Program-made: the position numbers and the translations under genes
Shown here: positions 1-64,000 of the stretch, piece by piece
How the letters are laid out: every line of letters begins with the position of its first letter
Position numbering within the stretch: position 1 is the stretch's first letter
Notes under the pieces: generated by a model
The model's input: only the letters and a program-made list of their open reading frames with translations
Database searches by the model: none
Told to the model about the DNA's origin: nothing
DNA from: Polytrichum commune
Lineage: Eukaryota > Streptophyta > Polytrichopsida > Polytrichales > Polytrichaceae
Length of the DNA: 64,000 nt
Reading direction: 5' to 3'
NCBI GenBank assembly: GCA_950295325.1
Contig: OX485807.1
Location: 9,823,001 to 9,887,000, forward strand

Positions 1-446
1 TCTTCAATACTTAGCATCAAAAGTGATGCTCAAAAACAAATGGTTGAGTCTGGTTTTGGATGTAGATTTCATGACCTTAACTATTTTGAAGTTAGAATGT
101 TTTTATATATTCCTTGAATTCATTATCTACTTGAGGGCATCACCACAAAACTTTGTAAAAAACCATCAATTTAATGTAATTTTATCATATTTTAAACAAA
201 TTTTAGACAGTCACTTATTCAATATCACCTACTTGCACGCCACTTGCACCGTCTTCTAAAATAGGTAGACTTTTATTGGAATTCTTTTTGTCATCATAAA
301 TTGCTTGGTTTTGTAGATCAAGATGTTTTTAAAATGTCTATGGTTTATTTCTTCACAAAATTCAAAGTTAGTACATAAAATTGAATCACTTTCACTTAAC
401 ACTGGGCAAGGATCAGGAGTTGTCCACTTTATCGTGCTTGCACCTA
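1..446. other. AT-rich stretch without gene
   Basis: AT-rich sequence with only a short open frame (23-259, 78 codons) that resembles no family I know. I see no splice-linked exons and no structured repeat. Confidence 0.6.
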
Positions 447-553
447 CACTTGAGGATCCATGACCACATTACATGATTTTGGAGGTATATTGGGACGGCC
501 TTCATAAATTTTCTTTTGGGCTCTCACAATTTCATGGTCACGGCTCTTGGCCC
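447..553 (+). mobile_element. truncated family A MITE, right-hand part
   Basis: About 105 bp match the right third of the full-length elements at 25391 and 36020. They share the ordered landmarks CACTTGAGG, ACATGATTTTGGAGG, GGGACGGCC, CTTTTGGGCTCTCACAA and GGTCACGGCTCTTGG. The copy ends GGCCC followed by TAA, which fits the family terminus next to a TAA target site with the intervening GTGTGAAGT lost. The left two thirds are missing. It has no coding capacity. Confidence 0.65.
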
Positions 554-3040
554 TAAGTTCTTCAAGGTTAGAGTAATATGTTATCTATAATTAGATTTTT
601 ATGCCTCCAATGTGTGATAGGTCTTGTTCATAATCACACATTATTCTTCAACACATCGAGCATCTACGTGAACTTGTGAAGTTGGTTGGTGAGTAGAGAA
701 TACCGATTTGTTTGTTGTGGAATCATGAGGAAAATTTGCATGAGATAGTGGTGAATTGTTGTGAAAATGGGTGCCGATGAATGGGGTATATAACTTAAAG
801 CACGAGGTTGAAGCACATAGATATTTGCACCATATTAAATATATAATCAAACTAAAAAAGGGCTCATGCTCGAGGTGCGACCCGGAAGGACATTGGATGA
901 TTTGTGTTGTATTTCATATGTTGATCTTAATGTTATTTCGTGCAATCAACTCGCTATCTTATTCATTAGTGAGTGCCTCACTTGATATTGGCTAACAATT
1001 TATGCACATGTCTTGATATTTATATGTTTGGTGATACATATCAGGTGGCATACTCACAAACTTCATCGATGTCCTATACAACCAACATAACATCCTCTCG
1101 GTGTCATACACTCGTGTTTGAAACAAATTCACCCTATTGTACTTAAATACTTTAGCATTCTCGTGCTAAACATACTACACCTAAAAAACAACCAAGTTCG
1201 TATCATTTCTCTAAACATAAGAACACAATTCAAACAAACACAAACCCATGCCCCACCAAAAATCTCAAAGATATACAACTCATATAAGTGAACCACTACC
1301 AACACCACTTAGCTTAGCTTGAAAGATAATATTTTCCGCCACACTGGACCACATGATTGGTCAAATCACCTACAATTTTCCAACCAGTGGCCCATAGACA
1401 AACAACTTCACGTTTTGAAATCTACAACATTCAAATAATATGGATCATATTATTTTGAGAACTCTATATTAATTCCTATAAACATGTATATAGCCATTCA
1501 CTTCAAATTTTCACTCACCTTTATTTTTTGTTTTGAAAAAATATGTGTGTTGTCTAATTCTTTGGTACTTAAACAACATGGATACGAAGTCTCTACCTGA
1601 ATGTAATGTCTAATTTGGATCTATAAATTCCATGTAACCACATATAAGTTTATTGACACCAAATTTGCAACCTAATTAGTTGGCCTTGATCATCGTATAC
1701 ATGAAGTTGCAACTCTATAATTTAGTTCCACCTAGAGAAATTATGGATCAATATACATATTCAAGACTTGGCTTGACTAAAATCAAGCACAAAACTGCAA
1801 ACCCCATGATTTGTGTTCCACATGAAGGATAATGAATCAATGCACAGTTGCCTATGATTGCTCCTGACCTTTGTTTAGCATAATCACACACACAATGTCA
1901 CAAACTTCAAAAATTACATGTGAAGATACGTACACAAAATACATTAAAAATGATGTTGAAGCATGATAAAAATGATGATTTAAAGCACCATGTTGAAGAT
2001 ACGTACACAAAAAGTAAAATCCATAACTCCTTTCAAATATCCTTATTTTCACACAAAGTTGTTTGCAAATACATGAATAATCACAATTTTACTTCCAAAA
2101 TACCAATGTGTTATTGATCTACAATGAGATCCTCGTGATAATTCTTATGATTGGACTTATACTTCAGGCTACAATAACAAAGATCGTAACTTGATAGAAC
2201 TTTTGAACAAATGTCAAATGAATTTTTATTTTTATTTTTTAAAAAGAACCTACCATCATTTATACAAAAACAAGGCTATGTATTACAAAGGGAGCTGAGT
2301 TTTCAAATCCTTGGACGTTTGTAACAAAACAACATTCTAAAGTTTCCTTTCAAATTGCACTTATTTTATGTGAAATTAACAAGTGAAGTAATTACCTTCA
2401 AAAGTTGTTAAATGCTCATTCACCTTTGTTTAAAGTGTCCAAGAAGCGGTTCCCATCAAATTGCACCTTATGTATCTAATGATTTCTTGTAAATTGGGAA
2501 ACAATTGAGATTCGCCTTTGGCCATCTAGGTCATTTGAACACCCACACCTAACCATAGCCTTAGGAGCATATGAAAGACATTGATGGTGACATCGTGAAT
2601 TAAATGTCCAAAATGCTCTCAACCGCTAATTCAAAGTATATATATAGGGTTTTGTAACTTGCCATATCATCCTCCTCCAAATCTCACATCATTTTGTCAT
2701 TCACCGTCTTCCATCTATTCCATCTTATTTTTGTTTACATCACAGTCCAACCATCTTTAATCTTTGAGATTATGAATGCATCTTTGGCCTAGAGGGTGAA
2801 CCTTTCATAGCATGTGTGAGTATACTTGAATGCACAAACGGGGTATTAATTTGAACTTATATTTTTTTACGTATACACATGTTACACAAATTATAACTCG
2901 TAGTTATGTACATGTATGGAGGACCTTTAGAAAACATGTAACATATGTACTTATATGATAGGGTCAGTAGACTTTATCGGATACATAATTAATATTGGAT
3001 AAAACTATGATGAATGATATTTTGATTACCTAATTTATCT
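554..3040. other. AT-rich intergenic DNA, no gene seen
   Basis: All open frames are short and unrecognised. The one local structure seen is a short direct repeat, GAAGATACGTACACAAAA, at 1922 and 1995 inside AT-rich DNA. Confidence 0.55.
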
Positions 3041-3104
3041 CTCTCTCTCTATATATATGTGTGTATATGTATATGTATATGTATATATAGAGATAGATAG
3101 ATAT
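3041..3104. repeat. compound microsatellite (CT)n-(TA)n-(TGTA)n-(GATA)n
   Basis: A CT run passes into TA, then GTATAT/GTATATG steps, then AGATAGATAGATA. It is a simple-sequence tract. The 65-codon open frame starting at 3057 begins inside it and is not a gene. Confidence 0.85.
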
Positions 3105-6100
3105 GGAAGAGGCAGTATTAGGGTTTTGGAAGGGGTGGTTGAGTTGAAGAACGAGGCCACTTCTTGCTTAGGTTGCAAGAGGGACAATTGGCACTACTTT
3201 GTGGTTGATGCCTTTGTTAGATCATGGCCGACATTGAAGTTGCAACGGCGTTGATTCCCAAGTGGATTTTCTCTCAATTGTTTTCATATCATTAGTAAAT
3301 CTATGTCATGTGCACAATTTGGATCAAGCATCCAGGGATTGCAATTGTTGCAAGTTATAAGGGATGCAAGTACTAGAATCAAGCATGGGATTGGTTTATG
3401 TTGGTATAAAAAATGAACCAACAATAAGTAGACTTGTGATCTTACTGATCATTTGATGGCATATTTGAAAACAATAATTGCATTAGCTTTTATGACATAT
3501 ATTGTAGACTTAGGTGCTTATGAGTTACCTCCGGGGGATTAAACAATCAATGACATTATTAATGAATGCTAGGAATTTACATAATAATATAGCAAGGTTC
3601 ATTATTACTCAAAATTATATATGTATACTTGTATTAATGACCATTATGAATTGAATTTTTTTATGTATACATATTGTCACTTGTATTTTTATGATTGATA
3701 TTGTATATGTATTGCTTGATTTTACACAAAAAGAAACTTATATGTAGGGAGTTTTTGGAGTATGTTGCGAACATACATGGTTTTTGATTTTTAATGAAAG
3801 GTGCACCCTCTTGGATCTTCGGTTGAACCAAGTGAAATGTTTTAGGAGACAAATATGAAAGCTTTTTCCACAACATGCCAAGAACCCTTAATAATCGAGG
3901 AATTGGATTATGGGTTGAGCAATTGTCCATCTATACATGCTTCATTCTCCCATGTACATTGGGTGGTATGCTCTTGGCTCAAAAACCAATTTGGCAACAA
4001 CTTCAAATCAATGCATCATCTTGGTCATGTACGGTAGCAAACTTCATGAGCATTATCTTCTACACCTCAAAATCATAATAGACAAGATTAGCTCTCGCAT
4101 GTAAAGATCATCATCAAAGTTGTTATCCTTGCTTGATGACCACATGTAATCCTCAATATATGGTATTTATTTCTCCTCTTGACACCACATCGACATACCT
4201 AACCTCAAAATTGTAATGTCTTTCCATTATCACAATCAATGACGAAATGGGTCTCATTGACATTCTCCATATACTACTTGAAAAAAATCCATGTGCCAAA
4301 CCCTATGCTCAAGGATCCCAAGTGAAAGGCAACAATCTTCTCTACGTGCAACTCGTGCTACATTGTAATCGACCAATTTGTTGTTGTAAAATATTATCAT
4401 ATCCATGAACTATTGAATCCATCAAGAATCAACCTTGTCTATTATAAAATTACTAATTGCTATTGTACTTGTTTTGCAAATTGAACAATCAAAAGTTGGG
4501 TGATTTTTGTAAATTCGACGATAATAAATTCACACCCACTGCTCTCAATTTCTCAAACTCATGTGCATACAACCATCAAGTTGAAGTGGAGCACTTTCAT
4601 TCCCTCCCTCTCTTAGCTTTTGTGAGATGTTGAACCGCAACAACAATATGTGATCTAGACAAATGCTTATGTGACAAATCAAGTGCAACACCTGGATGTG
4701 AAATCTCATCTTGAGTTATCCATCACTTGCATATTTACTTGAATGTTTGCATTGTCATTCCTTCTAAAATGTTGTAAAAATTACTTCACAACCCTTGATG
4801 ATAACAAGTGCTCATCATTAACCTCCAAATTAATGATCATCCAATTCACAACATGTTGGTGTATGCTCAAGGTGCTCACTCCATGTGAACTCCTCCCTCC
4901 AACTCTAGGTGCCTCCATTGTAAGAACGTGATTGATTCAAAACACGACATCAACAAGCTTGTGCGTGTGATTGCAAAAAACTCTAATGTTCGAGTGAGAG
5001 AGGGGTCTAAGAGTTGTCAAGGGTTGACGTAGAAGCAAGGAAGCTCAAAAGGAGACGAGAACAAATGCGACGACGTAGTTGGGTTAAACCCTAAACCCTA
5101 AACTTGGGTCAACTTTAATCTCATTCCAAAAGCCTAGTTGATGTGGTCCACTCATTTCAAACCAACATTACTATTGCACCCTCACTATATGAAGTGAATG
5201 GTGTAGTACTTTACCTCTAGCTACTACAAGACTACATGTTCTTACTGTAGGAATTATTCTGTATGAAGATGAAAGTGGTTACATGCCTATAGGCAATTCT
5301 AGACGAACCATGGCAAGATATTGCACTCGTATACTTACTCAATTTGGTATTACTCTCTCTTTCAGTGAACATTGAACTTTAACTTAATATGCACTTGCAT
5401 ACATGTTTTAACCCCAATCACTCAAGCCTTCACATTCCATTTTCAGGCATTTCCAACTCTTGCAACTCACAAATCAAGGACATTTATACTGATAGGTTCC
5501 AAGATATGACAACACTAGGTTGAAATGAGAATGACTAGATGGATGAACTCACTTGATAAGCTAGGAAAACATGCCCTCAATTACGTTAACAATAAACTTG
5601 TTGAAGTTACTTTGTTTTAGTTTATTTATGTAACAACACTACCAAATGCAATTTTGCAAAATAATAATTGTTTCGAAGTTCGTGTATATTTGTGGTGAAG
5701 GAAGTCTATGGTACATTATTAGTCTACAACATATTATTGTGAGAGGGATGACATGTGATGCTGAAAAACATAAGTATATTTTGACAAGCAATGAGGTGCC
5801 ATGGGAACTCTCTCTCTCTCAGAAAAAACCCGAATGTGTGGAGAGAGTGAGGATCAATGGTAATTGGCATTGATAGAGGTGGATGATGTTTCATAGCATC
5901 TATGAAGGGGGAGAATGAGAACATTGATTGTTGTGTACAACTTGAAAATTTATACCTTGACTAATTAACACCTAAATTGGGGTCAGAGACCTTGAATAAG
6001 TTTATCGAGGTTAAAAGTAGGATGAATCATTAACAACCCTCGTAAGGGCAAGTTTTTATTGCACCCCTAGCGGAATAATAATAATAACATTAATAATCTT

Positions 6101-6353
6101 GTAGTTTGGTTACAACTAAAACTTCGTCCTTGTTGTATTTACCAAAGGTTGATTCGTGCTTCAATTTCTAATAGCACATTGGTGTTATGTCATTTCTTTC
6201 CATATTGTATATAACCTACCTTGGACATGTGCCATCCTGGCCCATTGCACCCGCCCATATGATTTAATACCCCAAACGGGCTCAAACTCAATACACCCAT
6301 GCAACCTTGCAACCATATGCCCATGACATGCTACCATGTCCCATGAAGCGCTT
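3105..6353. other. intergenic DNA, no gene seen
   Basis: No protein family is recognisable in any frame. It holds only a short telomere-like motif at 5086-5103, and otherwise AT-rich decayed sequence. Confidence 0.5.
5086..5103. repeat. short interstitial telomere-like tract (telo-box)
   Basis: The sequence AAACCCTAAACCCTAAAC contains two and a half plant-type telomeric heptamers (CCCTAAA/TTTAGGG). The same motif acts as a telo-box near the start of many plant housekeeping genes. No gene is evident beside it here, so it may be a promoter remnant or chance. Confidence 0.6.
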
Positions 6354-6356
6354 TAA

Positions 6357-6754
6357 GGGTGAGTTTCCAAGTAGACTACTCGCCCACTATATTCTAAATA
6401 TAGAGGGAATCTAGTGGGGTAAGGTTTGTTTGTGCCAACTAGCTACTCCCATCTTCTCAAATCCCAGCCCACCTACTAACCTCCTCCTTCCGGTTACCAA
6501 GGATGGAGTTTTAGACCGACATTGGTTCTTTTGAGTCTTCAACCATTCTTAATCCTTCAGTGACCGGCACTTGTAGGTTAAAGGTTCTTTAGTGGGCACA
6601 CGGAAGTCTTGCGGCATGTGTTTACAACCCTCCACATTCTAGCGGACTGCCAACATGTGGTTGGATGGGAGCTTGTGGTTAATTACGTGCAAACACCTCC
6701 GACCCACTCTTATCTAGAATATAGTGGATGAAAATCCTACATGGAAACTCACCC
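6357..6754. mobile_element. family C MITE, PIF/Harbinger-like, TAA target duplication
   Basis: This is a 398-bp non-autonomous DNA element. The two ends are inverted copies: both read GGGTGAGTTTCCA inward, then vary, then share CCACTATATTCTA at the same distance, giving about 45 bp of imperfect terminal repeat. TAA flanks it on both sides (6354-6356 and 6755-6757), the 3-bp TWA duplication typical of PIF/Harbinger. No transposase frame is present. Superfamily placement rests on TSD and terminus only. Confidence 0.85.
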
Positions 6755-6757
6755 TAA

Positions 6758-9700
6758 GACAGATAAAACAAATGTTGTTTGATTTTTGAATTAAATTGTC
6801 ATACTCTGTCTTATTGTCCATGCCATGTCGCCACCTTAGCTCCATGCCCACGACCTCCCCCCTAGTTTCCTCCCACCTTTTGCGTTTGTAGCCCCCCACC
6901 TTTCCACATTTATTTCCTTTTTATTTTGTCACATGTTTGTTTCGGGAGAAGAATTTTTAACATGTGATCCTTTTTCTTTGGAAAGCTAGTTGTACATGTG
7001 TCTCGTAGACTACCATCACCACCACCGTGAGCTATATCATATATAGATGAAAAGTGCTTGATAGTTGATGATGACTCCCTACTTTCCAATGTATTGGGGT
7101 ATTGATTGTATTGCTTCCTACTTTCCACGGACAAGAGAAAACAATAGTTTGTAGAGTATTTTATTCACCGTACATGGGCTCAAGCGTCTAGAGTAACCTT
7201 CACAAGGTCTCCTAATCTTAGCTTGGTGTTGGTAGCTATTTGTTGACCAATCTAATATCTTACTAAGAACTAAGTATTATGGTGGTTTCTTCAAATGTCA
7301 AAGTGGTTGAGGATGTCGTCAATGGGCGAGGTGGGTATCATTCTTGTGGTGTTTTCAAGCTCTTGTACCAACTTACATTGATGTCAAGGTGGAGTGGAAA
7401 CATATTCAATTTTGGATAACTCTACCACATGTCTACCATGGAACTTAAATTTGATGTCATGGATTAAAGAACAACAATAGCATAGAAGTAGTCCAAGGAG
7501 AATGTGTCGTCAAATGCATAGATTTTATACCTATTGAATTCTATTTTTATAAACTCTATTGTAACTCACTCCCCTCAATCATAGAACTCCATCAATGTAT
7601 CCATTTACATGCATTTGGACGTCAAAGACTAACTCTCTCATGAGATCACCACCATTGAGTTCTATGCCTCCAATGGAGTTGATTTACCTTGAATAGTTGG
7701 TGTTGGTGCCATGTGTATACAATAAACAACTATCATGGGTTGATTTGCCACGTGGGATTTGGATCCATTGCATGAGCCATGTAGTGCAATTTGTTCTCCA
7801 TTTGTGCAACTAATATGTACCATATTAGCATTGTGTACCAACTTAGGTCATCTTCGTAGTATTGTCCAATCTTTTGGCGGCACATGGTAGCCCTTTTTCT
7901 TAGAATAAGAAATTGTTTACAATAATTTGATTTGTAATACTAGTATTTTGAGGTTTTTTATTTGGAAAATGCAATGCACCATATTCCCTTTGACTTTTAA
8001 ATAATTTTTAATTAAATAGACCCAACACACCTCTTACATGTGAAATGCACTGCACCGTTTATGGTGTGTAGTATCACTTCCAATTTGAAATCATGCTATC
8101 GTCGACTTTTTTTATTGTAGATGTTTTTAGAGAACATTAATACCAGCAAAGGTTGAATATGTTTGTTTGGACATCCTAGAACATAAATGACTTAACTTTA
8201 TATAACCTTTACACTTTAAGTAAAAAGTTATAGCATTACATGACTCTGAGTAGTAATGACATTAATACCAATAGATGATATAGCGTTGGTGCATTCCACA
8301 ACTTGATGCATTAAAATATTATTTAATTAAAAAAATAATGCATTGTATGGAGAAATGGCATGTAACCTCTTGAAAGCAACAATCACACGGAGAAGATTTG
8401 AATGTCAAGATAAATACAAATTGTAGTAAAGCCTATTTGGACCTTTGTAGTAGCAAAGGGAGTGACAAAGAGGATCCAAACAATAGAACCTATCTCATGT
8501 CAACGCAATAATATAGTTATCTATAAAGTCTCTCAAAGAGGGACGAAATCATGGGTTTGATCATCATTTGAGAAAACTTTCTAATTAGAACTCATTAGCT
8601 TGTTGTGCACCAAATCATGTTTTAAAAGTTGGGCTAAACTAAAAACACATCGCCTTGGAGGTTGGCAATGGAGAGTCTTGCAATGTGCCTCGGTGAGCCA
8701 ACAACCCACCCGAGTGCAAACATTGCTTTAAGAATCTTGACTACCCAATTCCGCTTGCACAACTACTGCTCGAGTGTGGATTGAATGTTTCTTCCTATGT
8801 GGAAAAGCTTGAGCGTGTAGGAGTGGAGAGAGGATTGGTCTGATTAGTTGGTAGGGTGAACACTTGATCTATATGTAGATTTAGCTTAGCAATGCTAGTA
8901 TTTGTAAACCCCAAGTATGTTGATTGGGTCCATAGTGGTAATGGTGAAGGACCAAGCATGGGATTGCACATACAACAAAGGACTAGCAATGCAGTGATAG
9001 GTTATCTAAGAGTAACGCATGTGACATATAGAGAGGTGTTTGAGCCGATGCGCATTAGGGAAACATCAACGAGCAATGCAATTAATATTTTCAAAGCGCT
9101 TGAGGGCAAGAATCTACCGGAGGGATGTGTCAACCTTGGTGAAAGAACGACCTGCCTACCTCAAGAGGTTGTATATCCAAGTGGACTATCTACACGAACA
9201 CACCTTAATAGCCAAATTTGTTGCCAGACAATTGGATTTGAATCAACTACATAAATGAATGCACCACGTTAATTCCCACAAAAGAATGTGTTAGAGATTC
9301 TACTTGTAGAGAGATAATACTTTTATCTTAGATATGGGAACAAAGTTGTTGTGAGAAATTTGTTGATGCCAACTTAGGACACATTGTTGGAGTGAACACC
9401 AAGAATGCAAAAATGGGAACATGAGCTTCTGCATTGCATGAGATCCGAGTACATGTTAATAGACGCAAGACCTTGATAGTATTAGAATTGGAAAATGATG
9501 GCTCCGCCATTAATACCACGATTGACTACAACACATGACCGATTTGTTGCAGGTTATGCTTGTCCCTTTCACATCAAGTTACAAATTCTCTAGATTGCTA
9601 AGGGCAAGGGAGAGTTAAGGCACAACCAGAGGATGGTAGAAGAATGCTAACAAGATAAATAAAAATGGCATGAGGGGGATGAAAATGGATTCGTTAGAGT

Positions 9701-10779
9701 AGTAACCCAACAACAAATGAGGAGGGAATTGTTTAGCCAATCACACGGGGGGTGCACTTCATTGTCAAGTTGAACACCACGTGCGATAAAACAAAATCTA
9801 CTTTTTACATAAGCATCACCAAAATGATTCAAAATTTTATGATTTTTTTCTCATGAGTAGATATACATAGTATCTATTACATAGTAAAAATTGGTAACCA
9901 AATTTGATGATTTGTTTTTTTATAAAACATACCGTTTCTAACTAGAATGACGCAACATTGAACTAAACAAATTACTACAAAAAATGAAGATGACTAAAAA
10001 TTTCAAAAAAATATACAAAAGATATTATCAATGGTTATGTGTATGTAGAAAAAATATCATAATTTTAAAAATTATCTATGGCATGTAATATAGGGTAGCA
10101 AACTTTTATCACACGTGGTTATGAAATGTAAGGGGGTGTGACCCCCCCGTGGCCAATCAACATGATGAGTGGCGAAGGTCATCCCTAGCCAACCTTTGGC
10201 ATCACCTATCCCCGAGTTTATATCATTGAGAAATGTGGGGAAAGCCATAGGAGATTGGTCTACATAACCATTGACATTTCAAGCATTGGTCATGCCAGAG
10301 AAATGGCGAGAAGTCTAGCACCTAAGCCACAAAATGGGTAGACCCAATGTCATAGCTCCAACCACGAACCACACTTAAAATGTCATAAAAAAATATAGGC
10401 AAGTAATGAGATTCAACCAAACGAGCAACCAAGGCTAGAACAAGCAACAACATTGGCTTGGAGAATGGGCATCTATCACTCACATGTAGAAAGCTAATCT
10501 TAACCATGTGTAGGCCTCGGCGTTATGGTTCTTTGTGTCAGTTTGGGCGGGTTCTTGGAAAACCATGAGATGCATTAAGGACATGTGAAGGGATTACTTA
10601 TGAAGAGGTCAAGTCACACGTGTAAGGGCCAGAGTGCATGGTTAGATTGTTGTGCAAAACTCAAGCATGGTGGTATAAGCCTCACATAGCCAAAGGTAGC
10701 AACGCGGAGCTTATTTGTCAAGTAGGTGACAAAAACCTTTGATGGAGGGTTAACCGATCTTCACACAATCCTTACATTC
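6758..10779. other. intergenic DNA, no gene seen
   Basis: AT-rich sequence. The longest open frame (8892-9254, plus, 120 codons) matches no family I recognise, has no neighbouring exon-like frame, and is treated as chance. A small GGGGGTGTGACCCCCCC palindrome lies near 10133. Confidence 0.5.
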
Positions 10780-11534
10780 AAAGGGCCTGGCCACACCCAG
10801 GGGTGCCAGCCCGGAACCGGTGAGGTAACCGGATTTGGGGCAGATCCGGAACCCGCATCCGGTGGGTCCATACCGGACAACCTGTAGGTGTGTCAGAACC
10901 TGCCGGGGGCATGTTCCTCCCCGATAACGGAGCCAAGCACAAAGAAATGAGGGTTTTGAACTGCTGCTCCCAAGCAACGTTAGGGGTGAGGTTGGATGAG
11001 AATGCGTTTCGGTGGACAGAATATGTTAATCAGTCCTGCCTTGAAGTTGAGAGGGTCCTGCTCAAAAGTTCGAAAGGTTGTGAAGGTCTAGCACATTGAG
11101 AATTGACCAATCTGAGTGAATATTAGTTCTTCGCTGCGTCCGTGAGTTTTGGAAGTTTATGAAGAAGAGCCTAACTTCCTGGCTTCCTCATAGCCAGAAC
11201 ACAAAATATACAAAATCAGTGCCTGAACAAAATGGTATTCATACAGTTCTTGGAAAAAAACTTTGCAATATGCAACTTCCTCAACATTAGCGGCAGCAAC
11301 ACAATCTCAAGAACCACCTCGAAAAGCCCTTCGAATTTACAAAAGAGATCTACCTTTCCTGAATTTTCTGGGAGAGCAAGATTTATAGAACTTCATAGTT
11401 GCCGGCATTACTCTCCGAGATGAGATCCGCGACGGGTTGGTTGTTCCTCACACCCATCCGATACAGGAAAGGGATACAGATAAAGACTCCGCAATCCAAA
11501 AGGAAGCCTCAGGAAAGCTGAGATAGCATATGCA

Positions 11535-11588
11535 TTACTTATTCAATTCATCCTCATCAAACGGATTACTATCATATCGTCCCACCAT
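11535..11588 (-). pseudogene. SCAMP (secretory carrier membrane protein) first-exon remnant
   Basis: The minus strand from 11588 reads MVGRYDSNPFDEDELNK and then a stop. Plant SCAMPs, four-helix membrane proteins of post-Golgi vesicle traffic, begin almost identically, with an M-A-G-R-Y start and an NPF endocytosis motif followed by an acidic run. Here residue 2 is V rather than A, and the frame ends after 17 residues. The sequence then looks intron-like, with a possible GTAATG donor overlapping the stop. About 190 bp upstream on the minus strand look like a leader and proximal promoter. No membrane-spanning exons follow, so this is a captured 5' fragment inside a transposon, not a functional gene. 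Confidence 0.7.
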
Positions 11589-11769
11589 CTTTCCACCGCG
11601 CAGATTAGTTGCGCACTCCACCCAGAATTCAATCAAGCCCTCTCTACCAGATCAAACCCTCACAATTCCAATGCCCTGCCAACCCTATCCTACGGTCCAT
11701 GGCGATGACCAAAATGCCCCCCACTCCTGCAATTTCGAACTCTCCCTCCGATCCAATCCACAGCTAGGG

Positions 11770-12110
11770 CACTGACCAAGAAAATAGCAAGCAAAGGATG
11801 GATTCCGAGAAAGAACGGGAGTTGTATGGATCCAAAAAGCCACAGGAGGTCTCTAATTACATAGAGAAGAAAGAGGTGAAGATTATTGATGAAAGGGAGA
11901 TACGGAGGGGAGAAAGTGATACTGATCCATAGAGTGCCACCAAAACAAGAGAGTAAGTAACTTGGCAAGAAGAAGATGGATTCTGAGCAAAAACGGGAGT
12001 CGTAGGGCTCTAAAAAAAATGCAAAGTGTCTCTGATTGAAGGTGGAGAGCAGGAGATGATGCACGGAGTGCTGAAGGGAGGGATGGAGGAGAGAAAGAGG
12101 AAATGGAGCT
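11770..12110. repeat. two-copy diverged tandem duplication
   Basis: Two related units start ATGGATTCCGAG (11798) and ATGGATTCTGAG (11976), 178 bp apart. Both continue with AACGGGAGT, a GGTCTCT/GTGTCTCT block and a purine-rich tail. They lie within the GC-rich element and contain no convincing coding sequence. Confidence 0.65.
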
Positions 12111-12417
12111 CCTAAGTTAGCCACGGCACACGGTCGGAGAGCCATTGGAGAGCCAACAATAGAAAAAATTGGATGAACATTGGGGGTCACCGGCACAGAC
12201 CTAGCCGGTGCGGCCTCCGTCATGGCCCCGGCATAAAGGACTGGCTAACCCCCCTACCCGGTTGGGAGCTTCCGGGTAGGCCTTGGTCGTATCCGGTCCC
12301 ATGCCAACACCCCCTGGTGCGGTCATGCCCAAAGTTTGGTGCTCGAGACCCGATTGCATAAACAAATGGAGTAAAAGTACCTTGTGGATGTTGCTAAGGA
12401 AACATCTCCTATCATAG

Positions 12418-12789
12418 GGCTCTCACATTTGGAAACATGTCGGGGAAGCATGGAAATATATTAATGAGTTTATCCTTGTCCTCCCACCTATTGGTTGCTA
12501 TCAAGTCCTCCAAACTAACCTTTGGTGGAACAATGAAATCCAAGGTATTGGGTATAGGTTTTCTAAATCCAGGGTTGCTCAACTTAATAAGAATGGGTTG
12601 TGTACCATTAAGGATCTATGGGATGATGACACACACCAACCTCTACCGTGGCCTACCCTTGATCTTAGGTGCAAACTAGATGAAAGAGAGAGGAATCATA
12701 CTAACAACTTCATTCAAGCCATTTAGGCACAATGGCAACAACTTATCCATCACATTCCTAAACAAACACTAAGAGGTAATTGCATTTGA
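12418..12789 (+). pseudogene. LINE reverse-transcriptase C-terminal region, broken
   Basis: A 102-codon open stretch (12418-12723) translates to residues typical of the region after the reverse-transcriptase core of plant non-LTR retrotransposons. It holds HIWKHVGEAWKYI, then LWWNNEIQGIGY, then an NGLCTIKDLWDDD block. A stop at 12724 interrupts it, and a further 20 codons (AQWQQLIHHIPK) follow in frame. There is no start codon and no upstream polymerase core, so this is a 5'-truncated and mutated copy. It belongs with the fragment at 13224 in the same orientation, but the frame changes between them. Confidence 0.7.
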
Positions 12790-13223
12790 TGCTATGACAC
12801 ATTATACCAAGATGCCATATTGGATGTGTTCTTTCATAGTTGCAAACCTTTTTCCTCATTCTAAATGAACTCTCAATGGTCGCATTCCCTCTTCCAACTC
12901 TCATTGCTTTAGAGTTCCAAATCAATTTAGGATTATTGTTAGAAAAAAACCTACTAACATTGAGATTAGTATGAAGATGAGATGGTTCCGACTTGTCGTG
13001 ATCATGGAAAGTAACCGAGGCCTTAAGAAACCAGCCTTGGACCTCTATGTTGGGCGACGTTATTTTGTTGACATTGACCCATAAAGACCTAAATGGCAAA
13101 CTGGGAAAACTTTACGAGCTACACCACAATCATTCGGAGAAACCTTCTTCAAACCAAAAACCATTTTCCCATAAACATACATGAAAATTAGCACGAGGCT
13201 CTCATTCCCAACCTTAAGGTCAA
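12790..13223 (+). pseudogene. LINE linker, degenerate
   Basis: This decayed sequence joins the two recognisable LINE coding fragments. From about 13100 a plus-strand frame again shows short coding-like pieces ending in a KWENMGTK-like stretch just before the next fragment. The minus-strand 113-codon frame at 12758-13099 is antisense to the element and is not regarded as a gene. Confidence 0.45.
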
Positions 13224-13889
13224 ATGGGAAAACATGGGGACAAAATGAGAAGTAAAAGGGAAGGGGAATTCACTGAGGTTGATGACAAATGCCTCATGTG
13301 TACCCACCACATTCTAGAGAGCATCACACACGTATTTTGGGACTATAGAGTGGCTAGGAGGGCATGGGACTTTTCAATTGGCATAATTAGCATGATGAAA
13401 GCATGCACCAATCGTATGGTTCCGTGGAAAGAACTTGATTGGCATCATGGGATATTTGGGAAGAAGATCCCCTCTTCTCTCATCAAAGTTTTTAGGATTT
13501 GGCCTCTTTTGAGGGGCATCACGTTGTGGACCATGTGGATTGAAAGGAATGACCTCACTGTCAACAATAATAGGTGGGATGAACAAAAAGTACATGGGAC
13601 AATTCGGCAAGACCTCTTTGACTATGCTAGAATTCTATGGGGAAAATCATTGAAATAGTCTAAGAAAAACACACACTATAATGATAGTCTCGCAAAGTTT
13701 AATATGGTGTGGGGGAGGAATGATAAGATCGTGTGCCACATTATGATGCCTAATGTGGGCTTAGTTAGACATGTTTGGATGCTATACCTTTCACGGGGTC
13801 TTGTAGTTTCATCATATGCCCCCAAGAGAGTCCCCAACTCTCTTTGTCGGGTCTTGGTGGCCTTGTATGTTTATTTGGTAGTGATATAA
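13224..13889 (+). pseudogene. LINE zf-RVT zinc-binding tail, broken
   Basis: The frame holds CLMCTHHILESITHVFWDY, the zinc-binding zf-RVT motif (C-x2-C ... H-x4-C) at the end of many plant LINE reverse transcriptases. It is followed by LWTMWIERN, matching the usual W-x2-W-x-ERN signature. The last zinc ligand, normally Cys in a DC-P context, is Tyr here. A TAG at 13656 interrupts the frame, which then runs on in the same phase from 13659 to a TAA at 13887. The missing ligand, the stop and the frame shift from the upstream fragment show that it is dead. Confidence 0.75.
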
Positions 13890-13935
13890 ATATTTGTTTC
13901 ATTTGTGTCAAAAAAGAAAAGAAAAAGAAAGTAAA
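13890..13935 (+). repeat. A-rich 3' tail of the LINE
   Basis: An AAAAAAGAAAAGAAAAAGAAAG-type tract follows the broken LINE frame by a few tens of bases, as expected for the 3' end of a target-primed retrotransposon. No clear target-site duplication was found. Confidence 0.55.
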
Positions 13936-16900
13936 AAAGTCGGGTGAAATTTTTGGGACCTTCTCTTTTCACCTTTCAAACTTTGAAAGAATCTAAAATA
14001 AGGTATGCGCATGGGACCTTTTTCTTAAATCTGAAATCATCTTATGTAAGGTCAGTTTGGCCCACCCATCCTAGTAGGACAAACTAGAAAGCCGGTTTTC
14101 ATTAGCCCGACACCACTCTTGTATATGGTAATTAAAGCATCATGAACTCAAGGTTTTGGACTAAACCCATGGCTTCATGGGCTTTACTTTACAAATAACT
14201 CTAAACTTGTTATGGCCTTTTCAAGAACCTTTCAAGGTTTTGAACCAAATTTGGAACCATGTTTATAAGACTTGGAAACATATTGAGCTTGGACAACTTC
14301 CTAAGGAGACCATGTTTGGACTTATGATTTGCATCCTTCCGTTTCCAACCCAAAGGTGATGCTAAGTTCGGAAAGTCAACTGATATAAATGCTTTTAAAT
14401 TGTAACTTTAAAAAAATAATTAAATGGCGGTGGTGTAAGAAGGCACTTGTTTAGAGTGTTCCCGTAGGGAATTTACAGTCATTTTAAACATGTGAGCAAG
14501 GGTTGTGAGGATAAAATGATTTAGAAATTCTCATGGTCATGGTGAATGGTTTGAAGATCATGATCAAGATAAATCCACGTGTTGTGTATAAGCTTTGGTC
14601 ATGGGACACAATGTAAAGTGGACACAACGTTTTTAACGAATTATTAAAATACATAAAATACTTAGAATGTACAACTAAAACCAGGTGTTTAAAGTAGATG
14701 CATGTTTTTAACATATTTTCATGTGACTAGGTCGTTTCATTCTCCGCTAAGAAAACCTATTCAAATTTTGTGGCCGCAAAACATGGGAAACCACCAAACA
14801 TTCTTCGTTTTTGGAAATGTAATATTCCATGTCACTTTCTCATTCATCGATTGACATGCTCATCCATGGTTACTTTTATTTCTCGTGACCTCATGTCAAA
14901 CAAAGTGGGTCCGCCATTTATTTCTCAAATCAATGAGGAATTTTAGAATGCGATGGTCATGAATGTAAATTATGCCCTTAGTGCAATGTTGAGTGGTTAG
15001 CCGCATATTAAAATATACAATGGAAGGTTAATGGAGGATTAGGATAACTTAACTCCCATTAATCTCCAAGGCTACATATATGTTGATGTTGCACTTAGTT
15101 TGACAATGTTTCTCAAACGGTTGTAGTATCTCACATGTAGTGTATGTGATGCAATGAATACCACCTCAAGTATTTCATGTGAAATTGCATTGTAATTTTT
15201 TTTAAATGAAATCCTCTATTTTTATTTACCCTTTGGATATCATGAAGGTATCAATAGGTACTAATCAGCCCATTCTAGAAGAACCACCACATTTTCAAAA
15301 ATATTACCTCAACCTTCACATTAATTGCCATGAGAATCCTTAGCAACATTACTAGCCTTCACTTGTGTGTGGCCTTATCTCATTGAGGTTATCTCTATCT
15401 CATTGATCTCATTCAATCTCATTGATCACCTAACATTGGTTTGTAGTGTCCATATTAAGGCCATCCTAGCCATAGATTTTTTTTGCCAATTGGGTGCCGT
15501 CAATCGCAACCACGAAAGTGATGATTTACGAAAGCCAATTGGTCACCAACACATGGTTGTGAGTGTCATCGTGGATGTCTTTGTTGGCCAAGAGAAGAAT
15601 GTTACATAAATTGAACAAAAATGTGAAACCCCCTTACATGGAAGTGTATGTTAATTTTCCATGAAGAACAAGAGTTAGTGGCTGACACAATTGTTAGAGG
15701 AAGTTGAAGTTCAAGGAGGAGGGTTAACAATATCATTGTTCATAAACTTGACATTGGCTTTTGTTTGGGTTTGGGAATTTGGATTTGCATAGACTTGGCG
15801 TGGACTCGATATTGTCATATTCTACACTATAGTAAACCATGATGGCATGTTCTAATAATTCAAATTGTGCATGCACATTTTGAATTTATTATTCTATTTA
15901 TAGAAAATATATAAAGTTCATACAACATTCAAACTCAGTAAGTATGGTGACCACCACAATCTAACTTGCATGTCTGACAACATGACAATCTCACATCTCG
16001 TATGTTGTCCCTTGAACTCCACATGGATGTGCTTGACTATCACATGGTTGGCAATCATGTCAAAAGCTTCATTAACGTCGGCAAAGTCTAATTCATTTTA
16101 CCATAATGACCAACACACAAACAAACAAAACCACAAGAGTACATTCACCATGTTTTGATAATGTTTCCCTAATTTGTTTGAGTTGTGAAATGACATCCAT
16201 GTGGTTTCACCCATTCTTGGGTCCATGTTTATGTGGGACCCTAAAGAAGGCCATCCAACTTCTCCATTTGTTGACATTATCGCGTACATGGGAATTCACC
16301 TTAAAACAAAATCAGAAGAGCATATTTCACCATGTTTTGATATCAATTTACCATATGACACGTGTTTATTAACATGTTTCATGTTTTTTTATTCATAAAA
16401 AGACCCATGCGTGGTGTTTGACTAAGATACATGAGGATATGTGAAACACCAATGGTTTCCATGTATCACCAATTGATAGAAAAATTACTTTATGGTTCTC
16501 ATGTCGATCCACTCCCACATTAGTGTGCTCAATGCTCAATCACTAAGTCAAATGACCTTGCATTATCATTTCATATATGACTAGGATCCACATAAGGCAC
16601 TTACGACATAGGGTAGTTCATATTTGGATGGATCACATCAATTCAAGAGTTGTTTGGAATTGAGGGGCACCAAATAATATGGCCACTTGTTGTTATACAT
16701 GATTAGCATTCAATGACTCACCACCCTCAAGTCACTTGTTTATGAGGTCTATGCTCTTCTTTTGTCACCAATGCTTGTCTATGATTAGAACAATATCATT
16801 ATCAAACAAGTATTCAAAATTCAATGATATTAAATTATTAACCTTCTTCAAAACATGCAAGCGTTTTTTGACAAGAGCCAACCATATGTTGCCAATGCTT

Positions 16901-16980
16901 ATGATTTAATGAGATCAAAACATGCAAAATGTGATTTCTCAAGCAATTCCACGATACACAATAATGTAGATAACATGTCC
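13936..16980. other. intergenic DNA, no gene seen
   Basis: Only short unrecognised open frames are present. A few local direct repeats occur, such as CACCATGTTTTGAT near 16147 and 16328. There is no domain or exon structure. Confidence 0.5.
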
Positions 16981-16982
16981 TA

Positions 16983-17141
16983 ACATTATTCAAATCCATA
17001 ACAATGTTATGTGGGACTGACAATATTCCACGCAATATTTCCGGATATTCCCCACGTTCAATTTGAAGGTGGGGAATATCCTAGAATATTACGTGGAATA
17101 ATGTTAGTCCCACATAACATTGTTATGGATCTGAATAATGT
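16983..17141. mobile_element. palindromic MITE, copy 1, TA-flanked
   Basis: A 159-bp near-perfect foldback. The left arm (ACATTATTCAAATCCATAAC, then AATGTTATGTGGGACT and GATATTCCCCAC) is mirrored on the right by GTGGGGAATATCC, AGTCCCACATAACATT and GTTATGGATCTGAATAATGT. A short loop lies near 17070. TA flanks both ends, suggesting a Tc1/mariner-type origin. A second, more diverged copy is at 27501. Confidence 0.85.
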
Positions 17142-17492
17142 TATGGTCATTGTAGTGGTGCACTTAACATTATTTAGCAACACCTCATTTCATGTAAGAA
17201 ATGCATAAGATATTCCCAATAAGCCAAGGTGTTGGGTTGAACACTGCTCATGAAGTGCACAAGTAGAGAATCTACATGGTTCAAGGGAGGATGCAACGAT
17301 GACTATTGGTCAAAGTTAAACGAACTCTATAATGCTAAGGTAGACGTGCCCATATTGGGTACTTATTTCAATTGGACACCTAGTTTGAGGGGCAAATGTT
17401 TAGGTGTGCCTCCAAGGAAGGATGCCAAAAAGATATTAGATTGAGATGCTCAATACATGCTAACCATTCTATGTTCAATGGTTAACATAATT
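17142..17492. other. intergenic DNA, no gene seen
   Basis: A 64-codon open frame at 17250 shows no known domain. Nothing else was recognised. Confidence 0.45.
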
Positions 17493-17504
17493 GGGGGGGG
17501 GGGG
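17493..17504 (+). repeat. G12 homopolymer
   Basis: Twelve consecutive G bases in AT-rich DNA, one of seven such runs in the window. No partner C run lies close by. Confidence 0.9.
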
Positions 17505-17832
17505 ACCTTATGATCATTTAAAGAGCACAAGAATATGCACCTCATAATGAATAAGATGTTCACATGAGCTCCAAGATTTATGAGAGAAATGGCTATATGA
17601 CCTTGATTTAAATTTGCTAATCATTTCATACTAATTGCATGTTTCATATCCTAGGTAAAGTGTACTAGTCAGAATAGTAACCATTTTCGACCCATCTTGA
17701 TAGAGGTTCTACTAGGATTACATAAGAGAAAAAAACAAAATAAAAATAGTGGTCACTTAGTAATGTTATGAATATTCATCCAAGTTAATTATGATGTCAT
17801 CGCATTCAATGTCGACCTCATACTATGGGGTT

Positions 17833-17916
17833 GGGGCGAACCAACCCGTACACTGGTGCCTTGGAGGCAAGGGTTTAGGCATCCAAGAAGGAACGAGCGT
17901 ATGGGTTGGTTCACCC
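17833..17916. mobile_element. small hairpin MITE with conserved loop, copy 1
   Basis: Arms of about 32 bp are inverted: GAACCAACCCGTACACTGG on the left mirrors TATGGGTTGGTTCACCC on the right. The loop is GGGTTTAGGCATCCAAG. A second copy at 38387 keeps both the arms and the loop (GAGTTTAGGCATCCAAC). Confidence 0.75.
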
Positions 17917-19918
17917 AAATCATACTATTGTGGACCACACCAATTTCGAAAATGTGGATGCTCCAAAGTCAATGTAGTCCACACAAATGAGCCAAACGTC
18001 CTATCCATCAATGATAGTTGCAGGCTTTGACTTTTAGAAATAAAATGGAGTTTGTGTTTTTCGCAAAATTCCATGCTCTTCTAATGGATTTGAATTGACC
18101 TATAAAACTCTTCATAAATCATGAATGCATTGAGTATGGGTGGAAAATGGTGTTCCTATCACATTGACATGTAAGTAAAGGAAGATTTGGATAAGATATG
18201 AACAAAATATTGGTACAAAGTGTGGCATGACTAAGATGATGGTGGAATTGTAGATGTAAGTTGCCAATCTTATGTTAGAATTCACAATGTGAATTACTCC
18301 TTTGGTAAGACGACTTCACAAAAGTACAAACTCAACTTCACAAAGGTTCATTCATGAACCTTCCAACCAATGTTTCTAGAGTGTTCTACCAATTCTACAA
18401 ATCTTTTAAATGAGTTCATGATTTTTCTAAATCAACTTGACATGTGGCCACCTCGATTTCATGATAGTGGACCTTTGCCTCTAGCAGCTTCATGTATCTT
18501 ATGAACCAATTCCATGAAATACAACATGCTATTGAAGATGTTGGACACATGTACTTTCATTTGTCATCATGTAGTCTATTTCTCAATGTTGCAAATGGGT
18601 ATTTAGACACATCAAAAGCCATGTCCAACATAATGATTCCCAATATTATCAAACATTATCAAGCCAATTTGATGATGATGATGTGCATGCAAACACTACA
18701 TACATGGTCTGAAGAGAGGTCAATGGAAATTTTGGTAGAGCTAAGGTTGAGGCATCCATAGTTGACCATGTCCATTTAAGTGCCCACTAAGGTACATGTA
18801 ATGGTGACATGGATGCGATCTACATTTTATAGGCGAGTGGAGTTAAGGTTTTTGTGGTGGTAGCTTGTAATTGATTACCCTTGTAGGAGTTTTGACAATT
18901 GTCATAGCCAAGAATTAGCATTTAGATGAGTGGTTGTGGGTTAACCTATAAATCGATTGTGCATTCCAATAAACTTTACCGCTTCAAAATTTGGAGCAAA
19001 TTCCATATTCGTGACTTTCTATTTCTTTTTTCATTCTCCTTAAAATTTATTTCTCTTTGCAAGAAAACTAATCCTTGGCTATTACTCCTCCTAAATAGAT
19101 GCAAAGTCTCTTATTTTAACGGTTATAGATGCCTCAACCTTAGTTGTGGGGAGTGATTAGAAAATTCTTGTAGAAGAAGTATTTTTTCTTTGTGAAACAA
19201 AATTATATAATTCATAAAATTGATTATGTGAAGTTGTGAACATGGATACCAAATCATGAAATTTTCACAACATGTAGTGAAATTGATAAAAAAATCCAAG
19301 CTAAATTGGTTGTCTTTATATATAGTGAACTTGGTTTATGGTTCCAATGAGATTGGTATAGCTTATTACTAAATCGGTTTAATAAGAATATGGATGTGAT
19401 ATTATGCTTCTTTGAATTCATCTTACCAAAAGAACATATAAAATTTCAATTTACATAAGAGCTCATGACTACAATAAAGGTGAAATGTCCTCATTCACGC
19501 CAACCCTAGAGGCTACCGTTGTCTCTCTCTCTATTGATCTTATTCAAGAGATTTAATGCAATTATCACATATTTCAAAGAAAATCATCACGATCACTGCA
19601 TCTAGTCATACCGAATGGAAAAGAATCTATGGTATGCATAGTTTAAGTCAACGGCAAAAAAACAAGGGGTGTAATGGAGGTCCACTCATGGGTACTAGCT
19701 TTGTCGTTGTTGCTTGGTCCAACCAAAACCATCAAATATCTTGGTGTGTTGCTTTTGAGCAAGGCCTTCATGAAGGAATCATGAGGACTCCTCGAGGACA
19801 TTCAAGACGGAACGCATGTACCAACTAGGCTTTATGATGGACATGTGGGTATTCTTGGCTACTTAAAACTTTCCACCGCATTTTGTGTTGTTAATTGGTA
19901 GCCCTTCTTTACTTGCCC

Positions 19919-19931
19919 GGGGGGGGGGGGG
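19919..19931 (+). repeat. G13 homopolymer
   Basis: Thirteen consecutive G bases, preceded by GCCC. No partner C run was found nearby. Confidence 0.9.
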
Positions 19932-20791
19932 CTTGGAATATATATCATGTTGCAATTTCTAAAAGTTTTGGACCAAGTGTTTTGGACCCCACTCTTAGAG
20001 CTTGGTCCCTTCTTTCCCCAAAAGAAAAACATCCTTGAAGTATGGATAATGTTTTTTGGGATTTCTCAAGGCAATCGAATAACTATTTCATTGGCAACGT
20101 TTTACAAAGGTCCTAGAGCATTCCACACATAAGAACGTTTATCATGTTCTTTAAGTTGCTTATAAGTGGAAGGACACTTGGTCCAATTATTGCCACTCAT
20201 GTCACGCACGAATTTCATTATTTTCAATCATATGTATATTTCAAGGGAATGTAAATTATACACCTTTTAGAAAATGCAACAACCTGATTGTGATCTCAAA
20301 TTTGTGGGTTGCATATGAATTCCAACAATATATACTAATGCACACATCAACACACTACTCGTTGGGCTCCTAGTTGATTTGTTAGGTATTCAATAAAGGG
20401 TCAACTATTTGAATTTTGTATGTTTGGACCGAAGTCTACCTTTTTCAGTAAATTCTCTTTGCAACTTAGGGTTTTTAAAACGATAATCATGTAGATTGCA
20501 ATGAGTGTACATGATATGCATCCTCCACAAGCTTTAGGTCAAAATGGGTGAACCTTATTGTCAAGTTTACCATGTGATGGTGGGAAAGTGCCATGGTCAA
20601 CACCAATTTAGTTTTCTAAAATGCCAATAAGGGTACTTTGAAAGGGTGAAAATTGATTCCTTGCTTCAACAACTACACTAAATAATCCTATTATTGTGTG
20701 TGAGATTTAGATTGCAAGTTATTAATGTGGGTCATTATAAGATGTGGGGACAAAGGGCTCATAATATCCGCCTACTCAAAAGGGTGCAACT

Positions 20792-20838
20792 TTATATATA
20801 TATATATATTTATTTATTTATTTGGTTTGGTTTGGTTG
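20792..20838. repeat. compound microsatellite (TA)n-(TTTA)n-(GGTTT)n
   Basis: A TATATA run passes directly into TTTATTTATTTATT and then GGTTTGGTTTGGTTG. Confidence 0.9.
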
Positions 20839-22670
20839 TAGGGTGAAAACAATGTGGGTCCAATGGCAAATGTCCACAAAATAAATAAATTCATGCACCA
20901 CATCCAAAACTTTAAAAGAATTTCTAATGCATTATACAAATTATGTCTTGCACATATAATGTCCCACCTGACAAATTTGGACCTCAAATCTCGAATTGTA
21001 GTGTAGATGCATTCCCTTGGCAATGCACATGCTTTGTCCATGAACACATACATTCAAGGTTAGAAAAACATGTCGAGGACATTGTCTTGCAAGTTCCAAA
21101 TGGACTTAACCCATATTCTTCAGAGATAATCAAGTTGAACTTTATTACAAGATCAATTATTTTTCATCATTCCTCATAATGGAATACTTGAATCCCTTTA
21201 CCAACAAAATCTACATGATGTGTGGAAGCGATAATACTCGCACATTTTGGATAAATAAAACAGATTTGGGCAAACCATTGAAAAAATTCCCCAAGTTGCC
21301 CTTATTTCCCAAATTCATACCTTCATGAATTGCTAAGTTATCACTACAAAGTTGTACTATGTAAGAATACATTTCATAATTTGAAGGTTCATATAAATCA
21401 TCGTGTGTCCCATACAAACACACCGTTGATCTCATACGAGGATTTTAAAATAAATAAAATGATGAGTGACCACTACTGGTAAACTAGACTAGGAGTAGGA
21501 TGATTATTGTGTGGGCCCAAAACTGCACGAAAAAAGGATACAATGATTGACCAGATAGATCTTGTTTCACAACACTTAAAGTCACTTTTGGGTGCTAGTG
21601 AGTTAACCGTTTTGTGTACATTCATATGCAAAGTAGGGTACTTTGATGCCCAGCTTAGGGAGACAAGTTGACTACTTGCCTCTTTGAAAAAAGGTAACTA
21701 AGTATACGCATGGAATAAAATCACGAAACAACTCCGTGTCTCAAAAATACTGCACAAGTTTCAAGTCACTCTTTCTAATCGGCCGAATCAATTAATTTTC
21801 ACCATTGTCCGTTTTTCCCTACCTTATATATACACGCCCGTGAATGCCCTGTAGTACGTAGCTGCTCTACCAAACCTTCGGTTGCCTACTCGTTACATAA
21901 ATACTGGCTTCTATTAATCACTTTCATAATCACAAGCATATCGACCAAAGTGTGTGATGAAAGTCATTGAGTTGTGAATCCTTCATGACGGATTGTTAAT
22001 TATACACTAGTGAGCTTTAGGCGTCACCTCGCTTATTAAGCACAATTTGGAGAGCCCATTAGTTTTATAAATACAGTACGGAATATTTTCATCCGTTTTG
22101 TGGCTAAAGGTCCCACGGATATAGAGGAAATCCTGGACGCATTATACCACTTGATGTTAGTATTAATTTTAGAATACTTGCTCATTCAAATAAATCATTC
22201 TCCTCAGGTTGCGCTAGTTTGCCCGAGTTGATTGTATTTTGGGTTCTTTCTTGCAAAATTGAATTCTCAAATTGTGTCCCAGAAAACAAACAAATAAATC
22301 ATTCTCTTATAGGAAAAGAGCTCACCGCCAAAACCTAATTCAAGAGACACCTCCAAGATTTCCAAACAACGGTATCTCCTCTCAATCTGGTTCATTTCCA
22401 ACTTGTAGAGCTTCTCAAGATGTTCTCATGACTCCCAAAGCTCTCCCCTTAACCTTCAATTTTTTGGGCAAGATGACTTTTACGATTTAATGTGTTTTTT
22501 CTTCTCATTAAGGAGGGGGATGGTTTCCCCCTCGTGTATTGTGATTAGAATGTGATATTAGACATTGCACACTTGCAAGAGGGCCATTGTCAGCACATCG
22601 CCCCCTTGTCCAACAATGACTTAACTTTTGCTGAAGCAAATCCACCGCCACGGTCTTCATATAACTTATA

Positions 22671-22826
22671 ACTCACCCACACTTACTGGTGCGGGCCACC
22701 AATGAACGATTCCTACCAGGAGGGGCCACTTTTAAAGCGAGTTTAGCTAATGAGAGCCATTGGTTGCAACTAGTGTTGGTACTTGCCGTTCACTGATGGC
22801 CCGCACCAGTAAAGTGTGGGGTGGGT
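22671..22826. mobile_element. 156-bp TA-flanked MITE
   Basis: The ends are inverted over about 40 bp. The left end has ACTCACCCACACTT then ACTGGTGCGGGCCACCA and TGAACG. The right end, read inward, has ACCCACCCCACACTTT, ACTGGTGCGGGCCATCA and TGAACG. TA lies on both sides (22669-22670 and 22827-22828), consistent with a Stowaway/Tc1-mariner-type element. It does not code. Confidence 0.85.
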
Positions 22827-22828
22827 TA

Positions 22829-23999
22829 TTAATTAACACCCAAATATTGCCTTGTTTATCCATAATTATATTATGGAGTTGTTTTTGCACCTCACCTAGA
22901 CACCAAATCTTCCTCGTCCTTGCGTGACAAAACACCATTTCCCCTCTCTTTCATGATCAAATGGTGCTATCGAAATGGCACCAAAGGGTGCTCACATGGA
23001 TGTTGATTGTTTCTTTACATGCAACCTAAAAACAAGTTATACCCATTGATGAGTGTGAGAGTTGGCATTGAACGATGGTATGAATTTCATAACCTATGTT
23101 CACATGTGAATAAAGAGTCTATAACTATGGTATGCAATGTAGGAAACCCATTCTAATAGGTCCAATGCTTTCTTGTCATACCAACAAAGTTTCTTTTTAA
23201 TATTCATTTTTCTAAAAAGTACATGAAGCTAAAGTTGAAATCATGCCGAGACTTACTAAAAACGTTGGATTCGCTTATATAATATTGCTCACATGTTAGC
23301 TTCCCTTTGGGTGACCATGATTGATTATGCTCCATTCACACAAAGTACTTGCATGTTTTTGGAACTAGAATTAAGTGTTGGCATTCATCTACTAACAATT
23401 TAACCCCTAAATGCTTTTAGCATGTTCATACCAATTGTGTATTTTCTAAGTACACTTAACAATATGAAGTCTTTGTCAAAAAAAAATCTTTTAAAATCAC
23501 ATTATGTGGATGTCAAAGAAAGTATCCTTTCCAAGACAACAAGCTATTCATATCCACTAAAAAGGTCACGTCATGACGTGTTATCCCATTTTGAAAGAAT
23601 GGTTGTATGAGAGGCCCAAATGAACAACCACAACCTTGTGATTGTTAACCCCTTAGCGTCTAAGAGGCCCTATCCAAGCCTCTCCATGCATTATAAATGA
23701 ACTATAATGCTAAACATGAATTATAATGCTAAACCGGTCGCCTTCCCAACTTTTTCCCCTGTACCTTGGCCTTGAGACTCTTTGATAATATCACATGAAC
23801 ATGAACAACGATCCCAAGAATGCTTAACCACATGGAATAGGGAGGTTGATGGGTAAAACACGGTGATGGGGGTGGTTAGCATTCATTATTCCTTTCCCAT
23901 GGAAACAAAACCAAATAAAGCACACAACTACTACTACCATTACCCTTATTACCCCCCCCTCCCCCCCGCCGCCAATGCGGCCGTAGTCTAAGTGATCCT
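22829..23999. other. intergenic DNA, no gene seen
   Basis: AT-rich, with short frames only. A C-rich tract (CCCCCCCCTCCCCCCCGCCGCC-like) lies near 23953. Confidence 0.5.
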
Positions 24000-24180
24000 T
24001 GCAATGAACGAGGAGAACCGGCTGCTAGTTACAGATGAACCGGTTGAGATTGAGAAATAACTCGTTGAAGTTCAAGACTTTGAGAAAATTACTGATCACT
24101 CTACCAAATAACATACCCATATGATTCAGCGAAGGAAAACTGAGGTGTGTCAACATGTAACTGGGTGACAAGGGTCACGC
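24000..24180 (-). repeat. dispersed 'ACCGGTT' repeat, minus copy
   Basis: A roughly 175-bp repeat also found at 24620 (minus), 29490, 29820 and 49680 (plus). On the minus strand the shared landmarks run: ACATGTTGACA, a pyrimidine run, GAAGT/AAAGTCTTGAAC, AACCGGTT, ATCTGTAACTAGC and GGTTCTCC. Copies are diverged and do not code. Class unknown. Confidence 0.65.
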
Positions 24181-24619
24181 ACCCTCGAAATGGCGGTGAG
24201 TGGGGACTCAATGTTCAAGATTGAAGCCCTCGTATGAGTTTCATTCTGAGGGGCTCTTAAATTTTAGCCCTTCACTTGAAGGGTTGGTTCAAATCCAAGA
24301 TGTCAATCTAAAGAATATAGAAATGAAATACAAAACTCACATTAAACTCGTGCATGAATTATACGGTACATGTTTCCGGTGCAATGCGGAGACTCAAGAA
24401 TCAACCATCTAACTCCACTTCTTGTAGTGACAAAGCCCTACGCTTGTTGGTTCTTGTGGTGGGCATATTATATCAAGGACTTCAAGTGACGCCTTCATTT
24501 TCAATTTGGAGTTGCGTTTTGAAAGGTTGTTTTGAGAGAGGTATACATTTGGAAGGCCAAATCGCGTTTGAAGGGCATTGAGAATTTCAAACCTGAACAC
24601 CTATGGGAAACTATGATCG
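24181..24619. other. spacer between repeat copies, no gene seen
   Basis: Two overlapping open frames (24200, 70 codons; 24354, 75 codons) show no recognisable domain. Confidence 0.45.
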
Positions 24620-24775
24620 GGGAGAACCGACAATTGGTTACAAATGAAACAACCGGTTGAAATCGGAAACTTCAAAAGATTTACCGATCACTTTAAAAAA
24701 ATCTATAGAATATACCCCAAATTAATAACGAAAAAACCAAAGGATGTCATCAACATGTAACCGGTTGGAGTTGCA
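24620..24775 (-). repeat. dispersed 'ACCGGTT' repeat, second minus copy
   Basis: Same landmarks as the copy at 24000: GGAGAACCG, GGTTACAAATGAA, AACCGGTTG, TTACCGATCACT, and ATGTAACCGGTTGG at the other end. The two copies are in the same orientation about 620 bp apart. Confidence 0.65.
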
Positions 24776-24801
24776 AACACTAGGCCCCGATCACTTGGGG
24801 A

Positions 24802-24819
24802 GGGGGGGGGGGGGGGGGG
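24802..24819 (+). repeat. G18 homopolymer, G-rich tract
   Basis: Eighteen G bases, preceded by GGGGA and followed within 20 bp by GGGGGG, GGGGG and GGCGG runs. The cluster could form a G-quadruplex. It is the longest homopolymer G run in the window. Confidence 0.9.
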
Positions 24820-25387
24820 TTCTCCTCGCAAGTTGGGGGGTTGGGGGCGGTGGTGGTTCAGACAGCATCTCCGGCCTCACATGCTCTTTGTCGCACGCGT
24901 CCTTTTGACAATAACTATGCCTCGGGTGCCTTTGCCCCCCTTGTCAGATGGCAATGCCCCCCAGAGTTAAAACATACTCCAACTGCCCCAGCCCGCCCAG
25001 CTTGCAAAAAAGGAACCCCTCGCCCCGGGCGTCCTCGCTCGTCCTCTGCGGGGCCGTACCCTCGGCAGTGTCCTTTCTGACACTCCTCCACTATTTTATG
25101 TCACATTGCAACCCTGTCACAAGACACCCAATTACGGAGCCCGACCCCCTGCCCTCCCCTGCCCTGCCCTGCCCTAGCCTGCCAGGCCACTGCAGGCCCA
25201 CCCACAACACACACACACATCACAAACATATTTCTAAGCTCACGTCAAGTCCCCTACGTGGCCCAACCTCCAACTCCACATACACATTTTGGCCGTTGGA
25301 GTGGCCGGGACCGGACCGGACCGGACCCGACACGGGATCTTCTCATGCGGGGTAACTTAGCAATTGTGCACCATGGAGATTGGGGTT
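24820..25387. other. GC-rich island, origin unclear
   Basis: About 570 bp rich in G+C, with CG dinucleotides, a CCCTGCCCTGCCCTGCCCT tract near 25152, an ACACACACACAC run near 25208 and CCGGACCGGACCGGACC near 25310. Overlapping short open frames on both strands show no domain. It abuts the family A element at 25391. It may be a captured promoter or an old element, but I could not find matching ends. Confidence 0.45.
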
Positions 25388-25390
25388 TTA

Positions 25391-25904
25391 GGGCCACTTC
25401 ACACATGAGGCTGAGAGCCCGTGACCGTCGTTTCACTTCAAGCACTCTCATTGGTGGGAAAAGGCGGAGCCGGTCCGAGTTCAAGCGTCCCACTTCGCTT
25501 GAGGGGCCGACGGAGTATGTGAATGCAAGATGGATGGTAAAGTGTACGTGGATTCCTGCATGGCATCCAATGGATTCATGTTTCATGGTCACTTGGATTG
25601 TTTTCAAACACCACTTCTTGGAGGTAGGCCTCACGCAAAAATCACCGGGAGACAATGGCACTCCGAACGCTCGCGATTGTTGGTTTATTATTATGATTTA
25701 TCATGCGTGAGGACCCGCGTTGATGGAGATTCATTGCAATAGCATTTGGTTGAGGGCCCGGTCACATGTGACTTCACACTACACTTGAGGGTTCGTGACC
25801 GCACTACATGAGTTTGGAGGTGCGCTGGGACGGCCTTTGGACACTTTCTTTTGGGCTCTCACAATTTTGTGGTCACGGCTCTTGGCGCGTGTGTGAAGTG
25901 GCCC
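25391..25904 (+). mobile_element. family A MITE, intact copy 1, TTA target duplication
   Basis: A 514-bp non-autonomous element. Left end GGGCCACTTCACACA; the right end, read inward, begins with the same 15 bases, and both ends run on to GTGACC about 35 bp in. TTA lies at 25388-25390 and 25905-25907. A TSD of TTA with GGG termini is the signature of PIF/Harbinger-type transposition. The interior holds no transposase. The open frames here on both strands (135-150 codons) recur as decayed sequence in the other copies and are not genes. A GC-rich sub-terminal block (AAGGCGGAGCCGGTCC) is conserved among copies. Confidence 0.9.
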
Positions 25905-25907
25905 TTA

Positions 25908-27500
25908 GGTTTCGTAATTAGACGTGAGACGCGTAAGTTATAAGAGGTTGAAGTAATTTGATTATTGTTTATTTTTTTGTTTTTGAGTGATCACATAAGC
26001 CTTCTCAATTGTGATAGGCGTTGAAGCTACGCATACACTAAGTGACAATGTACATTCCATTGATAATACGTTTTTTTTGTTTTTTTTTTTGATGGAATAC
26101 ATGTTCAAACATGACATTACCAAGCCCATTCTCCCTCTGCACCCTTTCTAAAGGGGAAGGGTTGCATTATTCATGAAGTGAATGGTGGGCATGTAGTCCT
26201 TGTGTCGGTTAGGAGGTGCAACCCATACTAGCAACGTGGACCATGATAAGATGGATGGTTGAGTTTGTTTTATTTTTATTTTCAAGTGAGCATTCGCTCC
26301 TATGAACATCGAACCCCAAGTCCAACCCAAATGCCGGTGTGCCCATGTGAAGTGAAAAACACTAAGGCCAAGGATTGGTCATTTTGCAAGGGTGGACCAA
26401 CATAAGGGGGGCATGATTCTCCCATAATTCTTGCCACTGGGGGTGCAACACCCTAGTGTTGAGTAAAGTTAGGTAATCATGTGTTGTTTCTTTGTTGGCA
26501 TTCAGAACATCACATGATCCAAACATTTATCTTTTAAGTTCTTGATGTCTTTGTGAAGTACTCGTATATGTTTTTGGACCACTCGTGGTGCATAGTGAAA
26601 ATATAGTGTAAGTAAAAGCTAATTGAACCATAGAATTCTATTTTTATGTTTAAATGGATGACTATGGCGTAGAGATTAAGAAAGAAAGTAATTGAAAGAG
26701 ACTATGGTATGATAGGAAAGACCGAAACTCTCTTGGCCGAGCACATGTCCAATTACTAAGTATAAGTAGGGCAAAAAAATTCCATGAGCGCGCGGGAGGG
26801 GGGGCTACAATCGCCTTGGGTATAGTACCAAACCTCCGTTGTTTTTGCAAAGCTTATAAAACTCCTTTTGAGTTTAAGTGGAAATGTTGTGTGGTGTGAG
26901 TATATGGAATGCAAATTTGCAATCTCATAGTGTGTTAGCACCATGGTGTTGGAATTCGTTACGAGGTAACTGAGAGTTAGCTAAGATAACATTCCTCCAG
27001 TTCTATTTGTTTGCGCGTATTCAAACTTGTGTGAGATTGTGTTGTTTGTTCTTGAATTTGTGGTCCAAAACTTAACTAGGAATTAGACCGATGGACCTCT
27101 CCTTCCAAAGTTACATTTTCGCGAGAAACATAAATACACTCTCAAAGAGCCCGCACCTCAATGTTTGTTGCTAACAATATTGTCATGTAAACAATACGAT
27201 AGCATGATATTCAAGTGAATGATGAACTATATATGGATGGCTTGAGAGGCTTTGAACGAGCAGTTGTCGAGTGATAAATTAATCTTGTGAGGAGTTCTTG
27301 TGTGTATGCAACCTTGCCAGGAGAAGAGTGAGTGGTGGGAAATGAGTCTACAAATAGAAGTGAGAGATTCTATTTGCAGTATAAACTTATGTCCTTTATG
27401 TTGCCTGGAGTGAAGGTTGAAGGCAGGTACATTACCCAAAGTAAGTATATATATGTCAATGACACCAGCATAGAATGTGTAGAACCACATATTAATCATT
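25908..27500. other. intergenic DNA, no gene seen
   Basis: Short unrecognised frames. On the minus strand a box B-like GGTTCGATG near 26310 is followed by an A-rich tail (AAAATAAAAATAAAAC, about 26265-26280), which could be a very short SINE relic. No target duplication was found. Confidence 0.4.
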
Positions 27501-27639
27501 ACATTATTCAGATCTATAACAATGTTATGTGGGGCTGACAATATTTTACAAAATATTTTTCACATATACTGTGACTGTGGGGAATATTTGGTGGAATGTT
27601 GTCAGTCTCACAGAACATTGTTATGGATATGAATAATGT
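27501..27639. mobile_element. palindromic MITE, copy 2
   Basis: A diverged 139-bp relative of the element at 16983. ACATTATTCAGATCTATAAC and AATGTTATGTGGGGCTGACA are mirrored by TGTCAGTCTCACAGAACATT and GTTATGGATATGAATAATGT. The flanking dinucleotides (TT and CA) no longer show a clean TA duplication. Confidence 0.8.
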
Positions 27640-27690
27640 CATGATAGAGGTGTGGAATGATTTTTGATAAAATTTGATCCGGTCTTATTA

Positions 27691-28160
27691 GGGCCACTTC
27701 ACATATGAGACTAAGAGCTTGTGACCATTACACTTCAAGCACTCTCAATGGTGGAAAAGGCGGAGCCAGTCCAAGTTCGCTTCACACTATGTTTGAGGGA
27801 CTGACGGAGTATGTGAATGCACGATGGATGTCAAGTCTACATGGATTCCTACATGACATTGAATGGATCACGTTTCATGGTCACTTGGACTATTTTCAAA
27901 AACCACCTCTTGGAGGTAGGCCTAACACAAAACCGGGAGACCTTGGTACTCCGAACGCTCACAAGCGTTGAGTTATTCTATTTCATAAGCATGAATAGAC
28001 ATACGATTCAAATAGCATTTCGTTTAGGGTATGGTCACATTTGAAGGTTTGTGACCACACTACATGATTTTGGAGGTGTGTTGACACAACCTTTGGACGC
28101 TTTCTTTTGGGCTCTCACAATTTCATGGTCACGGCTCTTGGCTTGTGTGTGAAGTGACCG
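27691..28160 (+). mobile_element. family A MITE, copy 2, right end eroded
   Basis: A 470-bp copy in the same order as 25391. The left end GGGCCACTTCACA is preceded by TTA. The right end is GTGTGTGAAGTGACCG followed by TCA, so the last bases and the target duplication have mutated. It shares GGAAAAGGCGGAGCC, ACGGAGTATGTGAATGCA, TTGGAGGTAGGCCT and GGTCACGGCTCTTGGC with copy 1, and lies 51 bp to the right of the palindromic MITE. Confidence 0.85.
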
Positions 28161-28983
28161 TCAAGGAAAAATACGTTAGATAATAGTCTGGTATGCTATA
28201 GTGTCATAACACCTTGAGTCTTAAGAAGCCATGCTGGGAAGGAGAACAATCAATGGTAATGAATGCAACATATGAGCCTTAAATTTTTAAGTGAATAAAA
28301 ACTCAAAGTTATTTGAAGAACGTTATTGACTGTTACATGCAAGTGGTGATTATTGTTGTTGTTGTAGTAACTGGGAGTATTTTTACATTGTTCCACTTGA
28401 ACTAGACAATAGGATTGGCTAGCTGAATCAAACATAATTTACCCTCAACCAACTAACCAATTTACGAAATTTTGAAGTACAAACAAGTAAGTATATGGTT
28501 AGTAAGGAAAGGACAGACGACTGTGAGACCGGATACAAACAGGAAGGACGAGTACATGCATGTATTTTAATTGTGTTTTTGGATGATACTCTTGCTTCAC
28601 TTTCGGATGTAACTTGTTTACTATGAGTCATACAATCAAAGATGTAAAGGCTAAACCAAACAACCAAACTATGGACTTCAACATGTATATGTTTGTGGAC
28701 ACTTGGTTACTTTGGATGAAGCCATGTGAAAGACGATAGTCTAACAGTACAACCAAAATGAGAATTAATCAAAGAAGATCAGTCGTATAAAAGAGGGAGT
28801 TGGGGACTAAAAAGTTGGGTCTCGCAAAAATGTGTCGTAGTATCGAGGGTGTTGTATAAACGGGTGTTGTATTAACGACGAGGTTAGGCTGTATAGGGAA
28901 GTGAAGTTTTTGGTGAGGGATAATACGTGAGTGATACATTCTCCTCTCATGGTTCATCACCCACACCCAACATTTGAGGGGTT
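28161..28983. other. intergenic DNA, no gene seen
   Basis: Only short open frames without domains. Confidence 0.5.
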
Positions 28984-29281
28984 GATCACACCGGCCGCTT
29001 CTGGCACCATCTGTCAGCATCTCCGACTATGATAGTGTGAAAAGTGGTGAGCTGACATCTATTTCTCAACATAATCCCCAACAACTTCACGGCTAGAACC
29101 GGATGGAAAGTTTGGTGTGATCGGGGCCTGATTGAGGAGCTGATCACACCGGCCGCTTCTGGCACCATCCGTCAGCATTTCCGGTTGTAGTAGTGTGAAA
29201 AGTGATGGTCCAAGATCTATTTCTCAACATAATCCCCAGCAATTTCATGGTTAGAATTGGACAAAAAGTTTGGTGTGATCG
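28984..29281. repeat. two tandem 158-bp units bounded by GATCACACC / GGTGTGATC
   Basis: Two direct copies start GATCACACCGGCCGCTTCTG at 28984 and 29142. Each runs through ATCTATTTCTCAACATAATC and ends AGTTTGGTGTGATCGG. The ends of each unit are therefore a 9-bp inverted repeat, so each unit resembles a tiny element. The units have diverged slightly. Neither codes. Confidence 0.8.
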
Positions 29282-29489
29282 GAGCATGAATTGAAGTTGG
29301 GGAAGCAAAGGAATCGTGTGATGTTCCAGTCTCTTAAGCTACATGGGAAGTTTCTGCACCCTTTCTTTCTTGGCTGTCCACACAATTTTTGTGCAGGCTC
29401 GGTGGATTAGTCAACACCAGCTCCACATGGATCAGTGTCCTCTGGGAATATTCTTGGACATAATTGGGCCTAATTCCTAGTGTTGTCAA
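29282..29489. other. spacer, no gene seen
   Basis: Nothing recognised. Confidence 0.4.
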
Positions 29490-29665
29490 GTCCCACTAAC
29501 CGGTTACATGTTGTGATCTTCCGGTTTTTCTTTATTGTATTGAGGTGTATTATTCCATAGATTCCTCCAAACTTATGGGTAGTTTTCCTAAAGTCTTGAA
29601 CCTCAACCGGTTATATTTCAAACTCAACCGATGCATCTGTAACTAGCGGTTGGTTCTCCCTGTTC
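29490..29665 (+). repeat. dispersed 'ACCGGTT' repeat, plus copy 1
   Basis: Same family as 24000: AACCGGTTACATGTTG, CTTCCGGTTTTTCTTTATTG, AAAGTCTTGAACCTCAACCG and ATCTGTAACTAGCGGTTGG in order. Confidence 0.7.
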
Positions 29666-29819
29666 ATTGACATGAACCATATTTGCACTTATGAAATCAT
29701 CCCAGGACTCTTCGTTGACATGCACAACTTAGAGTTGTTGGGAAATTGTGAGTCATTGGAACATTAGACGCATCTGCAATGTATGGGGATATTTTTTGGG
29801 CATAAATCGATCGAGGTCC

Positions 29820-29968
29820 CAGTGTTTCCAAGACCGGTTACATGTTGACATCTTTTGGGTTTTATTTATTGGTTTGAAGTATAGTTCATAATTTCCTTTA
29901 CAACGAATCGATAATTTTCATGAAGTCTTGAGCTTTAACCAGTTAATCTATAACTAAGCGATCATTGC
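29820..29968 (+). repeat. dispersed 'ACCGGTT' repeat, plus copy 2
   Basis: GACCGGTTACATGTTGACAT, GAAGTCTTGAGCTTTAACC and TAATCTATAACTAAGCG follow the family order. It abuts the foldback element at 29973. Confidence 0.6.
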
Positions 29969-29972
29969 TTGT

Positions 29973-30637
29973 GTGGAGGCCACACATGCTCAATAATGTG
30001 AATTCCAAAACAAAGACCGGTGGGCCAAGGTAAAAAATGAAATTCGGCCTTCACATGTATCTAACCTTCAGGAGCTTGGTTTCCATATTGGTCCCTCTTT
30101 TATTGGGTATAAATGTCCATTTTCAACTCAAATTCAAGACGGTAGTTTTGTAAAGCTTAAAACCCATGTTTTTTTTTGTTTTTTTTTTCAACGATGTTGA
30201 AAATGGACGATTTCAATGAAAAATAGAAAGAGAACGAGGGATCAACTTGGAAACCAACTCCTGCAAGGTTAGGCACATGCAAAGGCCCAAACCTCTTCTT
30301 ACCTTGGCCCGCCCGTCTCTGTTCTGATAGGGAGGCCAACACAAATTCAAAAATACCGGTTTCAAAACGGAGTTGGTAAGCCAAGGCAAACAAACTTTGG
30401 CCTTCAAACCTGCTTAACCTTGAAGGAGTTTGGTTTTCGAAGTCGTTCCTCTTTCTCTTCACAAAATTGTCGTCTTACATCGGAAGTGAGAGTGGACATT
30501 CATACCTAGTAAAAGAGGGCCCAACATGAAAACCAAACTCTTGAAAATTAGACACATATCAAGGCCAACCTTCGTTGTACCTTGGCCCACCGGTCGCCGT
30601 TTTGAGGCCGGTGTTTTTGAGAACGTGTGGCCTCCAC
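29973..30637. mobile_element. compound foldback element of four alternating inverted modules
   Basis: The outer ends are inverted over about 155 bp. Left: GTGGAGGCCACACATGCTCA, then ACCGGTGGGCCAAGGTA and GAGCTTGGTTT. Right, read inward: GTGGAGGCCACACGTTCTCA, ACCGGTGGGCCAAGGTA and GAGTTTGGTTT. Between them lies a second inverted pair of related modules (about 30180-30345 and 30346-30480), so the layout is A-A'-A-A'. The open frame at 30157-30462 falls inside and is an artefact. A simpler two-module relative is at 32891. Confidence 0.75.
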
Positions 30638-31073
30638 ATGACTAGGTGGCCGGCTCAAGGGGCCCGCAACAAGCGACTTATTCAACGCCAAATATAAGAC
30701 ACTTACAAATATGTATATGTACATAAATAATAAATATAGTGGGGCTTTCGATTTCAGCAGTGCAGGTTTGTTGGCAAGTGAGATCGGATCCATATGATCA
30801 TTAGGAGGAGTCTCCCAGGTGGATATCATCGACCTTTTTACTTGAGAAAGATTCCCATAGGGTTGCCACGGCATCGTCGCGTGTTGTGTGTAGAAGTACT
30901 TATAACCCTGCAATCGTGCCACCTTTGGCAACACATAATAACATATCCTTCCAAAACTTTCATTCCCCATCATTCCGAGTCTACTACAGTAGTTGGAGCC
31001 TCCTCAAACTCCACGTGACCCGATCCTCACGCCATCGGAGGAAGGGTTGAAAAAGCATGAAATCAACATGCAG
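30638..31073. other. intergenic DNA, no gene seen
   Basis: The 141-codon minus-strand frame (30548-30973) runs from here into the foldback arm. It has no domain and is not accepted. Confidence 0.45.
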
Positions 31074-31124
31074 GCCGAGAGGCGAGGCGAGGCGAGGCGA
31101 GGAGAGGAGAGGAGAGGAGAGGAG
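31074..31124. repeat. (GAGGC)n/(GAGGA)n pentanucleotide microsatellite
   Basis: Steps of GGCGA change to GGAGA without interruption, about ten units, ending at the left edge of the 92-bp tandem array. Confidence 0.9.
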
Positions 31125-31129
31125 GCATG

Positions 31130-32022
31130 CAAGCACTCATCCACTTTCCACACGAGGCTGAAGGCCCCGTGACCATTGCATTTCTACAATCCTCTCTTTG
31201 GTTGAAAAGGCAGAGACCGCTCAAGCACTCATCCACTTTCCACACGAGGCTGAAGGCCCCGTGACCATTGCATTTCTACAATCCTCTCTTTGGTCGAAAA
31301 GGCAGAGACCGCTCAAGCACTCATCCACTTTCCACACGAGGCTGAAGGCCCCGTGACCATTGCATTTCTACAATCCTCTCTTTGGTCGAAAAGGCAGAGA
31401 CCGCTCAAGCACTCATCCACTTTCCACATGAGGCTGAAGGCCCCGTGATCATGGGTCGAAAAGGCAGAGACCATTCAAGCATTCATCCGCTTTACACACG
31501 AGGTTGAAGGCCCCGTGACCATTGCATTTCTACAATCCTCTCTTTGGTAGAAAAAGCACAGAGCGTCCAAGCATTCATCCACTTTAAACACGAGGCTGAA
31601 GGCCCCGTGACAATTGCGTTTCTACAAGCTCTCTTTGGTTGAAAACGCGCAGAGCGTCCAAGCATTCATCCACTTTACACACGAGGTTGAAGGCCTCGTG
31701 ACTATTGCATTTCTACAATCTCTCATGGGTCAAAAAGGCAGAGACCGTTCAAGCATTCATCCACTTTACACATGAGGTTGAAGGCCCCGTGACCATTGCA
31801 TTTCTAGAATCTCTTATTGGTCGAAAAGGCGGAGACCGTCCAAGCATTCATCCACTTTACACATGAGGTTGAAGGCCCCGTGACCATTGCATTTGTACAC
31901 TCTCCCATTGGTTGAAAAGGCGGAGACCGTCCAATCATTCATCCACTTTACACATGAGGCTGAAGGCCCCGTGACCATTGCATTTTTACAATCTCTCTTT
32001 GGTCAAAAAGGCAGAGACCGTC
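31130..32022 (+). repeat. ten-unit tandem array derived from the family A MITE terminus
   Basis: Direct units start CAAGCA(C/T)TCATCCACTTT at 31130, 31222, 31314, 31406, 31476, 31568, 31659, 31750, 31841 and 31932. Lengths are 92, 92, 92, 70, 92, 91, 91, 91, 91 and 91 bp. The first three are nearly identical, the fourth has an internal deletion, and later ones drift. Each unit corresponds to the first 90 bp of family A in the same order: CACTTnnACACGAGGCTGA, GGCCCCGTGACCATT, a CTCTCNNTGG block and AAAAGGCAGAGACC. The array runs without a break into a family A body at 32023. It is thus an expansion of a transposon terminus, not a satellite of independent origin. Confidence 0.9.
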
Positions 32023-32288
32023 CAAGTTCACTTCACATTTGAAGGTGAAGCGCCTAAGGGCCTCAAGAAGTTATCATGGATGAAAAGTGTACATGGATTC
32101 CTACATGGCAAATTTTAAATAAAGTTTCATGTTTCGTGGATCTTCCAGGGTTTGCATTAGGTTCACTTCTAAGAGGTACGTATGAGGCAAATTCCGGGAG
32201 ACCATGCCAATGATATAGCCTTTGGATGAGAATCAAGGGCCCTCACAATTACATGGTCACATCCCTTGGCTCTTGTGTGAAGTGAGCC
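32023..32288 (+). mobile_element. family A-related element body attached to the array
   Basis: Continues the last array unit with GTTCACTTCACATTTGAAGG, GTACATGGATTCCTACATGGC, a CGGGAGACC block, CCCTCACAATTACATGGTCAC and GGCTCTTGTGTGAAGTGAGCC, which is the family A right half in order but shortened. With the array upstream it forms a single, length-inflated family A copy whose original left end is replaced by the array and microsatellite. Confidence 0.75.
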
Positions 32289-32755
32289 ACTTGACAATAG
32301 AGCTTGAGGGCCCTTAACCTGTGATATACAAGTTATGTGCTTGGTCGAGAACTCGAAGAGGGTCCAAATTTGAACTATATTTTGAGGGCTTGATAGACTA
32401 CACAAATTTGAATGGATGAAAGTATATAAATGGCATCCTACATGGCACCAATTGGATGATTTTTTATGGTCTTATGGGTGTTGTGCTAGGTCCAATAGAA
32501 AGAGGTGGGCCTAACACAAAACTAAGAACCGTGGCAAATATTTAGATTGCCATTGGCTCCTAGAAATACTATAATGTCATGATGGGGTCCCGGACTAACT
32601 ACTATCTTAGAATATTCATAAAATATGTCCCTTAAAATGGTCCACTTTCACTTTACATGAAACTTGAGGGCTCGTCGATTGCATAATTAGTTTTCTATAT
32701 GGCCTTTGGATGATTTTCAAGTGTCACGGCTCTTGGTCTCTGTGTAAAACGACCT
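32284..32755 (+). mobile_element. highly diverged family A MITE
   Basis: The left end GAGCCACTTGACA, followed by a CTTGAGGGCCCTTAACC block, aligns with the family A terminus. It overlaps the right end of the preceding element by 5 bp. The interior keeps GGCATCCTACATGGCA, GAGGTGGGCCTAACACAAAAC and GTGTCACGGCTCTTGG. The right end is GTGTAAAACGACCT followed by TTA. The oldest-looking copy in the window. Confidence 0.65.
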
Positions 32756-32890
32756 TTATTTACCTTTTGGTTAAAGGTGACCACAAATATCCCCTAAGTG
32801 GAGCCCACAAACCATATAATTATACCAATAAGTTAGCTGATTCTTGTGGAATTGTTTACAAAAATTAATTTGCCATAGGATGTCATGCAT

Positions 32891-33253
32891 GTGGAGGCCC
32901 ACACATGTTCAAAAATGCCGGTTTCGAAATGGAGTTTGGATATCCAAGGTAGAATAATTTTGGCCATGACATGTGCCTAACTTTGAGGAGATTGATTTCA
33001 ATGTTGGCCCCTTTTGTTACTAGGTGTAAGCGTCCGTTGTCAACTCCAATCCAAGACAGTGGTTTTGCAAGGCTTAAAACTTTTTTTTTAATTAGAGTTT
33101 GAAAGGGATGGTTTAAACCAAAAAAAAAAACAGAGGGATCAACCTTGAAACCAAGCTCCTCGAAGTTAGGCACATGTCAAGGCCAAACTTCTTTTACCTT
33201 GGCTTACCAACCTCTGTTGTGAAACCAACATTTTTGAACGTGTGTGGCCTCCT
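32891..33253. mobile_element. two-module foldback element
   Basis: A 363-bp inverted pair. Left: GTGGAGGCCCACACATGTTC, AAAAATGCCGGTTTC and GACATGTGCCTAACTTTGAGG. Right, read inward: GGAGGCCACACACGTTC, AAAAATGTTGGTTTC and GACATGTGCCTAACTTCGAGG. A poly(T)/poly(A) pair (33076-33085 and 33119-33130) lies at the centre. It is the simple form of the compound element at 29973. Confidence 0.8.
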
Positions 33254-34817
33254 CTTTATGCAAATGTGGCTACAATATGCTCAACATGCAACATTCCCCG
33301 CTCCACTCACGACTTTTCTCAATTTCTCTATTGTAGGCACTTGTATTGCATTTTGGTTTGTGGAACAGATTGGAGATTGCCCCATTCGGTGAGCATTTAC
33401 AAATTGTGAAGATTTTCATTTCAAGTTCTAGAATCCCATTTGAAACGTAGAACTTACAAGATTTCAAAGGGAAGTTATTTTTTTCTCTTTAAATGGTCAC
33501 ATGGTCCTTCCCAATTATGTCAGAATGGTCTTCGTGTTTTGAGCTTTTTTAATCTAATCTCATCATGACACATGTCTTTTTTGGTGCATGATCATCATAA
33601 CTACAAGCCATGACATATATCACTAGGATATAGGTGTCCAATTAAGAAGAGCAACCACATAAAATTGTGTGCCTTAACCCATAAAGGCCCATAAGTGTAG
33701 ACCTCACATGAAAGATGTTGCTAGAATATGATCTGTATGTCTAACTTGAAGTTTACCTAAACCGGAAAGTTGTGAAGAATGGTTTTTTACACTAATATTC
33801 ATACGGCTAGAAATAGTGTTGTACTTATATCACCATGTTTGATAACGACCGGGTTTATGTATCAAGCAATGACTTTAACATTCTAGTCCAATGACTTACA
33901 TATCAATATCATATTGACCAATGTATTTTGAAATTTGGATAAGGAAATTCATCTGCCTCATGATATAGTGTGGTATAGATTTGTGCATGGTATTCTTGGA
34001 CTGAGTCAAGCATGTTCTCACATACGATTGTACCATACATAGGCGAGACCCTTTATACTCGCATAACACTAGTTAGAACACGCAACATTAACAATGATTC
34101 CCACAAAATGAATCTAAAATCCTTCACCTTAAAACACAATAATAAATTCATAACCAATACATATCTCTTGGGGCATGTTTGGGGTGATGTTGAAACAAAT
34201 GTCCCATAAGATGGTGGAGATTGAGAAAATTATCATATCAATACTTTGTTATCCTCCTTGTATATGAAAGTCTTATAACAAAGAAAGTATTTAGACCTTT
34301 GAACCAAGAACAATACACTAAATATGATATTTAGTATCGCCAATTCTAATCGTCTTGCTCAATACTAGTTGTAAACTGCGGTATAGTGTCACCAACACTA
34401 AATGTGAACCCAACATTATTTGTCATTCCTTGTAAATTTTTATTTGGGGATAATAGATTTACAGTGTTGCAATAATTGTCATTTACCAAGTGATTTGTCA
34501 TCCAAATTCCAATCATCCATGACAATACTTCATCACAAGTTGTTGACAAGAGAAGGTTGGGTTTTGGCCAATGGATGAGCTCATCCATCATCCATGACAA
34601 TATTTATAGACTTATTCATAAGAGGTGTGATCCGAGAAGTTTATCATAGTGACATTAAATACCTTATGCCACTAAATATCATATTTAATGTAGTTATGAA
34701 ATATTAGGTCACACGTTTAGGTACAAATTTCACATTCTAAATATAAGAGAATGAAACTTGAATGAGAACCTCTCATAGCAATATTGAGCTTGTACCTTGT
34801 GCGCACTTTCTAAAAGA
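33254..34817. other. intergenic DNA, no gene seen
   Basis: AT-rich. Short frames only. The left part (33290-33480) resembles the dispersed repeats near 40900 and 52700 in scattered words. Confidence 0.45.
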
Positions 34818-34840
34818 GGGGGGGGGGGACGGGGACGGGG
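34818..34840 (+). repeat. G11 run within a G-quadruplex motif
   Basis: G11 is followed by AC, GGGG, AC and GGGG. Four runs of at least three G with short loops form a canonical G-quadruplex pattern on the plus strand. Confidence 0.8.
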
Positions 34841-34959
34841 TAGGCCTAGCATTGATTCATGGGCCATCAATTCTCGCACATGCAGTTTACCTAGCCTTGA
34901 ATCCCAAATGTAACGATTGTTAGTGACTACTAACAAAGTGGACCTTAACAAGTTTAGAT

Positions 34960-35075
34960 TCCAACAAACTATCAATTGGCTCAATATAAATAAACACGAA
35001 ATTTCTTTACACTTCGGTAACTGAACCCAGGTCTCACCCCACCTGTTGGGTCATCCTTGTGAAACGAACAATATT
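34960..35075 (-). mobile_element. possible decayed tRNA-like SINE
   Basis: On the minus strand, GATGACCCAACAGGTGGGGTGA is followed by CCTGGGTTCAGTTACC, similar to a tRNA T-arm box B (GGTTCGANTCC) with mismatches. AT-rich sequence follows. No A-rich tail or target duplication was established. Confidence 0.35.
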
Positions 35076-35740
35076 TAGAGATGCAATCAATGCTAGGCTA
35101 AAATTTTAAATTTAATTTTTTTTTTAAAAGTCTAAAGAAAAAGAATCCACAAGATGACCCACAAGTGAGAAATTTTGAAAGTAAATATAAAGACAAAAAC
35201 AAAACGCTTTTTGATCACTCAAATGTCAAGGGGGTAAAACTCTAAATGTGGATATCTCTATTGTGCACAAAATATGGTCGCAAAGTTTGGCCATACCCAT
35301 CGTTTCCTATGTGTATGTGTGTTTGTGATAGTGTGTTTCTTAATGTATTTTTGGGTTGATATTTGGTACCTTGATGAGGGTGTTGGCCATTAAAATCCGA
35401 GCCAAGTCGAGTGGAGTGGCCATCATTCTCCATGCAACGGAGACATCATAAATTTGTGAGCAAGGGTACACTCTAGGGTCACTCGAGTCCATCTCCGCAA
35501 ATGGCTTCCACAAAAATGGCCCAATCAACACAGGGAATGAGTGGCCACAGTAGGTTTAGCCTAGTGATGTCACAAGTACGTTACCACCCTAGTAAGCCAA
35601 ATGAAACGACGCCCACAAATCTAGTACATATAAGTTTTTCCATAACACACATAAAAAACAACGACACAGAATATATGCTCACGTAGAATGTGTAGACTCG
35701 GTTGTTTTTCTTGCCCAAAATAAACCACGCATGCTTCTCT
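35076..35740. other. intergenic DNA, no gene seen
   Basis: Only short open frames, with T/A homopolymer tracts near 35115. Confidence 0.45.
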
Positions 35741-35815
35741 TCTCTACGCTCTCGTTCGTGCGTTCCCACCGGTGCCGGTCATTTTAGCACAAATATGGGG
35801 ACATGGAAATCCATT
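35741..35815 (+). repeat. 75-bp direct repeat flanking the family A element, left copy
   Basis: TCTCTACGCTC, CCACCGGTGCCG, ATTTTAGCA, ATGGGGACATGGAAATCCATT in order. The same block occurs at 36550-36625 immediately after the family A copy at 36020, so the two copies bracket that element. Confidence 0.8.
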
Positions 35816-35820
35816 CAGGG
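35807..35820 (+). repeat. SINE target-site duplication, left
   Basis: AAATCCATTCAGGG lies immediately before the SINE and recurs immediately after its A-rich tail at 36009-36022. The final GGG is also the first three bases of the family A element. Confidence 0.85.
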
Positions 35821-36006
35821 CCGGTCCGAGACGATCCTAAACTACCGGATGATGGTGGAGAGATATCCAAATCTCAAGGATGAGGTTGGCGGTTCGAATC
35901 CCGGTTGTGAAATCTCTTCTCTACTTGACGGAAAACTTGTCAAGTGGTCAACCGCCTCCTGTGTTTTGACGTTGGCATGTCGGCCTTCTGTCTCAAAAAT
36001 AAAAAT
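35819..36006 (+). mobile_element. tRNA-like SINE with A-rich tail and full target duplication
   Basis: A roughly 188-bp insertion between two copies of AAATCCATTCAGGG. It has an RNA polymerase III box B with perfect consensus, GGTTCGAATCC, at 35891-35901. A box A-like TGGTGGAGAGA lies at 35853-35863, 38 bp upstream, which is tRNA spacing. The body ends in CAAAAATAAAAATAAAAA, an A-rich tail. This is the complete structure of a retroposed SINE, transcribed on the plus strand and mobilised by LINE enzymes. Short frames in it are meaningless. Which tRNA it came from I cannot say. Confidence 0.85.
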
Positions 36007-36008
36007 AA

Positions 36009-36022
36009 AAATCCATTCAGGG
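36009..36022 (+). repeat. SINE target-site duplication, right
   Basis: Second copy of AAATCCATTCAGGG, at the end of the A-rich tail. Its last three bases are the original terminus of the family A element, so the SINE landed on the element's left junction. Confidence 0.85.
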
Positions 36023-36549
36023 TCACTCCACACACAAGATTGAGAGCCCGTGATCATTACACTTCAAGCACTCTCGTTGGTGGAAACGGCGGAGCCGGTC
36101 CAAGTTCGCTTCACACTAACCCTTGAGGGACCAACGGAGTATATAAGTGAATGCAAGATGGATGGTGAAGTCTACATGGACTTCTACATGGCATCGAATG
36201 GATCATGTTTCATGGTCTCACTTGGATTTGTTTCAAATACCATCTCTTGGATGTAGGCCTCACATGAAACCACCAAGAGACCCTGTCACTCCGAAAGTTC
36301 ACGACCGTTGATTTACTCTATTTTAATCATGTGTCATGACCCCGCGTGAATAGACATTCATTGAAATAGCATTTGGTTGAGGACCCGGTAACACACGACT
36401 TCACATGACTTCACACTCCACTTGAGGGTCCATGACCCACAACACTACATGAGTTCGGAGGTGTGTTGGGACGACCTTTGGGCACTTTCTTTTGGGCTCT
36501 CACAACTTCGTTGTGGTCACAGCTCTTGGCTCGTGCATGAAGTGGAGCC
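36020..36549 (+). mobile_element. family A MITE, copy 3
   Basis: A 530-bp copy: left end GGGTCACTCCACACACAAG, then GAGAGCCCGTGATCATTACA, AAACGGCGGAGCCGG, TTGGATGTAGGCCT, GGTTGAGGACCCGG and CTTTTGGGCTCTCACAA. Right end GCATGAAGTGGAGC. TCA precedes it and CCT/TCT follows, so the duplication has eroded. The SINE abuts the left side and the 75-bp direct repeat abuts the right side. Confidence 0.85.
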
Positions 36550-36625
36550 TCTCTAGACTCCCGTGCGTGTTTCCACCGGTGCCGCCGATGATTTTAGCAT
36601 TGTCATGGGGACGTGGAAATCCATT
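36550..36625 (+). repeat. 75-bp direct repeat flanking the family A element, right copy
   Basis: TCTCTAGACTC, CCACCGGTGCCG, ATTTTAGCA and ATGGGGACGTGGAAATCCATT match the block at 35741. It starts where the family A element ends. Confidence 0.8.
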
Positions 36626-36825
36626 GAGCCCCATCATGGCTTCCTCCTCCCCCGAGGCTTTCCTCATCCGGCTCTTGTTGTTGGAAGTACACATTTTGCA
36701 TCATCGAGTGACGAGGCATAGAACCAACCGACTTCCAAACAGCCCGCCCGGGCAGCCCACGTATTCTATGCCGCCTCGGGCAGCGGCTGTGAAAGGACTA
36801 AATAATAATAATAATAATAATAATG
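36626..36825. other. spacer with an (AAT)8 microsatellite
   Basis: The microsatellite is at 36801-36824. The part before it (CCCGGGCAGCCCACG, CGCCTCGGGCAGCGG) partly resembles 40080-40130, ahead of a copy of the same dispersed repeat. Confidence 0.55.
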
Positions 36826-37120
36826 TATGTGGCTGTTACTTGGTTCGCTTCTCATGCTCTCCAACTTCTACCGATTAGGGTTACACAATAAGGCCCATAT
36901 GGCACTAGCAAATCTACGATGAAACATTTGCAACAGCACCCGGATTGAGAATTGCCCCTCCTCATGATGTAGTTATGGTTATTGGAAGTGCATGTTTGTT
37001 GATTTCTTAGATGGGTGCATGTAAGACCTCCCAATTGTGGTCACTATGGAGTACAAAGTAGTTATTAGTATTCGAGGACACAGTCCAATCTCTTTTGAAC
37101 ATGTGTCTTCATGGATACGC
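36826..37120 (+). repeat. dispersed ~300-bp repeat (family D), copy 1
   Basis: Shared landmarks in order are GTATGTGGCTGTTACTTGGTT, TCTCATGCTCTCC, CTAGCAAATCTACGATGAAAC, TGGAAGTGCATGTTTGTTG, CCTCCCAATTGTG, GTCCAATCTCTTTTGAACATG. Other copies are at 40176, 40490 and 43045. Non-coding, class unknown. Confidence 0.7.
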
Positions 37121-37399
37121 TCTCGAACTCATGTTTAAGCCAACTCGACGGGATCCAAGACTTTACGCATAACTCTGTTAGCACCAATTCCTTTGTTTGT
37201 ACCTTGGACTTTAACACAATTTCTAGTGTAAACTCGTTGGGTTCAAAGAAAATGTCTTGACCAATGTTGGGTTGCTCAATGTTTTTTTTGTAGTTTCTTC
37301 GGTGTTGGACCCTTGTGTAACCCACCCTTAGCTGTAGCAATCTATGCCAATTGTGTTGGGGCACGTCCACACAAAAAGTAAGAGGAAAATTAATATTTA
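37121..37399. other. spacer, no gene seen
   Basis: A 136-codon minus-strand frame at 37065-37475 overlaps two dispersed repeat families and is not accepted as a gene. Confidence 0.4.
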
Positions 37400-37610
37400 A
37401 TGGGGGTGATCCTCGTCCACTGGTCGGGGTTAGACACCCACACCATTGAGTTGGCCCCCGACCAACATTACCCAAGATGAAAACATAGTCAATTATCTTA
37501 CAACTTGTATTTTTTGTTTCTTTCTCAAGAAAAATACGACCGTAAAATTTGCAATGAGATATAGAATAAGTGTAGAGGGACCCACTTAACCCTTAACTTC
37601 CCAAGAAACC
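37400..37610 (+). repeat. dispersed repeat (family E), left-end copy
   Basis: GGGGTTAGACACCCACACC, TTGAGTTGGCCCCCGACCA, AGATGAAAACATAGTCAATTA and AGGGACCCACTT follow the order of the element at 52364. The right end was not found. Confidence 0.6.
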
Positions 37611-38386
37611 ATTATCAGGTTGATGGACGATTTCCTCCATGCATTGACTCCACCTAACTTACTAAGCATAGATTTCTACCCATAGACACGTGACTCGTGC
37701 AATTTGGAGATGATACATAATGGGTAAAAGTATGCCAAAGTGAGAGATGGTCATGTTTTTGTTGAGTTGAGAGCTCATGTGAGGGTGTTGGCTCCAACCA
37801 ATGGTCGCCATTCCAATGCATGCTTTGCATGAGTATCAATGATACTTATTTTCATAAGAGCGAAATGTTTGTTGGTGTTAGTGTAAATACAGCCTTGTGC
37901 TCACATTGACATTCGAATCTAACATTTGGACACTCTCTAGTTTTTAGGGAATTCTTTGCATATAACATGTGGTTAGAAATATGGACAATTTACATACTCC
38001 AAATGCAAGGTGGCTAGCCCTATTATGGTTTGCACATTTTGGCATGAGAATTGATGGAAGTGCCTAACTATTGAGTTGTTCCCACCAATTGAGTCACATA
38101 AGCATTACGTTCATGTTCTAGGTGAATTTGATTGATCAAAGGCCTCGTTCTAGGGACAACACATGGCATTTTCTCGTGCATTCCTTCCTTTAAGTGGTAT
38201 AATCTAAACATCCAAAGGGTTATTCATACCACCACCCCCCGCGCGCGCGCACAACAGAGCTCATCTCCCATATTTCAAGATCCTCCTACGGATAAATCCC
38301 ATATTAACCTCAAAACTTGTTCATGAAAATTCCAGAACCAACATTGAGTGAAATCCACCCAAAACAACCCCTTCATGAAGGGCTGA
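37611..38386. other. intergenic DNA, no gene seen
   Basis: Short frames only. A GCGCGCGCGC tract lies near 38240. Confidence 0.5.
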
Positions 38387-38476
38387 GGTGAAACAACCCG
38401 CATACTAGTTCCTTGTAGACCTTGTAGACAAGAGTTTAGGCATCCAACAAGGAACCAGTGTATGGGTTGGTTTGCC
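38387..38476. mobile_element. small hairpin MITE with conserved loop, copy 2
   Basis: The left arm GGTGAAACAACCCGCATACT and AGTTCCTTG mirror CAAGGAACCAGTGTATGGG and TTGGTTTGCCC. The loop keeps GAGTTTAGGCATCCAAC. Related to 17833; in both copies the right flank continues CAAATC. Confidence 0.75.
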
Positions 38477-38514
38477 CAAATCTTCATAAAGCTTGGGAAG
38501 CTAAGGGATAATAA

Positions 38515-39047
38515 GGGCCGCTTTACACTTAGAGGCCGGGCCAATTCGTTGTGTAAGAGGCTTGAAATCCTCATTTGTGATTGGTCAAAAGGCTCAAATC
38601 GGCCCCAACCCCTTTACATCTAGAGGCCGGGCCGATTTGGTGGTATGATTTTTTAAATTAAAAAATGTATGTTATGACACGGCCCGAGCTCGTTGAATTG
38701 GGTGCACCCAAAATGGAAGGCCAATTCTTGGCCTAGAGGCCAATGTCATATTCCACTAAAAAAATCTTCTTAAATAAAGTATAATTTTTTAAAGTGAACT
38801 AGATCCATTGGATTATGTGGAATCTAAAGGCTCTATCTTAGATTATGCTACATCCGTTGGATTAGGCTAATTTTTTTGAATCAGCTTGGCTTCTTGGCCC
38901 GAGGGCCTTTACATATGGGAAAATTGGCCCCCGGTATAATCTTATTATAATGTGTAGTAGAGGCCGGCCTCCAACCCAAAAAAGGCTGAAATTTTATGCA
39001 ATCGGCCTCAAGGGAAATTGGCCCGGCCTCTAGGTGTAAAGCGGCCC
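38515..39047. mobile_element. family B MITE, PIF/Harbinger-like, TAA target duplication
   Basis: A 533-bp element whose ends match inverted over 32 bp with one difference: GGGCCGCTTTACACTTAG, then AGGCCGGGCCAATT, against GGGCCGCTTTACACCTAG and the same continuation. TAA flanks both sides (38512-38514 and 39048-39050). An internal copy of the terminus (CCCTTTACATCTAGAGGCC, about 38608) suggests rearrangement or a nested relative. It is GC-rich at the ends and AT-rich in the middle. There is no transposase. Termini closely resemble family A. Confidence 0.92.
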
Positions 39048-39059
39048 TAAGATGATACA

Positions 39060-39353
39060 AATGAATGCGAGTTATGGAGCCTCCTTTACGTAGCTCGGTA
39101 ATGCTGGTGGGGGGGGGTCCAGCCCAAGGAGGTGGGTATCTAAACCCTGACCCTATTCTAACGCCCACCTACTAGTAGACTATAACAAGAGACCTATGAA
39201 CAGGCCCACCTGTCACAATTGTGCAATGCCAGGTCCTGCGACTGCTGGTCGGAGGAACCTACCGCCCTACCAAACTACCAGGGCCTTCTCTTCTGCCAGG
39301 GTAGACTCTAATGCTTATTTTTTGGATCTGGCAAAATAATAATAAGTACGTAC
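39060..39353. other. spacer containing a family E-like end
   Basis: GGTGGGGGGGGGTCCAGCCC, AGGAGGTGGGTATCT and CCTGACC at about 39100-39150 resemble the right end of the element at 52364. The remainder is unrecognised. Confidence 0.4.
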
Positions 39354-39356
39354 TTA

Positions 39357-39888
39357 GGGCCACTTTACACATGAGCCACGAGCCACGAGCCGTGACCATG
39401 AGATTGTGAGAGCCCAAAAGAAAGTGTCCAAAGGCCGTCCCAACACACCTCCAAACTCATGTAGTGTGGTCACGGACCCTCACGTGTAGTGTGAAAGGCC
39501 GTATGTGACCGGGCCCTCAACCAAATGCTATTTCAACAAACTTCTAATCACGCGGGCCCCGCACACATGATAAAATCAGAATAAACCAACGGTTGTGAGC
39601 GTTCGGAGTGCCATGGTCTCCCAACGGTTTTGTATTAGGCCTATCTCCAAGAAGTGGTTTTGGAAAACTGTCTGAACAAGTGACCATGAAACGTGATCCA
39701 TTCGATGCCATGTAAGAATCCATGTAGACTTTACCATCCATCTTGCATTCACATGCTCACTCCGCCGGTCCCTCAAGCGTAAGTGAGTGTGAAGCGAACA
39801 TGGACCAGCTCCGCCCTTCTCCACCAACGAGAGTGCTTGAAGTGTAACGATGGTCACGGGCCCTCAGTCTCGTGTGTGAAGTGGGCCC
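39357..39888 (-). mobile_element. family A MITE, intact copy 4, inverted, TTA target duplication
   Basis: A 532-bp element in the opposite orientation to the others. Plus-strand left end GGGCCACTTTACACATGAG, right end CGTGTGTGAAGTGGGCCC. TTA at 39354-39356 and 39889-39891 is a clean duplication. The left terminus carries a small internal duplication (GAGCCACGAGCCACGAGCC). Interior landmarks (AACGGTTGTGAGCGTTCGG, CACTCCGCCGG) match copies 1-3 reversed. The 93-codon open frame inside is shared repeat sequence. Confidence 0.92.
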
Positions 39889-39891
39889 TTA

Positions 39892-40175
39892 GAGTAGAGT
39901 AAAACGTCGAGGCAATGTTTAATATAATTTTGTTGGGGTGATGTGGTGTCACTGCGGTTTTATTGGATTCGCTCGCTCATGGTCCCTTTGCCGAATTTGG
40001 ACAATGGGGAGGGGGAGTGAAAGGAGCTCATGTGTTGGCAGCCTTTTGTATAAGCCTACGACATGGGCACCACGCCCAATATCCGAGTCTCAATCATATC
40101 GGGTGAGGCCGCCTCGGGAGCGGTGCCGGAAGGAAGGATGCTTGCTTGCCGTGGCTATATACTACAAGTGCGGAA
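39892..40175. other. spacer, partly shared with 36730-36800
   Basis: A 110-codon frame (39938-40270) has no domain and runs into a dispersed repeat. Confidence 0.4.
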
Positions 40176-40470
40176 TTACGTTGAGGTATGTGGGTGTTAT
40201 TTGGTTTGATTCTCATGTTCTCCGATCTCTACCGATTATATATACGACAACAAAGCGTGTGTTGCATTAGCAAATCTATGATGAAACTTCTGCAAAAATT
40301 GGACTGTGAATCGAACCCATCCTGATTCAGGTATGGTCGTCGAAAGTGCATGTTTGTTGGTTTCTGAATTAAATATATGGGGCCCTCCCAAGTGTGTTTG
40401 TTGTTGAGTGTAGAGTAGTTGTTAATACTTGAAGACATAGTCCAATCTATGTTAAACATGTGTTATTATG
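40176..40470 (+). repeat. family D repeat, copy 2
   Basis: GTATGTGGGTGTTATTTGGTT, TCTCATGTTCTCC, TTAGCAAATCTATGATGAAAC, GAAAGTGCATGTTTGTTGG and AGTCCAATCTATGTTAAACAT follow the family order. A chance GGTTCGATTC on the minus strand near 40310 is not conserved in sister copies. Confidence 0.7.
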
Positions 40471-40489
40471 ATATCCGTTGACCTTAGGG

Positions 40490-40790
40490 TGTATCTGGGT
40501 GTTCTTCGATTCATTGTCCTTGTTCTCTACCTTCAACTTTGTGTTGCACTAGCAAATCTACAATGAAACATCAACAAAAACCATATTGAATATTGGACTT
40601 CCCCTTATTAAGTTATAGTTATCACAAGTGGCATGATTGTTGATTCTTGTGTTGAATTCATAGGTCCTCCCCCCATTGTGTTCATTGTTGAGTGTGGAAT
40701 AGCTAGCTGATAAAAATCCGAAGAGGTGGGATGATCTCTCTCAAGCATGCGTCTTCATTGTGTTTGTTCTTGAAACCTCACCTAACCACA
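40490..40790 (+). repeat. family D repeat, copy 3
   Basis: In tandem with copy 2. GTATCTGGGTGTTCTTCGATT, CTAGCAAATCTACAATGAAAC, GGCATGATTGTTGATTC, GTTCATTGTTGAGTGTGGAAT and CTTCATTGTGTTTGTTCTTG align in order. Confidence 0.65.
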
Positions 40791-43044
40791 CATCATCAAG
40801 AAAAGTAACCGAAGCTCACTCACATACCTTAACTTGAGGTGTGTGGCCCTATTGTGGGCACTTCCAACTCCACGTGCATTTCCGACCATTGGATCGGCAT
40901 GTGGATTGTCTCATCCAATCAACAATTGCGAATTGCAAAGATTTTCAACACAAGTTTCGTAATTAAAGTAGAGATGCAAAAGTTGTGAGCATCAAGTGAA
41001 CAATTTTTACTCTATCAGTACTCACATAGGTCATCTCGATGATGACCTAGTGTATTATTGAACTTAGAATGGTATCTATATTTGAACATGCAGTCCAATT
41101 GGTGTAACACTAGCCTTTTTGGTGTCCATTCTTGCCATATATTGCTCAAATGAAGGCGTGCAATTAAGTAGGGTGACCTCATAACTCGTGCATGTCTTGT
41201 GGGATGTCGTGGATGCAATGTGAAGAAGACATAGCTTAGTTGCCAACCCCATTTTCCACAAGGTTATGTATGACCTAATCAACAACTATTCTTGGTTGGA
41301 AGGTTTAGGCATTTTCCACATGTTTACGAGTGTTCACCTTAACAAACATTCTCACTCATGTCGTTTTGAAATTGGTCCTCTACAATGCTCACCGGGGGAT
41401 GTGTTGTTACATCCTTTTGTCTGATATCATAGAGCCTTTTATCACGTGTTTGCCACGTGTCATATCCACATTGGTTGGGACACTATTGAATTGAACGTGA
41501 AAATTGTCTTTTGGCACCCAAAGGGTAGTCATATGACAACCCTCTACGTTATTCTTTTGTTGAAGTGGACTAGATATATGGAAATGAAATAGGAGGGATG
41601 CATTGGCCATAACGTTACTTAACCCCTACATCCGTAAGCACCATTCTCCTCAAAATTGGCCTCAAATCATTGTTTCTAAGATAGATAATTTAGGACTCAG
41701 ATTGTAGGTGATTATGAACATCCAACTGTACAAATATGATATCAACCTTTGTATGAGCTATTCAAACCAACAGCAATGTCCACTTGGCAATGTGAATGAG
41801 AAATTGGTACGTGTGTGAAGGTATAAGGTGCGGGGTAGATGTTTGAGAACAAACTTTTACCCTATTGACATCAACAAATGGATGACGGGATGAGAGCCAA
41901 TTGGGATGAAACTTTTTGCATAAGATTTTCAACTAAATTGTGAACCTTTGAGGCTTGAAATTTATATGTTTGCACCAAATGTGATTTTTTGAGAGCCCTT
42001 GCAATGTGTAGCACTCCGCTCTATATCCAATCTTACATAATATTCTTAAAGTAACTTTTAAAACTCCAATTACCAATCCCAATAGTAGATATCTAAAACA
42101 TAAAATAAACAAAATCCTTGCAAATTTTCATAGCTTTCCCATTACATATGAGTGTCGTTTTCCTACTTGACACATTTCCTAGTGTATCGTGAGGCTTAGT
42201 CCAAATCCAATGGAATTTGGGGTGTTAGACGACTTTGAAAAATTCCACGAGGTTGAGGTTTAGTCTAAATCCAATGAAAACTAGGACGTTGGATGTAAAG
42301 TGAAATCTGTTAATTTTGACAAAAATTTCACCTCCATCTAAATATTATTCAAAGGTCTCATTCAAACCCAAAAACCATTAAAAAAAGAAATTGGTCATTT
42401 TGGGTCTCTCAAAGATTTTAGGGTTAATTGGTCATCTACGTCCTATGAGGTTGGACGTTAATCATGAGATATTATCATTTATGTCATATTCAGGCTACAA
42501 AAACATGTGGATGACATAATTGTTTTTTTTTTTTGGAAATGGAACTTGATCATAAAGGCTAAGTAATGTTATGGTTGACAAGCTAAGGCCTATGGGTCAA
42601 TACATTGGGTAATAAGGAAGACTAAGATCATGCACAAATCTACAACACTACAAAGGTTACTCTATTTCATCTAAACAAGTGTTGAAGTGTTCTATATATA
42701 CCAGATTCAAATGAACACATGATAAAATTTGAAAGAAGGTTTAATATGAGAGACCGCACTTTTTTTTCTTTTTTCTTTTTTTCAATTTTAAGTGGAAGTT
42801 CTTGCACTAAGGATAAGGAAGGACGTCTGCAGGGTTTTGAAAACTCCATCCACATTATATCTCATCCTACTTCATCGACTAAGGCCTTCCTCATGTACAC
42901 TACAACATGGCCCAATCCTCTCCATGTGAAAGTGCACCACCCCACTCGCCATTAATAGTGATGGATAACAACCCGTCACTTTACTTGAAATTCGTTTGGG
43001 GGCGAACGAAGAAGAAAAAAAGACACGTACATTTCAACTCCAAG
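40791..43044. other. intergenic DNA, no gene seen
   Basis: 40850-41110 shares scattered words with 33300 and 52680-52900 (TGGACCGAATTAGGGATTGTC-like, AGTCCAAT), an old dispersed repeat. The rest is AT-rich and unrecognised. Confidence 0.4.
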
Positions 43045-43350
43045 TATGTGGGCGTTATTTCGGTTCGTTTTCATGTTCCCCAACATCCACCAATTAGATT
43101 CACACAACGAGACTTGTGTGTTGCATTCGCAACCTCCAATGAAGCATCAATAAAATTGGATCAGTTTCGATTTAGTTGTGGTTATTGGAAGTGCGTGTTT
43201 ATTGATTTTCTTAATTGAATACACATGTCCTCCCAATTATGTTCATAATTAAGTGTGGAGTAGTTGATACAATTTGAAAACACAATACAATCTCTTTTTA
43301 AACATGTGTTATCATGGTGTTTGTTCTCGAATCCTCGATCGACCACATAC
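43045..43350 (+). repeat. family D repeat, copy 4
   Basis: GTATGTGGGCGTTATTTCGG, TGTGTGTTGCATTCGCAACC, TTATTGGAAGTGCGTGTTTA, CCTCCCAATTATGTTCAT and AAACATGTGTTATCATGGTG in order. Confidence 0.7.
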
Positions 43351-44602
43351 CAATTAGATATATGGGTTCAGGAAAAATGAAAAAAGAAAGAAAAAAATCC
43401 GAAAAAATCCCGCATGCCTCAATGTGTTCCCAATATGATATGTGACCACTACGTGCATAATCCTTTAGGCAAAAAATTTGAAAGTCGGTAGTTGTTTGAC
43501 TTGCTTATTATCAGGTGGGCGTGTTAAGCTCCTTTGATGCCATAGTTCTTGATTACTAACAAGCATGTCATTTGGTTAGCCATTGTGCAACTTTATAGAG
43601 GATAATGCTCTTTAATAGTTGTGTATAAACATGACTTGATTCTATAGGTCTAGATTCTAGGTCTTCAAACTGAGATCGTTCTAGAGAAATTTATGAAATG
43701 CTATTTATGACTTTCACTTCATGAATTTGACGATATTCATCTTGGCTCCATAAACAACAAGTCCAACTCTCGTGTCTCACATTTGGAACTCTTATTGTAC
43801 TAATAATGCAAAGTTTATTATCTTATCAAACCTTTGAAATATATGTGACCATATAGGTGCAATCATTCTACTTCAATATTGAAAGAAAAAGAGTGAATGG
43901 CTATGTTGCTGAGAAATATTATGGTTTGATCCCCTCCATAATGATTACATAGAACATAGAAGGAATCACTAACAACTACGTCGGATGGAGAATGCATATC
44001 ATGGCACTTGTTGCCTAAAGTGAGTTCCAACCACTCAAGCTATTAGGGCGGTGCTTTCTTATATTTGCATAGCATTGTGAGAAGTGCCCAAAAAAAAAGT
44101 TAGATGCAAAATTTAAGAACTTATTGAGCCATAACTTGAATATGTGGAGGATATCCTTGAATTTTGTAGCATGAATTATTTTGGTATATTCATTAAACAC
44201 TTGAGCCTCATATTCTACTATATGCATAATTATGTTTTAATATCAAATGTTAAGAATATTTTATGTGTAATGATGTCAAAAAAGAACACAATATTTGTGA
44301 AAATGTTATATTCACATGTGACATTCTTTTTTCAAGGCCAACTCGGTTTCTAGTCTTGTGTAGTACACTTCAACTTTGGAAAAAAATTGCATTTTGAAAT
44401 TAATTTTTGTATGGGCACACAATATGGTACAAGTTCATCTAGTGAAGAAGATGTCTTCTTTAATCATGAATGTTATGTTTTGATTGCTATCAAGAGTGTT
44501 TGAAAGTAACAATGAAGAATATAGCATTCATGATTAAAAAAAAAAAGGTTCTTCCCTTGTTACCACTTGTACATGCTACTAGCACTTTTGTAAATACATC
44601 CA
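43351..44602. other. intergenic DNA, no gene seen
   Basis: AT-rich. Short frames without domains. Confidence 0.5.
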
Positions 44603-44604
44603 TA

Positions 44605-45051
44605 CGTCCACCCTCTATAAATGTTACACCTATAAGTGTTAACCCTCTCTAAATGTTAACTTTCTTCTACTCCCCACATATTGCACACTATAAATGTTAA
44701 ACGTGTTAACTATTAACAAAATGGTACTCCCTTCTTTGTAAATTTGACTCTATAAATGTTAACGAGTTAACACAATTTGCAAGTTGTGCATGCAGATGAA
44801 TCTCACCAAAGAACCATTGATTTATACTTCACCCGTGATTGTAAACTTGATATTGAATAAAGTTTTGATTGGGTTTGCAATTTTATGAATGGTATTCTCT
44901 CACAAGGACTCTTCACAATTGCTTATATTTATAAATGCTAAGATTTGTATATTGCTCAAAAAAGTAATTTTATAATTGTTAACTGTTAACACCTCTATAG
45001 ATGTTAACTTTGATCCACTCCCAAGGGTTAACATTTATAGAGGGTAGATTG
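44605..45051. mobile_element. TA-flanked MITE with internal CTATAAATGTTAAC repeats
   Basis: The left end CCACCCTCTATAAATGTTA is mirrored by the right end TAACATTTATAGAGGGTAG. TA lies on both sides (44603-44604 and 45052-45053). The terminal word CTATAAATGTTA recurs several times inside in direct orientation, near 44629-44770 and 44990. 447 bp, non-coding. Confidence 0.75.
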
Positions 45052-45053
45052 TA

Positions 45054-45899
45054 TGTAGTTGGCAAAAGTTGCTTCCAAAGACCAATTCAAGCCGGCCTTC
45101 CTTGTATTCAAGAAAACAACATTTGTGACATTTTTGCATGTCATTTGACATTTTCACGAATACCATTTTAGAGTAATTATGTCAACAAAGCGATTATGTA
45201 AAAAAATAGTTATTTTCAATCATGAAATGTAATAGGAAAAACACTTTCTAGCATTGAAAGATGTTTGATTGGGATGGACGACACTTTATATTCATGCATC
45301 AAAACATATTGCCCTCTACGTTTTGGTCTCTCTAAATCTACATTGACCAATGTGGAGGGAAATATATTGGGAAATATACTGGTCATTGTTGTGCCTACTC
45401 TCATTCCAAAGTAGCATTGGAAGGAGATGTGGCGGCAATGGTGGAGATGCTCTAAGAGCCTAAGGACAAATGGTCCTCCTTCACTTCGGTTGTGTACGTG
45501 GAATGGATCACAAAACACTTGAACTTGCTTTCACATTCACAACAAAACATTAATTACTTGGGGACAATGACTAGGTGAATCAATAATATCACTTCCTAAG
45601 CACTTCAAAGATTTCCTTTGTACTATAGGGTTGTGGTTTGGCATGTGTGGTTGAGTCTTGGGACGGGTAGACTATAATTTAGAGTAAGCTTGAAAACACC
45701 ACAAGATTAAGACTCACAATCAATGCAATTCAAGCCTCTAAATCCCTAAATGTAGCCTTTTATATTGTCGACATGAAACATGGACCATGTTAGTGCAAAA
45801 GTTTCATGGGCTCCTCTTAGGGTGGGTTTGCTGCAGGGTCAAGGTCCACAATATTTGGGGTTCAAATCCATCCTTGATGGATCTTCCTTCCATACTCAA
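45054..45899. other. intergenic DNA, no gene seen
   Basis: The minus-strand 100-codon frame at 45216 has no domain. Nothing else was recognised. Confidence 0.45.
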
Positions 45900-46115
45900 G
45901 ATCATATTCGAGCTTAAAGATTGGTCACTTAAACTACGAGGAGTAATGTTTGGAGTTGGTTAGCAATATTTGGAAAGAAAGTAGTGGCATTTCAAAATCT
46001 CAAACTTTAAGCCCATTACCTATGTGAACTCCTTGGATCTGATTTTTTTGCTATTGACCAATAAGATCACTTGATTTTGGAGGCTCGTTGATCATACAAA
46101 TCCTAATGTAAATCC
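45900..46115 (+). repeat. dispersed repeat (family F), copy 1
   Basis: GTGAACTCCTTGGATCTGA, CAATAAGATCACTTGATTTTG, GGAGGCTCGTTGATC and CTAATGTAAATCCATC align with 51700-51945 (GAACTCCTTGGGTCCAAAC, ATAAGATCGCCTGATTTTTG, GGAGTTTATTTGGATG, CTAATGTAGACCCACC). Confidence 0.6.
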
Positions 46116-46355
46116 ATCTTTCATTTCAACACTCGTGTGTTGGTACATACAATGTTGTTCGGTATCTTCACAATTTTGGCACACATAACAATTACCATGC
46201 AACCTTTTTCTCATGTGTTGGTGTTCTATATGATCGACATAAGACTCGGCTTGCTAAATATTATGGAGTTAAAAAACATGACTTGTAAGATGTTTGACGT
46301 GTACATGTTGGGAGAGCGACTTGCTCCATATATGAATCCGGATGTCCTACAATTC

Positions 46356-46388
46356 TCCATGTTACTCTCCAAGTGAGAGTAACATGGA
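46356..46388. other. perfect 14-bp hairpin
   Basis: TCCATGTTACTCTC and GAGAGTAACATGGA are exact inverted copies separated by the 5-base loop CAAGT. There is no T run after it and no neighbouring gene, so it is not a recognisable terminator. It may be a cruciform or a transposon remnant. Confidence 0.7.
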
Positions 46389-48554
46389 TCTTACTACCCA
46401 TAACTCCCGAATTCCATGGAGATTAATGTTGATGGTACAAGGTACCACCCCGTCCGTTCTTGAGCACATGCGCCATCCTCCACTATCAATAACTATTTGG
46501 TAGTAGATTAAAAAGTTCTGAGCAGCTAGTGACACTTGAAATTTACAACCCTATATTTCCACATAGAATATTTAACATAAACTTTTAGTGTTTCCCATGC
46601 TATACTACCATACATGCTTGCCCGAGAGGGATAAAACGTGTTTGAATTCTGCATTTACTTGACGTTAAGTCATATGGAGTCGACAATTGATAGGCAATGC
46701 ATTATGGCGATCAATTGGGAAGACCCTAAGTTCTAATAATTGCCAACAGACAATGATTGATTCATTTCAATAAGATGTCATCTTATTTAACTCGTGTGTG
46801 TCCTTTTTTGTTCATTGAATTGACTTTGCTGTAAAATTCTATGCTGTTATTTTTTTTTGAACATGAAAGTATAGCTAACTTCGCTGCACTTGTTCTCAGT
46901 GAAAAGAAACAAAAATGAAAATATGAGATTCCTCCACAGTAGATATTGATCTAGAATTATTGTGACTGTGAAAACTTGCAGTCGACATACTTATACTTTG
47001 GAGAGAATCTCATGTGATTCATGGAGAGGATGATATTTGCCTGAAACGGGATGCAGTATTTCTCACCTGAATTGCGATAAAGTTTCTATGCACAAATAAG
47101 GAGACTATGAGAGGATCTCAGTTCTAGAAATCAACATGCTAAAATTCTCATTATGTATCATGAAATCTGAGTTGTATAACTTTGAAATGCCTTCTGGGGC
47201 ATCGAGGTTCAAGTCTTACTTGATGAGGTCTTAGGCTTGCATAAATTAAATATATTAGCTTAATTTATGCCCCTGGGGGTGCCTAAAATAGGCATTTCCA
47301 AGAAATGATTGGAAAGTGCTTGGAATTGGACAACTAGAGTGTGTTTCATATGACGTTGTGTGTGGCATGTTTTATTGTGTTAATAATGAGAATGCTCTCA
47401 TCAACGAAGACGATTGTCAGGAGCGTGAATTATGCGTTGAACTGTGCAAACTCGTCGTTGAGACACATCCTGGACGTTTTTGAAAAAAAAATCTTAATTT
47501 ATGCACACCACTCTAATTATTTTATGCATTTTATGTGTCTATTTATAGAACGACTACTTTAATGAGGCATGGCCTACGGTAATAGATGATTGTTCTCGAC
47601 CAAATTACTGTTGAGTTTCCAGGGCTTGCTCCAATTGGGTGGTGGATGGAGGCCAAGTCGCATAGTATTGACATCGGATTTCAAGTACCTTACCTTATTT
47701 ATTGATAGGAATCAGACCTTGACAAGTAAAATGCGCAACATACATACCAAGCTTGCCTTGTTCGCCGGGTGTCAGTTAAGTAGAATATGACATAATTTGC
47801 TGCTGCACTACTAATTAACCACAACAATGTAGCCTATCGAGGCAGGTAATGGAATCATAATCATCCGTGATTAAGTTAAGTATTTAAACGGAATCAATGA
47901 TGGCTAACACTATTAAACTTACATTATCAATGATTGAGAATAATAAGAGAAGCGGTTTCTTGCATCCATACTTAAGTTACTTGGAGTTGGGCTACCTGAC
48001 AAATTTCGATGATCATTGAGCGCCTGCCCGACCGACCCACAAGCCGCCACATCCCGCAACTAGGAATTTGTTTTGTTTCGAGATCATCCGAAGCTAATTT
48101 TCTGACGATTTGAACGACTTTGACTCCACATAAGCGATGTCGTAATATATACCAACTTGAAAATGGATGCAAGCTTCACACGGATGCATTAGAATAACAT
48201 CAGAGCCACTACAAATCTGTGGCCTTCATCGTTGACTGAAACTAATATTAGGTTATTTGGAATTCTTCAACTCAACACTTTGGTTTTTTGTTGTCACGCT
48301 TTCCTTGAACCTCGTTTCTTTGAAACCTTCTCCTTACCTACTCCTCCTTGGTGGGCCATGTCCTCCCTCACCTCAAACGCGTGCAACTCCACACCTCAAA
48401 GGGCACAAGAGCCACTCCAAATTCCTTAGGAAGTCATTGGTGATGAGAGACGTCCAAATTGAATTTGTAGCCGTTATGGGTTGACTGAAGTGAGAAGAGA
48501 ATTCGACTTTGGTATTCACCCAACATTTATTATTATTATTATTATGTTTTTTTT
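46389..48554. other. intergenic DNA, no gene seen
   Basis: A small inverted repeat GCATAAATTAA/TTAATTTATGC lies at 47239-47270, and an ATT microsatellite near 48529-48546. Open frames such as 47341-47562 have no recognised domain. Confidence 0.45.
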
Positions 48555-48566
48555 GGGGGGGGGGGG
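48555..48566 (+). repeat. T-run followed by G12 homopolymer
   Basis: (ATT)n, then T8, then G12. No C-run partner nearby. Confidence 0.9.
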
Positions 48567-48969
48567 ATTTTGCAACATAATATTACTAAGCAACTAGATG
48601 ATGGTTTCTTTCTTAAGAGACAAGTTGCAATTGGAAAATCCTAATAAATTACAGATGCTTGTCGAAAACTCTCCAATACAGAGCTTAAGTTTTCCCTATG
48701 AATGAGGGATCTGGAATTAAAGGAGTGTTATGCTTTCCCGAAACCTGGTCCCACGGAACGCGACCAAGGAGCCGAGAAATGTTATGAATTGTTGTTCCAA
48801 TCTCCACGAGGTTCATTACTTGAAGCCTTCTAGACTACAACAACAAAGTAGATGAGCTTATGATGGTTGCTCCAACATTTCAACATATATGGGGATCTTA
48901 GAGCAAAGTCAAAGTTACATGGGATCTTGTTAAACTCGAATGCGGAATGTAGGTAAGTGTCGAGGGTAC

Positions 48970-49320
48970 ACCTTTTGACCCCAAGATAAATATCTTTTGA
49001 ATTCTTAAAGACTCACTTGTACATATCATTGAATCTCCCTTTTTAGTCAAAGAGAATGAAAATGCACATATGCATTAGAAAACTCTTAAGATTGATGTTT
49101 GAATAAGGCATGTCCACCTTACTAAGTCCATTGAGCTATATGCAGATCTCAAACTCGTGAAGCTAACCAACACTATAAGGAAAAGGAAGGGGGGGATGAC
49201 ATTGTCATCTAACCTCCCTTTTCATCACCTTTCAGTGCAAAAGCTTGCTTGCAACAAGTTGTGGGCTACAAGCATATCACATCTTATTATTGCTAGTAAG
49301 GATACTTGTCACAACGTACG
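48970..49320 (+). repeat. segmental repeat, copy 1
   Basis: AAGATAAATATCTTTTGAATTC with TTACTTGTA-like words, and farther right GCAACAAGTTGTGGGCTACAAG, recur in the same order at 49365-49940. This is a loose duplication of about 400-600 bp with a family insertion in the second copy. Confidence 0.5.
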
Positions 49321-49364
49321 TGGACACAACCATCTCCTAATTTAGCATTGACCTGACAACTTCT

Positions 49365-49940
49365 GGAACCAAGATGAATATCTTTTGAATTCTTGAAATG
49401 TTACTTGTAGAATTCCTCAAACTATTTTCATCGAAAAAATTACATGTCACAGTTGAATATATACAGTGATACGTACAATTAAGTTGCCTTTGCAAATAGA
49501 TTTCCTCTTTACCCATGCACATGAACTTGGGTCAAAACCACATTATTATAATAAGTTCTTTTAAACATGTGTTTTTTTATGGTACCCGTTCTTGAAACCA
49601 CACCTAACCACATCTCTCTCTCTCTATAAGTCTCCGATTAATCAAATTAGACACATATCAATCTACACATAATTGGATTGAGATGCTAATGTTTCCAAGC
49701 CCAGTAGGTTACACATGTTGACGTCTTTCAGTTTTTCTGTATTAATTTGAGGAATATTTTATAAATTCCTCCAAGATGATCAGTTATTTTCCTGAAGTCT
49801 TCAACTTGATCCGGTTATTTCTCAAACTCAACTGGTTCATCTGTAATTAGCAGTCACTTCTCCTCGATTATTGATCAACTTGCAGCAAGTTGTGGGTTAC
49901 AAGAAGTTGTTGTTGTTGAGGAGGATGCTTGTCATGGCCG
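49365..49940 (+). repeat. segmental repeat, copy 2, containing an 'ACCGGTT' repeat
   Basis: Starts with AAGATGAATATCTTTTGAATTC and ends with GCAGCAAGTTGTGGGTTACAAG. A CT microsatellite (TCTCTCTCTCTC) sits near 49613. Confidence 0.5.
49680..49870 (+). repeat. dispersed 'ACCGGTT' repeat, plus copy 3
   Basis: AGGTTACACATGTTGACGTCT, CAGTTTTTCTGTATTAATTTG, GAAGTCTTCAACTTGATCC, AACTGGTTCATCTGTAATTAG in the family order. Confidence 0.65.
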
Positions 49941-50056
49941 TACGTTTCTAGTATGTAGAAACTCCCTCACCGCCCATAGCCGCCTCTCAAAGTGGGACCA
50001 CAAATAAGTTAGTCAAGTCTTGCTCATTGCTTGCACATGATGTTGCCACACACAAC

Positions 50057-51080
50057 TTGAGCTAAACCTCAAGCTTGTAAGTTTGGTGGGCCAAGCTCAA
50101 AGAATTCGAGCGTTTACGTGTGCGGAAAAGACGGTGGAGCTTTCTCTCAAGGTGGGTTCTTGTTTTTTTTTACTATATTGATTTGAGAGTTCAAGCCCAA
50201 TCTGGGTGCATATTTTATTTTATTTGAGTTTTAGAAAAAGTTCAAGCTCAAACTAGAACTAGTCGATTTTTTTTATTATGAAAATGACAAGTCCCACTTT
50301 TTTGGCTTAATCTTGAAAATCAATCTCTAAAAGGAAACCCCATAGTTCCACAATTTTGGGCACATGTAAGGGAGGGTTCTAATTCTTTGACCTTGTGGCC
50401 TACCAAACTTGCAACCTTGGGCTTTAGCTCATGAGGTTGTTGAGCTGGAGCTCAAGCTTTCAAGTATGGTGGGCCAAGGTCAAAGGCTTCGAGCACCTAC
50501 ATATGCTTAAAAGATGGGGGATCTTTGTGTCAAAGGTCGGTCCTTGCTTTTTCCTAGATCGATATGCAACTATAGATCTCACGCTTGAATTTGTGAACAC
50601 ATTCCAATTTGACAACGGAATTGTCACGTTTAATTTATTTTATTGGGGCTTGAGCTTGAAAATAAACTAAACGAAGCATGACCCTATGGACACTAATCTA
50701 CGGGCATGATTCTTTTACCTTGGCCCACCAGACTCACAAGCTTGAGCTTGAGCTTGAGCTCATGAGACTATCACAGACAACTTACTTGAATGTGATAACC
50801 TCATGCTGTGTGTGATAGACAAGGGCAAAGAAGTCGAGCACTTACATACGCATCAAACGATGGAGCTTTATCTCAAGGTTGCTGCACACTTTCCAGCTTG
50901 AAATTCTAATATGATGTCATACCACTACAAGCTCAAGTTCGACTTTTTCTAGGCTTCAACCTTGAGAATAAAACCCACAAAAAGAAGCACCATAGCTCCA
51001 CCATTTTAGGCACTTGTAAGGAAGTGCCCGAATACTTTCCACCTTGGCCCCACCCACAAACTTTCCAAGCTCGAGCAGCA
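50057..51080. mobile_element. cluster of three foldback modules (family G)
   Basis: Three consecutive units of about 340 bp (about 50057-50420, 50422-50760, 50770-51080). Each opens with an arm like AGTTTGGTGGGCCAAG, AAAG and TCGAGC, then TGGAGCTTTNTCTCAAGG. Each closes with its inverse: AACCTTGAGAATAAAACCC-like, CACCATAGCTCCACC, TTTTAGGCACTTGTAAGG and CACCTTGGCCCACC. Poly(T)/AT tracts fill the centres. The 79-codon frame at 50431 is part of an arm. Confidence 0.7.
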
Positions 51081-51254
51081 GCTGAAGCTACGTCCGTGTC
51101 ATGAGCCTCCTAAGTTCCTGGTTCGACTCCTGGTCGAGCTGGAGGATGAAATCGGAACCGTTTTCAAGCTGGCCTACGTCACGGTCAACGGCGAGTCTTC
51201 TCCTTCGTCACGAGTCATCAGCTCAAAGTGAAGTGAACATGTGAAACAAGAATC

Positions 51255-51256
<2 letters not shown>
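51081..51256 (+). mobile_element. possible SINE-like sequence with box B, ending in (CTT)n
   Basis: A perfect box B, GGTTCGACTCC, lies at about 51120-51130, with tRNA-like flanks: AGCTCGA upstream can pair with TCGAGCT downstream. The sequence runs into a (CTT)13 tract. No target duplication was found and box A is unclear, so this may be a decayed tRNA-derived element or coincidence. Confidence 0.35.
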
Positions 51257-51285
<29 letters not shown>

Positions 51286-51295
51286 CTTCTTCTTC
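51257..51295 (+). repeat. (CTT)13 microsatellite
   Basis: An uninterrupted CTT run of about 39 bp. Confidence 0.95.
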
Positions 51296-51699
51296 TGTGA
51301 TGCAAAACATGCATCACAACTCCCACCAGTCACATGTGCTTGTGATTTCCTACTACTACACGCCCCCCCTGCACCAAATTAAGCCGCATTCCCACATCCA
51401 TGCAAGTGAATATGATTTGTCACAGGTGCAACAGGAACCCATCTTGATGCATGCTCACGCTAACTGCCACTTGTGGGAATTGTGGGCACGTGTACCATTA
51501 CTAGCGAGAAGAAAACATGGCTTGGTTCCAGACAACATGCTTATGAAATCTGTGGGGTCTGGATTGAGTCATCGATTTAACAAAGCACGATGTCTTCTAC
51601 GAATACGTCTATTTAACAAGTGGGGGTGGCTGTGCGTGAATTGAGTTCCCGTCCGAAGAAACGTAGGGTTCACAACATTTCTTGATGGACTTCACTTCT
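51296..51699. other. intergenic DNA, no gene seen
   Basis: A 115-codon plus-strand frame (51297-51644) shows no domain. Confidence 0.4.
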
Positions 51700-51945
51700 G
51701 GACTCGAGATTGGATCTAAGATCGAACGTTGGTTTTTCTCGTATGAGGGGAAGATGATGCTTTCTTGAGTTGGGACCAACGAGATTCGACAAGAAAATAG
51801 CATCATGTTTTGGTACTTTGGACTCGGACGTTGGTGTGAGAACTCCTTGGGTCCAAACTTTTGTTTACTGGGCGATAATAAGATCGCCTGATTTTTGGAG
51901 TTTATTTGGATGGGATGGGATGCTAATGTAGACCCACCATGTATG
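51700..51945 (+). repeat. dispersed repeat (family F), copy 2
   Basis: Aligns with 45900-46115 as described there. It underlies the 193-codon minus-strand open frame at 51609-52190, which is the main reason for rejecting that frame as a gene. Confidence 0.6.
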
Positions 51946-52363
51946 GAATTGTGCAACTGGAGGGAGCGAAATGTAATGACAGTGTGAAACCACCACGTAG
52001 TTGCAACTTCCAATCGACGCCTAACTAGGGTGCAGAGTGGGAAGTATGACTTTGAATCAATGAAGAATAAAAGGAAGCCGCCATGCGCAATGTGTGCTTG
52101 GGTCCCACATTTGTCTACAATCGTATGACCGGTAGGGACAAAGGTGCATAAAAAAGCATGGAATCGCACAACCCTCATAACGTGGCACAACTAAAGAAAC
52201 AACGGGATATAACCACCCAACAAGCTGTTTTTTGGTCTCCCATCCATTCCACACCTACTCAACAACAACAATCGCATCTCACAAACTAGGCGTGGCGTCC
52301 CAGTCCTGAAGGTTGTGGACAACATACCAAGCCTTCAAGTATGCTATTAGGGTATGTGGTCAG
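51946..52363. other. intergenic DNA, no gene seen
   Basis: Nothing recognised beyond the end of the open frame noted for the neighbouring repeat. Confidence 0.4.
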
Positions 52364-52630
52364 GGCTAGACACCACCTCTTTGAGTTTCGCCTCCACCAA
52401 CACTACTGAAGGTGAAAACACAATCAATTATATTATGGTGTGTAGTCTGTTTTGTTTTATTTTTCTAGATGATTTGACCCCGGAATTCATATGAGAGACC
52501 CAAAATTAGTTCAAAGGGACCCACTTGAGATGAATACCCACAAATCTATAGGGGTCACATTTTTAATTGGACTTCTTTTACCTTTGGTTTGTAGTGGTGG
52601 GGGCCAACTCAAAGAGGTGGGTGCCTAGCC
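52364..52630. mobile_element. family E MITE with 36-bp terminal inverted repeats
   Basis: Left GGCTAGACACCACCTCTTTG then AGTTTCGCCTCCACCA. Right, read inward, GGCTAGGCACCCACCTCTTTG then AGTTGGCCCCCACCA. 267 bp, non-coding. I could not fix a target duplication. Partial relatives at 37400 and 39100. Confidence 0.75.
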
Positions 52631-54397
52631 TTGGCCTAGGGTTTGTGGCTCTACTGTGCCCTACGAACCCTAATCCAACCCCACATACACTTCTAATTGT
52701 TGGACCGAATTAGGGATTGTCTCATCATGTTAGTAGATATGAGTTGCACAAATCATCATTTCAAAAACATTCCAAAGTTATAGGAGGTCAAAAATTTTCT
52801 TTTTCTTTTTCTAAAATGATTGTATAATTCCTCCCAATCTCTTCAATAATGAATTTAGCATACATATTCTGAGCACATAGTCCAATCTCATCACAACATG
52901 TGCATCTTTATTGTCCTTTTGTAAATATAAGACTTGCCACAAACCACTCAAATATAGGAATATGATTAAAAAGAATAACCTCATAAGTTCACAAACCTTA
53001 AAAGCAATGAAATAAATGTGTCACAAAAACTCTTGCAACATTTCCAAAAAAAGAAAAGTGATTCACAACATAACAATACAAAAAATAGGTCACAATATAC
53101 TTCTTTTTTAAAATTTTCAACCCCATTAATGGATGCAAGATGGCCTGACCTAGCATGCTCTGTGTTTTTTATCACTAGTAGGGACATGAAAAAGTTGTAT
53201 GCACCGTTGGGCCAACTAGGCCAATTTTCAAGGATTGATCTCGTTTGGCCATTGAAGCTTTTACACTGCCAATCACAAAATATTACAAGAGAATTATGTA
53301 CTTCCAAATACTTACATGCAAGCTCTTGTATCGACTAGGATATGAAGAAGAACACTACTTCAAGTTTCAGTTTCTCTTCACGTTTTCTGGCCATAGAATC
53401 TGCAATACAACATTTTTTGTGATTAGTTTAGCCATATCTTCACGACAGGTGATCTAAATATATACTGAATGAGATGATGATGATGATGATGATATTGGGA
53501 AGGAATTAAACAATACAGTTTTGAATGGTATTTATAACCTGTCTCAAGCATACATCGTATATAAGTATGATACATTTGAATTAGGGTTTGGGCTTGTAAG
53601 TTAGGGTTTGTTTCACAAACCAATAATCATTATTTCCATGATGATTTGTAGATCGTCAAATTGGGGGTCTTGATTAATGAGGGCTGTACAAATGACCAGA
53701 ATTGGGTACGTGACATGAAGTTGATGAGCTTGTGAAGGACTTCAATCATGGAAGTGGTCGGATGTGGCTTCCTGAGAGATCTTTGTGTTTATGGCTAGTG
53801 CAACTACATATGAATGTCCTCTTAGTGTGAGAGTGCTAGAAGATGATTGTGATCTTCAAATTACTAAAACGAGTCGCATCATCCAATGTCATTTTAACCA
53901 AGTGGAACATGGACCATTCGTCCTAATATATGGCTAATGTACCAACCACATCTTGGTTAGGATGTCCTTTGGCACACACCAATTTCTCATAAGCAAAGTG
54001 CATGTTGTTTTGAAATCAATCACATATTTCAAAATGTGGAGCACTCTTAGATTTAGTGTGTGGGGCCCACCTCAATGGAAATAAAGGGTGTAGGTAATTA
54101 GTGTTTACAACATGGTATTTACCTCTCTAATATGACCCAACCAAAAGGTATGTAAATCCCAAAGCATTACGGTGCAGCACAATCATACGTATGTAGATTC
54201 AAAATTTGTGACCATGGTACATGGTGTTGGTTTTGATTATGCCAATTGTAATGGTGTCTATCCAATGGACAAAGATCGTTGATTACTACCGATCCTTGAA
54301 GAGTGTGGTTACTCTACTTCAAGTGCATGCTCGTGTCTTTATGTATGCAACCTTTGCACTAGAGCTCGAGTTTAGAGCTCAACACTAGAAGAAAACC
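52631..54397. other. intergenic DNA, no gene seen
   Basis: The 106- and 108-codon frames on opposite strands at 52981-53338 shadow each other and carry no domain. A GATGATGATG tract lies near 53472. Confidence 0.45.
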
Positions 54398-54574
54398 TGT
54401 CCATTACAACTATCCTTTGCAATTGATGGCAAAAAACTGAATAAGGAAATCATTTTGGTTGTCAACCGGAGGATTTTTGGGCCTTTCCATTGTCCAAAAT
54501 CCGCAAGCAAAACCTCTGGTTGACAACCAAAATGATTTATTTGTGCAGTTTTTTGCCATCATTTACAATGGACA
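54398..54574. mobile_element. 177-bp foldback, long-hairpin element
   Basis: The ends TGTCCATTACAA and TTTACAATGGACA are inverted. Inside, ATGGCAAAAAACTG, AAATCATTTTGGTTGTCAACC and GGAGG mirror CCTCTGGTTGACAACC, AAAATGATTT and CAGTTTTTTGCCAT over roughly 70 bp per arm, with a loop of about 30 bp. As RNA from either strand it would fold into a long near-perfect hairpin. A MITE is the simplest reading. A small-RNA precursor is possible but unproven. Confidence 0.8.
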
Positions 54575-56829
54575 AGTCACAGAGCACGGTTGAAATTGGC
54601 AAGCTTTCTTTCAGTGCAAGTGTGTGTTTTTGGGACTTTAATGATTGATTTTTGACAAGTTTTCATCCGAACCTCAAATCTTTGAGAGCTTGAGCATTAA
54701 GTAGTTTGGAGAAGTAGATCAAAATGGCCATGCTTCAAAACAAGCATTCAAACTCTTAGCATTCCTAAGTGCCCTTCATGAGGTAGCTTCGGATTTTGAC
54801 TAGGAGTTTGCCAACATTTTACTTAGAACTTGTTATGGTCATCCCACATGGGGATCCGTTAGGACATCATCTAAACATCAGAAGCCCGACAAAATAAGTC
54901 AAAGGTCTAAAATTGAAATGTCCAATGTAAAGTGGACTTCAATGAAGAAGCGTGAGTAAGAGGCTCCATAGTCTCCTTGTTTCAAGCTCTTGGTATAAGA
55001 GCTCTTGACTGGAGAGCGAACTATCACATACGAATGTACCTCTCATTCATCCAACATAAAAGCCCTGAATTAGTATGTTGTTCAATAGTATTAGCTAATC
55101 GACACCAGAACAAGCTTCGAAGGACCCAAATCAGTCTAGTCCAAGTCACTTGAGCTGAATCAACCACAAACCTACAGGAGTTTGAGCTTATCTGTTGGAT
55201 AGATGAGAGGTTGTATGTGATAATTCGCTTTCTCCCTCCTCCTGACCTGCCTAAAGGAAAGAGATTCTATAGTAACCATACACCAGCATTTGTAAAGCAA
55301 GTTATGCCCCCAGTATCAAACATTGACAAGTGTAAAATGTAAAATAAAAGTTGGGTTATGTAGTGCACACTCCTATAGCCAAATCATGCATAATAAATGT
55401 TCGAACATGTTCCCCCAATCCCAGGTTGACTTCCTCAATGAGATTTCGTGGGATTTGAAGGTCACCTGCATATGTGATTGGATTTAATCTGCAGGCTGTA
55501 TTATGAATATATGATCGGATGAGGTTGGAAAGCCACCAAGCGAATTGACTGAGTGAGTGTAGTAATCTCTTCAAATTATCCAGTACGATCGACTTAAGAT
55601 TCCAGTCTGGTGTATATGTGGGTGCAGGGTCTAGACTTCATTCATGAGCTTAATTCAAACCTCATGAGCATTTCATTTCGGATTGCAGAATGAGAACAAG
55701 GAAATTTGATACAACTCGAACAACTGCACACATGGCATGTGAACTGTGAGAGTCAATACTTCGTTGGTAAGATGCGTTTTCCACATCACAATTCAAGAGG
55801 TTACAATCAATCACATGACATTTTGCTTTTTGACGAAATGGAAGAGCAAATTGTTGACTCGGACGCAAGGTATTCTGCCTCCCTTCTAGGAAAAAGAAAC
55901 TGGACAATATCGCTGGATTACTCACCACATCCTGTTGAAAGTGTCCACACCTAAACTAAAACAAAATTGGGACTTCGATCCTGTTTGTGATTTGAGCATC
56001 AAGATTTCTCCAAAAGGGTGAATACTTGCCAGTCTTATGAAGTTACAAAACTTGGAGGCGCAATCAAGTCTGTTTGGGTCTACACAAAAGACCACAGCAA
56101 AATCCGAAGTGTTTCACTAAGTGAGATGCTCTCAATATCCAATATTAGAAAGAGCAAGCACTGTGTGCATCTCTCGTGACTACACGTGCAAGCACAACAC
56201 CACAATCCACACACTGAGATTTCTTGAGATTTACAAATCTCTCGGACATTTGTTGGACGAGTCAAATAGTAAAGATACGCCAATTCAGCGTAGGAATGTC
56301 AAAGATTTCCTGAAAAAATGAGTACAAATGACTGTATTAAGGGATGAGATCGTCTAAGATAATATGCCTGGTTGACCAGGTCTTGTATTGAAATCTAACC
56401 AGAGCTAGATCTCAGGTGTCAAGCACTGTACTGTAACATGCCCCAACTCACTTCCATGAAGGGATTGTAGAGTTTCAACCCACGACGTATAATCTTTCTG
56501 CTGGGGCATTTTCAACTGAACTGAACGAATATGATCTAATCGTTCAAAATGGGTGAGAGCAGGAAGTCCGGATCTCGTGATTGAAATCATAACTACAATT
56601 TCAAAAAGTGTGTATAGAGGAGGATACTGATGATATAGCTGATTATAGCTGATATCAAAACTCAAGGTAACAGAAATGAAGCTGATACCCTTTGTATCCT
56701 TAGTATCAGGATAGTTGGGGGTGGAGATTGATTGAACAGGCTCTTCCTGACCCCTTGCCTCCTCAAATCATTTAGAATCACGGGACTAGACTACAGTAGG
56801 AAAGAAACTGGAGGGTTGGATTAACATGG
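54575..56829. other. region downstream of the gene, no second gene seen
   Basis: Includes the 3' flank and probable 3' UTR of the minus-strand gene (56830 downward). Frames at 55662-55954 (both strands) and 56405-56665 (minus) have no recognised domain. I see no clear polyadenylation signal and no splice-joined continuation. Confidence 0.5.
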
Positions 56830-58841
56830 CTACTTGACGGGGGAGCAAATGAGCCCAACCTTAGGCATCAAGTAAACCTGGCTTTTGATGACTCGATCCT
56901 GGACAAGAAATCCGGGTGTCACCATGAAGCCAACTTTAGAAGAGAAAAGAGATGAGTCGAACTGAGAGACTGTCAACACATCCAACGACTCCATAAACTT
57001 GGGATCAAAAGTGGTCGAGGTCTTCACACAGAAGATAGCAGCTGGAGGTTCAAAGGAGAAAGCCAGTTTGTGTGCACGCCACACATGCTTCATTGCCTCC
57101 AGGAAATCCTCAACCAGACTTTGAGGCCATTCGTCCCACCACTGTAATTCATCATGAATTGCTTGGAACTTCCTGTTGCAAAACATATGAAAATTCCTGT
57201 GATATACCTTGCCATCCGGATCGATTGCATCTGTTGGGCTAAGCAGCGCCAGCTTCTGGTACTCATCCCATGCTGACATCCTGATTGACAAGGATGCATT
57301 GGACTTCTCAAGGAGACCATAACTTTCACTTCCAAATTCACCAAGAACAATTCTGTTCACCCAAGCTTCTACCCCATATTTCAAGTGCCACGGTTTAGCG
57401 AAGGACGTATGAGGCATCAATCGGGCAATCAAAGCACCCACCACGTCTTTTGATTTGCCGTCAAAATCATCCATGGAGACTCTCGCCTCTCCATGTTTCA
57501 CCAGTGATGCACAGAAGCTGCGTAAGAACGCTTTTTGGACTTGAACTATTTCTTCAAATAGGGAAGTTGTGGAGTCATTCCAGGCAGTCTTATTGAAGGC
57601 CAAGGAGACTGGATTACTCAAGTCCCTTGGGGGACCCATGCACCCCAGCGTCCTTGATTTAGGGGCAGATTTCGCCCTCCTAGGTGTATTGTCCTTTTCA
57701 CGAGGACCTTTTTTCTCACTCGTGAACTCTGGCACTTTAGAAGGCGCTTTGCGAGGTGTTTGGGCAAAGTCGTCACCACCTTCACACGGTACTGATGGCA
57801 AAGCCAGCTGAGACGGTTGCAGGGTTATTGTCTTGATTTCTTGACACATGGATTGTAGAGCACTGTACATCTGCTTCATCTCTTTCATTTCTTGCTGGTG
57901 TTGTTCACGAAAACTCGACCACTCCTCTTCGAACTTGGGAGAGGGTGATGGTTGTGCAGGCTTGGACCGTCTGCGAATACCGCAAGTGAGCACAGAGAAA
58001 AATAGACAAAAATGGCATACACCTCGATTCGTGCTCAGTAACACAACAATCATCACGACCTGATAACATTCTGTGCTACTTTCAAAATGACTAGGAAAGA
58101 TATCCTCAGCGCGCCCAATGCTCAACATGGAGCACAGCAACTGGCGTTCCATTACTCGGGCTTGTTCACTTTAGAAACAACATCTCCTCGATTCGTAATT
58201 CGTACCTGAAGAAAATACCGGTCACAGATTTCGACAGCTTGCGATTGAGGGCTCCGGGAGCAGAGGAAGGCGTCTTGCTGCCAGACGGTTTGCAAGCGTC
58301 TGGAGTGGAGGATGGGGACAAATCAATTCCCAACCCAATCCCATTCCACGATTTACATCCGCAGCCAACCTCAGATACTTGGGGCACATGTTGGCCTCTA
58401 CCTGCAAGAAAATGGGCAAAATAATGAGTTGTGGCAATGTGCTCGAACGCAACAAAATTTCTGTTGAAATTCCCTTGGTGGACAATGACTAAACAGATGA
58501 TATTGGCAACAAGATTGAATTTCTTCAAGAATGATATGTTCACGGACAATAAACTTACCTCCAAGAATTGAAGGGTCCAGAGTATTTCTTCTTGCTCTGT
58601 TCGTGGACTTGGACCGTCCTGTAGGAGGGACCCTGTGACGGTCTCCATTGGGGGTCCCCAACCTCTTTGTGAAAGGATCCTCAAACTTATCTACAGAAAT
58701 CCGCCCTCCATTGCGACCCTGCTCCTCCGGGGTCTTCGACTTTTTCACCGCCGCACTTTTGCTCCCTCCCTGCTGACTCTCCCGCATGGCTGTAAAACCG
58801 GAGATACAGCCGGGATTGATAAATCTGCTCAAGGACGACAT
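56830..58841 (-). CDS. GIL1/IRKI-like (DUF641 family) protein, three coding exons
   Basis: Coding exons on the minus strand are 58841-58559, 58401-58206 and 57970-56830, giving 539 residues. Introns start GTAAGT and GTACGA, end TTGCAG and TTCGCAG, and both join in phase. The ATG at 58841 is preceded by an in-frame TAA 15 bases upstream. Residues 1-160 are low-complexity, Ser/Lys/Pro-rich. About 173-208 form a charged amphipathic helix, probably coiled coil. About 230-270 are a basic linker. About 290-539 match the C-terminal domain of plant GIL1 (GRAVITROPIC IN THE LIGHT 1) and IRKI (IRK-interacting) proteins: FEEIVQVQKAF, FCNRKF near 428, MKHVWRAHKLAFSF, FMESL, and VGFMVTPGF (506-514) followed by VIKSQVYLMP. 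Relatives act in light/phytochrome control of gravitropism and bind a receptor kinase. This copy's role is inferred only. The N-terminal half looks divergent. Confidence 0.82.
57971..58205 (-). other. intron 2 of the GIL1/IRKI-like gene
   Basis: 235 bp. Donor CAG|GTACGA at 58206/58205, acceptor TTCGCAG| at 57971. It splits an Arg codon (AG|A), restoring TGIFF-R-RSKPAQ. An unspliced frame runs through part of it, giving a false start upstream of exon 3. Confidence 0.8.
58402..58558 (-). other. intron 1 of the GIL1/IRKI-like gene
   Basis: 157 bp. Strong donor GAG|GTAAGT and a pyrimidine-rich acceptor TTTTCTTGCAG. It splits a Gly codon (G|GT), giving PSILG-G-RGQHV. Phase agrees with the exon 2 frame that leads into intron 2. 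Confidence 0.8.
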
Positions 58842-59859
58842 TGCAGCGATAAGTTAGACAGAACTCCAAAGCGATAAAAGCCCCAGATAAGAAAACATCA
58901 CAATGATTCTCATTCCCTTCACCTACAACAATGTGCGAATTTCACAAGGCATTGTGCAGTGTATGGTCTGGAAGAGCAAGAATCTCTTTCCTGCCTAGGA
59001 AGGATTGAACCGTGGTAATATGGCCAGTGAGACTGTGAGATTCAATGTAAGAATAAATTCAGGATTACGTAATGGCAGCTTCACTGCAACCATCCAACAC
59101 TGCTTCGCTGGTCCACTCGATTAGCTATAATCCTTAACCGGTGCTTTTACTATGTCATATGTGAGTGAGCTATACTCTTTAATCGGTGCTGTTACAATGT
59201 TATATGTGAGTGAGCTATACTGCACTGGACTCTGTTACAATTTTACCTTTCCATATCGTTGCAACAGTAGAGAAGACAAGCAACGGAGTTGCAGAGAGCC
59301 AAACCGCATGTAAAGCGAAATTGGATCGAGGAAAGAGACGGAACGAGCAGACGCGGTTAAAGCGACACATATTCTGGAACCATAATGGACGAACCTACTT
59401 ACAGATTACAGTATTAATCCTTTTCCCGCGCTTCCCGATCCCTTCTTCAGGCTAGATCCACGGCTCGCGCAAAGAATGCAGCCTTCTATCTGAACCTCTC
59501 ATTGCATTGTTTGATCTGGTGACCATTTCCAAGGGCATCTTTCCAGTATGAGCTATGAAAATCTTGAACTCGGGAACTAAAACGTTCACAAAACCTCATC
59601 CCTCGGCATCGCATTCTTCGTCCTGCCTTCCTCAGGTGTCGCAGTTACACGAATTCAAGTATCAGAACCACAGCAGCAAGTCTGCAAGCAAAAACAGAAG
59701 AACAAGCTTAGAGATGAAAACAAAGCGAACGGATCTCACATGAAAATCCTGACAACACTCACTTTGATTGTTCCTAAACATCATTTTCCTTCGCAGGTTA
59801 CTTCTGCACTCTTAACAGCAACTTGATTGGAAATCACCATCTCTCCTCGATCGAGATCA
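58842..59859 (-). promoter_or_regulatory. 5' flank and probable leader of the GIL1/IRKI-like gene
   Basis: About 1 kb upstream of the start codon with moderate G+C and no transposon signature. A short tandem duplication, TAATCCTTAACCGGTGCT against TACTCTTTAATCGGTGCT, and a GTGAGTGAGCTATACT repeat lie at 59127-59221. No TATA box is assigned with confidence. It may hold the leader, possibly with a non-coding intron. Confidence 0.45.
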
Positions 59860-61050
59860 CAAGAAAATAGAAGCTACACGATTCAAAACAACACAATGAT
59901 TCCGAGCTCCGGATCCAACGCAACTCCAAACAAACAATGCAGACACCTCAAACGCGACAACGAACAACACACTATTACAGTAGGTGAGGCGTCACCCACA
60001 CCTCGGAGTAGTACAAATGCCAGCATACGGATCATCATCATCATCTCTCAGTAACAAACGTCCTCCTCCTCAAGCAATCGAGTGCTTCAACGCAATCCAG
60101 CGGCATCATACTTTCTTCTTACAGTACACAAGCGGTGACAAACCTACACGATTCAAGACAAGGCAATGCTTCTGAGCTCCAGATCCAACGCTACTCCAGA
60201 GACACCTCAAGTGCTGTAACGAACAACACGCTAAGTAAGCGTCATCCACACCTCCTCCTCGCACAAAAATTATCTCTAGAGAGGGTTGGTCCTCCTCATC
60301 CTCACTCTCGCAATCGAGTTATCCAGCATTATCGGACATGTTTACAGCACACACGTGGTGACAAACCTACATGATTCGAGACAAGACAATGCTTCTGAGC
60401 TCGGGATCCAACGCCACCCCAAACAATGTAGAGACGCCTCAAACGAGGCAACGAAACAACACGCTACGTAGGCGTCATCCAAACCTCGGAGTAGTCCAAA
60501 ATGTCAACCTCCTCACACAAGAATTATATCTTTGGAGCAAACGTCGTCCTCATCCTCCTCTCGCAATCGAGTGCCTCAACGCAATCCAGCGGCTTCGGAC
60601 ATTCTCACAGAACACAAGAGGCGACAATCCCGCCAATCTCAACCTCCACGGGAAATTCAAATGCTTAAGAAAATAAGCAGAGCCGTGAGCGTTGGCCAGA
60701 AAGCGCTTTGGATCCAACGATACATCCAACCAATGCAGAGACACCTCGGACTAGGCAACGAACAACACGCTAGGTAGGCGGTATCCACACCTCGGAGTCG
60801 TACAAATGACAGGGCTCCTCACATAAGAATTATCTGTTCGGCGCAAACTTCCTCCTAATCCTCTCCTCGCGATCGAGTGCCTCAACGCAATCCGATGGGC
60901 ATCGCACATTACTCTCACAGAGCACACAACAGGTGAGAAGCCCGCCAATCTTAAACTCCAGGGTAAAATCAAATGCGTAAGAAAATAAGGAGGCCAATGA
61001 GGGAGGCAGGGCGGGCGGGCCGGAAAGCGCTCTCACGGATCGAAGTCGTG
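59860..61050 (-). repeat. diverged ~230-330-bp tandem array upstream of the gene
   Basis: The word GATCCAACG recurs at 59912, 60182, 60415 and 60711, with a partial fifth unit (GATCGAAG) at 61038. Each unit also has CGAACAACACGCTA, CCACACCTC(G)GAGTAG, AAGAATTATCT, TCGCAATCGAGTG and CTCAACGCAATCC in order. All short open frames here (for example 60830-61267, 145 codons, minus) are translations of this array and not genes. Confidence 0.8.
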
Positions 61051-61180
61051 CGCGGGTGTCCAGGAGCTCCGTCACCAGGAGCGGAGTGCGATGATCGCAG
61101 GGAGAGGGCGGGAGCTTCGGCTGCCTTGGGGAGCGAGCGCGAGCCCCGAGACGCACGCGCATACGAGCCGCAGGAAACAC
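61000..61180 (-). promoter_or_regulatory. GC-rich, CG-dense stretch; possible distal promoter or first exon
   Basis: Dense G+C and CG dinucleotides (GGGCGGGCGGGCC, GCGAGCGCGAGCC, GACGCACGCGC) stand out from the AT-rich flanks. ATTGG/CCAAT occurs at about 60990. It lies 2.2 kb upstream of the start codon of the minus-strand gene and could be its transcription start region, with the array as duplicated first-exon sequence. No transcript evidence is available. Confidence 0.35.
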
Positions 61181-62260
61181 TGGGGATGGATGGATGGGTG
61201 GATGGAAGGAAGGATGAAACACAGATGATGTATGGATGAATGAAAACGAGAGACATTGTCCGGGCACACCAAGTGGTCAGTCTCCAAGTATGATGATGCA
61301 TGCACATGATAACCGATACGAGGGCCTCAACTATGGGTTATATGCAGTCACATTCAAGAGCTAGATGAATGTGTGGTTTGCAAGGTGGATGGATGACAAA
61401 AGGATAAGTAACATTTCCGGTTTAAGCAAAATAGATATGGATGGATGGATGGATGGATGAATTAACACATGTGACATTGTTGGTCGAAGTGTATCAAAGT
61501 TGTCTACGATGAGTATGATAGTGTTTACAATAACCGACAAGAGGACCTCAATTGGGGGTAATAGACAATTGTCTTCACGAGCCAAGTGAATGCATGGTTT
61601 TGCATTCGTGGGTGAATGGCATAAGGATAACATTGTGTCCATTGTGGACAAAAATAAAACGGTATGAATGAAAATCTTGTGGCATTGTATGGTCATGGTG
61701 TACCAACTGGTCATTTCATTTCATAGTTTTAAATACCAATACGAGGAGCCTATATCTAGTTGTCTTCGCGAATTGCGAGAGGGGTTAGTGCATACGGTCC
61801 CAATCCGTGATTGAGCAACATGTGTCAAATATCATACACATTCAATGTGAAGAGGTAACCATATCCCGTCACATTTGGTGAACTATTGTCCAAAAGAACG
61901 GTTCCAAGTTTTGAATCGTTGCTTAGCTATGTTGATTATGGCTATAACCATACCTTTCATAGCCACTAGAAAGATATATTACATCATGCGCAAGGTGCAT
62001 CTGCATACAAGCCACATGAACATTGGGATGCTTGAAAATGTTTGTGCTTTGGATGAGTGTATGTTTGCAAAGGTGGCATAATGACATTACCATTAACAAT
62101 GTCTCTAAGTCAGTCCATGCACAAATAATGACATATTAATGAAAACACGTGACATTGTTCAACCATGCCTAGTGGTCAATTTACAATTCTATTAACTAAC
62201 ATGAGACCAACTATAGTCATTTGTTGCCTTTAGCGAGATGCAAGAGCAACGAGGGGGCTT
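61181..62260 (+). repeat. diverged ~215-bp tandem array with GGAT microsatellites
   Basis: Units share GACATTGT(T/C) followed by a CAA(G/C)TGGTCA-type word at 61252, 61473, 61681 and 62150. Each then has AATAACCGA(C/T)A, GAGG(G/A)CCTCAA and GAATG(C/T)(A/G)TGGTTT. GGATGGATGGAT tracts lie at 61187 and 61438. The last interval (469 bp) is about twice the unit. Non-coding. Confidence 0.7.
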
Positions 62261-63515
62261 GGATATAACTCGTAGTTGGGCCACACGTGTTGGTTATTAT
62301 GCCTAGTTGGTATGTGCAAGACTAGACTTAAGCCAAAAATTATCTTTCTCGTATAATTTTGGGAAATTTTGGTTCCAATCCGCAATCGGATATTTCACAA
62401 ACTCCATGAGACAAAGTTATTGTATAGAAGCAATAAAAGGTTGAACTAACATGATAAATTCCTCGTTGATATGTTACAATTGCATTGTTTTTATTTTATT
62501 TTATGTTTTCTTCTTCTAATGAGCCGCATTTTGCTACTACGAGGCACTTTGTTACATGAAACTAAACCACATAGCATAATACAACTTACGCCACTGCATA
62601 TAATTTTTTTCTTCATAATCATATAGTATACCACCCTTTTGTGTAATGTAGCCATCAAGGGTTAAGGTAGGAGCATGTGTGAATGACACTTTGAGCACTA
62701 CGATTCCTTACCAAACTTGACAACCATATCCATTCTTTTTACTTTAGATAAGCATTTACATGATAAGCACAACTACATTATGGTACCATGAATAAGAGCA
62801 ATTATGAGTTATATAGCAAATGCTCATAGCCATAGACCTCATTTGACCATTCTTAGTCGCATAAGGGGTGCGAGGTGTAATGTGGTTTCATAATTCGGGA
62901 GCACGTGTAGTCAGGTGGGATGAAGTAAATGCATGCCCTTCATGAAATAATCACTTGGACCCAAGTCAAGCACAAAGAGATACCCCTCACCACACTCATT
63001 TGTACCTAGTGTCATTACAGGGTTTGTATCTTCCAATATTGTAGTGGTGAGTTGCATGTGCATGCAATTGCTTGAGATCCACGATGTTGTATGAGATGTA
63101 AATATGATATGATATGATATGATATGATCTATATATATATATATAGCTAACGTTCATTATGCAATTCAACTAATATATTAGATGAGCATGGATGGGTGGG
63201 TGGTTGAGTGGAAAATGGTTTAGGTCAAATTTATTAATCTAACCACCTACTTTGCACTGGACCACATGACATAATATATTTTATGCCCATCATACACCAT
63301 GGACTTGTAGTATGAGAATAATTGGACTCCATACCAAATAGCATATATTCAGACTGCATAAAGCACATTATAGCAATGAAGTACGTTAGCTTTCCACTAC
63401 CATGAATCCTAAAAATTAAAAAAAAAAACTCACATTTAAGTAAATATTGACATAAACCTCAAAATATATGTTTGTTGGTTTCTTTAATTTTGTGGGTGGA
63501 TTTGTCAACACAATT
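62261..63515. other. intergenic DNA, no gene seen
   Basis: AT-rich. A (GATAT)n-(TA)n microsatellite lies at about 63099-63146. Confidence 0.5.
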
Positions 63516-63523
63516 GTAATAAG
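63516..63523 (+). repeat. 8-bp target-site duplication, left
   Basis: GTAATAAG, matched exactly at 63852-63859. Confidence 0.8.
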
Positions 63524-63851
63524 CTCGGGGGGGGGGGGGTAGTCATTGGTTGGAGTAGCAATATACGTGCGAACAAATGATAGGGTATTTTTAAAAACAT
63601 GGGGGCTAAAAATTATAAATGAACTTAAGAGTAATATAGGGTATCAAAAATGGCACTGGACATCTTTAAAGTACTATAGGGTATGGAATAATAGGTAATT
63701 TGGAATTATAAGTAATGCAAGCCATTTTTCTATTAACCCAAAGTAGAAATTTACATAATGATAGCATGTGAAAAAAAAAAAAAATTGAAAGTAATAACCC
63801 CCTATAAAATAGTGGTTGTTTAACACACTGCACCCCCCCCCCCCCCCCGAG
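63524..63851. mobile_element. MITE with homopolymer G/C termini and 8-bp target duplication
   Basis: A 328-bp segment starts CTC then G13 and ends C16 then GAG, so the termini are inverted copies (CTCGGGGGGGGGGGGG). It is bracketed by perfect 8-bp repeats GTAATAAG (63516-63523 and 63852-63859). An 8-bp duplication is characteristic of hAT-type elements (also Merlin-type, 8-9 bp). The interior is AT-rich with an A14 run near 63770. A weak subterminal similarity (AACAA..., ATAGGG) is also inverted. The minus-strand 69-codon frame inside has no domain. G-run lengths may vary by sequencing error. Confidence 0.75.
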
Positions 63852-63859
63852 GTAATAAG
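63852..63859 (+). repeat. 8-bp target-site duplication, right
   Basis: GTAATAAG, identical to 63516-63523. Confidence 0.8.
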
Positions 63860-64000
63860 TCATATGAATCCTCATCCAATAACTTCAATGTTAAGTTTTC
63901 AAAATATGATGAGGAAAAATATGTCTTTAATGTTAAATCCATACAATGAAATGGTAATATAATAAAAATATAACTAAAATATCATCAAAATGAACTTTAC

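Follow-up and report, generated by a model that had tools for sequence, protein, structure and literature searches.

The 5' end of a MITE was found multiplied into ten direct tandem units at 31130-32026 of the window (the whole 64,000-nucleotide stretch of Polytrichum commune DNA that was analyzed), where the array leads directly into a MITE body at 32027-32288. We think that this array is probably best read as an in situ tandem duplication across the insertion boundary of the element, followed by unequal exchange. The original prediction had proposed that a MITE seeds a satellite here. The seeding went beyond that claim, as 29 of 35 loci read in the genome were TRF-positive, the window included, and the arrays likely favor the ends of the elements.

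The ten units were detected by TRF on the plus strand, with scores of 625 and 860 for the two halves of the array. The best score among 100 base-shuffles of 30001-33000 was 52, confirming that the predicted units are real. From the unit table, the units start at 31130, 31222, 31314, 31406, 31476, 31568, 31659, 31750, 31841, and 31932, and each holds an 11-bp leader and about 81 bp of the MITE 5' end. Units 1, 2, 3, and 5 are 92 bp long, units 6 to 9 are 91 bp, unit 10 is 91 bp plus CAAG, and unit 4 (31406-31475) is 70 bp as a result of a 22-bp loss. Pairwise identity among units 1 to 3 was 98.9-100%, whereas every remaining pair showed 80.0-93.4%, in line with the predicted near-identity of the left units. 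A purine-rich simple repeat, (GAGGC/GAGAG)n, was also found by TRF on the plus strand at 31077-31124; it ends 5 bp left of the array and may, as a fragile site, have helped to found it.

Plant PIF/Harbinger MITEs have TIRs starting with GGGCC, a 3-bp TTA/TAA duplication, a length of about 0.35-0.5 kb, and thousands of copies. The MITE family studied here resembles them in TIR start, TTA/TAA duplication, size, and copy number, and family A looks, by its sequence features, like a PIF/Harbinger (Tourist)-like MITE, with a 3-bp TTA/TAA duplication and short GGG/GGC TIRs. The reference copy of family A (25391-25904, plus strand) is 514 bp long and has TTA on both sides; the TIRs of the family are GGGCCACTTCACACA and TGTGTGAAGTGGCCC. 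Eleven measured copies were 499-514 bp long. Both TIRs could be read in these 11, and 8 of them had identical TTA or TAA flanks; a twelfth copy, with no clean TIR pair, was left out of this count. Other family A copies in the window, each with a single 5' terminus, lie at 27689-28159 and 36019-36545 on the plus strand and at 39356-39887 on the minus strand. The MITE family is thus short, uniform in length, and high in copy number: in the 408-Mb assembly (64 contigs, taken as given), the 5' word had 3815 matches against 33 for its backwards control, and the 3' word had 4025 against 0.

The single body that follows the array (32027-32288, plus strand) begins at the inner word and ends in a 3' TIR that is damaged (TGTGTGAAGTGAG...). 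The original prediction that the array runs into a family A body stood as far as a MITE body is concerned, but not as to the family. The body matched positions 84-335 of L022, a subfamily B element, at 79% with a score of 302 (shuffle maximum, 33), while its score against family A was 89 (shuffle maximum, 39). Judging from these body scores, the window array and its body belong to subfamily B, a sister of family A with elements of about 340 bp. Unit 10 scored about equally against both (92 to B and 90 to A), and BLAST of the unit gave 81% to L022 and 72-77% to the family A copies in the window. We also looked for polarity along the array, with the body-side units nearest to the MITE. Against L022 the trend was weak (unit 8, 67/78; unit 10, 66/82; unit 1, 61/78), and against L024 there was no clear trend across the window units, so we set this candidate aside.

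A second, diverged A-type MITE (32290-32748, plus strand) adjoins the first head to tail and aligns to family A positions 7-492 with a score of 163 (shuffle maximum, 39). The target-site duplication of the array element is unreadable, since its 3' TIR is damaged and this second MITE abuts it. A few other features were noted in the window. The segment 32893-33200 has a 72% match on the opposite strand (33252-32946), which makes the stretch near-palindromic, and there are relatives in both orientations at 29972-30640; 32893-33252 and 29972-30640 represent another family, rich in inverted repeats. TRF also reported a 158-bp tandem duplication at 28974-29294, with two copies and 83% matches. GIL1/IRKI is a plant family, and an ORF on the minus strand at 56830-58152 contains its C-terminal domain (Pfam PF24994, E 2.6e-09).

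The left edge of the array was predicted to be a transposon terminus. Instead, unit 1 opens with the leader CAAGCACTCAT, whose first copy (31130-31140, plus strand) lies outside the TIR word. The leader stands ahead of the TIR word in 10 of 10 units, the leftmost one too, and reads CAAGCACTCAT in units 1 to 4, CAAGCATTCAT in units 5 to 9, and CAATCATTCAT in unit 10. With a leader to the left of the first TIR, the array straddles the left boundary of the element rather than lying inside it, contrary to what had been supposed. A genome search with the whole unit reported 53 matches, 40 of 1081 candidates being scored; all 43 matches outside the array began at unit base 12 or higher, past the leader. 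The sequence to the left of the array (30900-31129) also scored no better against the MITE than shuffles did.

The junction word GTCCAAGCATTCATCCACTTTACACA, searched with up to 3 mismatches, gave 6 matches in the assembly, all 6 of them in the window array. The window unit therefore does not form a satellite family of its own, and the independent genome-wide satellite that would have spoken against the original prediction was not seen. The same result bears on the view that an independent satellite invaded the MITE or was captured by it. Satellite capture was suggested in the case of the Xenopus repeat miDNA4 (PMC12628747). As a source of the window unit, we rejected it as very improbable: the units align to MITE ends, as predicted for the MITE 5' end, and the junction is confined to the window array.

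Taking these results into account, we considered how the array could have been founded. On the preferred reading, duplication across the insertion boundary, a subfamily B MITE would have inserted at the window locus. A stretch beginning about 11 bp outside its left TIR and reaching about 81 bp inward would later have been duplicated head to tail in situ. CAAG occurs both in the leader and in the body at the boundary of the unit, and the duplication probably arose there by replication slippage or by microhomology-mediated repair. The number would then have grown to ten units through unequal exchange or more slippage, with the latest growth at the left edge. The role of CAAG as microhomology and the exchange step are both inferred. 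The leader would be captured host left flank, although it could be filler DNA; its host origin is deduced, since neither an empty site nor a sister allele was seen. Pairs among units 4 to 10 are only 80-93% alike, implying that the junction that founded the array is old and perhaps altered since.

According to the original prediction, slippage or exchange between a terminal word and an inner word about 90 bp inward, equal to the period, generated the array. Here CACTTCACAC, as terminal word, would have recombined or slipped with GCTTCACAC, as inner word, within the MITE, with the unit equal to their distance. Both words do occur in the family; however, of 18 copies measured, 13 have them 83 bp apart and three others 81, 86, and 87 bp apart, while the words were not found in the remaining two. 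Founding of this kind would give 83-bp units without extra bases, but the window units are 91-92 bp long and carry a non-MITE leader, which stands ahead of the first TIR as well. Word-to-word slippage was therefore rejected for the window, where we hold it to be unlikely. The idea fared better elsewhere: it fits L029, where the period is 83 bp, the junction falls in the repeated word, and TIRs are present at both ends, and it nearly fits L032 (82 bp, junction at TGAGGG). Overall, the earlier interpretation was partly supported.

The leader might also be explained by an internal MITE duplication with 8-11 filler bases at the joint, the true left terminus having been lost later through exchange or deletion, which would leave filler at the start of the array. 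In agreement with this, the outermost TIR bases GGG are absent from the window array units and from the element as a whole, and joints at L050, L051, and L056 hold bases that the match chains give to neither side. We nevertheless regard it as improbable: it needs an extra loss precisely at a unit boundary, and at five other loci host flank is visibly within the unit. At L054 and L055, each listed TIR, the first one too, has about 20 bp of flank ahead of it; at L048, L057, and L059 the flank comes after the repeated 3' TIRs. L025 probably also holds host flank, with an indel. Units that include host flank most simply arose after insertion, as duplication across the boundary would have it for the window.

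To search for arrays at other loci, we used pairs of exact words, so that diverged arrays and those with other spacings are missed by these counts. With pairs of the 5' word at spacings of 60-90, 110-140, and 142-202, we obtained 48 matches, which fall in 20 loci, including the window; 2.2 pairs were expected under uniform placement, an expectation that ignores nesting, and many of the 48 matches share one array. Pairs of the 3' word at spacings of 61-121 gave 67 matches at 13 loci (grouped by hand), against 1.2 expected. The 35 loci read comprise these 33 loci from end word pairs, L057 (a 3' locus found in a list), and one mid-element locus. TRF was positive at 29 of the 35: 19 of the 20 5' loci, 8 of the 13 3' loci, L057, and the mid-element locus. 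At least 2.9 copies were present at 25 of the 29, while L027, L038, L039, and L059 have about two. As a control, none of 21 ordinary copies, taken as best matches to other queries with 150 bp on each side, carried an array. L063 is TRF-positive with a MITE match of just 22-34 bp per unit.

No TRF row was obtained for L058, L060, L061, L062, and L064 (3') or for L035 (5'), and these loci were not counted as arrays. L060 contains repeated 3' pieces despite lacking a TRF row. At L058, L062, L064, and probably L061, MITEs adjoin or lie within each other, which brings same-strand 3' ends close together with no tandem repeats. L026, a possible cluster outside the 35 loci, has no tandem row. Such side-by-side MITEs raise the question of whether nested or repeated insertion built the window array, where the second copy likewise abuts at 32290. 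This explanation was contradicted at 31130-32026 and has next to no weight in our assessment: the units hold only part of a 5' end and keep a nearly constant period, and that interval has no match to the 3' end.

Unit lengths among the TRF-positive loci range from 45 to 222 bp. The largest array seen, at L049 (C6:22952000-22955700), repeats a 45-bp unit about 53 times within an A-type element with TTA on both sides; 73- and 118-bp variants were observed at two spots in it. There are 20 units of 79 bp at L052, about 10.7 units of 145 bp ahead of a B body at L025, 7 units of 169 bp at L053, where the array starts exactly at the TIR, 7 units of 83 bp at L029, and 5 units of 71 bp at L037 in an element flanked by TAA. 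The periods are unlike between loci save for three pairs: the window and L027 (91), L028 and L036 (155), and L034 and L048 (126). The members of these pairs differ in junction, subfamily, and end, respectively, and the arrays are therefore read as separate events. If duplication across the boundary is correct for the window, like events with other break points at either end of other family copies would have produced these private arrays.

L027 (C1:56550700-56552100) carries a dimer, and 39 of 40 scored candidates match it from query base 102 or 107 only, so the 39 others carry one unit. L027 and L031 (C2:27907100-27908900) represent a third subfamily, B-like in the 5' part and A-like in the 3' part. 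It is numerous and uniform: 39 other places matched roughly the last 227 bases of a 328-bp query at 93% (40 candidates scored).

No array at both ends was seen in the match chains of the TRF-positive loci, some of whose stretches miss an element end. The arrangement of a foldback element, with long TIRs and matching tandem repeats at both ends, was accordingly not found. Flank is not part of every array, which speaks against capture as the general rule. At L032, L037, and L049, TIRs with matching flanks enclose the entire array, and its formation may have preceded or followed the insertion; the L029 array is also within its element. Joints between units varied. At joints of L027, L029, L032, L033, L037, and L049, neighboring match chains share 2-11 bp, two L029 joints have no overlap, and joints of L050, L051, L052, and L056 contain 1-22 bases that the chains leave unassigned. 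Joints as varied as these are what we would expect from microhomology- or slippage-type duplication rather than from one fixed word pair.

We then compared the ends with the middle of the element. A mid-element word pair at the same spacings as the 3' pair gave 1 locus (L067, three 124-bp units), against 13 for the 3' pair, of which 8 were TRF-positive. The mid word was present at 18 of 22 loci read, the 5' word at 15, and the 3' word at 16, the mid word having been chosen as the best conserved on these same loci. The likely preference for ends rests on this one word and one spacing range. It may stem from words that recur close to the ends, from breaks or fork stalling at TIRs, or from both. 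We tentatively suggest, at rather less than even confidence, that MITE ends are standing hot spots of satellite birth. Once the element has inserted, the repair of TIR breaks or stalled forks, perhaps left by transposase, would yield tandem duplications able to include host flank and then grow, giving stages from a dimer to more than 50 units.

The conversion of transposable elements to satellites is well documented. We know of no description of PIF/Harbinger MITEs in which ends repeatedly becoming tandem arrays is a trait of the group. In Tetris/TIR-220 of Drosophila virilis, the terminal region of a non-autonomous DNA transposon was apparently tandemly duplicated; the repeat and the terminal domain have 37 bp in common, the copy number is unlike between two alleles, and kb-size satellite-like arrays are derived from it, as far as the accessible sections of that paper go (PMC4079207). 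The present MITE family shares with Tetris the birth of repeats from the terminal region of a non-autonomous DNA transposon. Yet Tetris, as portrayed in those sections, is a foldback element with one kind of unit in its TIRs that grew into satellite arrays, whereas the MITE family has a unit per locus, arrays seen at just one end of an element, some units with host flank, and a window unit that has not spread.

Xstir and miDNA4 of Xenopus occur as MITEs, tandem arrays, and MITE-plus-array composites, and short-direct-repeat microhomologies were proposed to drive their longer internal arrays, going by the available portions of two papers (PMC12628747, PMC9659126). In that system, as these portions present it, the repeat travels on the mobile element; in contrast, the arrays here were apparently founded copy by copy, and some most simply after insertion. 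D1100 of rye is a plant satellite attributed to a MITE in the part of the source that was available (PMC9659126), and we liken it to the MITE arrays by name and attribution only. In a partial body of mainly open-access literature, we found no MITE family described as having given rise to many private arrays at its ends with host flank inside the unit. MITE-derived satellites are already known, and the new part is apparently the recurrent, locus-private, and apparently end-biased birth.

The starts of satellites are hard to see, as most are observed after spreading and losing their origin. Here, one MITE family in one genome offers 29 readable cases, from two copies to about 53, in which the parent element is recognizable, and the captured flank is still legible at several array loci. 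The local multiplication of MITE ends also affects repeat annotation. Taken together, these arrays permit tests of where duplication starts, which homology it uses, whether it follows insertion, and why it seems to prefer the ends of the element.
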